DNA of 44,853 nt, taken from assembly GCF_003003885.1 (NCBI RefSeq), contig NZ_PVWN01000036.1, forward strand, positions 1 to 44,853, in the 5' to 3' direction. This document shows positions 1 to 44,853 of the stretch, in pieces (positions within the stretch are counted from its first letter, which is position 1; each line of letters opens with the position of its first letter). Both the position numbers and the translations under genes were made by a program. This DNA comes from Chlorogloea sp. CCALA 695 (lineage in GTDB: Bacteria; Cyanobacteriota; Cyanobacteriia; Cyanobacteriales; Chroococcidiopsidaceae). The notes beneath the pieces are model-generated. The model had not been told where the DNA came from and searched no databases. It worked only from the letters and a program-made list of their open reading frames with translations.

Positions 1-190
1 AAACGACATCGAGCCGTGGGTAAAGAAACTGGCACTCGCGAGCTAGAATGAGCGCTTCAACAACACTTGATCTCAGCGTCGTTCGCGGCGGCTAGTACGA
101 AAAACTTTATCGTTCTAGAAGTCTTTGGGGAGCCACCTTCGGGCAATTTGGTACTTTGTCCACGCTTACACTAAATCATTACTTCCGTAG
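1..190 (+). pseudogene. IS1-family transposase, decayed C-terminal fragment
   Basis: The first 48 bases read KRHRAVGKETG-type residues, a typical IS1 transposase block. After a frame change near base 45-50, the second frame gives ERFNNT, then RRLVRKTLSF, then RAIWYFVHAYTKSLLP, ending in TAG at 188-190. These are the successive C-terminal blocks of cyanobacterial IS1-like transposases; the Glu of ERFN is the last DDE residue. At least one frameshift and two internal stops (after ERFNNT and after LSF) show it is dead. The 5' part lies outside the window. Only 32 bases separate the relic from pyrC, so the pyrC promoter may lie inside it. No terminal inverted repeat could be defined with confidence. 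Confidence 0.75.
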
Positions 191-222
191 GACTACTAAT
201 TTTTTAACTGTCAAAAATTACC

Positions 223-1545
223 ATGCCCATTAATTCCAGCTTACTTATCCGCCACGCCACAATTATGCTTCCTAATGGGGAATTTATAGTTGGAGATGTG
301 CTGGTGCGCGATCGCTTAATTGTCCAAGTTGCTCCAGAAATTTCTATCCCAGGTATTCAAGAGATAGACGCAACAGGGTTAACTTTGTTGCCAGGAGTTA
401 TTGACCCCCAAGTACACTTTCGTGAACCAGGCTTAGAACACAAAGAAGACCTGTTTACCGCTAGTTGTGCCTGTGCCAAGGGTGGAGTTACATCTTTTTT
501 AGAAATGCCTAACACGCGCCCGTTAACCATCACTCAGCAAGCTCTTGATGACAAGCTGCAACGGGCGGCGCAAAAGTGTGTAGTTAATTATGGTTTTTTT
601 ATTGGTGCTACTTCCGAAAACTTACCAGACTTACTAACGGCTCATCCCACTCCAGGCATAAAAATCTTTATGGGTTCGATGCACGGCCCATTGCTAGTAG
701 ATACAGAAGCAGCCTTAGAGGCGATTTTTGCCCAAGGGCAGCGTTTAATTGCCGTCCATGCTGAAGATCGCGCCAGAATTGAGCAAAGGCGGTTAGAATT
801 TGCCGGAATCCACGATCCAAAAATTCATTCGCAAATTCAAGACAATCAAGCGGCTTTACTTGCTACTCAACTTGCGGTAAAACTGGCTAATAAGTATCAA
901 CGCCGCCTGCATATTTTGCACTTGTCAACCGCCGAAGAAGCAGAGTTTTTGCGTCAAGATAAGCCAAGCTGGGTAACGGCGGAAGTAACGCCCCAACACT
1001 TGCTATTAAATACTAATGCTTATGATACCATCGGCTCTTGGGCGCAGATGAATCCGCCTCTGCGATCGCAGCGCGATAACGAAGTTCTCTGGAAAGCTTT
1101 ATTAGATGGGGTTATAGACTTTATTGCTACCGATCACGCGCCTCATACTTTAGCAGAAAAAGCCCAAGAATATCCCCTTACGCCCTCTGGAATGCCTGGA
1201 GTAGAAACATCGCTCCCCTTAATGCTAACGGCTGCTAAAGAGGGACGATGTACAGTGGCGCAGGTGGCAAATTGGATGTCTACCGCCGTAGCTAAAGGTT
1301 ACGGTATTGCTAATAAAGGTGCGATTTCTCCGGGCTATGATGCAGATTTAGTATTGGTAGACTTAAATACTTATCGCCCAGTGGTACGGGAGGAATTGTT
1401 AACTAAATGCGGTTGGAGTCCTTTTGAAGGCTGGAAACTTACGGGATGGCCAGTAATTACTATTGTTGGCGGTCAAATTGTCTACGAAAACGGCAAAGTA
1501 AATACACAACTGCGGGGTGAAGCTTTAAAGTTTACTAATAATTAA
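223..1545 (+). CDS. pyrC: Dihydroorotase (class I-like)
   Basis: A 440-residue cytosolic amidohydrolase that cyclises N-carbamoyl-aspartate to dihydroorotate in de novo pyrimidine synthesis. The metal-site block DPQVHFREPG is at residues 61-70, GIKIFMGS near 145-152 (Lys147 is a candidate bridging lysine), HAED at 179-182, HILHLS at 230-235 and the catalytic DHAPH at 304-308. MPNT at 95-98 and NPPLRSQRD near 277-285 are substrate-binding blocks of this family. The first His of the usual H-x-H metal pair is Gln63 here; I recall the same D-x-QVHFREPG block in a dihydroorotase subgroup of cyanobacteria and Bacteroidetes, so this is probably normal for the subgroup. It is monocistronic, downstream of an IS1 relic, and convergent with the LysE gene. 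Confidence 0.93.
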   Translation: MPINSSLLIRHATIMLPNGEFIVGDVLVRDRLIVQVAPEISIPGIQEIDATGLTLLPGVIDPQVHFREPGLEHKEDLFTASCACAKGGVTSFLEMPNTRPLTITQQALDDKLQRAAQKCVVNYGFFIGATSENLPDLLTAHPTPGIKIFMGSMHGPLLVDTEAALEAIFAQGQRLIAVHAEDRARIEQRRLEFAGIHDPKIHSQIQDNQAALLATQLAVKLANKYQRRLHILHLSTAEEAEFLRQDKPSWVTAEVTPQHLLLNTNAYDTIGSWAQMNPPLRSQRDNEVLWKALLDGVIDFIATDHAPHTLAEKAQEYPLTPSGMPGVETSLPLMLTAAKEGRCTVAQVANWMSTAVAKGYGIANKGAISPGYDADLVLVDLNTYRPVVREELLTKCGWSPFEGWKLTGWPVITIVGGQIVYENGKVNTQLRGEALKFTNN

Positions 1546-1558
1546 TTACGAGATATTT

Positions 1559-1580
1559 CCCCCCCCTTTTTTTAAGGGGG
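1559..1580. terminator. C-run/G-run hairpin between pyrC and the LysE gene
   Basis: CCCCC-TT pairs with AA-GGGGG around a five-T loop (7-bp stem, 1562-1580). It sits just after pyrC and contains the LysE stop codon. There is no clear U-tract on either side, so termination is only a guess from position. Confidence 0.35.
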
Positions 1581-2237
1581 ATTTCCGAGGAAATTTAAGT
1601 TACGGGCTGTACTCAAAACATCTTCTAAAGCTACTTTTATTCCTAACCCAATTAAAATTACTCCCATAGTTTTTTCTAGATAATGAGACATCGATAAAAA
1701 CCGATTTTTAACAATGGGGTGAGAAATCGTTATTGCTAATAAGGTAAACCAGCTTAAAGTAAACACAAACATTTGCAATCCGTAAAGCGCTCTTAAGCTT
1801 GCAGGCGTATTTGGGCTAATAACTTGGGTAAATAAACTAAAGAAAAATAAAGTAACTTTTGGGTTAAGTATATTAGTTACGAAGCCAATTTTTATTGCTT
1901 GTAATCTAGTGAGGTCGTGCTTTGATTTTTCTGTTGTATTTTTTCTATTTGGTTTAGCTTTTAAGGATTTGTAGCCAATGTAAATTAAATAAGCTGCGCC
2001 TAAAAGTTTGATGGTTGAAAATAAAATAACTGATTTAGAAATAATTAGCCCAATTCCAACTAGCGTATAAGTTACATGAACTAAAATCCCTAAAGATATA
2101 CCCAAAGCTGAATAAATGCCCGTACGGCGAGAATAGATTAAACTATTGCGACAAATAATAGCAAAATCAGGGCCAGGACTCATAATTGCTACTAACTGAA
2201 TAAGCGTAATAGTTAGTATTTGAGCATCTAAAGACAT
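1572..2237 (-). CDS. LysE/RhtB family amino-acid exporter
   Basis: A 221-residue inner-membrane protein of the LysE/RhtB family, which exports amino acids or related small molecules. The N-terminal segment with SPGPDFAIICRNSL at about residues 20-33 is the family signature, followed by a Gly-rich helix (YSALGISLGILVH) and IYIGYKSLKAK. About six hydrophobic segments are visible, and the length is typical for the family. The substrate cannot be read from sequence. It is the last gene of a probable minus-strand operon, starting 8 bases after the tsaE stop. Its stop codon lies inside the C/G-run hairpin. Confidence 0.88.
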   Translation of the reverse strand: MSLDAQILTITLIQLVAIMSPGPDFAIICRNSLIYSRRTGIYSALGISLGILVHVTYTLVGIGLIISKSVILFSTIKLLGAAYLIYIGYKSLKAKPNRKNTTEKSKHDLTRLQAIKIGFVTNILNPKVTLFFFSLFTQVISPNTPASLRALYGLQMFVFTLSWFTLLAITISHPIVKNRFLSMSHYLEKTMGVILIGLGIKVALEDVLSTARNLNFLGNPP

Positions 2238-2245
2238 AGTTATTT

Positions 2246-2716
2246 TTATAACAATTCATCTAATTCGAGCGAAAGACCAAAATCACAAATTTCTACCTGT
2301 CTTTGGTCGTTTTCATAAGTTAAAGATAATTTTAAATAAGCTGGCGGTTTAAATACCAATCTCTCCGCCCATTCAATGGCAACAATTCCTAAAGGATATT
2401 CCCACTCATTCCAGTAACTTTCTAAATTCAACTGCTTAACTTCTTCAGTTTGTAAACGATATAAGTCTAGATGATACAGAGGTAAACGTCCTTGAGTGTA
2501 CTCGTTAACTAGGGTAAAAGTTGGGCTAACAATTGCTTCGGTAATTCCCAAACCTTTACCAATTCCTTGAACTAAAGTAGTTTTACCACTACCTAAATTT
2601 CCCTCTAATAAAAGTACGCTACCAGCAGCTAAAAGTTGTCCTAACTTTATCCCCAATAGTTGCGTAGCTTCCGCATCAGCTAGTAAAATTTTCAAAGGGG
2701 TTGCACCTTTAACCAT
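2246..2716 (-). CDS. tsaE: tRNA N6-threonylcarbamoyladenosine synthesis ATPase TsaE
   Basis: A 156-residue P-loop ATPase that works with TsaD and TsaB to make the t6A37 modification on tRNAs reading ANN codons. The Walker A motif [10 protein letters not shown] is at residues 38-47, the family switch [10 protein letters not shown] at 64-73 and the LYHLDLYRL block at 80-88. A WAERL motif follows in the C-terminal third. The length matches the family. Its ATG lies inside the end of yvcK (8-base overlap), so the two are probably translationally coupled. Confidence 0.93.
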
Positions 2717-4100
2717 AAGAGCGACTGTACCAACGCAATAAGACTCCTGCTAGACGCTGAGGATTGTGTCTAACTACACCCGTTGCCTCATCTTCATCCA
2801 TAACATTTGCTAGAATAACGCGCCGCCCTAACTTTGTAACCAATTCACGATCAAGAAATACTGGATGGGAGTCTTCTTGAGCATAACGTTTTAAACTGCG
2901 GGGAGATGGATCTTGTTTGTGGACTAGCACGGCATTAAATAAATTTTCTCCACAAGCATTATCGATCGCTCTAATATGATCGGAAACGGTATAACCATGA
3001 GTTTCCCCAGCTTGAGTCATAATATTACACACGTAAATGCAGGGTACGGGGGGAACTCTACCGCCTCTGTTGCGCCTTAAAGCGATCGCTTCTGTTATTT
3101 CTGGTACTAATAAATTAGGGATAACGCTCGTGTAAAGGCTGCCAGGCCCAATAATAATACAATCGGCTTCTTCAATAGCTTGGATTACTTTAGGTAAGGC
3201 GGGAGGATTTGCGGGAATACTACCAATTTTGAGAATGCTTCCCCCAGCTTCGGTAATATTTGACTCGCCTTCAATTATTCGCCCGTCGGCTAATTCTGCC
3301 CACAAGCGCATATCCGATAGAGTTGCAGGTAATACTTTACCTCTTACTGCCAATACATCAGAACTTGCTGCAATCGCTCTTTCCAAGTCTCCGGTAATAT
3401 CACTCATTGCTGTCAAAAACAGATTACCAAAACTATGACCCGTTAAACCATCACCTGCTGTAAATCGATACTGAAATAGCTCCGTTAGCAGTGTTTCCTC
3501 TGATGCCAGCGCCGCTAAACAGTTGCGAATGTCTCCCGGTGGCAAAACACCATTTTCTCTCCGCAATCGCCCAGAGGAACCGCCGTCGTCTGCTACGGTG
3601 ACAATTGCTGTAATGTTGTTACTATAAGTTTTCAGTCCTCTAAGTAAGGTTGATAAGCCTGTACCACCGCCAATTACAACAATTTTTGGTCCACGATGTA
3701 AGCGACGGTAACTAAGTAATACGTCGATTAATTCTTCTTCACCTTCGGGTCTTAAAACTTCGGTAATTGAACTAAGTGTACGAGTTTGTCCCCAAAAAAC
3801 TAAGAGTATCCCCAATAGTAAGATTAATGGGCCGCTAATATAGTTTGGCAAAAAATTAGCGATCGCGCTTACTAAGTCTTGAATGAGTTGAATTGCATAA
3901 AAAATGGGTGTCAGTTTCACCCATATAGCCAAACCCAAAGCTGCAAGTACCACACCACCAGCACTTATTAGCAACCAGCGCTTAACCGATAATCCTGGCG
4001 AAAGCCATTTAAACCACTGGCTAAGTCTATACTGAGTCCGATTGCGCGACTCTTGCCTAAATAGGTTTATAACTTGTTTGAAATAATAGCTGATGGACAT
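2709..4100 (-). CDS. yvcK: Gluconeogenesis factor YvcK/CofD-like protein with membrane anchor
   Basis: A 463-residue protein. Residues 138-463 form the YvcK/CofD-like Rossmann domain: GGGTGLS at 144-150, then [13 protein letters not shown] and [10 protein letters not shown] blocks, and [13 protein letters not shown] further on. In firmicutes YvcK binds UDP-sugars and affects cell-wall and carbon metabolism; the cyanobacterial role is not known to me. The N-terminal 110 residues add two membrane segments (about 42-63 and 88-103), giving a membrane-anchored form. It is the first gene of a yvcK-tsaE-lysE minus-strand run and divergent from ruvC across a 357-base gap with a strong inverted repeat. 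Confidence 0.9.
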
Positions 4101-4308
4101 AGGCTAACTTGACCGCAGGATGATACACCAGATAGCTAGTAAGCAAGGCTGTTTGAGTCTTAATTTAGGCTTATCCGTTCATTACTTTACTAGCTTTGAG
4201 GACGTTGAGGTTTACTTTTTAGTTGCGCTAACGGTTTGTAGATGACAACACATATCTTATCTAATTAAGGTTCAATAAAACTATCCAAGTGCTTCCCTTG
4301 GCATAAAA

Positions 4309-4358
4309 TATTTCCTAAATTAACAATTTAGAGTTATTAATTGTTAATTTAGGAAATA
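4309..4358. repeat. 20-bp perfect inverted repeat in the yvcK-ruvC divergent region
   Basis: Arms 4309-4328 and 4339-4358 are exact reverse complements (20 bp, AT-rich) around a 10-base loop. It is followed on the plus strand by AATAAGTTTTTTA. It lies between two divergent genes, where no terminator is expected, so it may end a short transcript, act as a regulatory leader, or be a small repeat element. The rest of the 4101-4457 gap is AT-rich and shows no gene I can support. Confidence 0.8.
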
Positions 4359-4457
4359 ATAAGTTTTTTACAGTTAACTATCTTATTATTTCACTTAGTT
4401 ATTTTAGATGTAAAAATGCTAAATACATCTTTTTTACAGTACCTTTAAGGCTTTCGG

Positions 4458-4988
4458 ATGAAAAAACGTATTTTAGGCTTAGATCCGGGTTTGGCTATTT
4501 TAGGTTTTGGAACCATTTGTTATCAAGCAAAACAACCTCCAGTTATGGACTTATCCAATTCTTCTAACCTGATAGCTCAAGTAGTAAGTAAGTCAGTAAC
4601 CCTATTAGATTTTGGCGTAATTAAAACTAATGCTAAAGAAGAAATGGGTAAGCGACTTTGTATTATTTACGACGACTTAAATACACTGATGGAGCAATGG
4701 AAGCCCGATCTGGTCGCTGTGGAAAAGTTGTTTTTTTATCGGATGGCAAATACTATTACGGTAGCTCAGGCTAGGGGGGTACTGATGTTAGTATTAGCGC
4801 AACATAAAGTTCCTTTTGTTGAGTTTACACCTGCTCAAATTAAGCAAGCACTTACAGGCTGGGGTAATGCGGATAAGCAAGAGGTACAATCGGCTGTAGC
4901 ACGAGAATTAGAGTTAGATTATATTCCGCACCCTGATGATGCGTCGGACGCTTTAGCAGTGGCGTTAACAGCATCTTTTCAATTATAA
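4458..4988 (+). CDS. ruvC: Holliday junction endonuclease RuvC
   Basis: A 176-residue RNase H-fold nuclease that resolves Holliday junctions with RuvAB. Acidic catalytic residues are visible: Asp9 in LGLDPGL, Glu89 in VAVEKLFF, and Asp161/Asp164 in [10 protein letters not shown]. The [13 protein letters not shown] block (132-144) is the conserved DNA-contact segment. Compared with E. coli RuvC as I recall it, there is an insertion of about 20 residues after strand 1 (about 23-45: QAKQPP through VVSKS). No good Shine-Dalgarno precedes the ATG. The gene is divergent from yvcK and convergent with the PP2C gene. Confidence 0.92.
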
Positions 4989-5028
4989 AAATGTGGCAGG
5001 TTTTGTTTCATAGCCTAAAGAGAAAACT

Positions 5029-6870
5029 TTAATATTGATTTAATAAATTACATTTCATTGCGACAATTGTTGCATTATCACGAGCGCCTCTTGTTAATAC
5101 TAAATCAATCGTATTATTCACTGCTAATTTTAAGTTTAGATTTACTGTAAAAATTTCTGCTAACTCCGTTGGAGGTATTAAGTCCCATACCCCATCGGAG
5201 CAAAGTATCACAATATCGTCTTGTTCTAAAAGTATTGATAATTCTGAATCAAAAGATTGCAATGTTTGTACATAGCTAGGATCTAAAATGTCTTTTGAAC
5301 CAATGCACTTAGTCAATACATTTCGCTTTTTGTGTTTGTAACTTTCTGCATAGGTAATATCACCTCTCGCAAGGAGCATAGCCACTAAAGAATGATCTTC
5401 GCTCAGTTGACATATCATATTTTTGCGAATCAAATAAATGCGACTATCTCCTACGTGGGCAATTCTTAAATGGCGTGAATTAGCCCAAACTACACTTAAA
5501 GTAGTACCACCTTTAATCACATTTTCCCTAACATATTTATTTGCTTTTTTAACTACAGCAACTAACCATTCGTTGCATTTTTCTTCACTATAATCAAAAC
5601 AATCAATAGGTGTTTCTATTACTTTTTTTACTGCCAAATAACTAGCAAGTTCTCCGTGGGCTAAACCTCCCATTCCATCAGCTAAAACTGCCAAAATTAT
5701 ATTTTTGTAACTGCTAGAATATTGCTGAATTCCATAACTATCTTCGTTATGCAGACGTTGCATTGATAGCCCAATTGTAGAGCGACTTGCTACGTCCCAC
5801 TGCACCTTGCAACTACTAACTGTTTGTTGTGTTTCCTTTAAAACTTCTGTTAATTGAGCTAGGGAAATTCGTTCATCTACAATAGGGAAAAGACAAAGGC
5901 TAATAATTTGATGAATGCCTGGTATGGGTAGAATAGTCGAGAAACTAACATTAGGCTTAGTATTGGGCAATTGTTGGTAAATAGCCTGGTAGAGCAAAAC
6001 ACCTATAATATAAGCACTCATTCCTGCACTAACCGGACAATCAAAAGCAATTTCTGGAGCGCAATACTTAGTCTCTCTAACAAATACAACCTTTTCACCG
6101 ACAAGACGAATATTAGTTAAATCAAAAAATTTGATTGTCGAATTAACTTGAATAAATTGAGGGATTACTTGAAAAAAACACCAATCTTGCTGATAAGCTT
6201 GCTGAAATAATTGGCAAACTTGATTAGTTACTTCTAAAGCTAATTCGTAGCTGTGTTTTTTCTGTAACCAAATATCTAAAGTTTGTGCTTCTGTTGGCAG
6301 ATAACTTAGTAAAATTAGTTTTGAATTGGGTGAGATGTTAGGAAGTTCTGCGGAGTCATCTTCTAAATAGTCATAGTTTTCGGTTTCTTCCCAATCGCCA
6401 TCAAAGTAGCTTTCAGTATTTGTTACAACGTTGTCATTATTAGCTGTTTGATTTAGGTCTAATTTGTTCGCAGAGTTACTCTTTGTTAAATAATTTTCAA
6501 GTACAAAGTCAGTTTGTTGAATGAACTTTGTATCTAAGTTTGGGTAATTAAAGCTTCCTTCTGAACTACCCTCTTTAGAAATGTTTGAAAATAGTTCTAC
6601 TTCTTCTATGCAAAAAGTAATAAGTTCAGATATTGCGCTATTTTCTTTAAGTACGTGGCGTAACTGCAATTCACAGCTAAGTCCGCCATCCACATCGCCA
6701 ATACGCAGTAAACCTGGCTTCTTAAAATTTAGGTTGGGATCAGTTCCAATTTCTTGAATGGTGACTTGGTAATAATTTACATCAGCAAATTTACCTAAAT
6801 GTAATTGGACGACAAGATAAAAGTTATTTAGTTGAAAACAGGTATCCTCTTTAACAATTAGACAGGACAT
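5029..6870 (-). CDS. PP2C-type Ser/Thr phosphatase with kinase-like N-terminal region
   Basis: A 613-residue protein. Residues about 360-610 are a complete PP2C phosphatase: RLHNEDSYG (372-380), ADGMGG (397-402), GGTTLS, HVGDSRIYL, SEDHSLV, CSDGVWDL and GARDNATIV, with all metal-binding Asp residues present. It should dephosphorylate Ser/Thr residues in the cytosol. Residues about 185-348 look like a degenerate protein-kinase lobe: a hinge-like LPTEAQTLDIWLQ, a FFDLTNI in the DFG position (248-254), an intact APE (271-273), an SAYIIGVLLYQAIYQQLP helix (285-302) and an Arg334 block like subdomain XI. The HRD motif is absent (VIPQ instead), so it would be a pseudokinase. Residues 1-180 are acidic and not recognised. 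No transmembrane helix is obvious. Confidence 0.9.
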   Translation of the reverse strand: MSCLIVKEDTCFQLNNFYLVVQLHLGKFADVNYYQVTIQEIGTDPNLNFKKPGLLRIGDVDGGLSCELQLRHVLKENSAISELITFCIEEVELFSNISKEGSSEGSFNYPNLDTKFIQQTDFVLENYLTKSNSANKLDLNQTANNDNVVTNTESYFDGDWEETENYDYLEDDSAELPNISPNSKLILLSYLPTEAQTLDIWLQKKHSYELALEVTNQVCQLFQQAYQQDWCFFQVIPQFIQVNSTIKFFDLTNIRLVGEKVVFVRETKYCAPEIAFDCPVSAGMSAYIIGVLLYQAIYQQLPNTKPNVSFSTILPIPGIHQIISLCLFPIVDERISLAQLTEVLKETQQTVSSCKVQWDVASRSTIGLSMQRLHNEDSYGIQQYSSSYKNIILAVLADGMGGLAHGELASYLAVKKVIETPIDCFDYSEEKCNEWLVAVVKKANKYVRENVIKGGTTLSVVWANSRHLRIAHVGDSRIYLIRKNMICQLSEDHSLVAMLLARGDITYAESYKHKKRNVLTKCIGSKDILDPSYVQTLQSFDSELSILLEQDDIVILCSDGVWDLIPPTELAEIFTVNLNLKLAVNNTIDLVLTRGARDNATIVAMKCNLLNQY

Positions 6871-6901
6871 ATTAGCAAGTATATTTATGGAAAATAACTA
6901 T

Positions 6902-6950
6902 CCTAGAATAATTTATTAATTTATCTAAGTATTATTGATAAGATTCTAGG
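6902..6950. repeat. Stem-loop upstream of the PP2C gene
   Basis: CCTAGAAT (6902-6909) pairs with ATTCTAGG (6943-6950), with an inner TTATC/GATAA pair. On the plus strand it is followed by CTATTTTTTAAC, as in a factor-independent terminator, yet no plus-strand gene precedes it. It sits 32 bases upstream of the PP2C start, so it may be a leader structure. Confidence 0.5.
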
Positions 6951-7045
6951 CTATTTTTTAACTGTTGCCAAAAACAAAAGCTAGAAAGCTAATAAATTCA
7001 TCAAGTATTTGCATCTAGTCTATGTTTGTAAACTTTTAACAATAC

Positions 7046-7084
7046 AAAAAAAACAATTAAGAAGGCTACAATTCCCTCTTAATT
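7046..7084 (-). terminator. Rho-independent terminator of argD
   Basis: Read on the minus strand, AATTAAGA pairs with TCTTAATT (7077-7084 with 7055-7062) and inner GG/CC pairs. It is followed by an eight-T run (complement of 7046-7053). It lies 43 bases past the argD stop. Confidence 0.7.
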
Positions 7085-7127
7085 ATTTTCCTGAAAATTT
7101 GGATAAACAATAAAGTGCGATCGCTTA

Positions 7128-8405
7128 CTAAACCAAAACTTTCATCGCCTGTTCTACAGCCTGTAAAGCCGTGTTGACCTCAGACTCAGAAACAATTAAT
7201 GGTGGCACAAAACGAATAACTTTGGGCCCAGCAGGAACAAGCAATAAGCCTTCACTCATTGCCGCCTTGACTACATCGCCAGAAGTTAAGGGAATATTTT
7301 GAGCTAGTTCCATGCCATTAATTAAACCCCAACCGCGCACTTCTGCGACAATATTTGAATATTTCGCAGCCAAGGCTTGCAAGCCAGTTCTTAGTTGTTC
7401 GCCGCGCTCAATGACGTTTTGGAGCAAGGAGTCGCCTTCTATAGTTTCTAGGACGCATAGCGCCGCCGCACACGCAAAGGGATTGCCCCCAAAGGTACTA
7501 GCATGATCGCCAGGGGTAAAGACATCGCAAAAAGACTTACACAGCACGGCTCCGATTGGGATACCACCGCCCAAACCTTTAGCACTGGTAAAGACATCTG
7601 GCTCAATACCTAAGTTTTCGTAACCCCATAGTTTGCCAGTTCTCCCTACACCTACTTGCACCTCATCAAGCATCAATAAAATGCCCGTTTCGTCGCAAAT
7701 ATCGCGGAGACGTTGGAAATAAGCGCGATTTCCAGGACGCACGCCGCCCTCTCCCTGCAAGGGTTCTATCAAAATTGCCGCCACACCGCGATCGCCTGCA
7801 TCTAGTTCAGTGATTGCCGTTTCTACAGCTTTGATATCGTTGTAAGGGACGTAATGAAAACCTGGAACTAAAGGACTAAAATCTTTTTGGTACTTTGGCT
7901 GCCCAGTAGCTGTAATAGTTGCTAAAGTGCGTCCGTGAAAGCTATCTTTGGCAGTTAAAATAATTGGCTCATCAATTTTTTTTACTGTATGGGCGTACTT
8001 ACGGGCAAGTTTAATCGCACCTTCATTTGCTTCTGCGCCAGAATTGCAGAAAAACACCCGCTCCGCGCAAGAAGTATCGATTAACTTTTTCGCCAATTGA
8101 CCTTGAACGGGAATATAGTACAAGTTGGAAACATGATGCAGAGTTTTAATTTGCCGTGTTACTGTTTCAACTAAGGCGCTGTGAGCGTGTCCTAGGGTAC
8201 AAGTAGCAATCCCCGCTACAAAGTCTAGATATTCTCGTCCTTGAGTGTCCCAAACCTTGCAGCCTGCGCCCCTTTCCAAGGCTAAGGGAAAGCGCCCGTA
8301 GGTAGTCATTACCGATTCGTTGAAGCTAGTGGGATCGTAGGTATTACCCAGTACGGGGGCAGATTCGGCGGGCATAGAAAGATTTGCAACTAAATCTATA
8401 CTCAT
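7128..8405 (-). CDS. argD: Acetylornithine aminotransferase
   Basis: A 425-residue class III PLP aminotransferase that converts N-acetylglutamate semialdehyde to N-acetylornithine in arginine synthesis. The FFCNSGAEANEGAIKLARK block binds PLP phosphate; ILIEPLQGEGGV and LLMLDEVQVGVGRTGK contain the cofactor-contacting Glu and Asp; the Schiff-base Lys is in TSAKGLGGG. About 25 residues precede the usual family start. A Shine-Dalgarno AAGGAG lies about 8 bases before the ATG, supporting this start. Closely related GABA or ornithine transaminases are possible, but the motif set and length favour ArgD. A terminator follows. Confidence 0.92.
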   Translation of the reverse strand: MSIDLVANLSMPAESAPVLGNTYDPTSFNESVMTTYGRFPLALERGAGCKVWDTQGREYLDFVAGIATCTLGHAHSALVETVTRQIKTLHHVSNLYYIPVQGQLAKKLIDTSCAERVFFCNSGAEANEGAIKLARKYAHTVKKIDEPIILTAKDSFHGRTLATITATGQPKYQKDFSPLVPGFHYVPYNDIKAVETAITELDAGDRGVAAILIEPLQGEGGVRPGNRAYFQRLRDICDETGILLMLDEVQVGVGRTGKLWGYENLGIEPDVFTSAKGLGGGIPIGAVLCKSFCDVFTPGDHASTFGGNPFACAAALCVLETIEGDSLLQNVIERGEQLRTGLQALAAKYSNIVAEVRGWGLINGMELAQNIPLTSGDVVKAAMSEGLLLVPAGPKVIRFVPPLIVSESEVNTALQAVEQAMKVLV

Positions 8406-8598
8406 TAATTACTCCTTAAAGGCTTATTTATTTTTATCAAGTTTAATCGCTGGCAGTTAAAACTTTTGTTTGATTTGATTCAACTAGCAATATTTACCCA
8501 GAAATTTGGCGATCGCCTAAAACTAAAGTCGGCTGAATTTGACTCTAGAATTTTTAAGGTTGCTTAAACCATACTACTTATTACATAAATCAATCTCG

Positions 8599-8604
8599 TA
8601 TAAT
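8599..8604 (+). promoter_or_regulatory. Candidate -10 element of the potassium channel gene
   Basis: A consensus TATAAT lies 32 bases before the GTG start at 8636. No good -35 box is seen at 16-18 bases upstream, so support is the -10 and its position only. Confidence 0.35.
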
Positions 8605-8635
8605 CCAACAAAGCTAACCGCGACGGCAAACACTT

Positions 8636-9702
8636 GTGTACTCAACCTTCGAGCAAAAATATAACCGCATCCAAAAAGAGTTATTTGCTGGTGCTGTAGC
8701 CCTTGGCGGTGTCTTTCTAATTGGCACTTTGTGGTACTGGCTGGTAGAGGGGTGGACGTGGGAAGATGCGGCTTACATGACCGTGATTACTCTTGCTACT
8801 GTTGGTTTTGGGGAAATTAACCCTTTAGGCAACCGGGGGCGTTTGTTTACTATCTCCCTGATTTTAATGGGAGTGGTTACGATTGGTTATATTGTTAATC
8901 GTTTTACAGAAGCTCTAATTGGAGGTTACTTTCAAGAAGGAATTAGACTTAGGCAACAACGGCGGGCAATGGAATCACTTACAGGACATTATATTATTTG
9001 TGGTTGCGGACGCATTGGGCAACAAGTGGCTTTAGAATTTGCCGCCGAGGGGGTTTTATTTGTCACTGTTGACTTAAATATTGCTTCAATTCAAACGGCG
9101 CAGGAATTGGGACATATTGCAGTTCAAGGGGATGCTACCTTAGATGAAACTCTGCACAAAGTTGGCATTGAAAGGGCGGTAGGATTGGTGGCGGCGTTGC
9201 CTTCGGATGCTGAAAATTTGTATACGGTGCTGTCGGCAAAAACTTTAAATCCTAACATTCGGGCGATCGCTCGCGCCAGTAACAGAGAAGCGTTGCAGAA
9301 GCTCCAACGAGCAGGAGCCGACGCTGTAGTCTCTCCCTACATCACTGGTGGTAAAAGGATGGCTGCGGCGGCACTCAGACCCCAAGTAATGGATTTTGTT
9401 GATGGTATCCTCACCGGAGCCGACCGAGAGTTGTATATGGAAGAATACCGTCTAGATCCGGCGGTTTGTCCCTGTATTGGTCAAAGTCTAAGAGAAGCAA
9501 GGTTGCGGAGTCAGTCGGGGGCTTTGGTACTAGCTATTCGTCGAGTTGATGGGAGCTTGATTGGTGGGCCGACGGCGGAAACTATTTTGATGGCGGGAGA
9601 CTTGCTAATTTGTATGGGTACGGCGGAACAGTTGCGACAAATTAATCAAATTTTAGGCCCAATTGGTCATCGAGTTCCGCGTCCGCCTAAGCACGGTAAC
9701 AA

Positions 9703-9706
<4 letters not shown>
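8636..9706 (+). CDS. Two-TM potassium channel with RCK (TrkA-N/TrkA-C) domains
   Basis: A 356-residue inner-membrane K+ channel subunit. TM1 is at about 17-36, the pore loop TLATVGFGE at 52-60 (filter TVGFG, a permitted variant of TVGYG), and TM2 at about 71-88. The cytosolic RCK domain starts at HYIICGCGRIGQQVA (118-132, GxGxxG nucleotide fold), with Asp residues of the ligand pocket in FVTVDLN and VQGDATLDE. A TrkA-C domain follows (about 265-345). The translation starts at GTG; no good earlier start is visible. Its stop codon overlaps the stop of the convergent 68-aa gene by 4 bases. The regulatory ligand (NAD, ATP or Ca2+) cannot be told from sequence. Confidence 0.9.
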
Positions 9707-13138
<3,432 letters not shown>

Positions 13139-13384
13139 TTTGGTAGCCTGTATAATGCCCCAATTAGATTGTTATTAAAGTTGATACAGAGCGGCAGTAA
13201 GTAATATTTTTAGTCCTAATAGCCTATTTTCTATCTAAACTCATTGATGGGTAATAAGAACTGTTAAAATCTCAAAAAATAAAATTATTTTAAGTATAAC
13301 CTTGAAGGTTATTGATAATTATGAAGTATTCAAGAGTATTTGTGTTTTCGATGCGATCGCACTTAGCTAGGAAAAGAGGATAAA

Positions 13385-14500
13385 TTGATAGAAGAACAAG
13401 CCTTTTGGATAGCATGGACGCAGATTAACGGCATTGGTTCGATTTTGATTAAACGCTTGCAACAGCATTTTGGGACGTTAGCCGCCGCTTGGTCAGCTTC
13501 AAGGGAGCAACTATTGCAGGTGGAAGGGTTGGGATTGCAAACCATTGGCGAAATTGTACTGCAAAAGTCGAGTATAGATCCTGAGAAATTATTTTTACAG
13601 CACCAAGCCCAAAACCCTAATTTTTGGACTCCAAACCAAACAGATATTTATCCCCGATTACTGCTGGAAACTGCTAGTCCTCCGCCTGTTTTGTACTATC
13701 GAGGCAAAGTAGCAGTAGCTGAAAATCAAGGTGCTGTTCCCCTAGTAGGAATTGTGGGTACTCGTCATCCGTCAGAATACGGCAAGCGCTGGACGAGAAA
13801 AATCAGCACAGCCTTAGCTAAAAGCGGCTTTACGGTGGTTTCAGGGATGGCAGAAGGGATTGATACTGACGCGCACTTAGGCACTCTTGAAGCTGGAGGT
13901 AGAACGATCGCGGTATTAGGTACAGGGGTTGATGTCGTATATCCGGCACGCAACAAAGAACTTTATCAGCAAATTTTGTCTCAAGGATTAGTTGTCAGCG
14001 AGTACAGCGCCAAAACACCACCTGATCGCCCTCATTTTCCTCAACGCAACCGAATTATTGCCGGAATGAGTAGGGCGGTAATAGTTATCGAAGCACCAAC
14101 TAGATCAGGAGCGTTAATTACAGCCAGATTTGCTAATGATTTTTGTCGAGATGTGTATGTTTTGCCGGGAAGTTTGGATAACGAGCGATCGCATGGCTGT
14201 TTAGAACTAATTAGCAATGGCGGTACAATCATACTCGGCATTGATTATTTACTAAAAATGCTTGGTGCGATGCCTCAACTTGATTTTGACCCACCACCGC
14301 AGCAATTGGAGTTGTTGGAGATAAACTTAGCACCAGAACTCAAACAGGTATGGGAGGCGATCACCGATGTTGCTATGCCAATGGATCTAATTGTACGGCA
14401 AACTAATCAGTCTGTTGGCGAAGTTTCTAGTGCTTTATTGCAACTAGAACTTATGGGATTAGTATCGCAGTTGCCAGGAATGCGCTATCACCGAAGTTAA
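13385..14500 (+). CDS. dprA: DNA processing protein DprA
   Basis: A 371-residue Rossmann-fold protein that loads RecA onto incoming single-stranded DNA in natural transformation. An N-terminal HhH-like region contains ERR-free but typical NGIGSILIKRL and VEGLGLQTIGEI helices. The Rossmann core has GIVGTRHPSEYG, SGMAEGIDTDAH, AVLGTGVDVVYP, PHFPQRNRIIAG and RSGALITARFA. A C-terminal winged-helix-like segment (about 300-371) is present. It starts at TTG 13385 with AGAGGA 4-9 bases upstream. The stop overlaps that of the convergent PAS-Crp gene by 4 bases. It suggests the strain keeps DNA-uptake processing. Confidence 0.92.
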   Translation: MIEEQAFWIAWTQINGIGSILIKRLQQHFGTLAAAWSASREQLLQVEGLGLQTIGEIVLQKSSIDPEKLFLQHQAQNPNFWTPNQTDIYPRLLLETASPPPVLYYRGKVAVAENQGAVPLVGIVGTRHPSEYGKRWTRKISTALAKSGFTVVSGMAEGIDTDAHLGTLEAGGRTIAVLGTGVDVVYPARNKELYQQILSQGLVVSEYSAKTPPDRPHFPQRNRIIAGMSRAVIVIEAPTRSGALITARFANDFCRDVYVLPGSLDNERSHGCLELISNGGTIILGIDYLLKMLGAMPQLDFDPPPQQLELLEINLAPELKQVWEAITDVAMPMDLIVRQTNQSVGEVSSALLQLELMGLVSQLPGMRYHRS

Positions 14501-15684
14501 GCCGACTTTGAGTTTGTAGAATTTTGCTCTAACAAAATTAAATGATTTTTAGAATCAACTTTAATTTCTCCTTCTTTTTGCAGCTTTCCTACTAACCGAG
14601 TAATAGTAACCCTCGTTGTAGAACAAGCGTCGGCAAAATCTTGATGAGTAAAACGAATATTTAAGCGAGTTCCTGACTCTACTTTTTGACCAATTTCTTG
14701 TTTTAATAACTGTAAAAGCTGGTAAAAACGGTCTTTCACTCGGCGCTGTCCAGAAATTGCTAAAAGCGCCTCCGTTTGGTGCAAGCGCTGATTAATTTGG
14801 GCAATCGGATTTTGATCTACACTAGAATAACTATCTATTTCTGCCCAAGGAATACTTACTAATTGTACTTCTGATAAAGCTGTAGCTTGATAAGTTTGTA
14901 GGCGAGTTAAGTTTGCCCCAAAAATCATACCAGTACCTACCAAACCGACCAACACTTCTTCCCCATTTTCACCCACCGTAGAAAGCTTGACTAATCCTTG
15001 GCAAACTTGCCAAATAACTTGAGATTTAATCGGGACGATCTCACCTTTTAAGTAAATCTGTTTTTGAAGATTGAGGGCAGATTTTGTAATTGTTGAATTT
15101 GTTGGTTGTAATTGCAGCTTATCTTCAATATCGTAGATACATATCCTTAATCCAACTAGATTCTCATCCCAATCACTAATTTTAGATATTAATAATTCGG
15201 CATTAAAAGGCTGAAGATTTCGCGGTAAAATCCGCAATTTTAATCTAGCTTTATTGTCCGCTTGTTTCAACTCCGTAAGCTGGACATGAAATAATTGTCT
15301 TTTTTCCTCTGCTATAAATACTATTAAGGGCTTACCGATTAAAAAGCGTTGCGGAACGTTTAATGTAGTCGCTGCTATGTGGTTTGCTTCTTGAATTATG
15401 CCTTGCTCATCGGTTACTAAATAGGGATTAGGAGCTAGATCGAAAAGTTCTTGATATCGTAGCTTTTGAACTTCTAAAGCTACTTGTGCTAAATGTAATT
15501 CTTCATTTTGCTGCTGTAATTCTTCTAAAGCAACTTGTAATTCTTCAGAAACAAAACCTAGCTCTTTTAGGGCGGTAGGCATTACCTCTACAGGAATTGG
15601 TAAGTTAGGCTTTACTCCTTGGTACAAACTTCCCAAACGTAGGTTTATACTTGCTACTTGCTTTGAAAAATTCTCTAAATTCAA
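14497..15684 (-). CDS. PAS-containing Crp/Fnr-family transcription regulator
   Basis: A 395-residue protein. The N-terminal 85 residues include a Gln/Glu-rich coiled coil (LEELQQQNEELHLAQ). A PAS domain follows (about 86-200, ELFDLAPNPYLVTDE). A Crp-like beta-roll covers about 205-300 and a winged-helix DNA-binding domain about 320-385, with the recognition region TRVTITRLVGKLQKEG. The cAMP-contacting Glu/Arg pair of Crp is not seen in the beta-roll (FGANLTRLQTYQATA), so cAMP binding is unlikely. I infer a cytosolic regulator sensing through PAS rather than a cyclic nucleotide. It is convergent with dprA. Target genes are unknown. Confidence 0.85.
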   Translation of the reverse strand: MNLENFSKQVASINLRLGSLYQGVKPNLPIPVEVMPTALKELGFVSEELQVALEELQQQNEELHLAQVALEVQKLRYQELFDLAPNPYLVTDEQGIIQEANHIAATTLNVPQRFLIGKPLIVFIAEEKRQLFHVQLTELKQADNKARLKLRILPRNLQPFNAELLISKISDWDENLVGLRICIYDIEDKLQLQPTNSTITKSALNLQKQIYLKGEIVPIKSQVIWQVCQGLVKLSTVGENGEEVLVGLVGTGMIFGANLTRLQTYQATALSEVQLVSIPWAEIDSYSSVDQNPIAQINQRLHQTEALLAISGQRRVKDRFYQLLQLLKQEIGQKVESGTRLNIRFTHQDFADACSTTRVTITRLVGKLQKEGEIKVDSKNHLILLEQNSTNSKSA

Positions 15685-15930
15685 AATCTACCTCTATTGT
15701 TTAGCTGAAATATTTTGTTGAGCATCTTCTAGTTTTTATTTTTAAAATACAGGTTTGCTGCTACGAGTATTTTCGATCTTAAAATATTAATTACTTATCA
15801 AGCCTAGCAATACATTTTTACGAATAATCATTAATTATTTCCTCCCTAACTATTTAAACTTTTCCTCCTAACTAATTTGGCTAAATTGCTTATTTAATTT
15901 TTAATAATTCTTATTCTACGCCTGTAGTGC

Positions 15931-16218
15931 TTAAATCGAGCGCTTTCGTTTGGGGGTTTTTAGCGTAGGTACAGAGTCAGAAGACGCTGCTGAAAGGTAA
16001 ATTTGAGATTTTGGTTGTATCTGTGCTGTAGGCTTTTGCTGCATCCGCCAACGCCCTAGGATTGCACCGCCTACAGTTGCTAGACCTAATGAAAACAAAC
16101 CCGTGCGATCATTTAGTCCCCCAATTATGGCATTCACTAAGCCAATTGTGACCAAAAAGCTGGGTATAGGTTCTTTACGATACATTGAACTCAAAAATCT
16201 TGGATTTATAGGGTTCAT
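15931..16218 (-). CDS. Small conserved cyanobacterial membrane protein (95 aa)
   Basis: A 95-residue protein with a short N-terminal segment, two close hydrophobic helices (about 20-35 and 42-55: SFLVTIGLVNAIIG and GLFSLGLATVGGAILG) and a basic C-terminal tail ending KTPKRKRSI. The EPIPSFLVTIG block is shared with cyanobacterial proteins of unknown function as I recall them. Met12 (MYRKEP, 16185) is a plausible alternative start. No function is assigned. Confidence 0.7.
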   Translation of the reverse strand: MNPINPRFLSSMYRKEPIPSFLVTIGLVNAIIGGLNDRTGLFSLGLATVGGAILGRWRMQQKPTAQIQPKSQIYLSAASSDSVPTLKTPKRKRSI

Positions 16219-16417
16219 TACAAGTTTAATTATTTTTTACTGTTGCTATTATTCAGGTAAAGAAAGTAAAATTATTGATTATCCGCTTTACCCAATTTTA
16301 CAGAAGCAAGCTTTAGCTGTGCTTTTAATTGTAGCTTTTAAGGTGGGGCTTTACCTTTTCTTTATAATTATAGTCTCAAAACTTAGCTGCTGAGTGTTTA
16401 ATCAATAACGAGCAATT

Positions 16418-16591
16418 CTATTTTAAGCCCAGCCAAGTAAACACACCTTGATTAGTCACGTATTCAATAATTATCATAAGACTAAAGCCAATCATAGCGG
16501 CTCTACCGTTCAATCTTTCTGCATATTCGTTAAAGCCAAACTTGGGTTGTTGTAATTTTGGCGTAACGATAGGTTGTAGTTGGGCGTTCAT
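16418..16591 (-). CDS. hli: High-light-inducible (one-helix CAB-like) protein
   Basis: A 57-residue thylakoid membrane protein. Its single helix carries the chlorophyll-binding motif ERLNGRAAMIGF at residues 25-36, followed by hydrophobic SLMIIIEYVTNQGVFTWLGL. This is the signature of Hli/Scp proteins, which bind chlorophyll and carotenoid and protect photosystem II assembly and chlorophyll recycling under light stress. The N-terminal part (QLQPIVTPKLQQPKFGFNEYA) is the usual soluble lead. Length is typical. It is preceded by about 200 bases without a gene, consistent with its own promoter. Confidence 0.92.
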   Translation of the reverse strand: MNAQLQPIVTPKLQQPKFGFNEYAERLNGRAAMIGFSLMIIIEYVTNQGVFTWLGLK

Positions 16592-16791
16592 ACTAAAAAT
16601 TGTTATCTTTTAAACAAAATTATTCCTATTACCAGCAAAGGTTAAGATTTACTGCGAGTTCTATCCTCAGCTTTGGCATAGGAACAATCTATACAAATCA
16701 CTGTAACATTTATTGACATTAAATTAGTTGGAGTCAAATAAAAATAAATTAGTCGATAATTGAAAAACTGTGTTAGGGTAATTAATGGCAT

Positions 16792-16865
16792 GGCGGGCGT
16801 AGCCAAGTGGTTAAGGCAGTGGATTGTGATTCCACCATTCGGGGGTTCAAGTCCCCTCGTTCGCC
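16792..16865 (+). tRNA. trnH: tRNA-His (GTG anticodon)
   Basis: A complete cloverleaf. The acceptor GCGGGCG (16793-16799) pairs with CGTTCGC (16858-16864), and the extra G-1 at 16792 faces discriminator C, diagnostic of tRNA-His. The D arm is GCC...GGC, the anticodon stem GTGGA/TCCAC holds loop TTGTGAT (anticodon GTG), and the T arm is GGGGG-TTCAAGT-CCCCT. The 3' CCA is not encoded. Confidence 0.97.
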
Positions 16866-16884
16866 CTCAAAGAAACAAAATAGC

Positions 16885-16923
16885 ATAATGCCGCTAATCC
16901 ATTTATTGAATTAGCGGCATTAT
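16885..16923 (+). terminator. Terminator hairpin after tRNA-His
   Basis: ATAATGCCGCTAAT (16885-16898) is perfectly complementary to ATTAGCGGCATTAT (16910-16923) around an 11-base loop. It begins 20 bases past the tRNA and is followed by an imperfect T-rich stretch. It could also end the minus-strand DUF1232 gene. Confidence 0.65.
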
Positions 16924-16963
16924 TATTAGCAGGTGCGATCGCACAGTGTCAGGATTTGGTTAG

Positions 16964-17269
16964 TTATTTGAGCGAAACCGCATCCACATCAACGGTACTA
17001 GCGGTATTGGTAGGATCGGTAGTAGTAGCAGTTTCCGAGTAATTTTTCCGGGCTTTTACGCCTTCAATTACCATTTGGGACACTTCCGAAACTAAAAGAG
17101 TTAGTAAAAATACATCATCTAATTGTCCAACAATGGGCAAAAAGTCCGGCGCAATATCAATAGGACTAACAAAATAGAGACCTGTACCAATAATTACCCA
17201 CCAACGGTATTTTGGATTGCGAAGCAGATTGCGATACCAAGAGTAGACTGATTGAATCGAAAAGTTCAT
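16964..17269 (-). CDS. YkvA/DUF1232 family protein
   Basis: A 101-residue protein. The DUF1232 core is YRNLLRNPKYRWWVIIGTGLYFVSPIDIAPDFLP followed by VGQLDDVFLLTLLVSE (about 12-66), with a Pro-rich turn SPIDIAPDF typical of the family. It probably associates with membrane through one or two short hydrophobic stretches. Biological role is unknown. The C-terminal 25 residues are Thr/Ala-rich and look disordered. It is transcribed away from the exbB gene. Confidence 0.88.
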   Translation of the reverse strand: MNFSIQSVYSWYRNLLRNPKYRWWVIIGTGLYFVSPIDIAPDFLPIVGQLDDVFLLTLLVSEVSQMVIEGVKARKNYSETATTTDPTNTASTVDVDAVSLK

Positions 17270-17520
17270 TTGTTCAACCTCCAGTTATTTATAATTGTGA
17301 CAAATCTATTAGAGAAATTGCGGTGTAAATAACCGTCCTTTTATAGTGCGGACGTTGCTACTATTTACTGTTGTCTAAAAATCTAGGCAAGTGTTGAGTA
17401 GATCCGAAAATTTTAGGTGGCGATCGCGCGTTAATCTCTACAATTAAAGTGCCTTAAGCAACGTTGTGGTTAACGATGCTTAAATAGTGGGCTGAGGAAT
17501 GGACGGAGGAGAGTAAAACA

Positions 17521-18405
17521 GTGGATGTAGTACAGATTTTTCGAGATGGTGGGCCAGCAATGTGGCCTTTGCTAGCTTTATCGATTTTATCGTTGAGCGT
17601 GATTATTGAGAGATTGTGGTTTTGGGTGAGGATTCTTAGCCAAGAAAGCGAGATTGTCAATCGAATTTTAAATACAGCTAGTGCCAATTGGGGGTCAGCA
17701 ACAGAACTTGCCAAACGTGCTGTTAATCAGCCTATTGGGCGGTTTCTTTACGCTCCCTTGCGCCTTGTAAAGCCCGATCCAGAGCTTTTTCGATTGGCTT
17801 TAGAAGCCAGCGCCGAAGATGAACTGTCATCGATGCGACAAGGGGAAAAAGTGTTAGAAGCTGTGATTGCTCTAGCGCCCCTATTAGGGTTATTAGGTAC
17901 AGTATTGGGGTTAATTCAGTCTTTAGGTAATATTCGCCTCGGAGACTTAGGAACGGCGGCGGCGGCGGGAGTAACTACAGGAATTGGACAATCATTGATC
18001 AGTACCGCCGCCGGGCTAATTGTGGCGATTAGTAGTTTGGTTTTTTACCGTTTGTTTCAAGGTTTTGTAGTCAATCAAGTTAAAGTGTTTCGGAGGTCAG
18101 GAAGCGACTTAGAGTTGCTTTATCGGCAATACTGGCAAAATATCTCTGCAAGTATGTCAACTATTGAAGAACGCCCGAATCTAGAATTAGTGACTACGAA
18201 GGAAAATATCACAACTAGCCAACCTACTAGGTTGCAACAACCAACAAGTTTTCAATCAGATGTTGGCGTGGAGGAACGCACGCAAGACTTAGGTACATCT
18301 CCGCATGAACCAATTGCTAGCCCCGAAGCAACGGAAATAGGCGAACAAGAAAGTAATGAGACACCGCACAATAACGAGAATCATCGGGACAATTCACAGT
18401 TTTGA
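17521..18405 (+). CDS. exbB: ExbB/TolQ/MotA-type proton channel protein
   Basis: A 294-residue inner-membrane protein that with ExbD converts proton-motive force into work for outer-membrane transport or envelope maintenance. TM1 is at about 12-32 ([19 protein letters not shown]). The family core [21 protein letters not shown] and [30 protein letters not shown] give TM2 and TM3 (about 120-195). Residues 205-294 are a hydrophilic, Thr/Glu-rich tail not typical of the family. It starts at GTG, with GGAGGAG at 17505-17511 as Shine-Dalgarno. exbD follows after 18 bases. Confidence 0.9.
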
Positions 18406-18423
18406 GCTATACAAATCACCAAA

Positions 18424-19026
18424 ATGAAAATTAATTTACACTCACCCCTTGAAGAAGTCCAAATTCAGATTATTCCGTTGATTGATGTCATTTTTTGTAT
18501 ATTGACATTCTTTTTGTTAGCAGCTTTGCAATTTACTCGGCAGCAAGCAATTAATGTAGATTTGCCAAAAGCAAATACCAGTACAACACCCCAGGCGCAA
18601 CAACGATTGATTGTAACTATAGATCCAGTGGGACAAATTTATGTCGAACAACAACCAATTAATTTAGACCAATTGCCCGGAACTTTACAAACTTATTTTC
18701 GGGCTAACCCTACGGCTTTGATGGTGTTGAATGCTTCTAGGACATCAAGCTATGACGATGTGGTGCAAGTATTAGATACTATGCGACAAGTAGGAGGTGA
18801 TCGCGTTGCTTTGGCAACTTTACCACCATCTTCTACTCAAACCCCTGCTACCGTTGCCCCTAATTTGACTATTCCTGTCAATCCTTCACCAACTACTAGC
18901 CCGTTGCAAGGTACAGAACCCCTTCCTACACCGCCTACCAGCCCACCGGGGGTTAATAATACTATTCCAGTTTTTCCGATAGCACCCTCAAGGACGCAAC
19001 CAAGTCCAGTTTCACCCCAAAGATAA
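18424..19026 (+). CDS. exbD: ExbD/TolR-type biopolymer transport protein
   Basis: A 200-residue protein with one N-terminal TM (about 17-38) carrying the essential Asp in IPLIDVIFCILTFFLL, followed by a periplasmic domain of the ExbD type (residues about 45-135, VDLPKANTST and VVQVLDTMRQVGGDRVALAT). It pairs with the ExbB encoded 18 bases upstream. Residues 140-200 are Pro/Thr/Ser-rich and look like a flexible tail. No tonB-like gene is adjacent. Confidence 0.9.
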   Translation: MKINLHSPLEEVQIQIIPLIDVIFCILTFFLLAALQFTRQQAINVDLPKANTSTTPQAQQRLIVTIDPVGQIYVEQQPINLDQLPGTLQTYFRANPTALMVLNASRTSSYDDVVQVLDTMRQVGGDRVALATLPPSSTQTPATVAPNLTIPVNPSPTTSPLQGTEPLPTPPTSPPGVNNTIPVFPIAPSRTQPSPVSPQR

Positions 19027-19117
19027 GCTCAAGTTCTGCCAATTTACAGATGAATATTTCTAGACTAAATTAGTCTACTGGTATTAAGAATCTGTTGAAA
19101 ATTAGGAGAATAAAATT

Positions 19118-19486
19118 ATGCACTTTGATCTTGTAAGTTTATTAATTGCTTGGCTAGTTAGTGCTTCAAGCTTGCTGATTGTGACCAAATTGCCTGTAGG
19201 GGTAGAAATTGATAGCCCAGCAAAAGCTTACACCTCCGCCGCAGTTTTGGGAGTTGTCGCCGCCGTTATCAATCCAATTTTGAAGGCAGTATTTTTTATT
19301 CCTAATCTGTTGACTTTTGGTTTAATCTCTGGGCTAGTTACGTTTATTGTTGCTGCCGTTGCTTTGGCACTTACAGCCAGTGCTGTAAGTGGTTTTCGCC
19401 TGCGTCAAGGGATTTGGAGCGCGTTAATTGGGGCTTTAGCGCTATCGGTTGTCAGTAACTTAATTTATGGTTTTGTGGCTGCTTAA
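19118..19486 (+). CDS. Phage-holin-4 / YvlD-like small membrane protein
   Basis: A 122-residue protein with four predicted membrane helices (about 4-22, 34-52, 58-82 and 95-120). The spacing and the NPILKAVFFIPNLLTFGLISGLVTFIV block fit the PF04020 (phage holin 4 / YvlD) family. Despite the name, members are common chromosomal membrane proteins. AGGAGA is well placed before the ATG. It follows exbD by 91 bases and ends at a strong terminator, so it may be in the same transcript. Function unknown. Confidence 0.82.
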   Translation: MHFDLVSLLIAWLVSASSLLIVTKLPVGVEIDSPAKAYTSAAVLGVVAAVINPILKAVFFIPNLLTFGLISGLVTFIVAAVALALTASAVSGFRLRQGIWSALIGALALSVVSNLIYGFVAA

Positions 19487-19495
19487 TTATTCTTC

Positions 19496-19528
19496 GCCCC
19501 CGGACTGCATCAGTTTGGGGGCATTTTT
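19496..19528 (+). terminator. Rho-independent terminator after the holin-like gene
   Basis: GCCCCCGGACTG pairs with CAGTTTGGGGGC (12 bp including two G-U pairs) around the loop CAT, followed by ATTTTTAAG. It separates the plus-strand exb run from the convergent lysC gene. Confidence 0.85.
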
Positions 19529-21329
19529 AAGCAGAAACTTGAATTTCGTCTTTGCCTTCAAGCTCAAAAGCGCTGTGAATTGCTTGTAGGGCTTTAACTC
19601 CTTCTTCTTGAGAGACAACGCAGCTAATTTTGATTTCTGAAGTTGCAATCATTTGGATATTGATTTGCTGCTGGGCGAGGGCTTGAAACATTTTAGCGGC
19701 AATTCCTGGTTGTCCGAGCATTCCTGCCCCAACGATACTTACTTTAGCGATCGCACTATCAACGACTATTTCACCCCAACCAAATTCTAGCGCCGCATTT
19801 TTTAAAGTTTCTTTTGCCAATTCTGCGTCTAGTTGCGCTACCGTACAGGCAATATCGCGCTTGGGTACACCGTCAACTATACGACAGCGTTGAGATTGGA
19901 TAATTGTATCAACACTAATACTATTTTCTGCTAGCAATCCAAATAAGCGGGCGGCGGTTCCGGGGCGATCAGGTACTTGCCTAATAGCCAAACGTGCTTG
20001 ATTGAGGTCTAGAGCGACTCCCCGCACCGGAGGGATGGCAGTATTAATTTTTTGACTGGGAGCTTGTTTAGTGACTGCAAAGGCGGCACAAAGGGCATTG
20101 ATGGCGCGATCGCCATCACTAGCATCAATTACGCAACTAACTTTGACTTCAGAAGTTGAAATCATTTGAATATTTACCCCCGCTTGCGATAAAGTAGCAA
20201 ACATTTTCGCCGCTACTCCCGGACGACCAATCATCCCCGCGCCAGCGATGCTGACTTTGGCAATTTGCGGCTGAATCATTACTTCAGCTTCTTGGGGGGC
20301 GCAATCGCTATTAGAACGTAGTACAGGGGCAATCGCACTAGCTACAGCTTCCGCTCGTTTGAGCATGGGTGTAGTTACCGTAAAAGCTATATCGTTAGTA
20401 TTGCCGTCGTGGATAGATTGAATGATTAAGTCAACATCCAAGTTTTGCTTGGCAATTTCGCCAAAGAGTCGTGCTGCTACTCCTGGGCGATCGGGTACGC
20501 GCAATAAAGCTACCCTAGCTTGATCTGTATCTAATTCCACCCCATCTACTGGACGAGCAATTTCTAAGTCTACAAGGCTTCTTTCTTTGGGTATCGGCGA
20601 CACTACCCGCGTACCGGGTTCTTCACTCCAACTAGAACGAACTACCAGTTCTACCCCGTAATTTCGAGCAATTTCTACGGCGCGAGGATGCAAAACTTTT
20701 GCACCCAAACTCGCTAGTTCTAGCATTTCATCGCAGGTAATTTCTGCCATCAACTGCGCTTGAGGTACTAGGCGCGGATCGGTGGTCAAAATTCCTGGTA
20801 CGTCAGTATAAATTTCGCAATAATCAGCTTTTAAAGCGGCAGCTATAGCAACGGCGGAAGTGTCGCTTCCACCACGTCCTAAAGTTGTAATCTCTAAGTC
20901 TAAGGTGTTGCTAATACCTTGAAAGCCTGCAACTACAACAACTTTTCCCTCTTGCAATTGGCGATTAATTCTTTCTGGGTTAATGTGCAAAATTCGGGCG
21001 CGGCTATGTTCAGCTTCGGTAATAATGCCTACTTGCGCCCCTGTGAGGGAAATTGCTGGTTGTCCTAATTCTTGTAATGCCATCGCCAACAACGCAATTG
21101 TTACCTGTTCGCCAGTGGAAAGTAGCATATCCATTTCCCGACGGCTGGGACTTGTAGAGATTTCTTGAGCTAGTCGCACTAACCCATCGGTAGTTTTGCC
21201 CATTGCCGAAACTACTACAACTAAGGAGTTTCCCTGTTTGCAGAGTGCGATCGCTCTTTTTGCCACTGCTGTAATGCGTTCTACTGAACCGACAGAAGTA
21301 CCACCGTATTTTTGAACTATTAGCGCCAT
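19527..21329 (-). CDS. lysC: Aspartate kinase with four ACT domains
   Basis: A 600-residue cytosolic enzyme phosphorylating aspartate, the first step to lysine, threonine and methionine. The kinase domain (1-245) has [13 protein letters not shown] (7-19), [12 protein letters not shown] and [16 protein letters not shown] (about 150-165). After it come two tandem ACT pairs: about 265-415 ([21 protein letters not shown]...; [22 protein letters not shown]) and about 440-595 ([20 protein letters not shown]...; [22 protein letters not shown]). The doubled ACT region is the form known in cyanobacteria and suggests feedback by two effectors. It is monocistronic. Confidence 0.95.
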
Positions 21330-21430
21330 AACTTTATACTCAACCCTGCTCCATTACAACGTTAGACTAAGTAGGGGTTAAGTGCTTACTATTATTTAAT
21401 TTGATTAAATGTAGCTATTTCCGTTTTCGT

Positions 21431-23044
21431 TCAATGCAAATCAGCTTCCCAAACACCAATATAAATGCGATCGCGCTCGTTTCTTTCAATCGTGCCTTTT
21501 AAGTTCCCTGTATTAAACGAATAACTCTTAGTTTGGCGTTGACGCACTTGTTGCAACCCGTTGTTAATATCTTCAGAAAAGTAATTGCCTAGCATTCCTT
21601 GTAAAGTAGATTGCATTACGTCTGATGCTACCGATTGAGCAAAAGCTACTTCAGTTTGGCGAATTTGCCCTGAATTGCGATCATACAAGTAGCCTAAAGT
21701 AATCCGCTCTGGTTCTAATTCATAAATAACGGCGCGAGTATTGCCCCAAATACCCCTTGTATTAGTTTTTGGGTTGCCAAAAGCAGCTTTAACTCTGTTT
21801 TCGGAAGTACCCGGAGGGAAACCAATTACTTTAGATTGAGTAGTATTAGCTTTATTTTGCGTAGGTGTTGCGGTAGGGGTTGGCGTAGTAACTTCATTTT
21901 GTGTTACTGGTGAAGGGGAACTAGGTAAAACCTCCTGTATTGGGGAAGGCGATCGCTCTTTGACTGCAATAGAATCTGGTGAGGGGGTGTTTGTAGGTGC
22001 GGTTACATCAATTGGCTTAAGAGTTTGATTTTGCCCAAAACTAACTATAGCTACAACTCCCGCCAACCCCGTAGCCAGCAAACCACCGATAATTAAATTT
22101 CTTTTCCCCTTTCCTTGGCTTACGGTTTCAGGGACATTTTTAGAAGGGGAAAATATTGTCGGCGACTGGCTAGCGACAGGACTTACAACCAGAGTTGCTA
22201 TTGGTACAGAAACACCCATTGCTTGCATTGCTTCTAGCATTTTTTGGGCTGTAGTGTAGCGATCGCGCGGATGATATTTAATAGCGCGATCAATTATGTC
22301 TGTTAGTGGACTCGCCTTTGTTATGTATTTGTGCCACAAAATCTCGCCAGTTTCCGAGTCTAATTCTAACTGTTGGGGATGTTTGCCCGTAAGCATATAA
22401 ATCGCTGTCAAGCCTAAACTATATACGTCACTGGCATAAATTGGTCTTCCGGCGGCTTGCTCTGGAGCCATAAAACCCGGCGTACCAACCACAATTGAGC
22501 GATCACTTTTTCCTTGAGCATTAATTACTGTAGCTACGGTTTCTTTAACTGCACCAAAATCAATTAAAACTGGCTGATTATTTGAGTTGCGTAAAATAAT
22601 ATTATCTGGCTTAATATCTCGGTGGATAATACCGCCGCTATGAACGTAGTCAAGAACAGATAACAAACTCACCAAAATATTTTTAACATCAAGTTCGCTC
22701 ATAGTTTCTTGAGCGGTGACAACATCAGTTAAGGTTGGCCCTTGAATCCACTCTTGAATCAAGTAAAACTCCTCGTTTTCGACAAAGTAGGCGAAAAGCT
22801 TGGGAATTTGGGTGCTACCTTCTCCTAGTTTTTCTAGAGTCGCTGCTTCGCGCCCAAATCGCTCTTGTTGAAACTTTTGTTGTCCCGCTTGGTTCTTTTG
22901 CGGGTTATTCATCAACTTTAGCTGCTTAATCACACAAGGGCGGCGGGAAGGCAGATAAGTATCCTCAGCTAAGAAGGTTTCACCAAACCCGCCATGTCCT
23001 AAAACCTGAATAACTTGATACCGCCCGTTTAGCGTTGTCATCAT
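21431..23044 (-). CDS. Membrane-anchored Ser/Thr protein kinase
   Basis: A 537-residue Hanks-type kinase. The kinase domain (8-270) has the G-loop LGHGGFGETFLA, Lys40 in CVIKQLKL, HRDIKPDN (141-148), DFG (162-164), GTPGFMAPEQ, and a DVYSLG block. All catalytic residues are intact. One TM is at about 316-336, followed by a Pro/Thr/Ser-rich linker (343-405) and a C-terminal domain (about 405-537; IGFPPGTSENRVKAAFG and TEVAFAQSV) seen in other cyanobacterial kinases as I recall. It probably senses an extracytoplasmic signal. MMTT gives two adjacent starts. The neighbouring photolyase-like unit is divergent. Confidence 0.92.
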   Translation of the reverse strand: MMTTLNGRYQVIQVLGHGGFGETFLAEDTYLPSRRPCVIKQLKLMNNPQKNQAGQQKFQQERFGREAATLEKLGEGSTQIPKLFAYFVENEEFYLIQEWIQGPTLTDVVTAQETMSELDVKNILVSLLSVLDYVHSGGIIHRDIKPDNIILRNSNNQPVLIDFGAVKETVATVINAQGKSDRSIVVGTPGFMAPEQAAGRPIYASDVYSLGLTAIYMLTGKHPQQLELDSETGEILWHKYITKASPLTDIIDRAIKYHPRDRYTTAQKMLEAMQAMGVSVPIATLVVSPVASQSPTIFSPSKNVPETVSQGKGKRNLIIGGLLATGLAGVVAIVSFGQNQTLKPIDVTAPTNTPSPDSIAVKERSPSPIQEVLPSSPSPVTQNEVTTPTPTATPTQNKANTTQSKVIGFPPGTSENRVKAAFGNPKTNTRGIWGNTRAVIYELEPERITLGYLYDRNSGQIRQTEVAFAQSVASDVMQSTLQGMLGNYFSEDINNGLQQVRQRQTKSYSFNTGNLKGTIERNERDRIYIGVWEADLH

Positions 23045-23259
23045 TAAAATTTTTACAGTAACGCTGCAAAGGATTCAGATTACTAGGTCTACATACCTTT
23101 ACAAAATCTATATCATTTGCTTTGTAGTGTAACCAACTACCTAACGATTGAATTGAAAAGTCAAAAGAAATAATAATCTCTTTGGGTTTATAACCTTCAA
23201 CCTTGCCCAACGATTGTAGTAGTTCACAATAGTTATAGAGACTAACGGAAAATACCTTG

Positions 23260-24126
23260 ATGAATAAAGATATGCGGCGAGAGTTTGCTACTTCAGAGGA
23301 ATTAGTTGCTTACCTCCAAACCCAATTTCCTACAGCTACAGCACGAGATAAGCATATTAGTAAAACTATAGGTGGTCGCAAAGCCGCCCAAGAACTTCTA
23401 GAGCAAGTAAACCCGTCTAAATATGCTAGTTCGCGCAACTATCTAACTGGTGCAGTGACTCGGTTGTCGCCATACATCCGTTATGGGGTTTTAAGTTTGG
23501 CAGAAATTCGCGATTATATTCAAGCTCAAGTACAACAAAAAGATGAAGCAAGTAAACTAATCAACGAACTAGGATGGCGTGATTATTGGCAACGGCTTTA
23601 TATTGAGCTTGGTAATGATATTTGGCTGGACAGAGAGCCTTATAAAACTGGCTATACGTCTAAAAACTATGCTGAGGTATTACCCGATGATATTGCTAGT
23701 GGAACAACTAAGCTTGTCTGCATTGATAGCTTTAGCCAGCAGTTGCGCGAAACAGGATACCTACACAATCACGCGCGATTATGGCTGGCATCTTACATAG
23801 TGCATTGGCGCTCTATTAGCTGGCAAGCGGGGGCAGTCTGGTTTTTGCAACATTTATTAGATGGCGACCCCGCGAGTAATAATTTATCTTGGCAATGGGT
23901 TTCGAGTACCTTCAGCCAAAAACCATATTTTTTCAACCGGGAAAATTTAGAGCGTCATACTGAAGGAGTTTATTGTCGTCAATGTCCTTTCTACGGTAGC
24001 TGCGACTTTGAAGGAAGCTACGAAAAATTGCAAAACCAGTTATTTCCCCAAGCGGAGTTTTATCGCTCTACTCCCCAAAAACACCGCCCTAAAAATCCCC
24101 AACGCCCAAGGCTTAATAATATATGA
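23260..24126 (+). CDS. Photolyase/cryptochrome FAD-binding domain protein (stand-alone)
   Basis: A 288-residue protein corresponding to only the C-terminal helical FAD-binding half of photolyases. Family blocks appear in order: LTGAVTRLSPYIRYGVLS (62-79), ELGWRDYW (103-110), TGYLHNHARLWLASYIVHW (165-183) and LLDGDPASNNLSWQW (199-213), which line the FAD site. A C-terminal cysteine cluster, C239-x2-C242-x5-C248, may hold a metal or Fe-S cluster; that is inference. I chose ATG 23260; the preceding TTG (23257) and Met5 are alternatives. The next gene, overlapping by 4 bases, looks like the missing alpha/beta half. It may repair DNA or sense light. Confidence 0.88.
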   Translation: MNKDMRREFATSEELVAYLQTQFPTATARDKHISKTIGGRKAAQELLEQVNPSKYASSRNYLTGAVTRLSPYIRYGVLSLAEIRDYIQAQVQQKDEASKLINELGWRDYWQRLYIELGNDIWLDREPYKTGYTSKNYAEVLPDDIASGTTKLVCIDSFSQQLRETGYLHNHARLWLASYIVHWRSISWQAGAVWFLQHLLDGDPASNNLSWQWVSSTFSQKPYFFNRENLERHTEGVYCRQCPFYGSCDFEGSYEKLQNQLFPQAEFYRSTPQKHRPKNPQRPRLNNI

Positions 24127-24527
24127 ATCTACCGATAATTTGGGTACATGGAGACTGTTTGAGTCCTGCTAATCCTGCCTTAAAAATGTACCCCGATGCT
24201 CCGGCAATTTGGGTATGGGATGATGCCTTAATTGATGAGTGGCAGCTAAGTCTCAAAAGGATAAAGTTCATTTACGAATGTTTATTAGAGCTACCTGTAG
24301 TGATTCGACGCGGAGACGTAGCAACAGAAATAGTTGCTTTTGCCCAAGAATGCGATCGCCATGCTGTAGTCACCGTTACAAGTCCTAGTCCTCGATTTAA
24401 AGATATTTGCCAAAAAATCGCTCTACCCATTACCGTGCTACCAATAGAGCCATTTTTTGAATACGAGGGTTATATCGATCTCAAAAGTTTTTCCCGCTAC
24501 TGGAAAGTTGCCCAACGTCATCTATAG
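24123..24527 (+). CDS. Photolyase-like N-terminal alpha/beta domain protein
   Basis: A 134-residue protein resembling the N-terminal antenna-binding Rossmann-like half of photolyases: IIWVHGDCLSPANPAL (5-20) matches the usual opening with DNPAL, and PAIWVWDDALIDEWQLSLKRIKFIYECL and VIRRGDVATEIVAF match the following strand-helix-strand units. It has no FAD domain of its own. Its ATG overlaps the stop of the FAD-domain gene (ATGA), so the pair is co-translated and probably forms a two-subunit photolyase-like enzyme. Domain order is reversed relative to fused enzymes. Antenna chromophore binding is not predictable. Confidence 0.75.
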   Translation: MNLPIIWVHGDCLSPANPALKMYPDAPAIWVWDDALIDEWQLSLKRIKFIYECLLELPVVIRRGDVATEIVAFAQECDRHAVVTVTSPSPRFKDICQKIALPITVLPIEPFFEYEGYIDLKSFSRYWKVAQRHL

Positions 24528-24582
24528 ACCTTTACTAGCACTATTTCGCCTCTATTTAAAGGTAATTGCGTCTGAACTATAG

Positions 24583-24651
24583 CAATTTCTACCCAACCGT
24601 AAACTCAAGAGGTGACAAAAGCTACGTTGCTCTATCTTGGGTTAGAAATTG
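24583..24651. repeat. Imperfect inverted repeat after the photolyase-like pair
   Basis: CAATTTCTACCCAA (24583-24596) is complementary to TTGGGTTAGAAATTG (24637-24651) with one bulged base, enclosing about 40 bases. It may be a terminator-like structure, a small RNA or a relic of a short repeat. No T-run follows. Confidence 0.5.
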
Positions 24652-24754
24652 ACCCCATAATAAGGATTTTAGGGTTTTTCTGTAGCCGTTGTTACGAATT
24701 AGGTGTTATGTTAGGATTAACAAACAAAAAAACTAATAAAGCAGATAAGTAATC

Positions 24755-24910
24755 ATGATTAGAAATAAACAACAAGCCGCCAAGCAAGCCTCTGATGCTC
24801 ACCGCGTTAATATCCAAAGAAGTTTAGAGCATCGCCTACAAGTTGCTAGAGCTAATGGAGATGAGCAGTTAATTCGGCAGCTAGAGTCAGAAATGAGTTA
24901 TTTCAACTAA
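24755..24910 (+). CDS. Small conserved hypothetical protein (51 aa)
   Basis: A 51-residue, highly charged, helical protein: MIRNKQQAAKQASDAH, then QRSLEHRLQVARANGDEQLI and RQLESEMSYFN. Similar short proteins with the RSLxxRLxxARxxGDExLIRxLE pattern occur in cyanobacteria, as I recall. No SD motif is clear. A good terminator follows 25 bases after the stop, which supports it being a real monocistronic gene. Function unknown. Confidence 0.7.
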   Translation: MIRNKQQAAKQASDAHRVNIQRSLEHRLQVARANGDEQLIRQLESEMSYFN

Positions 24911-24934
24911 GCCAACTGCATAAATAAAGTTTTC

Positions 24935-24977
24935 ATCCTCCCCGACTTTACCTAAGTAAGCCGGGGAGGATATTTTT
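24935..24977 (+). terminator. Rho-independent terminator after the 51-aa gene
   Basis: ATCCTCCCCG (24935-24944) pairs with CGGGGAGGAT (24962-24971), followed by ATTTTTAT. Confidence 0.85.
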
Positions 24978-25118
24978 ATGGTTATTACCTAAATAGATAC
25001 CTTAAAAAAACTTAAGCCTCAATCTCAAAAATTAAACTATTTTTAAGTCCTAGCTATACTGGTTAGTTAAAAGCCTGTAATTAATGCTATCCTTGCCTAA
25101 TTTTTTGGAAAATTTTTG

Positions 25119-25787
25119 ATGAGAGAAAGAGTAATTGCTTTATTAAAAACGCTTAAGTGGATTTCAAGCCGGAATCTTGGGCGAATTGTCTGGAATCTTT
25201 TTTTAGCTTTTATTCCTTTAGGATTGAGCTTTTGGTTATTTCGCCGTGGGCGATCGCGTTCAGTGGTTTGGTGGCTAGGATTTGTAGTTTTCTTAGCTTT
25301 TTTGCCTAATGCACCATATATTTTGACTGATATTATTCATCTTATTTATGATGTCCGCGCGGTCGATTCTGTATGGACAGTTACTTTAATTGTCTTTCCT
25401 CTGCATTTGCTATTTATTTTGTCTGGGTTTGAAGCTTACGTTGTTTCTTTGATGAATTTAGGTTACTATTTGCAGCGCATTGGCATGAAAAAATTTATTT
25501 TAGCTGCGGAGTTATCTATTCATGCCTTGTGTGCTATTGGTATTTATTTAGGGCGGTTTCCCCGTTATAATAGCTGGGATTTGATTACTCGACCCGATGA
25601 TTTAGTCGGTACAGTAGTAGAAGATTTGATTGGTAAAATTCCTTTAGCAATCGTTTTTATTACTTTTGTCGTAATCACTATTCTATACTGGCTGTTTAAG
25701 CAGGTAACTATAGGCGTTTTATGGCAACGTGGAGCAATAGATTTTTACTTACCTGCAAAGACAATTACTCATCAAAAAGACTTTTAA
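25119..25787 (+). CDS. DUF1361 membrane protein
   Basis: A 222-residue integral membrane protein with about six hydrophobic segments. The FLAFLPNAPYILTDIIHL block and the RFPRYNSWDLITRP motif near residue 148 are characteristic of DUF1361. Function unknown. I chose ATG 25119; the preceding TTG would add one Met only. The gene is convergent with the 182-aa hypothetical, with only 3 bases between their stops. AT-rich upstream sequence without a gene separates it from the previous terminator. Confidence 0.85.
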   Translation: MRERVIALLKTLKWISSRNLGRIVWNLFLAFIPLGLSFWLFRRGRSRSVVWWLGFVVFLAFLPNAPYILTDIIHLIYDVRAVDSVWTVTLIVFPLHLLFILSGFEAYVVSLMNLGYYLQRIGMKKFILAAELSIHALCAIGIYLGRFPRYNSWDLITRPDDLVGTVVEDLIGKIPLAIVFITFVVITILYWLFKQVTIGVLWQRGAIDFYLPAKTITHQKDF

Positions 25788-25790
25788 TCG

Positions 25791-26339
25791 CTAACAACTA
25801 ATCGAATTAACTTTTGGGGAACGATTGCGAACCGTTGGCGGTTTTCGACCAATTAATATAGTTATTTTTCGCACCATCAAAACTAACTGTTGGATAAAGT
25901 TTTTATTTTGAGCTTGAAATTTTGATGACTTTGATAAGACGGTTGGAATAGGTCTTTTTAATCTTCTTTTTGTGCGTCTGCGAAGCATCTGCGATAGTTG
26001 CAACGCCTCTCTCTCTTGCTGAAAAAGGTTTATTTTTCTTGTTGCTAAAACAATTAAATCTGGTTTTTGATAATGAATGCAAGGAATAGCAAGGACTTTA
26101 TCCTTAAATATCAGCCGAGTATAGCGATCGCACTTAATTTCGCTGGCGGTGACTTTTAATTCAAATACCGCTTCCTCTAATTGCTCAGATAATCGGTTGA
26201 CTTTTTCAGCCTTTACTAACAGTTTTTGCCAGCCGTTAATTACTTTTTGCGGCTTTTCCCGGCTCAACGGCGATTGTAATGGCTCTATAGGACTAGAAGG
26301 CGCTGTTGTTTTTGTACCTGTACTAATAAATTCGCTCAT
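25791..26339 (-). CDS. Hypothetical protein, basic C-terminal region
   Basis: A protein of 182 residues when started at MSEFISTG (ATG 26337-26339); a longer frame runs 14 residues upstream without a good start context. The N-terminal 30 residues are Pro/Ser-rich. The central part (KLLVKAEKVNRLSEQLEEAVFELKVTASEI) looks like a coiled coil. The region LSQMLRRRTKRRLKRP is strongly basic, followed by another hydrophobic-basic segment. I recognise no domain. It may bind nucleic acid through the basic stretch; that is speculation. Confidence 0.6.
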   Translation of the reverse strand: MSEFISTGTKTTAPSSPIEPLQSPLSREKPQKVINGWQKLLVKAEKVNRLSEQLEEAVFELKVTASEIKCDRYTRLIFKDKVLAIPCIHYQKPDLIVLATRKINLFQQEREALQLSQMLRRRTKRRLKRPIPTVLSKSSKFQAQNKNFIQQLVLMVRKITILIGRKPPTVRNRSPKVNSISC

Positions 26340-26404
26340 AATAAACGGCTTTTTAACTAGATTGTCACTACAATAGTACAAATGAACTATTAAAGCAACA
26401 TAAA

Positions 26405-27109
26405 TTAGCTAGAAGCTGCACTCAGATCGGCATTACGGGTTAAATAACCATCTTCCATATCAACAATGCGATCGGCGATATCTAAAATGCGGTTGTCGTG
26501 AGTCACCATCAAAATAGTTGAGCCTTGCTCTTTAGCGAGGCGCTGCATAATTTCTACGACATCGCGCCCAGATTTTTTGTCTAAAGCGGCGGTAGGTTCG
26601 TCTGCAAGGATAAGTTTGGGATGATTTACCAAAGCACGAGCGATCGCAATGCGTTGTTTTTGTCCGCCAGAAAGGCTGTCTGGGTAGTAATTTACCCGCT
26701 CTCCCAACCCTACAGCTTGCAGCATTTCTGTAGATTTTGCTTCGGCTTGTTGTTTAGAAATGTGATCGTTTAATTCGATAGACATTTGCACATTTTGTTT
26801 GGCGCTGAGAAATCCGAGTAAATTGTGAGCTTGAAAAATATAGCCAATTTGCCGCCGCATTTGCACTAACTTACTTTCTTTCGCTCCATTCAATTGCCGA
26901 TCTAAAAGGGTTAAATTTCCTTCTTGCACCGAACGCAAGCAGCCAATTAAGCTAAGTAGCGTAGTTTTCCCAGAGCCAGAAGGGCCAGTCATAATCACAA
27001 TTTCTCCAGCATTAATGCTGAGATTAATATCAAATAAAACCTGTTTTTTGAGGTTTCCTTTGCCGTAGTAATGATTGAGATTTTCAATGGCAATTACAGG
27101 TTCTACCAT
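26405..27109 (-). CDS. devA: DevA-type ABC transporter ATP-binding protein
   Basis: A 234-residue ATPase of the MacB/LolD/DevA class. Walker A GPSGSGKTT, Q-loop FQAHNLLGFL, signature LSGGQKQR, Walker B LILADEPT and switch His in MVTHDNRI are all intact. I start it at MVEPVIAIEN (ATG 27107-27109), because the longer frame overlaps devC, and this start leaves an 8-base gap after the devC stop. It should power the DevC-DevB exporter encoded upstream. In heterocyst-forming species the homologous complex exports envelope glycolipids through a TolC-like channel; the substrate here is unknown. Confidence 0.93.
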   Translation of the reverse strand: MVEPVIAIENLNHYYGKGNLKKQVLFDINLSINAGEIVIMTGPSGSGKTTLLSLIGCLRSVQEGNLTLLDRQLNGAKESKLVQMRRQIGYIFQAHNLLGFLSAKQNVQMSIELNDHISKQQAEAKSTEMLQAVGLGERVNYYPDSLSGGQKQRIAIARALVNHPKLILADEPTAALDKKSGRDVVEIMQRLAKEQGSTILMVTHDNRILDIADRIVDMEDGYLTRNADLSAASS

Positions 27110-27117
27110 AGTATTAA

Positions 27118-28275
27118 TTAAAATATATCTGCCGGATCGGCAGCTTGGAGTTTGCGGACGGCGATCGCGCCCGAAGCACAACACATAATTATAGTTAAAA
27201 TTAAAACGGTTATGGCTCGTTCTAACGTCATAGCTATAGGTAATAAAGTAGCATTTTTTGCCATAGCATACTGAAACATAGCAAACCCAAATCCTGGAAT
27301 GTAACCCAAAATAGCTAGGATTATAGCTTCTTGAAACACTACTAATAGCAAATATTTCTGAGTGTAACCCATTGCTTTTAAAGTTGCGTATTCGGGCAAG
27401 TGGTCGGAGACTTCACTATAAAGAATTTGATAAACAATCACTGTTCCGACAATGAAACCGATAATTGTACCTAAAGTAAAAATAAATCCGATAGGCGTAC
27501 TACTTGACCAGTAAGCTTTTTCAAAATCAGCGTATTCTTGTTTAGTTAAAATTTTTATATCTTTAGCCAAATAACTAATTAATTGCTGTTTAATTACGGC
27601 TGGATCTGTGCCAGGTTCTAATCTAATTAACCCGATATCAATTAATCCGCGCTGCCTTTTATCAGCAAATAACCGTAAAAAATTGCGATCGCTAGTAATT
27701 ATATTCCCATCTGCTCCAAAAGATGCCCCTAATTCAAATATCCCACCGACTTTAACTCGCCTACCTGCGACTTCGGTTGCAACTACTTTTCCCTTATTAA
27801 AATCTGTAGTAACATCCCCAAATTCCGGTCTAGATCCGCGATCAAATAATACAACATCTGGCAACTTAACTTTATCTAATTTTTCTGAAACTCCAGCCAA
27901 AGCAAACAATTGATCTTTGGGGTTTATGCCAATTACTTGAATATTACGAAGCTTGCGAGTTTGGGGATTTTTCCAGCTAGTAAAATCCAAATATACCGGA
28001 TGTACAGATTTTACGCCTTTTAATCCTAGTGCTTGATACAAACGCCTTTGCGAAAAAGGTTCCATTGAAAGTAAAGCATCAGATTGAGGATTAATTAAGA
28101 CAATATCTGCGTCTAAACTGTCGTGCATCCGCACATTAGAATTAAACAATGCTTCTCGAAACCCAAGCTGCATAAACATGAGAATATCCGCGAAAGCAAT
28201 TCCCGATAGAGCAATTAAAAGTCGAGGTTTTTCTCTCGTTAATTGCAACCATGCTAGAGGAATTTTTTTTAACAT
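27118..28275 (-). CDS. devC: DevC-type ABC transporter permease
   Basis: A 385-residue permease of the DevC/MacB-FtsX type. TM1 is near the N-terminus (LLIALSGIAFADILMFMQLG). A large periplasmic domain covers about 45-250, followed by three TMs (about 262-285, 308-328 and 352-372) with LPEYATLKAMGYTQKYLL between them. This is the family topology. It starts 5 bases after the devB stop and precedes devA in one operon. Confidence 0.93.
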   Translation of the reverse strand: MLKKIPLAWLQLTREKPRLLIALSGIAFADILMFMQLGFREALFNSNVRMHDSLDADIVLINPQSDALLSMEPFSQRRLYQALGLKGVKSVHPVYLDFTSWKNPQTRKLRNIQVIGINPKDQLFALAGVSEKLDKVKLPDVVLFDRGSRPEFGDVTTDFNKGKVVATEVAGRRVKVGGIFELGASFGADGNIITSDRNFLRLFADKRQRGLIDIGLIRLEPGTDPAVIKQQLISYLAKDIKILTKQEYADFEKAYWSSSTPIGFIFTLGTIIGFIVGTVIVYQILYSEVSDHLPEYATLKAMGYTQKYLLLVVFQEAIILAILGYIPGFGFAMFQYAMAKNATLLPIAMTLERAITVLILTIIMCCASGAIAVRKLQAADPADIF

Positions 28276-28280
28276 TATTT

Positions 28281-29594
28281 TTAAATAGTAATTGCTACCA
28301 CAACTTTGGCATTAGTTAAACCAGAAACTTTCCAACTAGATTGAGAATTGAGATTAATTTTAACTTCAACGACTCTAGCATCTACATCCGCCGATGGATC
28401 GTTATCAATTATATCTTGTTTACCAATGAGCCTACCAACTTCTACAACAGTGCCTTTTAATTCGCCATTAAAAGCCCTATTATCGCTGGTAATAGTGGCT
28501 TTTTGTCCGAGACGAATTTTACCAATATCTTCTTCTAATACTTCCGCGACTACTAGCATTGAATCAGTTTTACCTAGTTCAACAATGCCATCGGTACTAA
28601 TATTTTCCCCGGCTCTGGTATGAATTTTCATAATTTCCCCAGCTTGGGGCGCGGTAACATAAGTTAAAGCTAAATCAGCTTGAAATTGCCTTACACCAGA
28701 CAGGGCGCTATTGACTTGCGCTTGAGCTATTTGTACATCTACCGGGCGAACTTCAACAATTTTATTTAAAGTAGCTCTTGCTTCATTAATTTGCTGAGTT
28801 GAAGTAGCTATTGCGCTTTCCCTAATTGCTCTAGCTTCAATTAACTGCTGTTGAATTGTATTTACTCTTTCAGTTCGTGTAGCTTGACTTTCGTTAACTT
28901 GCTCCGTTGTCGTTACTGCACTTAATCGTCTGCGTTCTAATTCTTGGGCAGAAATAGCGCCATTGTTATACAAATCTTGATAACGTTGTAAATCGCTTTG
29001 AGCGTTGCTTTGCTCGGCTTCGGTACGCGCTACCGTTGCTTGGAGAGTTTCATTTTGCCCTTGGAGTTCGGCTTGCAAACGCGCAATAGTAGCATCGTTG
29101 GCTTTGATTTCACCGCTCAACTGAGCTTGCAAACGTTCAATTGTTGCTTGTTGGGCTGCGATTTCCCCGGTTTGCGCTCCAGCCTTGACTTTAGCTAGAT
29201 TAGCACGGGCAACTTCTACTTGTTGTTTTGCCCCGTCCAAAGCCGCCACCGTGCGATCGCGATTGTCTAAAATAGCTATTACTTGTCCAACAGACACTAA
29301 TTGTCCTTCTTTTACCAATATTTTATCAACTCTTGCTCCCATGCCTTGAGCAGAGGTTGGTGCAGACACCTTAATTACTTCTCCTTGAGGCTCTAATCTG
29401 CCTAAAGCGATGGCAGATTCAATTACAGGGGTAGGAATTGCTACAGGGGTTGTAGGGGCTTGTGGTTGCAGCTTATTAAAAGCTATCGCACCAAGGGCGA
29501 TCGCACTGGCGACAGCTAAACCTATCTTCCAGCGATTTTTGGGCTTTAACTCTGATTCTGCTTTTCGTATTGGCTGTTCGATCGTTCTAGACAT
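28281..29594 (-). CDS. devB: DevB-type membrane-fusion (HlyD-like) protein
   Basis: A 437-residue periplasmic adaptor with one N-terminal TM (about 22-40). A lipoyl/barrel half starts with ALGRLEPQGEVIKVSAPTSAQGM (about 65-90). A long alpha-helical hairpin rich in Ala/Gln/Glu (about 120-290) would reach an outer-membrane TolC channel. The second lipoyl half and beta-barrel end the protein (YVTAPQAGEIMKIHTRAGE and ISTDGIVELGKTDSMLVVAEV). It is the first gene of devBCA and fits the operon order known for this exporter. Confidence 0.93.
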   Translation of the reverse strand: MSRTIEQPIRKAESELKPKNRWKIGLAVASAIALGAIAFNKLQPQAPTTPVAIPTPVIESAIALGRLEPQGEVIKVSAPTSAQGMGARVDKILVKEGQLVSVGQVIAILDNRDRTVAALDGAKQQVEVARANLAKVKAGAQTGEIAAQQATIERLQAQLSGEIKANDATIARLQAELQGQNETLQATVARTEAEQSNAQSDLQRYQDLYNNGAISAQELERRRLSAVTTTEQVNESQATRTERVNTIQQQLIEARAIRESAIATSTQQINEARATLNKIVEVRPVDVQIAQAQVNSALSGVRQFQADLALTYVTAPQAGEIMKIHTRAGENISTDGIVELGKTDSMLVVAEVLEEDIGKIRLGQKATITSDNRAFNGELKGTVVEVGRLIGKQDIIDNDPSADVDARVVEVKINLNSQSSWKVSGLTNAKVVVAITI

Positions 29595-29719
29595 GGCGAT
29601 CGCATCTCTATAAATTTAAAATATTATTCCTCAAATTTAAAAATACAACTTATGCTAAGTATCTGCCACTAAAGTCATCTATTACCGATAAATAGTGCAT
29701 ATTTTCTAGTTTGTCGTGC

Positions 29720-30394
29720 TTACCTGCTAGAAATAATATTGAGAAATGCTTTGCTCAAAGTCTTATCGAGGAAAAGCCAATCGAACCAAAACACCATGTG
29801 AATTGAAGAAATTGCCCAAAATACTTGTTGATAAGACTTTTTACTACTTTTATGACGAAGTCTGCGCTGGGCAACAAAAGCACCTAACCAGCCCCCTGCA
29901 AATTCGCATAGATGGAGCGTTTTCTCAGAAGTTCTCCAACCGCCTCGTTTTGCACGAGCCTTATCGTCAGCGTACACAGCAAAAGTTATCAAACTCATTA
30001 TCGGATAGAGAATAAGCGGGAGTGGATTTGCCATTGTCAAAGCCACATGAATTGAGCCAGTTAAAGGCAGAATTGATAGCAGCAATAGCTCCCATACTGG
30101 AAACGAAGACGTAGATGTAGTGCGAGATTTAGAATCAAAGGTCGAATTTGACTTAATCTTAGCTCCCAAAATAAAGGCATTGTCCGCACGAACTTTGCCA
30201 TCTTTTTCAACTACAACATAGTAGTAAATTGTGTCATCTGTTTGCGGACGGCGAGTTGCATCTTTGATTTGCGAGATGTGCAAAAAAACTTCAGGACTAC
30301 CATCAGCAGGTTGAATAAAGCCAAAGCCGCGCTCGTCTATCCATTTTATGAGTTGCCCTTGGCGTTGACTATTTTCCATAAAGTAACTATACAT
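29720..30394 (-). CDS. Cold-shock domain / DUF1294 fusion membrane protein
   Basis: A 224-residue protein. Residues 10-75 form a cold-shock domain: GQLIKWIDERGFGFIQP and VFLHISQI are its RNP-like blocks. A Ser/Thr-rich linker follows. Residues about 100-218 are DUF1294 with several hydrophobic segments, and KRGGWRTSEKTLHL and VAQRRLRHKSSKKSYQ motifs. The combination suggests a nucleic-acid-binding domain tethered to the membrane. AGAGGTGAG lies just before the ATG at 30394; Met6 is the alternative start. Function unknown, though the fusion is known in other bacteria. Confidence 0.88.
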   Translation of the reverse strand: MYSYFMENSQRQGQLIKWIDERGFGFIQPADGSPEVFLHISQIKDATRRPQTDDTIYYYVVVEKDGKVRADNAFILGAKIKSNSTFDSKSRTTSTSSFPVWELLLLSILPLTGSIHVALTMANPLPLILYPIMSLITFAVYADDKARAKRGGWRTSEKTLHLCEFAGGWLGAFVAQRRLRHKSSKKSYQQVFWAISSIHMVFWFDWLFLDKTLSKAFLNIISSR

Positions 30395-30459
30395 CTCACC
30401 TCTAACCAGTATCTTTCCCTACCGCGTCCTAATTAATAATTACGATGCAAAGTCTTGTC

Positions 30460-30655
30460 TTAAGTTGCTGTCGGGTCTGGGACTTGAAGATCCCGGTAGA
30501 TTTTACGGGCGAGAAAATTATTTATTTCACGATGACGCGGAATTGTTGAAACTCTTTGAGACAAACGATTAACATAGATCGCAGTTGTTGCCTCCTTCTC
30601 TCAAAAATTCGCAACCGTGAGCCTCAATATGGCAGATCAAATCTAGACGCTTCAT
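30460..30655 (-). pseudogene. hicA: HicA toxin, frameshifted
   Basis: In the first frame from ATG 30653-30655 the protein reads MKRLDLICHIEAHGCEFLREGGN, a typical HicA start. After Asn the frame changes and continues as TAIYVNRLSQRVSTIPRHRE, then INNFLARKIYRDLQVPDP, to TAA at 30460-30462. The full span is 196 bases, one base off a multiple of three, so the frame is broken by a 2-base loss or 1-base gain. The break falls where HicA toxins have the catalytic His of the GGNH/GGSH block. The toxin is likely dead unless this is a sequencing error. It overlaps hicB by 4 bases (ATGA). Confidence 0.85.
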
Positions 30656-30876
30656 GCAACGGACAGAAAAACAGACTCTTTAATCGCATCTTGTCCTTGG
30701 AGCTGTTCTTCAGCAAGGAGGCGATTAGCTTCTATAACTAGCCCAATAGCTTCCTCTAGATTTATTCTGGCTTCCTCTAAAGAATCTCCTTGCGTGTTAA
30801 CTCCAGGCAATTCTTCAACAAAGGCAATATAGCCTTCTGCAACTTTCTGAAACACCTTTGTTAATGCAATTTGCAC
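30652..30876 (-). CDS. hicB: HicB-family antitoxin
   Basis: A 74-residue HicB antitoxin: VFQKVAEGYIAFVEELPGVNTQGDSLEEARINLEEAIGLVIEA matches the partial-RNase-H HicB fold. It normally neutralises HicA, an mRNA-cleaving toxin. It appears intact. The antitoxin-first order with hicA overlapping its stop is usual for many cyanobacterial pairs. No separate DNA-binding domain is seen. It may persist as an orphan after loss of the toxin. Confidence 0.9.
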   Translation of the reverse strand: MQIALTKVFQKVAEGYIAFVEELPGVNTQGDSLEEARINLEEAIGLVIEANRLLAEEQLQGQDAIKESVFLSVA

Positions 30877-30972
30877 GAGTTTACCCTGTAATTTTTAAGG
30901 CAATTGGATCAAATATACTCTTGCTGGAATCTGTTAGTACAAGTCATGTCAGAGATAGAAATAATTTGATCG

Positions 30973-31704
30973 CTAACATTCTGGCAAATCAAACAAAACG
31001 GTAGTCATGTAATGTTCTGCCCATTGGTTGCCGAAAGCTTTTTCTAAAACTCTCCGAGTTTTGTCATTTTGTTGCTGTTTAGTACAATAATACTGTTGCG
31101 CTGCAACAATTTCGGCTCTCTTTTCGCCGCTTTGAGGTTGGGATGCGATCGCATTTTGGCAATGAATAGCTAAAAATGCCTCGACTCGCTGCACAAACAT
31201 CTGTTCTTCTTCAGGGGAACCAGGACGCACGAAAATACAAAACTCGGAAAAAATATCCCCCCACTCAGGCAACTCGCGGTTATTACTAAAATTAATAGTA
31301 GGTAAGGTTTCTATTTGGGTGCTGTATTCGGGAGTCGTCAAGCGTTCGGCATTTAAAGGCGATAAATCGGCGATCGCGGCGCTAATTTGTCCCCTTCCGC
31401 CTACTAAGTCGCAACCAAACATCGGTAAGGCGTATTCGGGGCGCGGAAACATCACGCAATGCAAGATATCAAGCATTGTTCCAACTTTGGCAAGTTCTAA
31501 GTGCAGCTTACGAAACTGGGGAGTTTGATAGCAGAGGTTTTCAATTACTAACTTTTCCCCTTCTAGCTTTCCTTCTACATACCCTAACTCTGCGGGCATG
31601 GGGTACGGTGATAAGTCTAAATATTTCTGCCAGCTACCTTCTATGACATTAGCTAATTGGCAAATTAAAGGGTGTTGTTGCGATCGCAAAGAAGATGATG
31701 ACAT
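30973..31704 (-). CDS. pcyA: Phycocyanobilin:ferredoxin oxidoreductase
   Basis: A 243-residue cytosolic ferredoxin-dependent bilin reductase that reduces biliverdin IXalpha by four electrons to phycocyanobilin, chromophore of phycobilisomes and phytochromes. Conserved blocks KLVIENLCYQTPQFRKLHLELAKVG and DILHCVMFPRPEYALPMFGCDLVGGRGQ are clear. Residues equivalent to Synechocystis Glu76, His88 and Asp105 (as I recall them) are Glu70, His82 and Asp99, with a consistent offset of 6. Length is typical. This is strong evidence for a phycobilisome-bearing cyanobacterium. Confidence 0.97.
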   Translation of the reverse strand: MSSSSLRSQQHPLICQLANVIEGSWQKYLDLSPYPMPAELGYVEGKLEGEKLVIENLCYQTPQFRKLHLELAKVGTMLDILHCVMFPRPEYALPMFGCDLVGGRGQISAAIADLSPLNAERLTTPEYSTQIETLPTINFSNNRELPEWGDIFSEFCIFVRPGSPEEEQMFVQRVEAFLAIHCQNAIASQPQSGEKRAEIVAAQQYYCTKQQQNDKTRRVLEKAFGNQWAEHYMTTVLFDLPEC

Positions 31705-31824
31705 AGTTGTTTTTTAAAATTGCGGTACTAAGTAAAGTTATTTAACACTTATGGCTGTACAACTTTGATTATCTGTAACGTAGAATACAGAAAGAACGAT
31801 TTAGTTGTGTAATGGGAAGAAACG

Positions 31825-32070
31825 ATGCAAGTAACTTACTACCAGCCAAACTTTTGTATTTTACCTGTAGGACAAATAGACTGGTCAACTAAAAATAGCT
31901 GCGACTTAACGCTTACGCCCGACACCTGGGTACATTTATTAAAATTGCCCAGCGAATATAGTTATGACGAAGCACTACTATTGTGTGATCTGGGCGAAGA
32001 TAAGTGGGTGGCGTGGGTTCCCAATTATGGAGAAACGGTATTAGATGCCCGTGATTTTTATCCTACCTAG
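31825..32070 (+). CDS. Small conserved cyanobacterial hypothetical protein (81 aa)
   Basis: An 81-residue soluble protein: [33 protein letters not shown], then [42 protein letters not shown]. Aromatic and acidic residues dominate the second half. I recall similar proteins across cyanobacteria but no function. GGGAAGAAAC precedes the ATG at good distance. It overlaps the 3' end of the convergent maf gene by 8 bases. Confidence 0.78.
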
Positions 32071-32662
32071 CTTGCCAAAAATCTGTAACATCGTAATCTA
32101 ACTGTTCTAGCATTTGCCGCAGTAAGGGCATACTTAAGCCAATAACGTTAGTATGGCAGCCAAAAATTTTTTCTATAAATAAGCTGCCATAACCTTCTAA
32201 AGCAAAAGCCCCAGCACATTGTAGCGGTTCGCCTGTAGCTACATATTTGGCAATGACGCGATCGCTTATCTGAGCAAAATAAACTTCTGTCATCTGCGGA
32301 TAGCTAACCGTCCGATTTTGCACTAAGTCTATCAAAGCATGACCTGTATAGAGTTCGCCGACTTTACCGCGCATTTTTTGCCACCGGGCGATCGCTTCTG
32401 AGGGGTTTGCAGGTTTTCCATGAATTTCCCCGTCTACTAACAACACCGAATCGCAACCCAAAATTAACGCCGATTCAAATTGCCCTGCTACTCTCTCGGC
32501 TTTGCATTTAGCGAGAACTTCGACCAATTCGCGCGGATCGCTTCTTTGAATTTGCGACTCATCAAAATTGCTAACACTTACTACAGGGTCAATTCCAGCA
32601 ATTTGTAGCAAGCGGCGACGGGCGGGAGAGGCGGAAGCAAGGACAAACTGGGGTAAAGGCAT
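32063..32662 (-). CDS. maf: Maf-like nucleoside triphosphate pyrophosphatase
   Basis: A 199-residue house-cleaning pyrophosphatase acting on modified or non-canonical NTPs. The N-terminal [15 protein letters not shown] (9-23) and the [15 protein letters not shown] block (about 69-83) are Maf signatures; [14 protein letters not shown] follows. The start ATG lies 1 base after the stop of the CyanoP-like gene, so the two are probably in one operon. The family also has a cell-division-related history in firmicutes, but only the enzymatic role is claimed here. Confidence 0.92.
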
Positions 32663-32663
32663 A

Positions 32664-33209
32664 TTAATAAACTAAGAAAGAATCAACTACTGATTCAAAC
32701 TGAGTTTGAACTTTTTGCCAACGTTTTTCGGGCGCAGAAGCATTGAAAGTATAGAGTTTGCCACGACTAACAGCGACACTAGCTAAATTGTGGCGTTCTT
32801 GATTATTGGGAAGTTTGACAGCAAACTCTAAAAGGTAGTATTTTTTGCCTTTTACTTCTCTTGAGGCGGCGTTGACAAGTTCTGCTTCGCGTCCAGAATC
32901 AGGAGGTGCGATCGCACTTTTGCTTAATTTATACCCTACCTCTGTCGGAGTTCCAAGTTCTGCTAAAGTTTTACCATTAGCAACGGGACTAACTACCACT
33001 GATACATTTTCGCTAATTTCAATCATATCGTGGAAAACAATATCAGCACCGTTAGACACCTTTACTGGAAGCCAGCCGTTAGGATACAAAAACTCATAGC
33101 CACGGGTTGCATCCACATAGCTTTTGAGTCCTGCCCCGGCGGTGGCACAACTTGTTAAATTAAAAGTAACTGCTATTACTAGCAAAAAAGCGGCAATTTT
33201 TTTCAACAT
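32664..33209 (-). CDS. psbP: PsbP/CyanoP-like photosystem II lipoprotein
   Basis: A 181-residue thylakoid-lumen lipoprotein. A lipobox LTSC ends the signal peptide at about residue 21. The PsbP-like domain (about 30-180) has [43 protein letters not shown] and [12 protein letters not shown] blocks. In cyanobacteria CyanoP acts in PSII assembly or stability rather than oxygen evolution directly. Length is typical of the family. It leads a probable operon with maf. Confidence 0.92.
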
Positions 33210-33525
33210 AGGGGATTACACGCCAAGGAGCGTATTTTGATTGCCTCAATAGTATAAAGAACTGTGCGATCGCACTTCCAACCAAAAACGCACTTTGCTA
33301 TCGAGTACCGAGTTAAATTGGTTTCATCCTACAAATTTACCAAAATCAACTTCTATCCAGCATATTGAGGCAAGTTTCTATAATCACCCCAAAAACTCCA
33401 ATATATTTATTTTTTCCTAGGCTAAAGATTTTTTGCCGACTCCAGGCTAACTACAGCGATTTAAGTAGGCAGCAAGTAGCTAACAGCTTATAAAATAAGA
33501 TTATTGATTACTGGAAATAAACACA
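33210..33525. other. Intergenic stretch, no gene seen (316 bases)
   Basis: Divergent-promoter region between the CyanoP-like gene and the 59-aa gene. It contains one HIP1 octamer and a weak 10-bp inverted repeat (TTGCCTCAAT at 33241-33250 and ATTGAGGCAA at 33364-33373). I see no convincing ORF or RNA. Confidence 0.5.
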
Positions 33526-33705
33526 ATGGATACCCAAACCCTTAAAGACAGAGTTGCTTTAGTTAAAACCAAGCGCGAAGAATTGCTAACTTTACTAGAA
33601 CAGCCAAATTTGGGCAGTCTGAGAATTGATGTCAACCAAGCTTTAGAAGAAATGGACGACTTGATTGATGAGTTTAAGCGTACCTTTCCTGGAGAAGTCT
33701 ATTAA
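33526..33705 (+). CDS. Small conserved hypothetical protein (59 aa)
   Basis: A 59-residue, acidic helical protein: MDTQTLKDRVALVKTKREELLTLLEQPN, then LGSLRIDVNQALEEMDDLIDEFKRTF. A pattern of charged and leucine residues suggests a coiled coil. It resembles short cyanobacterial proteins of unknown function, as I recall. A clear terminator follows 28 bases past the stop, supporting a real gene. Confidence 0.68.
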   Translation: MDTQTLKDRVALVKTKREELLTLLEQPNLGSLRIDVNQALEEMDDLIDEFKRTFPGEVY

Positions 33706-33733
33706 ATTAGCTTATTTATAGATACAATGAATT

Positions 33734-33778
33734 TCACGCTGATGGTTAAGGAATTTAACTTGTCAGCGTGATTTTTTT
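33734..33778. terminator. Terminator hairpin between the 59-aa gene and the response regulator
   Basis: TCACGCTGA (33734-33742) pairs with TCAGCGTGA (33763-33771), with an inner GTTAA/TTAAC pair, followed by TTTTTTT. The T-run serves the plus-strand gene; the minus-strand gene ends 16 bases beyond. Confidence 0.82.
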
Positions 33779-33793
33779 AGATTCTGCACTTTT

Positions 33794-34198
33794 TTAATGG
33801 TTTGGTACTTTAGCCCCTAATTCTCTAACTAACTTAATTAGTTCTAGAGTGGGTGTATCTTTTTTACAAAAAGCATCTAGACAAGTAATGTTGCTTGTTT
33901 CTTGAAACTTAGGGTTTTCTAAAGAAGAATAAGCAATAATCTGAGTAGATGGATCGATAGTTTTTATTCGGCTAGAAGCACTCCAGCCATCCATTACAGG
34001 CATTTGCAGATCGAGAACAATTACGTTAGGGTGGTAGCGTTCTACCATTTCTATCGCTTCTTGTCCGTTACTAGCAACACCTACTAATTCGATGTTTTCC
34101 TGTCCACTTAGGGCAAGCTTGAGGCTAAAACGAGTTAGTTCGTGATCGTCGACTACAAGAACGCGCAAGGTACGGGGGCGACAAGACAACATTAACAT
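33794..34198 (-). CDS. Stand-alone response regulator receiver protein
   Basis: A 134-residue protein with only a receiver domain (NarL-type sequence). Acidic pocket Asp17-Asp18 (VVDDHE), phospho-acceptor Asp63 (IVLDLQMPVMDG), Ser91 and Lys112 are intact. There is no output domain, so it probably works by protein contact in a phosphorelay, like CheY or Spo0F. The partner kinase is not encoded nearby; no histidine kinase is in the window. Confidence 0.9.
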   Translation of the reverse strand: MLMLSCRPRTLRVLVVDDHELTRFSLKLALSGQENIELVGVASNGQEAIEMVERYHPNVIVLDLQMPVMDGWSASSRIKTIDPSTQIIAYSSLENPKFQETSNITCLDAFCKKDTPTLELIKLVRELGAKVPNH

Positions 34199-34361
34199 CC
34201 AAATGAATTAAAAGTGATTAATTACTTATTTTCTTTATAGTCTAAATTACTGTTTACTCAATCGTATCTATCTTGTGGTTGAATAAAATCTAGACTTTTG
34301 ATGTATTTTGAGTTGTGATTAAAGAAATTTAAGTGAAACCTTTATTAAAAGAGCAAAAACT

Positions 34362-35528
34362 TTGAATAATCGTCCTATTTATCTAGATTGTCACGCTACG
34401 ACACCTGTTGACGAACGAGTATTAGCGGCAATGCTACCATATTTCACAGAGTATTTTGGCAACCCATCAAGTAGCGGTCATATTTACGGGTGGGAAGCGG
34501 AAGCTGGGGTAAAACAGGCGAGAAATACCTTAGCTAATGCTATTGGCGCATCCCCCGAAGAAATAGTATTTACCAGTGGCGCAACTGAGGCTAACAATCT
34601 AGCAATTAAGGGGATAGCGGAAGCTTATTTTAGTAAAGGGCAGCACATCATTACTTTACAAACCGAGCATAGCGCCGTATTAGATCCTTGTAACTATCTG
34701 CGAGGACTTGGTTTTGAAATTACTATTTTGCCTGTCCAGTCAGACGGAATAATTGACTTAGAGGTTTTTCAGCAAGCTTTGCGTCCAGAAACAATTTTAG
34801 TATCTGTAATGGCTGCTAATAACGAAATTGGCGTTTTGCAACCTCTGGCAGAAATTGGGGCAATCTGTCGCGCTGCGGGGGTATTATTGCATACAGATGC
34901 GGCACAAGCGATCGGTAAAATTCCGCTAAATGTCGAGTCAATGAATATTGATTTGTTATCAATGACGGCGCATAAAGTCTATGGCGCTAAAGGTATAGGT
35001 GCTTTGTACGTCCGTCGGCGCAACCCTAGAGTGCAACTATCGGCACAGCTACACGGAGGCGGACACGAGCGTTCTAGGCGTTCGGGGACTTTGTACCCAC
35101 CGCAAATTGTCGGGTTTGCCAAGGCGGTAGAAATTGCTTTAACAGAGATGGAAAGCGAGACTAAACGTTTAACAGATTTACGCCAAAACTTATGGCGACA
35201 GCTTAGTAAGTTAGAAGGAATACATCTTAATGGTCATTCTACCCGAAGATTAGCAGGCAACCTTAATATTAGTGTAGAAGGTGTAGATGGAGCGGCTTTA
35301 TTATTGGGATTACAGCCAATAATGGCAGTTTCTTCGGGTGCTGCTTGTTCTAGTGCAACTATCGCCCCATCTCATGTTTTGACAGCCTTGGGACACTCCG
35401 AAAAACTAGCTTATGCCTCGGTGAGGTTGGGAATCGGGCGTTTTAATACTGCTACTGAAATTGATATAGTAGCCCAACACTTAACTGCTACTATTTCTAG
35501 TTTACGGCGGCAAACTTCCCGTGTTTAA
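34362..35528 (+). CDS. Cysteine desulfurase (IscS/NifS-like)
   Basis: A 388-residue class V PLP enzyme that removes sulfur from cysteine for Fe-S clusters and other sulfur carriers. IYLDCHATTPVD (6-17), TEHSAVLDPC, and the PLP-binding Lys205 in MTAHKVYGAKG are clear. The reactive Cys329 lies in SSGAACSSATIAPSHVL, the NifS/IscS loop. It starts at TTG 34362. IscS-like and NifS-like members cannot be separated here; no nif genes are adjacent. Confidence 0.92.
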   Translation: MNNRPIYLDCHATTPVDERVLAAMLPYFTEYFGNPSSSGHIYGWEAEAGVKQARNTLANAIGASPEEIVFTSGATEANNLAIKGIAEAYFSKGQHIITLQTEHSAVLDPCNYLRGLGFEITILPVQSDGIIDLEVFQQALRPETILVSVMAANNEIGVLQPLAEIGAICRAAGVLLHTDAAQAIGKIPLNVESMNIDLLSMTAHKVYGAKGIGALYVRRRNPRVQLSAQLHGGGHERSRRSGTLYPPQIVGFAKAVEIALTEMESETKRLTDLRQNLWRQLSKLEGIHLNGHSTRRLAGNLNISVEGVDGAALLLGLQPIMAVSSGAACSSATIAPSHVLTALGHSEKLAYASVRLGIGRFNTATEIDIVAQHLTATISSLRRQTSRV

Positions 35529-35585
35529 ACTATTTCTAATTACCATCCCCAGAAATTAATGCTTTGTAGTCAAAGCAAAACTTTT

Positions 35586-36980
35586 ATGAAAAATAGTATA
35601 AAAAATTTTGATTTGCTTAAGTATCCGGCGCTCGCATCTTTAGCAATAATACTGCAAGTTTCGCCAATGCCCAAGCTAGTTTTTGCCCAAACAACGCCTA
35701 AAGAGGTCGTCCAATCTCAATCAGTTTTACCATTACCAGGCAAACTAGACAATATTCCGGTATTTAATAGCAATAGTCCTGAAGGAGTAAAAGCTGATGG
35801 CATTCTACTATCGACTTTTCCCGCGACGGACAAAAAAGTACCATCTGCCCATCTCAACTATCCATTAGAAGGGCGGTTTGATTTATTTGCTCACCATTTC
35901 AGCTACTATCCCAAAGATTCACAGACACTTTATTTGGGGATTATTGTTAATAATCCAGGGAAAAAGCCTGTAACTGTAAATGTTTTAGCCGCCGCTAGTT
36001 ATTTGTTACCAGAAGCACCTTATGTCACTTTATTCTCTTACTTAGAAAATGATGACGGTAAAACTTATTCTGGTCCAGGCGATCGCGCTGTAAGCAATGT
36101 ATTACGAGGTGTCCGTCAAGCTGGTTTTCCTCAAAAGCTAGTAATTGCCCCAGGGGAAAGCAAAATGTTACTAAATTCGCCGATTCCCGTCCGCGATTTA
36201 GTTAAAGCTGTTAATGGGCGATCTACACTCATGCAGCTAAATAGTAGCGGCAAAGTTTATATCGCAAGTCTAGCAATGTTTGCCAAGCAACAAAGCGATC
36301 CAGCGCCGAATTTAGCCCAATGGGAGCAATTACTAACTACAAGTAGCCTTTCAAGTCCCCGTGACAAAACCCCTACCCCTCCCGAACAAACTAGCGGTCA
36401 ATTAATCTACGGTAGAGTTGCAGGTATATCGCAAGGTTCGCAATGGAAAGCAACTCTTGCAGACAATCCCCAAGCTAAAAACTTGACAATTCCTGCCCCA
36501 GGAAAAGCTATTTCCTATGCTATAAATACGCTCATTGGTGGCAGATTAGGTACAGGACAAGTGCAAACAGCCAAGATGTTAGCCCGATATCCTGATACCG
36601 CCTATGAATCTCATGGGAATTACGGCGTTCTTTACAATCTTTCAATTCCTTTAATTAATTCAACTCAAAAAGCTCAAACAGTAACTTTAACCCTTGCTAC
36701 GCCCTTAAAAGAAGACAAACTGAGTCAAAAGGGCGCGCGTTTTCGCCAACCACCCTTAGATTTTCCCTTTTTTCGGGGTACAGTCCGCTTGCGTTACAGT
36801 GACGACAACGGTAAACAACAAACGCGCTACGTGCATTTGTGGCATCGTGTAGGACAAGTATTAGATCCCCTAATTTCCTTAAAAATGGCTCCCTCAAGCC
36901 GCCGTATGGTGCAGCTAGAGTTGATTTATCCTCCAGACTCCACCCCGCCGCAAATCCTAACTATTGGTACTTTGGAGTAA
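35586..36980 (+). CDS. DUF3370 secreted protein
   Basis: A 464-residue protein when started at ATG 35586; the frame also opens 9 codons earlier, but the later start gives a clean signal peptide (LLKYPALASLAIILQVSP... VFA, cleavage near QTTP). The DUF3370 blocks include LPGKLDNIPVFNSNSPEGV, HLNYPLEGRFDLFAHHFSYY and NPGKKPVTVNVLAAASYLLP. The family is largely cyanobacterial, exported, and of unknown function. It is the last gene before the lipid-type cluster, separated by 313 bases. Confidence 0.88.
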   Translation: MKNSIKNFDLLKYPALASLAIILQVSPMPKLVFAQTTPKEVVQSQSVLPLPGKLDNIPVFNSNSPEGVKADGILLSTFPATDKKVPSAHLNYPLEGRFDLFAHHFSYYPKDSQTLYLGIIVNNPGKKPVTVNVLAAASYLLPEAPYVTLFSYLENDDGKTYSGPGDRAVSNVLRGVRQAGFPQKLVIAPGESKMLLNSPIPVRDLVKAVNGRSTLMQLNSSGKVYIASLAMFAKQQSDPAPNLAQWEQLLTTSSLSSPRDKTPTPPEQTSGQLIYGRVAGISQGSQWKATLADNPQAKNLTIPAPGKAISYAINTLIGGRLGTGQVQTAKMLARYPDTAYESHGNYGVLYNLSIPLINSTQKAQTVTLTLATPLKEDKLSQKGARFRQPPLDFPFFRGTVRLRYSDDNGKQQTRYVHLWHRVGQVLDPLISLKMAPSSRRMVQLELIYPPDSTPPQILTIGTLE

Positions 36981-37293
36981 TAGTAAATTGTCTCATCGGC
37001 GATCGCCTTTATAGGGAAAGTTCTCAGTTAGGGCGATCGCAACACAATACTTAGTCCAAACTAGCATTTTAACCTAATACTTTTTACACACCTTATAGTT
37101 GCTATTTTGTCAAGCTTAATAGTGGTAGCTGTAAATATTGGCATACTACTTTTAAGTTTGTAGCAGTAACTAAATATATTTATAAGTATCAGCTAAATTA
37201 ATAGCATTCTGGAATTAGCAACACAGGGTTTGTATTTAAAAGCAAACATTTAAAAAATGGCTGCAAATACCGCCAATATTGACTTGACTAAAT
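36981..37293 (+). other. Intergenic stretch before the lipid-type cluster (313 bases)
   Basis: Contains two HIP1 octamers just after the DUF3370 gene, then AT-rich sequence. A weak promoter-like pair TTGTCA (37107-37112) and TGTAAA (37130-37135) with 17-base spacing is the only candidate for transcription of the cluster. No ORF or RNA gene is supported. Confidence 0.35.
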
Positions 37294-38253
37294 ATGAACA
37301 GTATAAATGCGATCGCCCAGTCATTCAATTTGTTTGAATTAATTAGGAATAACATTACTAACAACTTTATTCCTTTAGCTTTCTACTCTAGTTTGGCGGC
37401 AATTGTTTATTCATTATTAGGTATTTTTATTTGGCTGAAACCTTTAGAAGTAGCAAAGAAACCTTACTTAACTTGGGCGATTTTGTTACCTGTAATTTTT
37501 ATACCTTTGTGGCTAGGTTCTGGTGCATGGGCGATCGCAATTACGTTGATTTCTATCTATGGTTTTAAAGAATTTGCCCGTAGTACAGGACTTTACGAGC
37601 ATAAAGCTTACTGTATTGTTGTAGATATATTAATTGTGGGTTTGGGATTGGGTGCGGCTTTTAATCAATACGGGTTGTTTATGGCGTTGCCAATTTGGGG
37701 AATAGCCGGAATTACGACTTTACCTATACTTACCAATCAATCTAAAGGTGCGATTCAACACATTTCTTTAGCCGCGATTGGACTAATTTATTTTGGTTGG
37801 TTCATGGCACATATTAGCTTTTTAAGTCAGTCAAAATATGGTTTAGGTTATGTTTTATTTATGGTGTTAGCGACTCAATTTAACGACGCTTTAGCTTTTT
37901 TATGGGGTAAGTTATTCGGTAAAACAACTTGGACAGAGATATCGCCCAAAAAGACTGTAGAAGGCTCAATTTTAGCTTTAGTGTCGAGTATTGCGATCGC
38001 ATTTTTAAACTGGCAAATCGCTTTTCCTCATTTTCAATGGTGGTTAGTGGGAATAATTGGTTTAATAGTAGGTATTGGCGGTCAAATTGGCGACTTGGTA
38101 ATGAGTGCCTTTAAACGCGATTTGGGGATTAAAGACTTTGGCGCACTTTTACCCGGACATGGCGGAATTTTAGACAGAATTGATAGTTTGCTGTGGGTTG
38201 CGCCAGTATTTTTTCATACAGTCCGGTTTTTTCATGGAGGCTTTGGCTACTAA
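37294..38253 (+). CDS. CdsA-like phosphatidate cytidylyltransferase
   Basis: A 319-residue inner-membrane enzyme with about eight hydrophobic segments. The CDP-diglyceride synthase signature SAFKRDLGIKDFGALLPGHG with GGILDRID is at 271-297, and FNDALAFLWGK with GKTTWTEISPKKTVEG lies at 196-224. It should make a CDP-activated lipid from phosphatidate and CTP. A separate housekeeping cdsA is presumably elsewhere. It resembles E. coli YnbB, as I recall. It leads the cluster; the Rieske gene starts in its stop (TAATG). Confidence 0.93.
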   Translation: MNSINAIAQSFNLFELIRNNITNNFIPLAFYSSLAAIVYSLLGIFIWLKPLEVAKKPYLTWAILLPVIFIPLWLGSGAWAIAITLISIYGFKEFARSTGLYEHKAYCIVVDILIVGLGLGAAFNQYGLFMALPIWGIAGITTLPILTNQSKGAIQHISLAAIGLIYFGWFMAHISFLSQSKYGLGYVLFMVLATQFNDALAFLWGKLFGKTTWTEISPKKTVEGSILALVSSIAIAFLNWQIAFPHFQWWLVGIIGLIVGIGGQIGDLVMSAFKRDLGIKDFGALLPGHGGILDRIDSLLWVAPVFFHTVRFFHGGFGY

Positions 38254-39266
38254 TGCAAGATGTTCGTCAGTGCAGCCTCAATCTCAATTATTGGTGGACA
38301 GTTGCCCATCTTAAGAATTTTTCGCGTAGTGGTATTAAAGCGGCAAAAGTGGGAACGATAGAATTAGTTGTTGTCAAGGCTAATAGTAGCTACAGCGTCT
38401 TTGAAGATGCTTGTCCGCATAAACGGGTGCGCTTAAGTAAATTTGGTCGCCGCGTCGGAAATAAACTTGTTTGTAGTTATCACGGCTGGAAATTTGCCCC
38501 TAGCGGTCAGTGTACCGATATTCCGGGTATGGATATGCAAAAGCAATTTTGTCTTAAGTCCTATCCCGTTAAAGAGTATGGCGGCTGGTTGTGGGTGTTT
38601 TTAGGCGATGAAAAGTTAGTCGATTCTGTCCCGTTACCAAAAATTCCCCCAGTTCATAGTCAGCATTACCATCCGATTCCGATGCAAGGAGAGGTTGGCT
38701 GTCACTTTAGTTATATTACTGAAAATGCGACGGATTTATTTCATGCAGACTTGCACCAAAGCGCCCAACCTTGGGCAAATCCCAAATTATTGTCTTTAAA
38801 AAGTAACTTGCGGACTGTAAACGCCATCTATGAAGTAGATACCCCTAGACTACTTGCAGCGTTGATTTCTCATCCTGGTAAAAATCGCGTTCATGTAATG
38901 TACGAGTACCCTTACTTTCATTTATGGTCAGAAGATGGGGCATTTTATCTATTTGTAGTTTATGTTCCCACGGAGCCACAACGAACCTGGGTTTATTCAA
39001 CATTTTACTTTCGCCATGTGTGGGGAATGCCTTGGATTTTAAAATTGCTGCATCCAATTTTAGATAAAGGTACATTTCGCCAAGTGTTTGCCGAAGATAT
39101 CCGCGCAGTACAAGAAGAACAACGGGCTTATAACTTACATAGTCAAGACTTAAGCCGCGAAACTAATCCTGTTTCTTATGCAGTCCGCAAAGTTATCTTA
39201 AATCAAACTGACGGACAACAGCCTTTAACATTAGAACCTTTTGTTTATGAGGGTAAACCCGTATGA
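38253..39266 (+). CDS. Rieske non-heme iron oxygenase
   Basis: A 337-residue protein started at ATG 38253, which overlaps the cdsA stop by one base; the longer frame lies inside cdsA. The Rieske [2Fe-2S] ligands are Cys54-Pro-His56 and Cys74-x2-His77. A mononuclear iron site follows in ENATDLFHADLH: Asp161, His164, His168, with Asp282 in the EDIRAVQEEQ helix as the likely carboxylate ligand. It should hydroxylate, desaturate or demethylate a substrate with O2 and a reductase. Its place suggests a lipid substrate; that is inference. It ends in an ATGA overlap with the next gene. Confidence 0.92.
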   Translation: MQDVRQCSLNLNYWWTVAHLKNFSRSGIKAAKVGTIELVVVKANSSYSVFEDACPHKRVRLSKFGRRVGNKLVCSYHGWKFAPSGQCTDIPGMDMQKQFCLKSYPVKEYGGWLWVFLGDEKLVDSVPLPKIPPVHSQHYHPIPMQGEVGCHFSYITENATDLFHADLHQSAQPWANPKLLSLKSNLRTVNAIYEVDTPRLLAALISHPGKNRVHVMYEYPYFHLWSEDGAFYLFVVYVPTEPQRTWVYSTFYFRHVWGMPWILKLLHPILDKGTFRQVFAEDIRAVQEEQRAYNLHSQDLSRETNPVSYAVRKVILNQTDGQQPLTLEPFVYEGKPV

Positions 39267-39925
39267 AATTTGATTATGTCCCGGCGGTGGATTTGGGAGA
39301 TCCTTTAACTAAACGTTTGGGGAGTTATCCTCGCGTACCAGATTTAACTTGGGATACTTTGCGACTTTGTGGTAGTTGGCTTGCGGTTACTTTATTAAGG
39401 TTGCAATATCGGCTAACGGTAAAAGGGCAAATTCCTACTGGCGATCGCATTGCAATTGTAGCAAATCATCAATCCCACCTAGATACCATAACTTTACTGG
39501 CTGCAATACCTGCCAAAATCCGCCATCAAATTGTTGTATTAGCCGCCGCAGACTACTTTTTTGATAAAGTCAATCGGGCATTAGCAGCCTCATTATTGTG
39601 TCAAGCCGTAGCTTTTGATCGCCTCAGCGTCATGGAATTGCGACAGTGGCGAAATCGCCTCAAAGCTGCAACCTCTGGCTGGATTTTGTTTTATCCCAGT
39701 GGTAGCCGCAAAAGTTGCCAACTTCAACGCGGATTATTAAAACTATTGCTACAAGAAGGCTGGACAATTTTACCCGCACATTTGGCGGGAACTAAAGCTG
39801 CTTGGTCAATTGAAGCGCGGTGGTGGAAACCATTTCAGCATTTAGAAGTTACCTTCGGAGAACCTTACAAGGGTAACGATTTAGATTTGTTAGTTACTCA
39901 ACTTAAACAAGATTTATTTTTATGA
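39263..39925 (+). CDS. HX4D-type lysophospholipid acyltransferase-like protein
   Basis: A 220-residue acyltransferase of the PlsC class. The catalytic H-x4-D is His69-Asp74 in VANHQSHLDTITLL. The second motif, usually E-G-T-R, reads YPSGSRKS (144-151), so the acceptor-site Glu is replaced by Ser. A hydrophobic segment lies near 36-50. It probably acylates a lysolipid or glycerol-phosphate-like acceptor at the inner membrane. Start and stop overlap its neighbours by 4 bases each, marking a coupled gene set. Confidence 0.85.
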   Translation: MKFDYVPAVDLGDPLTKRLGSYPRVPDLTWDTLRLCGSWLAVTLLRLQYRLTVKGQIPTGDRIAIVANHQSHLDTITLLAAIPAKIRHQIVVLAAADYFFDKVNRALAASLLCQAVAFDRLSVMELRQWRNRLKAATSGWILFYPSGSRKSCQLQRGLLKLLLQEGWTILPAHLAGTKAAWSIEARWWKPFQHLEVTFGEPYKGNDLDLLVTQLKQDLFL

Positions 39926-40527
39926 CTCCTAAACTCGATTTGGGCTTGTATCAGGCTAAATACTCATTACGGGCTTTACTAAGGAAAATTCCTGGAATTG
40001 ATCGACTATCACCCAATTGGCTATCGTGTTCGACGATTATTCCTGGTTTAGCTACAGCTTATTGTTTATATCAAGGCTGGTGGATTGGGGCGGTAATTGC
40101 GATCGCATCTCGAATGTTACTTAGTACCTTAGATGGTTTAGTCGCCGAAGAATTTGATAAAACATCGCCATTGGGGGCTTATCTCAACCGTTTACCCGGA
40201 GAAATAACCGATTTACTAATTATTTTGGGTTTATTTCCTCACGGTCAACTTACATGGATTATTACCTTAATTATCCTCACAAGCTGGGTACAAACGTTTG
40301 GATTACTTGGTTTAACGGCGGGAAGCAAAACCCAATCGGTAGGGCCTTGCGGACAAACTGACCGACTGGCAATTATTGCGATTAGCTGCATTGTTGCGGC
40401 GTTTAATTTTCCCATCTGGCAATATGTGATTCCCGGAATGTGTATCGGTTGCGGATTAACTATCTTGCTAAGGATATTTCGATCTATCCGCGATATTACT
40501 AGCAACCAATCGCTTACTCCTGTTTGA
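39922..40527 (+). CDS. CDP-alcohol phosphatidyltransferase-like membrane protein
   Basis: A 201-residue membrane protein of the CDP-alcohol phosphatidyltransferase class, with about five hydrophobic helices. The family motif D-x2-D-G-x2-A-R-x8-G-x3-D-x3-D is only partly kept: Ser68 for the first Asp, Asp71-Gly72 kept, Ala75 kept, Glu76 for Arg, Gly85 kept, Asn89 and Gly93 for the third and fourth Asp. The GLLGLTAGSKTQSVGPCGQTDR segment resembles E. coli YnbA as I recall it. Either it is an unusual active enzyme or inactive. The gene overlaps the acyltransferase gene by 4 bases. Confidence 0.85.
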   Translation: MTPKLDLGLYQAKYSLRALLRKIPGIDRLSPNWLSCSTIIPGLATAYCLYQGWWIGAVIAIASRMLLSTLDGLVAEEFDKTSPLGAYLNRLPGEITDLLIILGLFPHGQLTWIITLIILTSWVQTFGLLGLTAGSKTQSVGPCGQTDRLAIIAISCIVAAFNFPIWQYVIPGMCIGCGLTILLRIFRSIRDITSNQSLTPV

Positions 40528-40564
40528 AGTAGTTTGTTAAATGCGAACAAGAGCTTAATTGAAT

Positions 40565-41113
40565 ATGGAAATTATTACCAAAAGATTTCTTTTACGAGAC
40601 TTTATTGAGGAAGATGAGCCAGCGTTTTTTGCCTATCGTGCCGATCTGCGCTATGCAGAGTTCTGTGCGCCGGAGGAAGTAACACTGAACTATACTCAAA
40701 AACTTCTGCACCTTTTTAATCAATGGGCAACGGAAAACCCTCGCTACAATTATCAGCTTGCTCTAGTTGATCGCCGCAATCAAGAACTAATTGGCTGTGG
40801 CGGACTGCGCCAGGAAGGTTACAGTGCAGATATAGCAGAACTAGGCATTGAGTTAGCATCTCAATTTTGGGGGCGTTATGCCTACGCTATTGAGGTAGCA
40901 AAAGCTTTGATTGAGTTTGGTTTTCACAATCTGGCTGTAAAGGAGATTCGAGGCGTTTCTGTCAGTGCAAATTTGCGAGTTACCCGTTTAGCACAACGGT
41001 ATGGATTTATTGCCATTGGCACTCGTCCTAGTCCTAATTGGATGAGCGATCGCTCGTGGAGTCAAATCGAATGGCAGCTTACGCGCGAATCTTGGGAGAA
41101 TCTAGCCATCTAA
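40565..41113 (+). CDS. GNAT-family N-acetyltransferase (RimJ/RimL-like)
   Basis: A 182-residue GNAT protein, started at ATG 40565; a TTG two codons upstream is possible. ITKRFLLRDFIEEDEPAFF is the typical opening, ELGIELASQFWGRYAYAIEVAKALIEFGF holds the acetyl-CoA site, and VSVSANLRVTRLAQRYGF is the C-terminal block. It would acetylate an amino group of a protein, peptide or small molecule. It lies within the lipid-type cluster but has flanking gaps of 37 and 72 bases, unlike the tightly coupled genes, and may be unrelated. Confidence 0.85.
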   Translation: MEIITKRFLLRDFIEEDEPAFFAYRADLRYAEFCAPEEVTLNYTQKLLHLFNQWATENPRYNYQLALVDRRNQELIGCGGLRQEGYSADIAELGIELASQFWGRYAYAIEVAKALIEFGFHNLAVKEIRGVSVSANLRVTRLAQRYGFIAIGTRPSPNWMSDRSWSQIEWQLTRESWENLAI

Positions 41114-41185
41114 CGCTTTGGGTAACTTACTATAAAGCGCGATCGCGCGGATCAAAGATGACCATTTCCTAGTTATAAAAATTTA

Positions 41186-42238
41186 ATGATTCCCGGAATT
41201 ACTTACCTAAACTGGGCAGGACTTGCACCTTTAACTGTGAAAAGCTATATGCACAGCCTGTTCGCCCCCGAACTTATGGGCAATATTCTTTTACCAAACT
41301 GGGTTAAACGAGTCGATAAGCTGAGAGAAGACGTTGCTTTATGGTTGGGTTGTCACAGCGAACAAGTTGCCTTTGTACCTTCTACTAGCATGGCACTAAT
41401 GATCGCAGCCCATAGTCTAACTTGGCAAAACGGCGACACCATCCTTTATCCAGCTAATGATTTTCCCGCTAATGTTTTACCTTGGCAGAGTTTAGACCGC
41501 TTTGGAGTTGAAGCGCAAGCCGTGCAAGACTGGGCGCAACCTTGGGATGAATCTGTAAAAATGGTTAGCATTTCCACCGTTGACTTTACAACTGGGATAG
41601 AACAACCTTGGCAGCAAGTTGTACAGCAAGCAAACGCTAAAGGTATTTGGACTTGCGTAGATGCAATTCAATCGGCGGGAGTTAAGCCGAGTTGGTGTCC
41701 TGAGATTGATTTTTGGTGTGCGGGAACGCAAAAATGGTTAGCTTCTGGTTTGGGATTAGCTTTATTGGTGCTTAGTCCTAGAGTTTTAAGCCGATTATCT
41801 GCACCTTTTCCTACTTGGCTAGGATTAAATCAACCGCCTTTAGTTCATTCGGGAATGAGTAAAACTGCGCGTGGTTGGGAATTAAGCTGGTCTTCTCCCC
41901 AGGCGATCGCCCGATTTGAAACTAATCTTAAATACTTTCAATCTTCTGGTTGGGAAAATATAACTCAAGGTGTCAAACAACGCCGCGATTATTTGCACGA
42001 ACGCTTGTTAGAAATGGGTTGGAAAGTTGTATCTTGTCCCGAAAGATGGTCTGGTCTAGTTTGTTTCGATCCAGGCTTAGGACAAGCGGAGTTAATTGTT
42101 AAAGATGGCTATAAAAAACGCATTATTACCGCCCAACGTGGCGAATATGTCCGTTTATCACCGCATATTTTTAACTCAATGAATGGTTTAGCTAAAACTG
42201 TTGATTGGCTATGGAAATGCAAGCTTAAATACCGCTAA
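41186..42238 (+). CDS. Class V aminotransferase-fold PLP enzyme
   Basis: A 350-residue PLP enzyme of the class V (cysteine desulfurase/isopenicillin epimerase-like) fold. Asp159 and Gln162 in CVDAIQSAG contact PLP, and Lys183 in AGTQKWLASGLG is the Schiff base. YLNWAGLAPL at the start and SWSSPQAIARFETNL later are family features. The substrate is unknown; the nearest functional names would be aminotransferase, epimerase or lyase. Position suggests it acts on an amino head group or an amino-acid-derived part of the lipid; inference only. Confidence 0.87.
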   Translation: MIPGITYLNWAGLAPLTVKSYMHSLFAPELMGNILLPNWVKRVDKLREDVALWLGCHSEQVAFVPSTSMALMIAAHSLTWQNGDTILYPANDFPANVLPWQSLDRFGVEAQAVQDWAQPWDESVKMVSISTVDFTTGIEQPWQQVVQQANAKGIWTCVDAIQSAGVKPSWCPEIDFWCAGTQKWLASGLGLALLVLSPRVLSRLSAPFPTWLGLNQPPLVHSGMSKTARGWELSWSSPQAIARFETNLKYFQSSGWENITQGVKQRRDYLHERLLEMGWKVVSCPERWSGLVCFDPGLGQAELIVKDGYKKRIITAQRGEYVRLSPHIFNSMNGLAKTVDWLWKCKLKYR

Positions 42239-42254
42239 ATCACCCCTAAAAGCT

Positions 42255-43010
42255 ATGAAATATCAAATTTTACGTTTTTTACTCAAAACTGTTGGTAAAC
42301 TCAGCAAAGGTATTAGCTTAGGCTGGAGAACAGGCTTTGATTCTGGCGTAATGCTGGAGTACGTCTATGAAAATAAGCCCCAAGGAATTACGCCATTAGG
42401 GGTATTAATTGACCGGATCTACCTATCCAATAAAGTTTGGGATGGAGTGCGATCGCGCCGTCAAATGTTAGTAAAACAACTTAACAATGCAATTTCTAAT
42501 TACAACCATCCTCAAGTTTTTGATTTAGCGGCGGGTGTCGGTTCTTATTTGTTTTTATTACCTTTTGACAAAGCCACAATTATTGCTGGCGATTACAATG
42601 ATGAAGCTGTTACCCAAGGCAAAGCAAAAGCTACTACTCAAGGGCGTAGCGATATTGTTTTTAAACATAATGATGCCTTTAATTTATCTGCTTTTGCCAG
42701 CCAAAAAGCTAATATCTTAGTTTCCTCTGGATTCTTTGACATTTTGACAGAAGACGAGCAAATTAAAACAGTTTTAAATAATGGTTCATCTATCACTCAA
42801 CCCGGCGCACGATGGGTTTTTACTATTGAAGAAAATCATCCAGATTTGAAACTATTGCAAGAAAGTTTAGTCGATCTAAATCAAAAACCTTGGAAATTAG
42901 TATTACGTCCAGCGCAACAATTAATCGATTGGGCAAAACCTTACGGATGGGAACTAGAAACCCTCCAACGCAACGATTATTTTGCTGTAGGAACAATGGT
43001 AAAAAGATGA
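42255..43010 (+). CDS. Class I SAM-dependent methyltransferase, YnbC C-terminal-like
   Basis: A 251-residue methyltransferase started at ATG 42255; the longer frame overlaps the previous gene. SAM motif I VFDLAAGVGSYL is at 88-99, with Asp113 in AGDYND. The N-terminal block GWRTGFDSGVMLEYVYEN and ITPLGVLIDRIYLSN (22-59) closely resembles the C-terminal half of YnbC-type bifunctional hydrolase/methyltransferases as I recall them. It may methylate a lipid head group. The hydrolase gene follows with an ATGA overlap. Confidence 0.85.
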   Translation: MKYQILRFLLKTVGKLSKGISLGWRTGFDSGVMLEYVYENKPQGITPLGVLIDRIYLSNKVWDGVRSRRQMLVKQLNNAISNYNHPQVFDLAAGVGSYLFLLPFDKATIIAGDYNDEAVTQGKAKATTQGRSDIVFKHNDAFNLSAFASQKANILVSSGFFDILTEDEQIKTVLNNGSSITQPGARWVFTIEENHPDLKLLQESLVDLNQKPWKLVLRPAQQLIDWAKPYGWELETLQRNDYFAVGTMVKR

Positions 43011-43768
43011 AATTAAGCAATCAACCATTTTTATTAGAATCTACAGGCGATCGCGCTTGCTTACTTTTGCATGGCTTAGGTGGCGGTGTATATGAGATGC
43101 AGCTATTAGGAGAATATTTATACAAACGCGGTTTAACTGTTCAAGGTATAAATTACCCAGGTCATGCGGAACTTATGCCTAAAATGCCTGCTTCTAAGTG
43201 GCGAGAATGGTACGAACACATAGAAGAAACTTATCAAAAGCTAAGTTTAAAATATGCCAGTGTTTCAATAGTAGGATTTTCGACAGGTTGCCCTTTAGCA
43301 TTGTATTTAGCAGCTACAAATCCTGTAGAAAACTTGATTTTACTTAGTCCTTTTTTAGCAATCAAACATGAGTGGTATTACTTACTAAAACCCGAAAGTT
43401 ATCTAGCCTCAGTAGGTAGATTAATTAATGATGTACCTCGATTGAAATTGCCAATTAGTGATAAAGTTATGCGAAAAGCTGCCGAAGAAGCTGCTTTTTT
43501 TAAAACCTTTAATTTACCTACAGTTAAAAGCGCGCTGGAATTGATTAATACAATCAAACCATTGTTACCGCAAATAGATGTACCAACATTAATTATTCAA
43601 TCGCTAAAAGATACCGTAGTCGATCCTAATGGTGCAAGAATAATTTATCAGCAACTTGGCTCTAAAGAAAAAAAACTTTGTTGGTTAGAAAAATCTGATC
43701 ATATTATTTTGTTAGATGTAGAGCGCGATCGCGTAACTCAAGAAATTAACGACTTTCTCTTGCCATGA
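43007..43768 (+). CDS. Alpha/beta hydrolase (monoacylglycerol lipase-like)
   Basis: A 253-residue alpha/beta hydrolase started at ATG 43007, 4 bases inside the methyltransferase end. LLHGLGGGVYEMQLLGEYL is the oxyanion-hole region (21-39), Ser92 in GFSTG the nucleophile, Asp202 in QSLKDTVVD the acid and His232 in KSDHIILLD the base. It should hydrolyse an ester or amide, plausibly lysolipid or monoacylglycerol. Together with the methyltransferase it looks like YnbC split into two genes in reversed order. The SDR follows with a 4-base overlap. Confidence 0.87.
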   Translation: MKLSNQPFLLESTGDRACLLLHGLGGGVYEMQLLGEYLYKRGLTVQGINYPGHAELMPKMPASKWREWYEHIEETYQKLSLKYASVSIVGFSTGCPLALYLAATNPVENLILLSPFLAIKHEWYYLLKPESYLASVGRLINDVPRLKLPISDKVMRKAAEEAAFFKTFNLPTVKSALELINTIKPLLPQIDVPTLIIQSLKDTVVDPNGARIIYQQLGSKEKKLCWLEKSDHIILLDVERDRVTQEINDFLLP

Positions 43769-44412
43769 AAACCGCTTGGGTGACAGGTGCTACAGGGTTT
43801 TGGGGGCGTAATGTAGTAATGAGTTTATTACGGCTAGATTGGCGTGTAGTGGCGCTAACGCGATCTCCACCAGAAGATTTGATAGTATGGGCGCGATCGC
43901 AAAACAAAGAATTAGTATGGCAACATTGCGATTTGCGACTTTTACAATTGCCAGAATTAGAGACACCATCAGCATTATTTCACTGCGCGGCAGTTTTTGA
44001 CACTTTAGAAACAATGATGCAAGTAAATGTCATAGCGCCTATTCAGCTAATTGAAAGTGTTTTACCACAAATGCAAGCGGCTGGTGAAGGGAGAATCGGT
44101 ATATTTCTGGGTCAAAATGGGCGAATTGGATTGCCAAATTTGGGTCATTTTAGCGCTACCCAGGGCGCTATGTGGACTTGGGCGGAATCTCAATCTCGCA
44201 CATTAGCACCTTTAGGGAATGTTTCTCTAAGCTTAGTATTTCCGCCTCGTGCGCCTTCAGATTTGCAAGGAAAACTCGCAGAAAAATTAACCAAGCCACC
44301 AAAATTATCAACTCGTCCAACGGCTGACGATTTAGTTAAAAACGTATTATTAGGTCATCGCTGCGTAGGTCGTCGTCCTGTACTTGCAGGGATTTCAACT
44401 TTGTTGTGGTAG
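43765..44412 (+). CDS. Degenerate short-chain dehydrogenase/reductase-like protein
   Basis: A 215-residue Rossmann protein. The nucleotide loop TGATGFWG is at 7-14, and FHCAAVFD and VNVIAPIQLIE match SDR strands. The usual catalytic Y-x3-K reads Phe129-S-A-T-Gln133, and the catalytic Ser is missing as well (GQNGRIG region). The dehydrogenase chemistry is therefore probably lost. It may bind NAD(P) and play a structural or sensory role. It closes the tightly overlapping gene set. Confidence 0.85.
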   Translation: MKTAWVTGATGFWGRNVVMSLLRLDWRVVALTRSPPEDLIVWARSQNKELVWQHCDLRLLQLPELETPSALFHCAAVFDTLETMMQVNVIAPIQLIESVLPQMQAAGEGRIGIFLGQNGRIGLPNLGHFSATQGAMWTWAESQSRTLAPLGNVSLSLVFPPRAPSDLQGKLAEKLTKPPKLSTRPTADDLVKNVLLGHRCVGRRPVLAGISTLLW

Positions 44413-44496
44413 CGAGGTACGATCTATGTTGGTTGCAACGCAGCATTTACTAAGCAATAACAACTAAAATCTGTATATATCGTTGGCAAAAACTTT

Positions 44497-44799
44497 ATGT
44501 CTCTGCAAGAAGCCAAAAAACAAGCTTTCAATTTATCGGTGAGTGAGCGACTTACTCTAGTAAATTTGATTATCAAATCGCTTCAAAGCGAACTTAACAG
44601 TAAAGTAAACCATATAGAGGAACAGCCATCTGCTTATATTTCTGATAATTTGCTTAGAGATCGTTTAGGTACAGAACGAACAGCTTTAATTGATCAAATG
44701 CGTGGATTATTGAAAACGGATAAAGCTGCTCCTATAGATGCTGAAGTCCAAAGTATGTTGGAGGAACGATTGGTAGAGAGTGTGCGATTCGTTGGTTAG
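44497..44799 (+). CDS. Small antitoxin-like protein, no partner seen
   Basis: A 100-residue protein beginning MSLQEAKKQAFNLSVSERLTLVNLIIKSLQ, a pattern I recall in cyanobacterial antitoxin-like proteins of the addiction-module type, with a middle region IDQMRGLLKTDKAAPIDAEVQSMLEERL. No toxin gene follows: the next minus-strand frame ends within it. The C-terminal end (SVRFVG) differs from the usual EERLVEKY ending, and may be altered by a frame change. Function is a guess. Confidence 0.6.
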   Translation: MSLQEAKKQAFNLSVSERLTLVNLIIKSLQSELNSKVNHIEEQPSAYISDNLLRDRLGTERTALIDQMRGLLKTDKAAPIDAEVQSMLEERLVESVRFVG

Positions 44800-44853
44800 T
44801 AAATCACGGTAAACAGTCCGTACATAACTAACCCAGCCAAGACTCCCACATCT
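44796..44853 (-). CDS. C-terminal end of a gene running off the window edge
   Basis: The minus strand is open from the window end and stops at TAA 44796-44798. The last 18 residues read DVGVLAGLVMYGLFTVIY, hydrophobic like a terminal membrane helix. Its stop overlaps the stop of the plus-strand antitoxin-like gene by 3 bases, like other convergent pairs here. Too short for certainty. Confidence 0.35.
   Translation of the reverse strand, partial: DVGVLAGLVMYGLFTVIY

Follow-up and report, generated by a model that had tools for sequence, protein, structure and literature searches.

The window analysed here is a 44,853-nt stretch of the genome of Chlorogloea sp. CCALA 695 (contig NZ_PVWN01000036.1, positions 1 to 44,853 of the forward strand). 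Nine intact open reading frames occupy positions 37294–44412, all on the + strand, and Pfam concurred with the family label of each:

37294–38253, + strand: YnbB-type CDP-diglyceride synthase (CTP_transf_1, 1.3e-57)
38253–39266, + strand: Rieske non-haem iron oxygenase (Rieske, 2.6e-17)
39263–39925, + strand: PlsC-like acyltransferase (Acyltransferase, 6.2e-10)
39922–40527, + strand: YnbA-type protein (CDP-OH_P_transf, 5.6e-9)
40565–41113, + strand: GNAT acetyltransferase, inserted gene (Acetyltransf_3, 4e-21)
41186–42238, + strand: class-V PLP-fold enzyme (Aminotran_5, 2e-23)
42255–43010, + strand: class-I SAM methyltransferase of the PF12147/YnbC family (Methyltransf_20, 4.9e-42)
43007–43768, + strand: alpha/beta hydrolase (Hydrolase_4, 5.5e-21)
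43765–44412, + strand: SDR-like Rossmann protein (adh_short, 1.5e-11)

The positions and junction letters also agreed with the predicted overlaps of these same-strand genes. Start and stop codons overlap as TAATG at 38251–38255 (CdsA-like/Rieske junction) and as ATGA at 39263–39266 and 39922–39925 (Rieske/acyltransferase and acyltransferase/YnbA-type) and at 43007–43010 and 43765–43768 (methyltransferase/hydrolase and hydrolase/SDR-like). Promoter-like sites numbered 12 against 18.7 ± 5.3 in shuffled sequences, giving no promoter signal above the shuffles, and nine terminator-like sites were found against 7.8 ± 2.9. Composition gave no signal of a foreign origin, as G+C was 40.8% in the cluster and 40.3% in the window, and 12 of the window's 55 HIP1 sites fell inside the cluster.

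The same eight-gene order was found in four genomes of the genus, the source genome included. At the loci of the three genus-mates (L008, L009 and L010) the eight genes were 86–96% identical and the GNAT gene was absent from the operon, so this gene, originally counted as a ninth member, is regarded as an insertion. All eight genes were under purifying selection, with dN/dS values of 0.045–0.136 in 16 pairwise comparisons. As part of the best explanation, the eight genes probably form a conserved, operon-like functional unit.

In Vampirovibrio chlorellavorus seven of the genes recurred with their order preserved, at 51–67% identity. Within the cyanobacterial family the cluster methyltransferase was found only in the source genus, and the further holders of the derived set that were found belong to the class of V. 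chlorellavorus, where they number a few genomes. The oxygenase, PLP enzyme and SDR had been proposed as additions of a general cyanobacterial version, a view that this distribution did not support. Relatives of the PLP enzyme with at least 53% identity were present in 4 of 240 genomes of that class; a methyltransferase relative was present in 12, these four included. In genome G177, one contig held CdsA-Rieske-acyltransferase and a second held acyltransferase-YnbA-PLP-methyltransferase-SDR. Genome G202 had six of the genes with no Rieske gene seen. In genome G219, two short contigs carried CdsA-Rieske and PLP-methyltransferase-SDR, and neither the acyltransferase nor the YnbA-type gene was seen. 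The hydrolase was not seen in the clusters of the class and the Rieske gene not in G202, so neither is essential. The gene set thus recurs in relatives, as predicted, and the contrary outcome, scattered genes with no co-occurrence, was looked for in relatives and not found. V. chlorellavorus is an alga-eating bacterium, and the cluster is common to a few of its relatives. More distant PLP relatives (27–30% identity; L098–L101 and L113–L115) had no other query gene in the surrounding 8–18 kb. Plasmid relatives of the PLP enzyme (83 records, all below 60%, the 15 listed at 24–28%) were likewise distant, and both groups were left out of the analysis. Carriage by viruses was rejected, as none of 78 pattern-matching stretches in viral_contigs proved to be a relative by tblastn.

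The YnbB-type protein was 35% identical to E. coli YnbB over 242 aa; this putative CDP-DAG synthase carries SPKKTVEG and PGHGGILDRID. Separate CdsA- and PgsA-type genes reside elsewhere in the source genome, where a second PF01148 match was located on contig C99; identity between the YnbB-type protein and the genome's other CdsA was 45% over only the 128 C-terminal aa. The acyltransferase has the HxxxxD motif as NHQSHLD (NHxSHxD), and motif III reads YPSGSR where PEG[ST]R was expected. YPSGSR was found in 6/6 rows of the genus and V. chlorellavorus (four genomes, since L009 and L018 denote one place and L010 and L019 another), and PEG[ST]R in all 31 other rows. The cluster under study, G202 and G177 likewise have YPSGSR.

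The YnbA-type protein was 30% identical to E. coli YnbA over 110 aa. The original prediction had named it a CDP-alcohol transferase, and we searched it for the motif DxxDGxxAR(x8)GxxxDxxxD, as given in the available part of PMC8633023. The corresponding stretch, STLDGLVAEEFDKTSPLGAYLNRLPGEITD, departs from the motif, so the name should not be taken at face value and the central transfer may not run as proposed. None of the 65 YnbA-type ORFs compared, E. coli YnbA included, has the motif, which the other PF01066 protein of the source genome does contain. The first motif Asp is Asn in 62, Ser in two and Gly in one; the second is kept and the third is Asn in all 65. The last is Asp in 61, Gly in three and Pro in one, and an Asp four residues further on is present in 65/65. 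The clade that unites the genus with the V. chlorellavorus class is among those in which the last Asp is changed. An AlphaFold model (pLDDT 91.7) was compared with known structures by Foldseek, and the first 29 of the best 50 matches were CDP-alcohol-transferase structures (best E 9.5e-5, TMq up to 0.70), with PIP synthases as the nearest solved folds. The protein is therefore predicted to have a CDP-alcohol-transferase fold with a non-canonical motif. The replacement of two motif Asp residues by Asn in YnbA amounts to a specific, testable prediction on the central enzyme.

The methyltransferase was 32% identical to the methyltransferase part of E. coli YnbC. Its predicted model (pLDDT 95.2) gave no single lead to a substrate, because the best 50 structural matches were class-I methyltransferase-type folds with many substrates. 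The hydrolase carries GFSTG.

In the Rieske protein the cluster site CxH-x17-CxxH is present as CPHKRVRLSKFGRRVGNKLVCSYH, and CxH...CxxH was found in 20/20 proteins compared. The iron site of Rieske oxygenases usually has the spacing DxxHxxxxH. Here the putative iron-site stretch ENATDLFHADLH reads HxxxH, and this shorter spacing of three residues (DxxHxxxH) was common to 17 proteins, namely seven cluster proteins and 10 cyanobacterial relatives, with DxxHxxxxH in three distant ones. In the tree the cluster copy fell into a 100/100 clade with the G190 and G177 copies. The best solved match was SxtT (2.2e-15), presumably a natural-product oxygenase, followed closely by phthalate and dicamba oxygenases. 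Assignment as the sterol demethylase SdmA was rejected (NCBIfam score 137.5 bits, cut-off 600). No reductase gene for the oxygenase is among the nine.

The nearest solved relative of the PLP enzyme was the C–S lyase 1elq (3.2e-35). K183 and R323, which we take to be the PLP lysine and the carboxylate-binding arginine, were invariant and matched Lys and Arg of 1elq in the alignment; R318 was also invariant and has no Arg counterpart there. Phe93 aligned with the EHP histidine of 1elq, presumably the residue stacked on PLP. The nearest solved structures were C–S lyases and desulfurases, yet this Phe in place of the stacking His led us to reject a cysteine desulfurase. The SDR-like protein lacks the catalytic Ser and YxxxK, so the predicted SDR name should likewise not be taken at face value. 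F-S-A-T/S-Q replaces YxxxK in seven clade rows of the alignment, and YxxxK is kept in a Chlamydiae MAG (L065) whose PLP and SDR parts are fused into one protein. The SDR residues and acyltransferase motif in L065 are ordinary, so these changes are not needed for a PLP–SDR partnership. The residues that replace the catalytic ones were largely conserved from the genus to the class of V. chlorellavorus. With motif III of the acyltransferase altered and the SDR residues lost, the named reactions may not be those of these two proteins.

Across bacteria, we counted neighbours at 78 methyltransferase loci (L020–L097); the methyltransferase was the bait and hence always present. Within 6 kb, YnbA-type ORFs were found at 61, YnbB-type at 60 and both together at 57. 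An acyltransferase lay equally near at 31/78 by strict blastp and 46/78 by looser clustering. It had been proposed as a cyanobacterial addition, which neither these counts nor the plain ynbA-ynbB-acyltransferase-methyltransferase set in Microcystis and others bear out. The YnbD phosphatase was within 6 kb at only 31 of the 78 loci and is thus not a constant part of the module. The co-occurrence of ynb genes with an acyltransferase across phyla indicates a lipid product.

The original prediction was thus supported in part: its link to ynbABC, the recurrence of the gene set and the reading as an uncharacterised pathway held up. On balance we favour, with some confidence, the explanation that the cluster is a derived, neofunctionalised version, with head-group tailoring, of a lipid module that is widespread in bacteria but uncharacterised (YnbB-type synthase, YnbA-type protein, PlsC-like acyltransferase and PF12147 methyltransferase), and that it is horizontally shared, a transfer argued from distribution and trees only. 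We infer each chemical step, the order of the steps and the phospholipid nature of the product. The acyltransferase would complete a phosphatidate-like acceptor, which the YnbB-type enzyme would activate with CTP, and the YnbA-type protein would pass the lipid, once activated, on to an unusual acceptor, giving a product that the methyltransferase may methylate. The PLP enzyme and its SDR-like partner could produce or alter an amino-acid-like head group, its oxidation could fall to the Rieske oxygenase, and the hydrolase may trim acyl chains. The unusual active sites in several of the enzymes suggest that the product is probably a lipid not yet known. A bolder form of this reading, which we hold only tentatively, is that the YnbA-type proteins form a branch of their own within the CDP-alcohol-transferase fold, their metal/acceptor site having been relocated, that YnbA, YnbB, the acyltransferase and PF12147 form an undescribed multi-phylum lipid pathway, and that the Aliterella/Vampirovibrio-class version was re-tooled, by concerted active-site changes and the PLP, SDR-like and Rieske proteins, for a new oxidised, methylated amino-lipid.

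Other roles for these genes were weighed. The hydrolase and acyltransferase could swap acyl chains or mend oxidised lipids in a Lands-cycle-like manner while YnbA and YnbB recycle the head group. MFS-acyltransferase-AMP-ligase fusion-like genes, presumably of the Aas/LplT type, lie about 4 kb or less from ynb-type genes at L046, L051 and L069, with a weaker one near such genes at L011 and another after the SDR in G177, and they also count in favour of the preferred explanation; a patatin-like gene is present in L092, and YnbC-type hydrolase domains occur in many ynb-type loci, with none in several others. Such remodelling would not require the methyltransferase (though as bait it is always present) and would leave the PLP enzyme without a role, and the four-gene Microcystis set has no hydrolase on its 8.1-kb contig; we consider it unlikely. 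It seems similarly improbable that the pathway makes a specialised metabolite, soluble or secreted, such as an amino-acid derivative that is acylated or anchored to lipid, with the lipid genes only supplying or attaching its tail. Tailoring roles are common among Rieske, PLP and methyltransferase proteins, the distribution of the cluster is patchy, and the match to SxtT fits, though at only 2.2e-15. Rieske relatives of 28–35% identity were also found in many cyanobacteria without the cluster (39/146 genomes at E ≤ 1e-20, the source genome included), so the Rieske and PLP proteins could instead serve a soluble metabolite. Against this, Pfam identified neither synthase nor ligase nor exporter in the nine-gene stretch, and the YnbA/YnbB core is lipid-type across phyla.

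A backup route to a CDP-DAG-derived glycolipid resembling MPIase, as suggested for E. coli YnbB, appears very unlikely. According to the available part of PMC6362211, overproduction of YnbB raised MPIase in E. coli, whose cdsA deletion YnbB could not complement (a point against the favoured explanation), and YnbB was interpreted as a glycolipid backup enzyme in the accessible text of PMC7018664. This would leave the YnbA-type, acyltransferase and methyltransferase genes beside YnbB types without a role, and Pfam found no sugar gene among the nine. Finally, the deviation of catalytic residues in the YnbA-type, acyltransferase and SDR-like proteins from their families could reflect a decaying or partly inactive ynb module copy retained by chance. 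The eight intact frames, their low dN/dS and the conservation of the replacing residues already largely contradict this, and we give it hardly any credence.

One reason why the cluster matters is that ynb genes reside in the best-studied bacterium, E. coli. Among the matches listed in openly licensed literature, the available portions of text contained no pathway for ynbABCD, and an excerpt of PMC7413402 ascribed no function to YnbD as of 2020. The extra enzymes of the derived version should mark its product chemically in a traceable way.

A comparison with E. coli K-12 ynbABCD (NC_000913.3, 1477621–1482201) supported the predicted match to ynbABC in part. Homologues of YnbA (4e-9), YnbB (7e-28) and the YnbC methyltransferase (4e-36) were found together on one strand by tblastn, as they are in E. 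coli. The match did not extend to the hydrolase: aligned with the hydrolase part of YnbC it gave only 62 aa at E 0.29, hence no detectable homology. In E. coli another hydrolase is fused to the methyltransferase, whereas the cyanobacterial cluster has a separate gene. E. coli also has YnbD, with a dual-specificity phosphatase domain and a weak PAP2 match; it had no match in L018–L021, and no phosphatase is among the nine products. In contrast, the acyltransferase, Rieske, PLP and SDR-like genes are found in the cyanobacterial cluster, and the gene order differs. V. chlorellavorus (L020, the same place as L110) keeps the order CdsA-Rieske-acyltransferase-YnbA-PLP-methyltransferase-SDR. It shares YPSGSR, the residues at two YnbA motif sites (Asn at the third, Gly at the last) and the SDR losses, but has no hydrolase between methyltransferase and SDR, and its first YnbA motif site is Asn where the cyanobacterial cluster has Ser. 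In the plain set of Microcystis novacekii (L030), genes for YnbA, YnbB, the acyltransferase and the PF12147 methyltransferase follow one another, with no Rieske, PLP or SDR match; its acyltransferase reads YPEGSR and its methyltransferase is distant in the tree. The Chlamydiae MAG likewise has CdsA, acyltransferase, methyltransferase, YnbA-type and PLP/SDR genes, and the last YnbA motif Asp is also lost there (Pro), but it has no Rieske match, its SDR part retains YxxxK within the PLP–SDR fusion, and its acyltransferase reads FPEGTR.

The nine open reading frames of the cluster lie at the predicted positions with the predicted overlaps when the sequence is re-read, and Pfam backed the label of each of the nine genes. 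The original prediction that these genes form a candidate lipid pathway is partly right: the gene set recurs in relatives, but the GNAT gene falls outside the conserved set. The three genus-mates (L008-L010) share the order CdsA-Rieske-acyltransferase-YnbA-PLP-methyltransferase-hydrolase-SDR at 86-96% identity, and in all three the GNAT gene is missing from the cluster.

40565-41113, + strand: GNAT gene, between the YnbA-type and PLP genes, in the window only when compared with the genus-mates

The YnbA-type gene directly adjoins the PLP gene, or shares one base with it, in L008 and L009/L018, and the two are ~120 bases apart in L010/L019, L018 and L019 being the near relatives of the cluster in Chroococcus sp. 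CMT-3BRIN-NPC107 and Aliterella atlantica CENA595. All eight genes are under purifying selection, with dN/dS values of 0.045-0.136 (16 comparisons, two relatives; our own Nei-Gojobori script). The source genome (5.23 Mb) is split into 168 contigs, one of which, C136, is the window. A class-V aminotransferase gene (34362-35528, same strand; Pfam 2.7e-82) lies ~1.8 kb upstream of the cluster. The 3′ end of the SDR gene has a truncated second copy (L002 143-291, on G000 contig C122; 89% over 149 bases), which by eye is fused in frame to a short start that we take to resemble a PIN-type protein.

Within the family, the cluster methyltransferase was found in 4 of 19 genomes (E <= 1e-5): four of the six of the genus, own included, where both genomes without it are only 65-74% complete, and none of the other 13. 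Among 146 phylum genomes drawn, a relative (E <= 1e-10) was present in two, the source genome and G015. The YnbA-type protein of G015 (L004 386-1474) is longer at its C-terminus, and by eye the extra part resembles a flavodoxin. Many cyanobacteria have Rieske relatives of 28-35% (39/146 genomes at E <= 1e-20, own included), and the source genome has a second one on contig C145.

Searching the methyltransferase alignment against genome contigs confirmed 157 relatives, and the 80 best of them were analysed further. Neighbours (blastp E <= 1e-4, ORF within 6 kb) were counted at 78 of these best 80 loci (L020-L097, excluding the genus-mates L018 and L019), with the methyltransferase as bait and contigs cut short included. 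YnbA-type genes were found at 61/78, YnbB-type at 60/78, and acyltransferase and YnbD-type genes at 31/78 each; YnbA- and YnbB-types occurred jointly at 57 loci, and together with an acyltransferase at 28. Looser single-linkage clustering of the same loci gave 61, 58, 46 and 32, respectively. Loci of Microcystis, Pseudanabaena, Mastigocoleus and Acaryochloris carry the plain ynbA-ynbB-acyltransferase-methyltransferase set. A PLP match lay within 6 kb at three of the 78 loci (L020, L021, L065) and a Rieske match at one (L020). Methyltransferase relatives were also present on 30 of 72,556 plasmid-collection records, some of chromosome size and many annotated as a hydrolase/methyltransferase fusion.

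Outside the genus, Vampirovibrio chlorellavorus (L020, the same place as L110 in G190), whose class we take to be Vampirovibrionia, has CdsA-Rieske-acyltransferase-YnbA-PLP-methyltransferase-SDR in the same order as the window. Among 240 genomes of its class, PLP relatives of at least 53% were found in four (G177, G190, G202, G219), with weaker ones in three more, and methyltransferase relatives in 12, those four among them. Rieske relatives of 47-54% occurred in G177, G190 and G219, whereas 23 other class genomes reached only 26-35%; none of 47-54% was found in G202, which has the other six genes of the V. chlorellavorus set but no Rieske gene among them. The G177 cluster is split across contigs C48 and C29. 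In G219, CdsA-Rieske and PLP-methyltransferase-SDR lie on two short contigs, and neither an acyltransferase nor a YnbA-type gene was seen in this genome. A methyltransferase tree built from 47 of the extracted rows groups the four from the genus with three from the V. chlorellavorus class (100/100), and the branch that carries this clade measures 2.55 changes per column. Cluster rows also formed a 100/100 clade in the Rieske tree (18 rows), which is poorly resolved (3 of 15 inner branches starred); both trees have midpoint roots. The simplest reading is a transfer between the genus and the V. chlorellavorus lineage, either way, or from a common donor. The Chlamydiae MAG locus L065 reads CdsA-acyltransferase-methyltransferase-YnbA followed by a single ORF in which PLP and SDR are fused, an argument for the two proteins acting together.

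The CDP-alcohol-transferase motif, present in the other PF01066 protein of the genome, was found in none of 65 YnbA-type ORFs, E. coli YnbA included (a count that excludes L008-L010, with the window and later loci tabulated separately). Beyond the finding itself, it is most striking that all 65 deviate from the defining motif of the very family that Pfam matches. The first Asp is Asn in 62/65, the third is Asn in 65/65 and the last remains Asp in 61/65, with an additional Asp four residues later in every ORF; in place of the last Asp the window clade and L065 carry Gly or Pro. Despite this departure, the structure predicted for the window protein has a CDP-alcohol-transferase fold. E. coli K-12 ynbA (L012 5622-6227) is annotated as a CDP-alcohol phosphatidyltransferase-domain protein and lacks that family's defining motif.

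In the acyltransferase HxxxxD is kept, and YPSGSR stands in 6/6 clade rows, and in G202 and G177, versus PEG[ST]R in 31/31 others. The SDR-like protein lacks the catalytic Ser, Tyr and Lys in the seven clade rows, while L065 has them. The PLP protein keeps the Lys and Arg323 and has Phe at the His position of 1elq, and the hydrolase motif is GFSTG. CxH...CxxH is kept in the Rieske protein; its iron-site histidines are separated by three residues (HxxxH) where four is usual, a spacing that the 10 cyanobacterial relatives in the comparison also have.

An MFS-acyltransferase-AMP-ligase gene (Pfam domains from the L046 gene only), presumably of Aas/LplT type, lies near ynb genes in L046 (13747-17178), L051 and L069. 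Its acyltransferase/ligase part also matched L111 (47%) and L011 (25%), with shorter matches at L020/L110, L109 and L056 (about 26%), and its MFS part matched L044; no further locus searched gave a match. With L046, L051, L069 and L111, Aas/LplT-type genes neighbour ynb-type loci of several lineages. In G177 an Aas-type gene lies directly 3′ of the SDR gene.

Other CdsA- and PgsA-type genes elsewhere in the genome make it most likely that the cluster serves a side pathway. The chemistry of the proposed lipid route, which we infer throughout, would run from a phosphatidate-like acceptor through CTP activation and transfer to methylation, with head-group tailoring in this version. E. coli YnbD did not rescue strains understood to lack PGP or undecaprenyl-pyrophosphate phosphatases (PMC7413402). 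A transposon insertion in E. coli ynbC made localisation of an intron protein more diffuse, with possible polar effects, according to another report (PMC2435150), and this phenotype gives no pointer to a product. The cluster is a variant of a known, uncharacterised kind of gene set.
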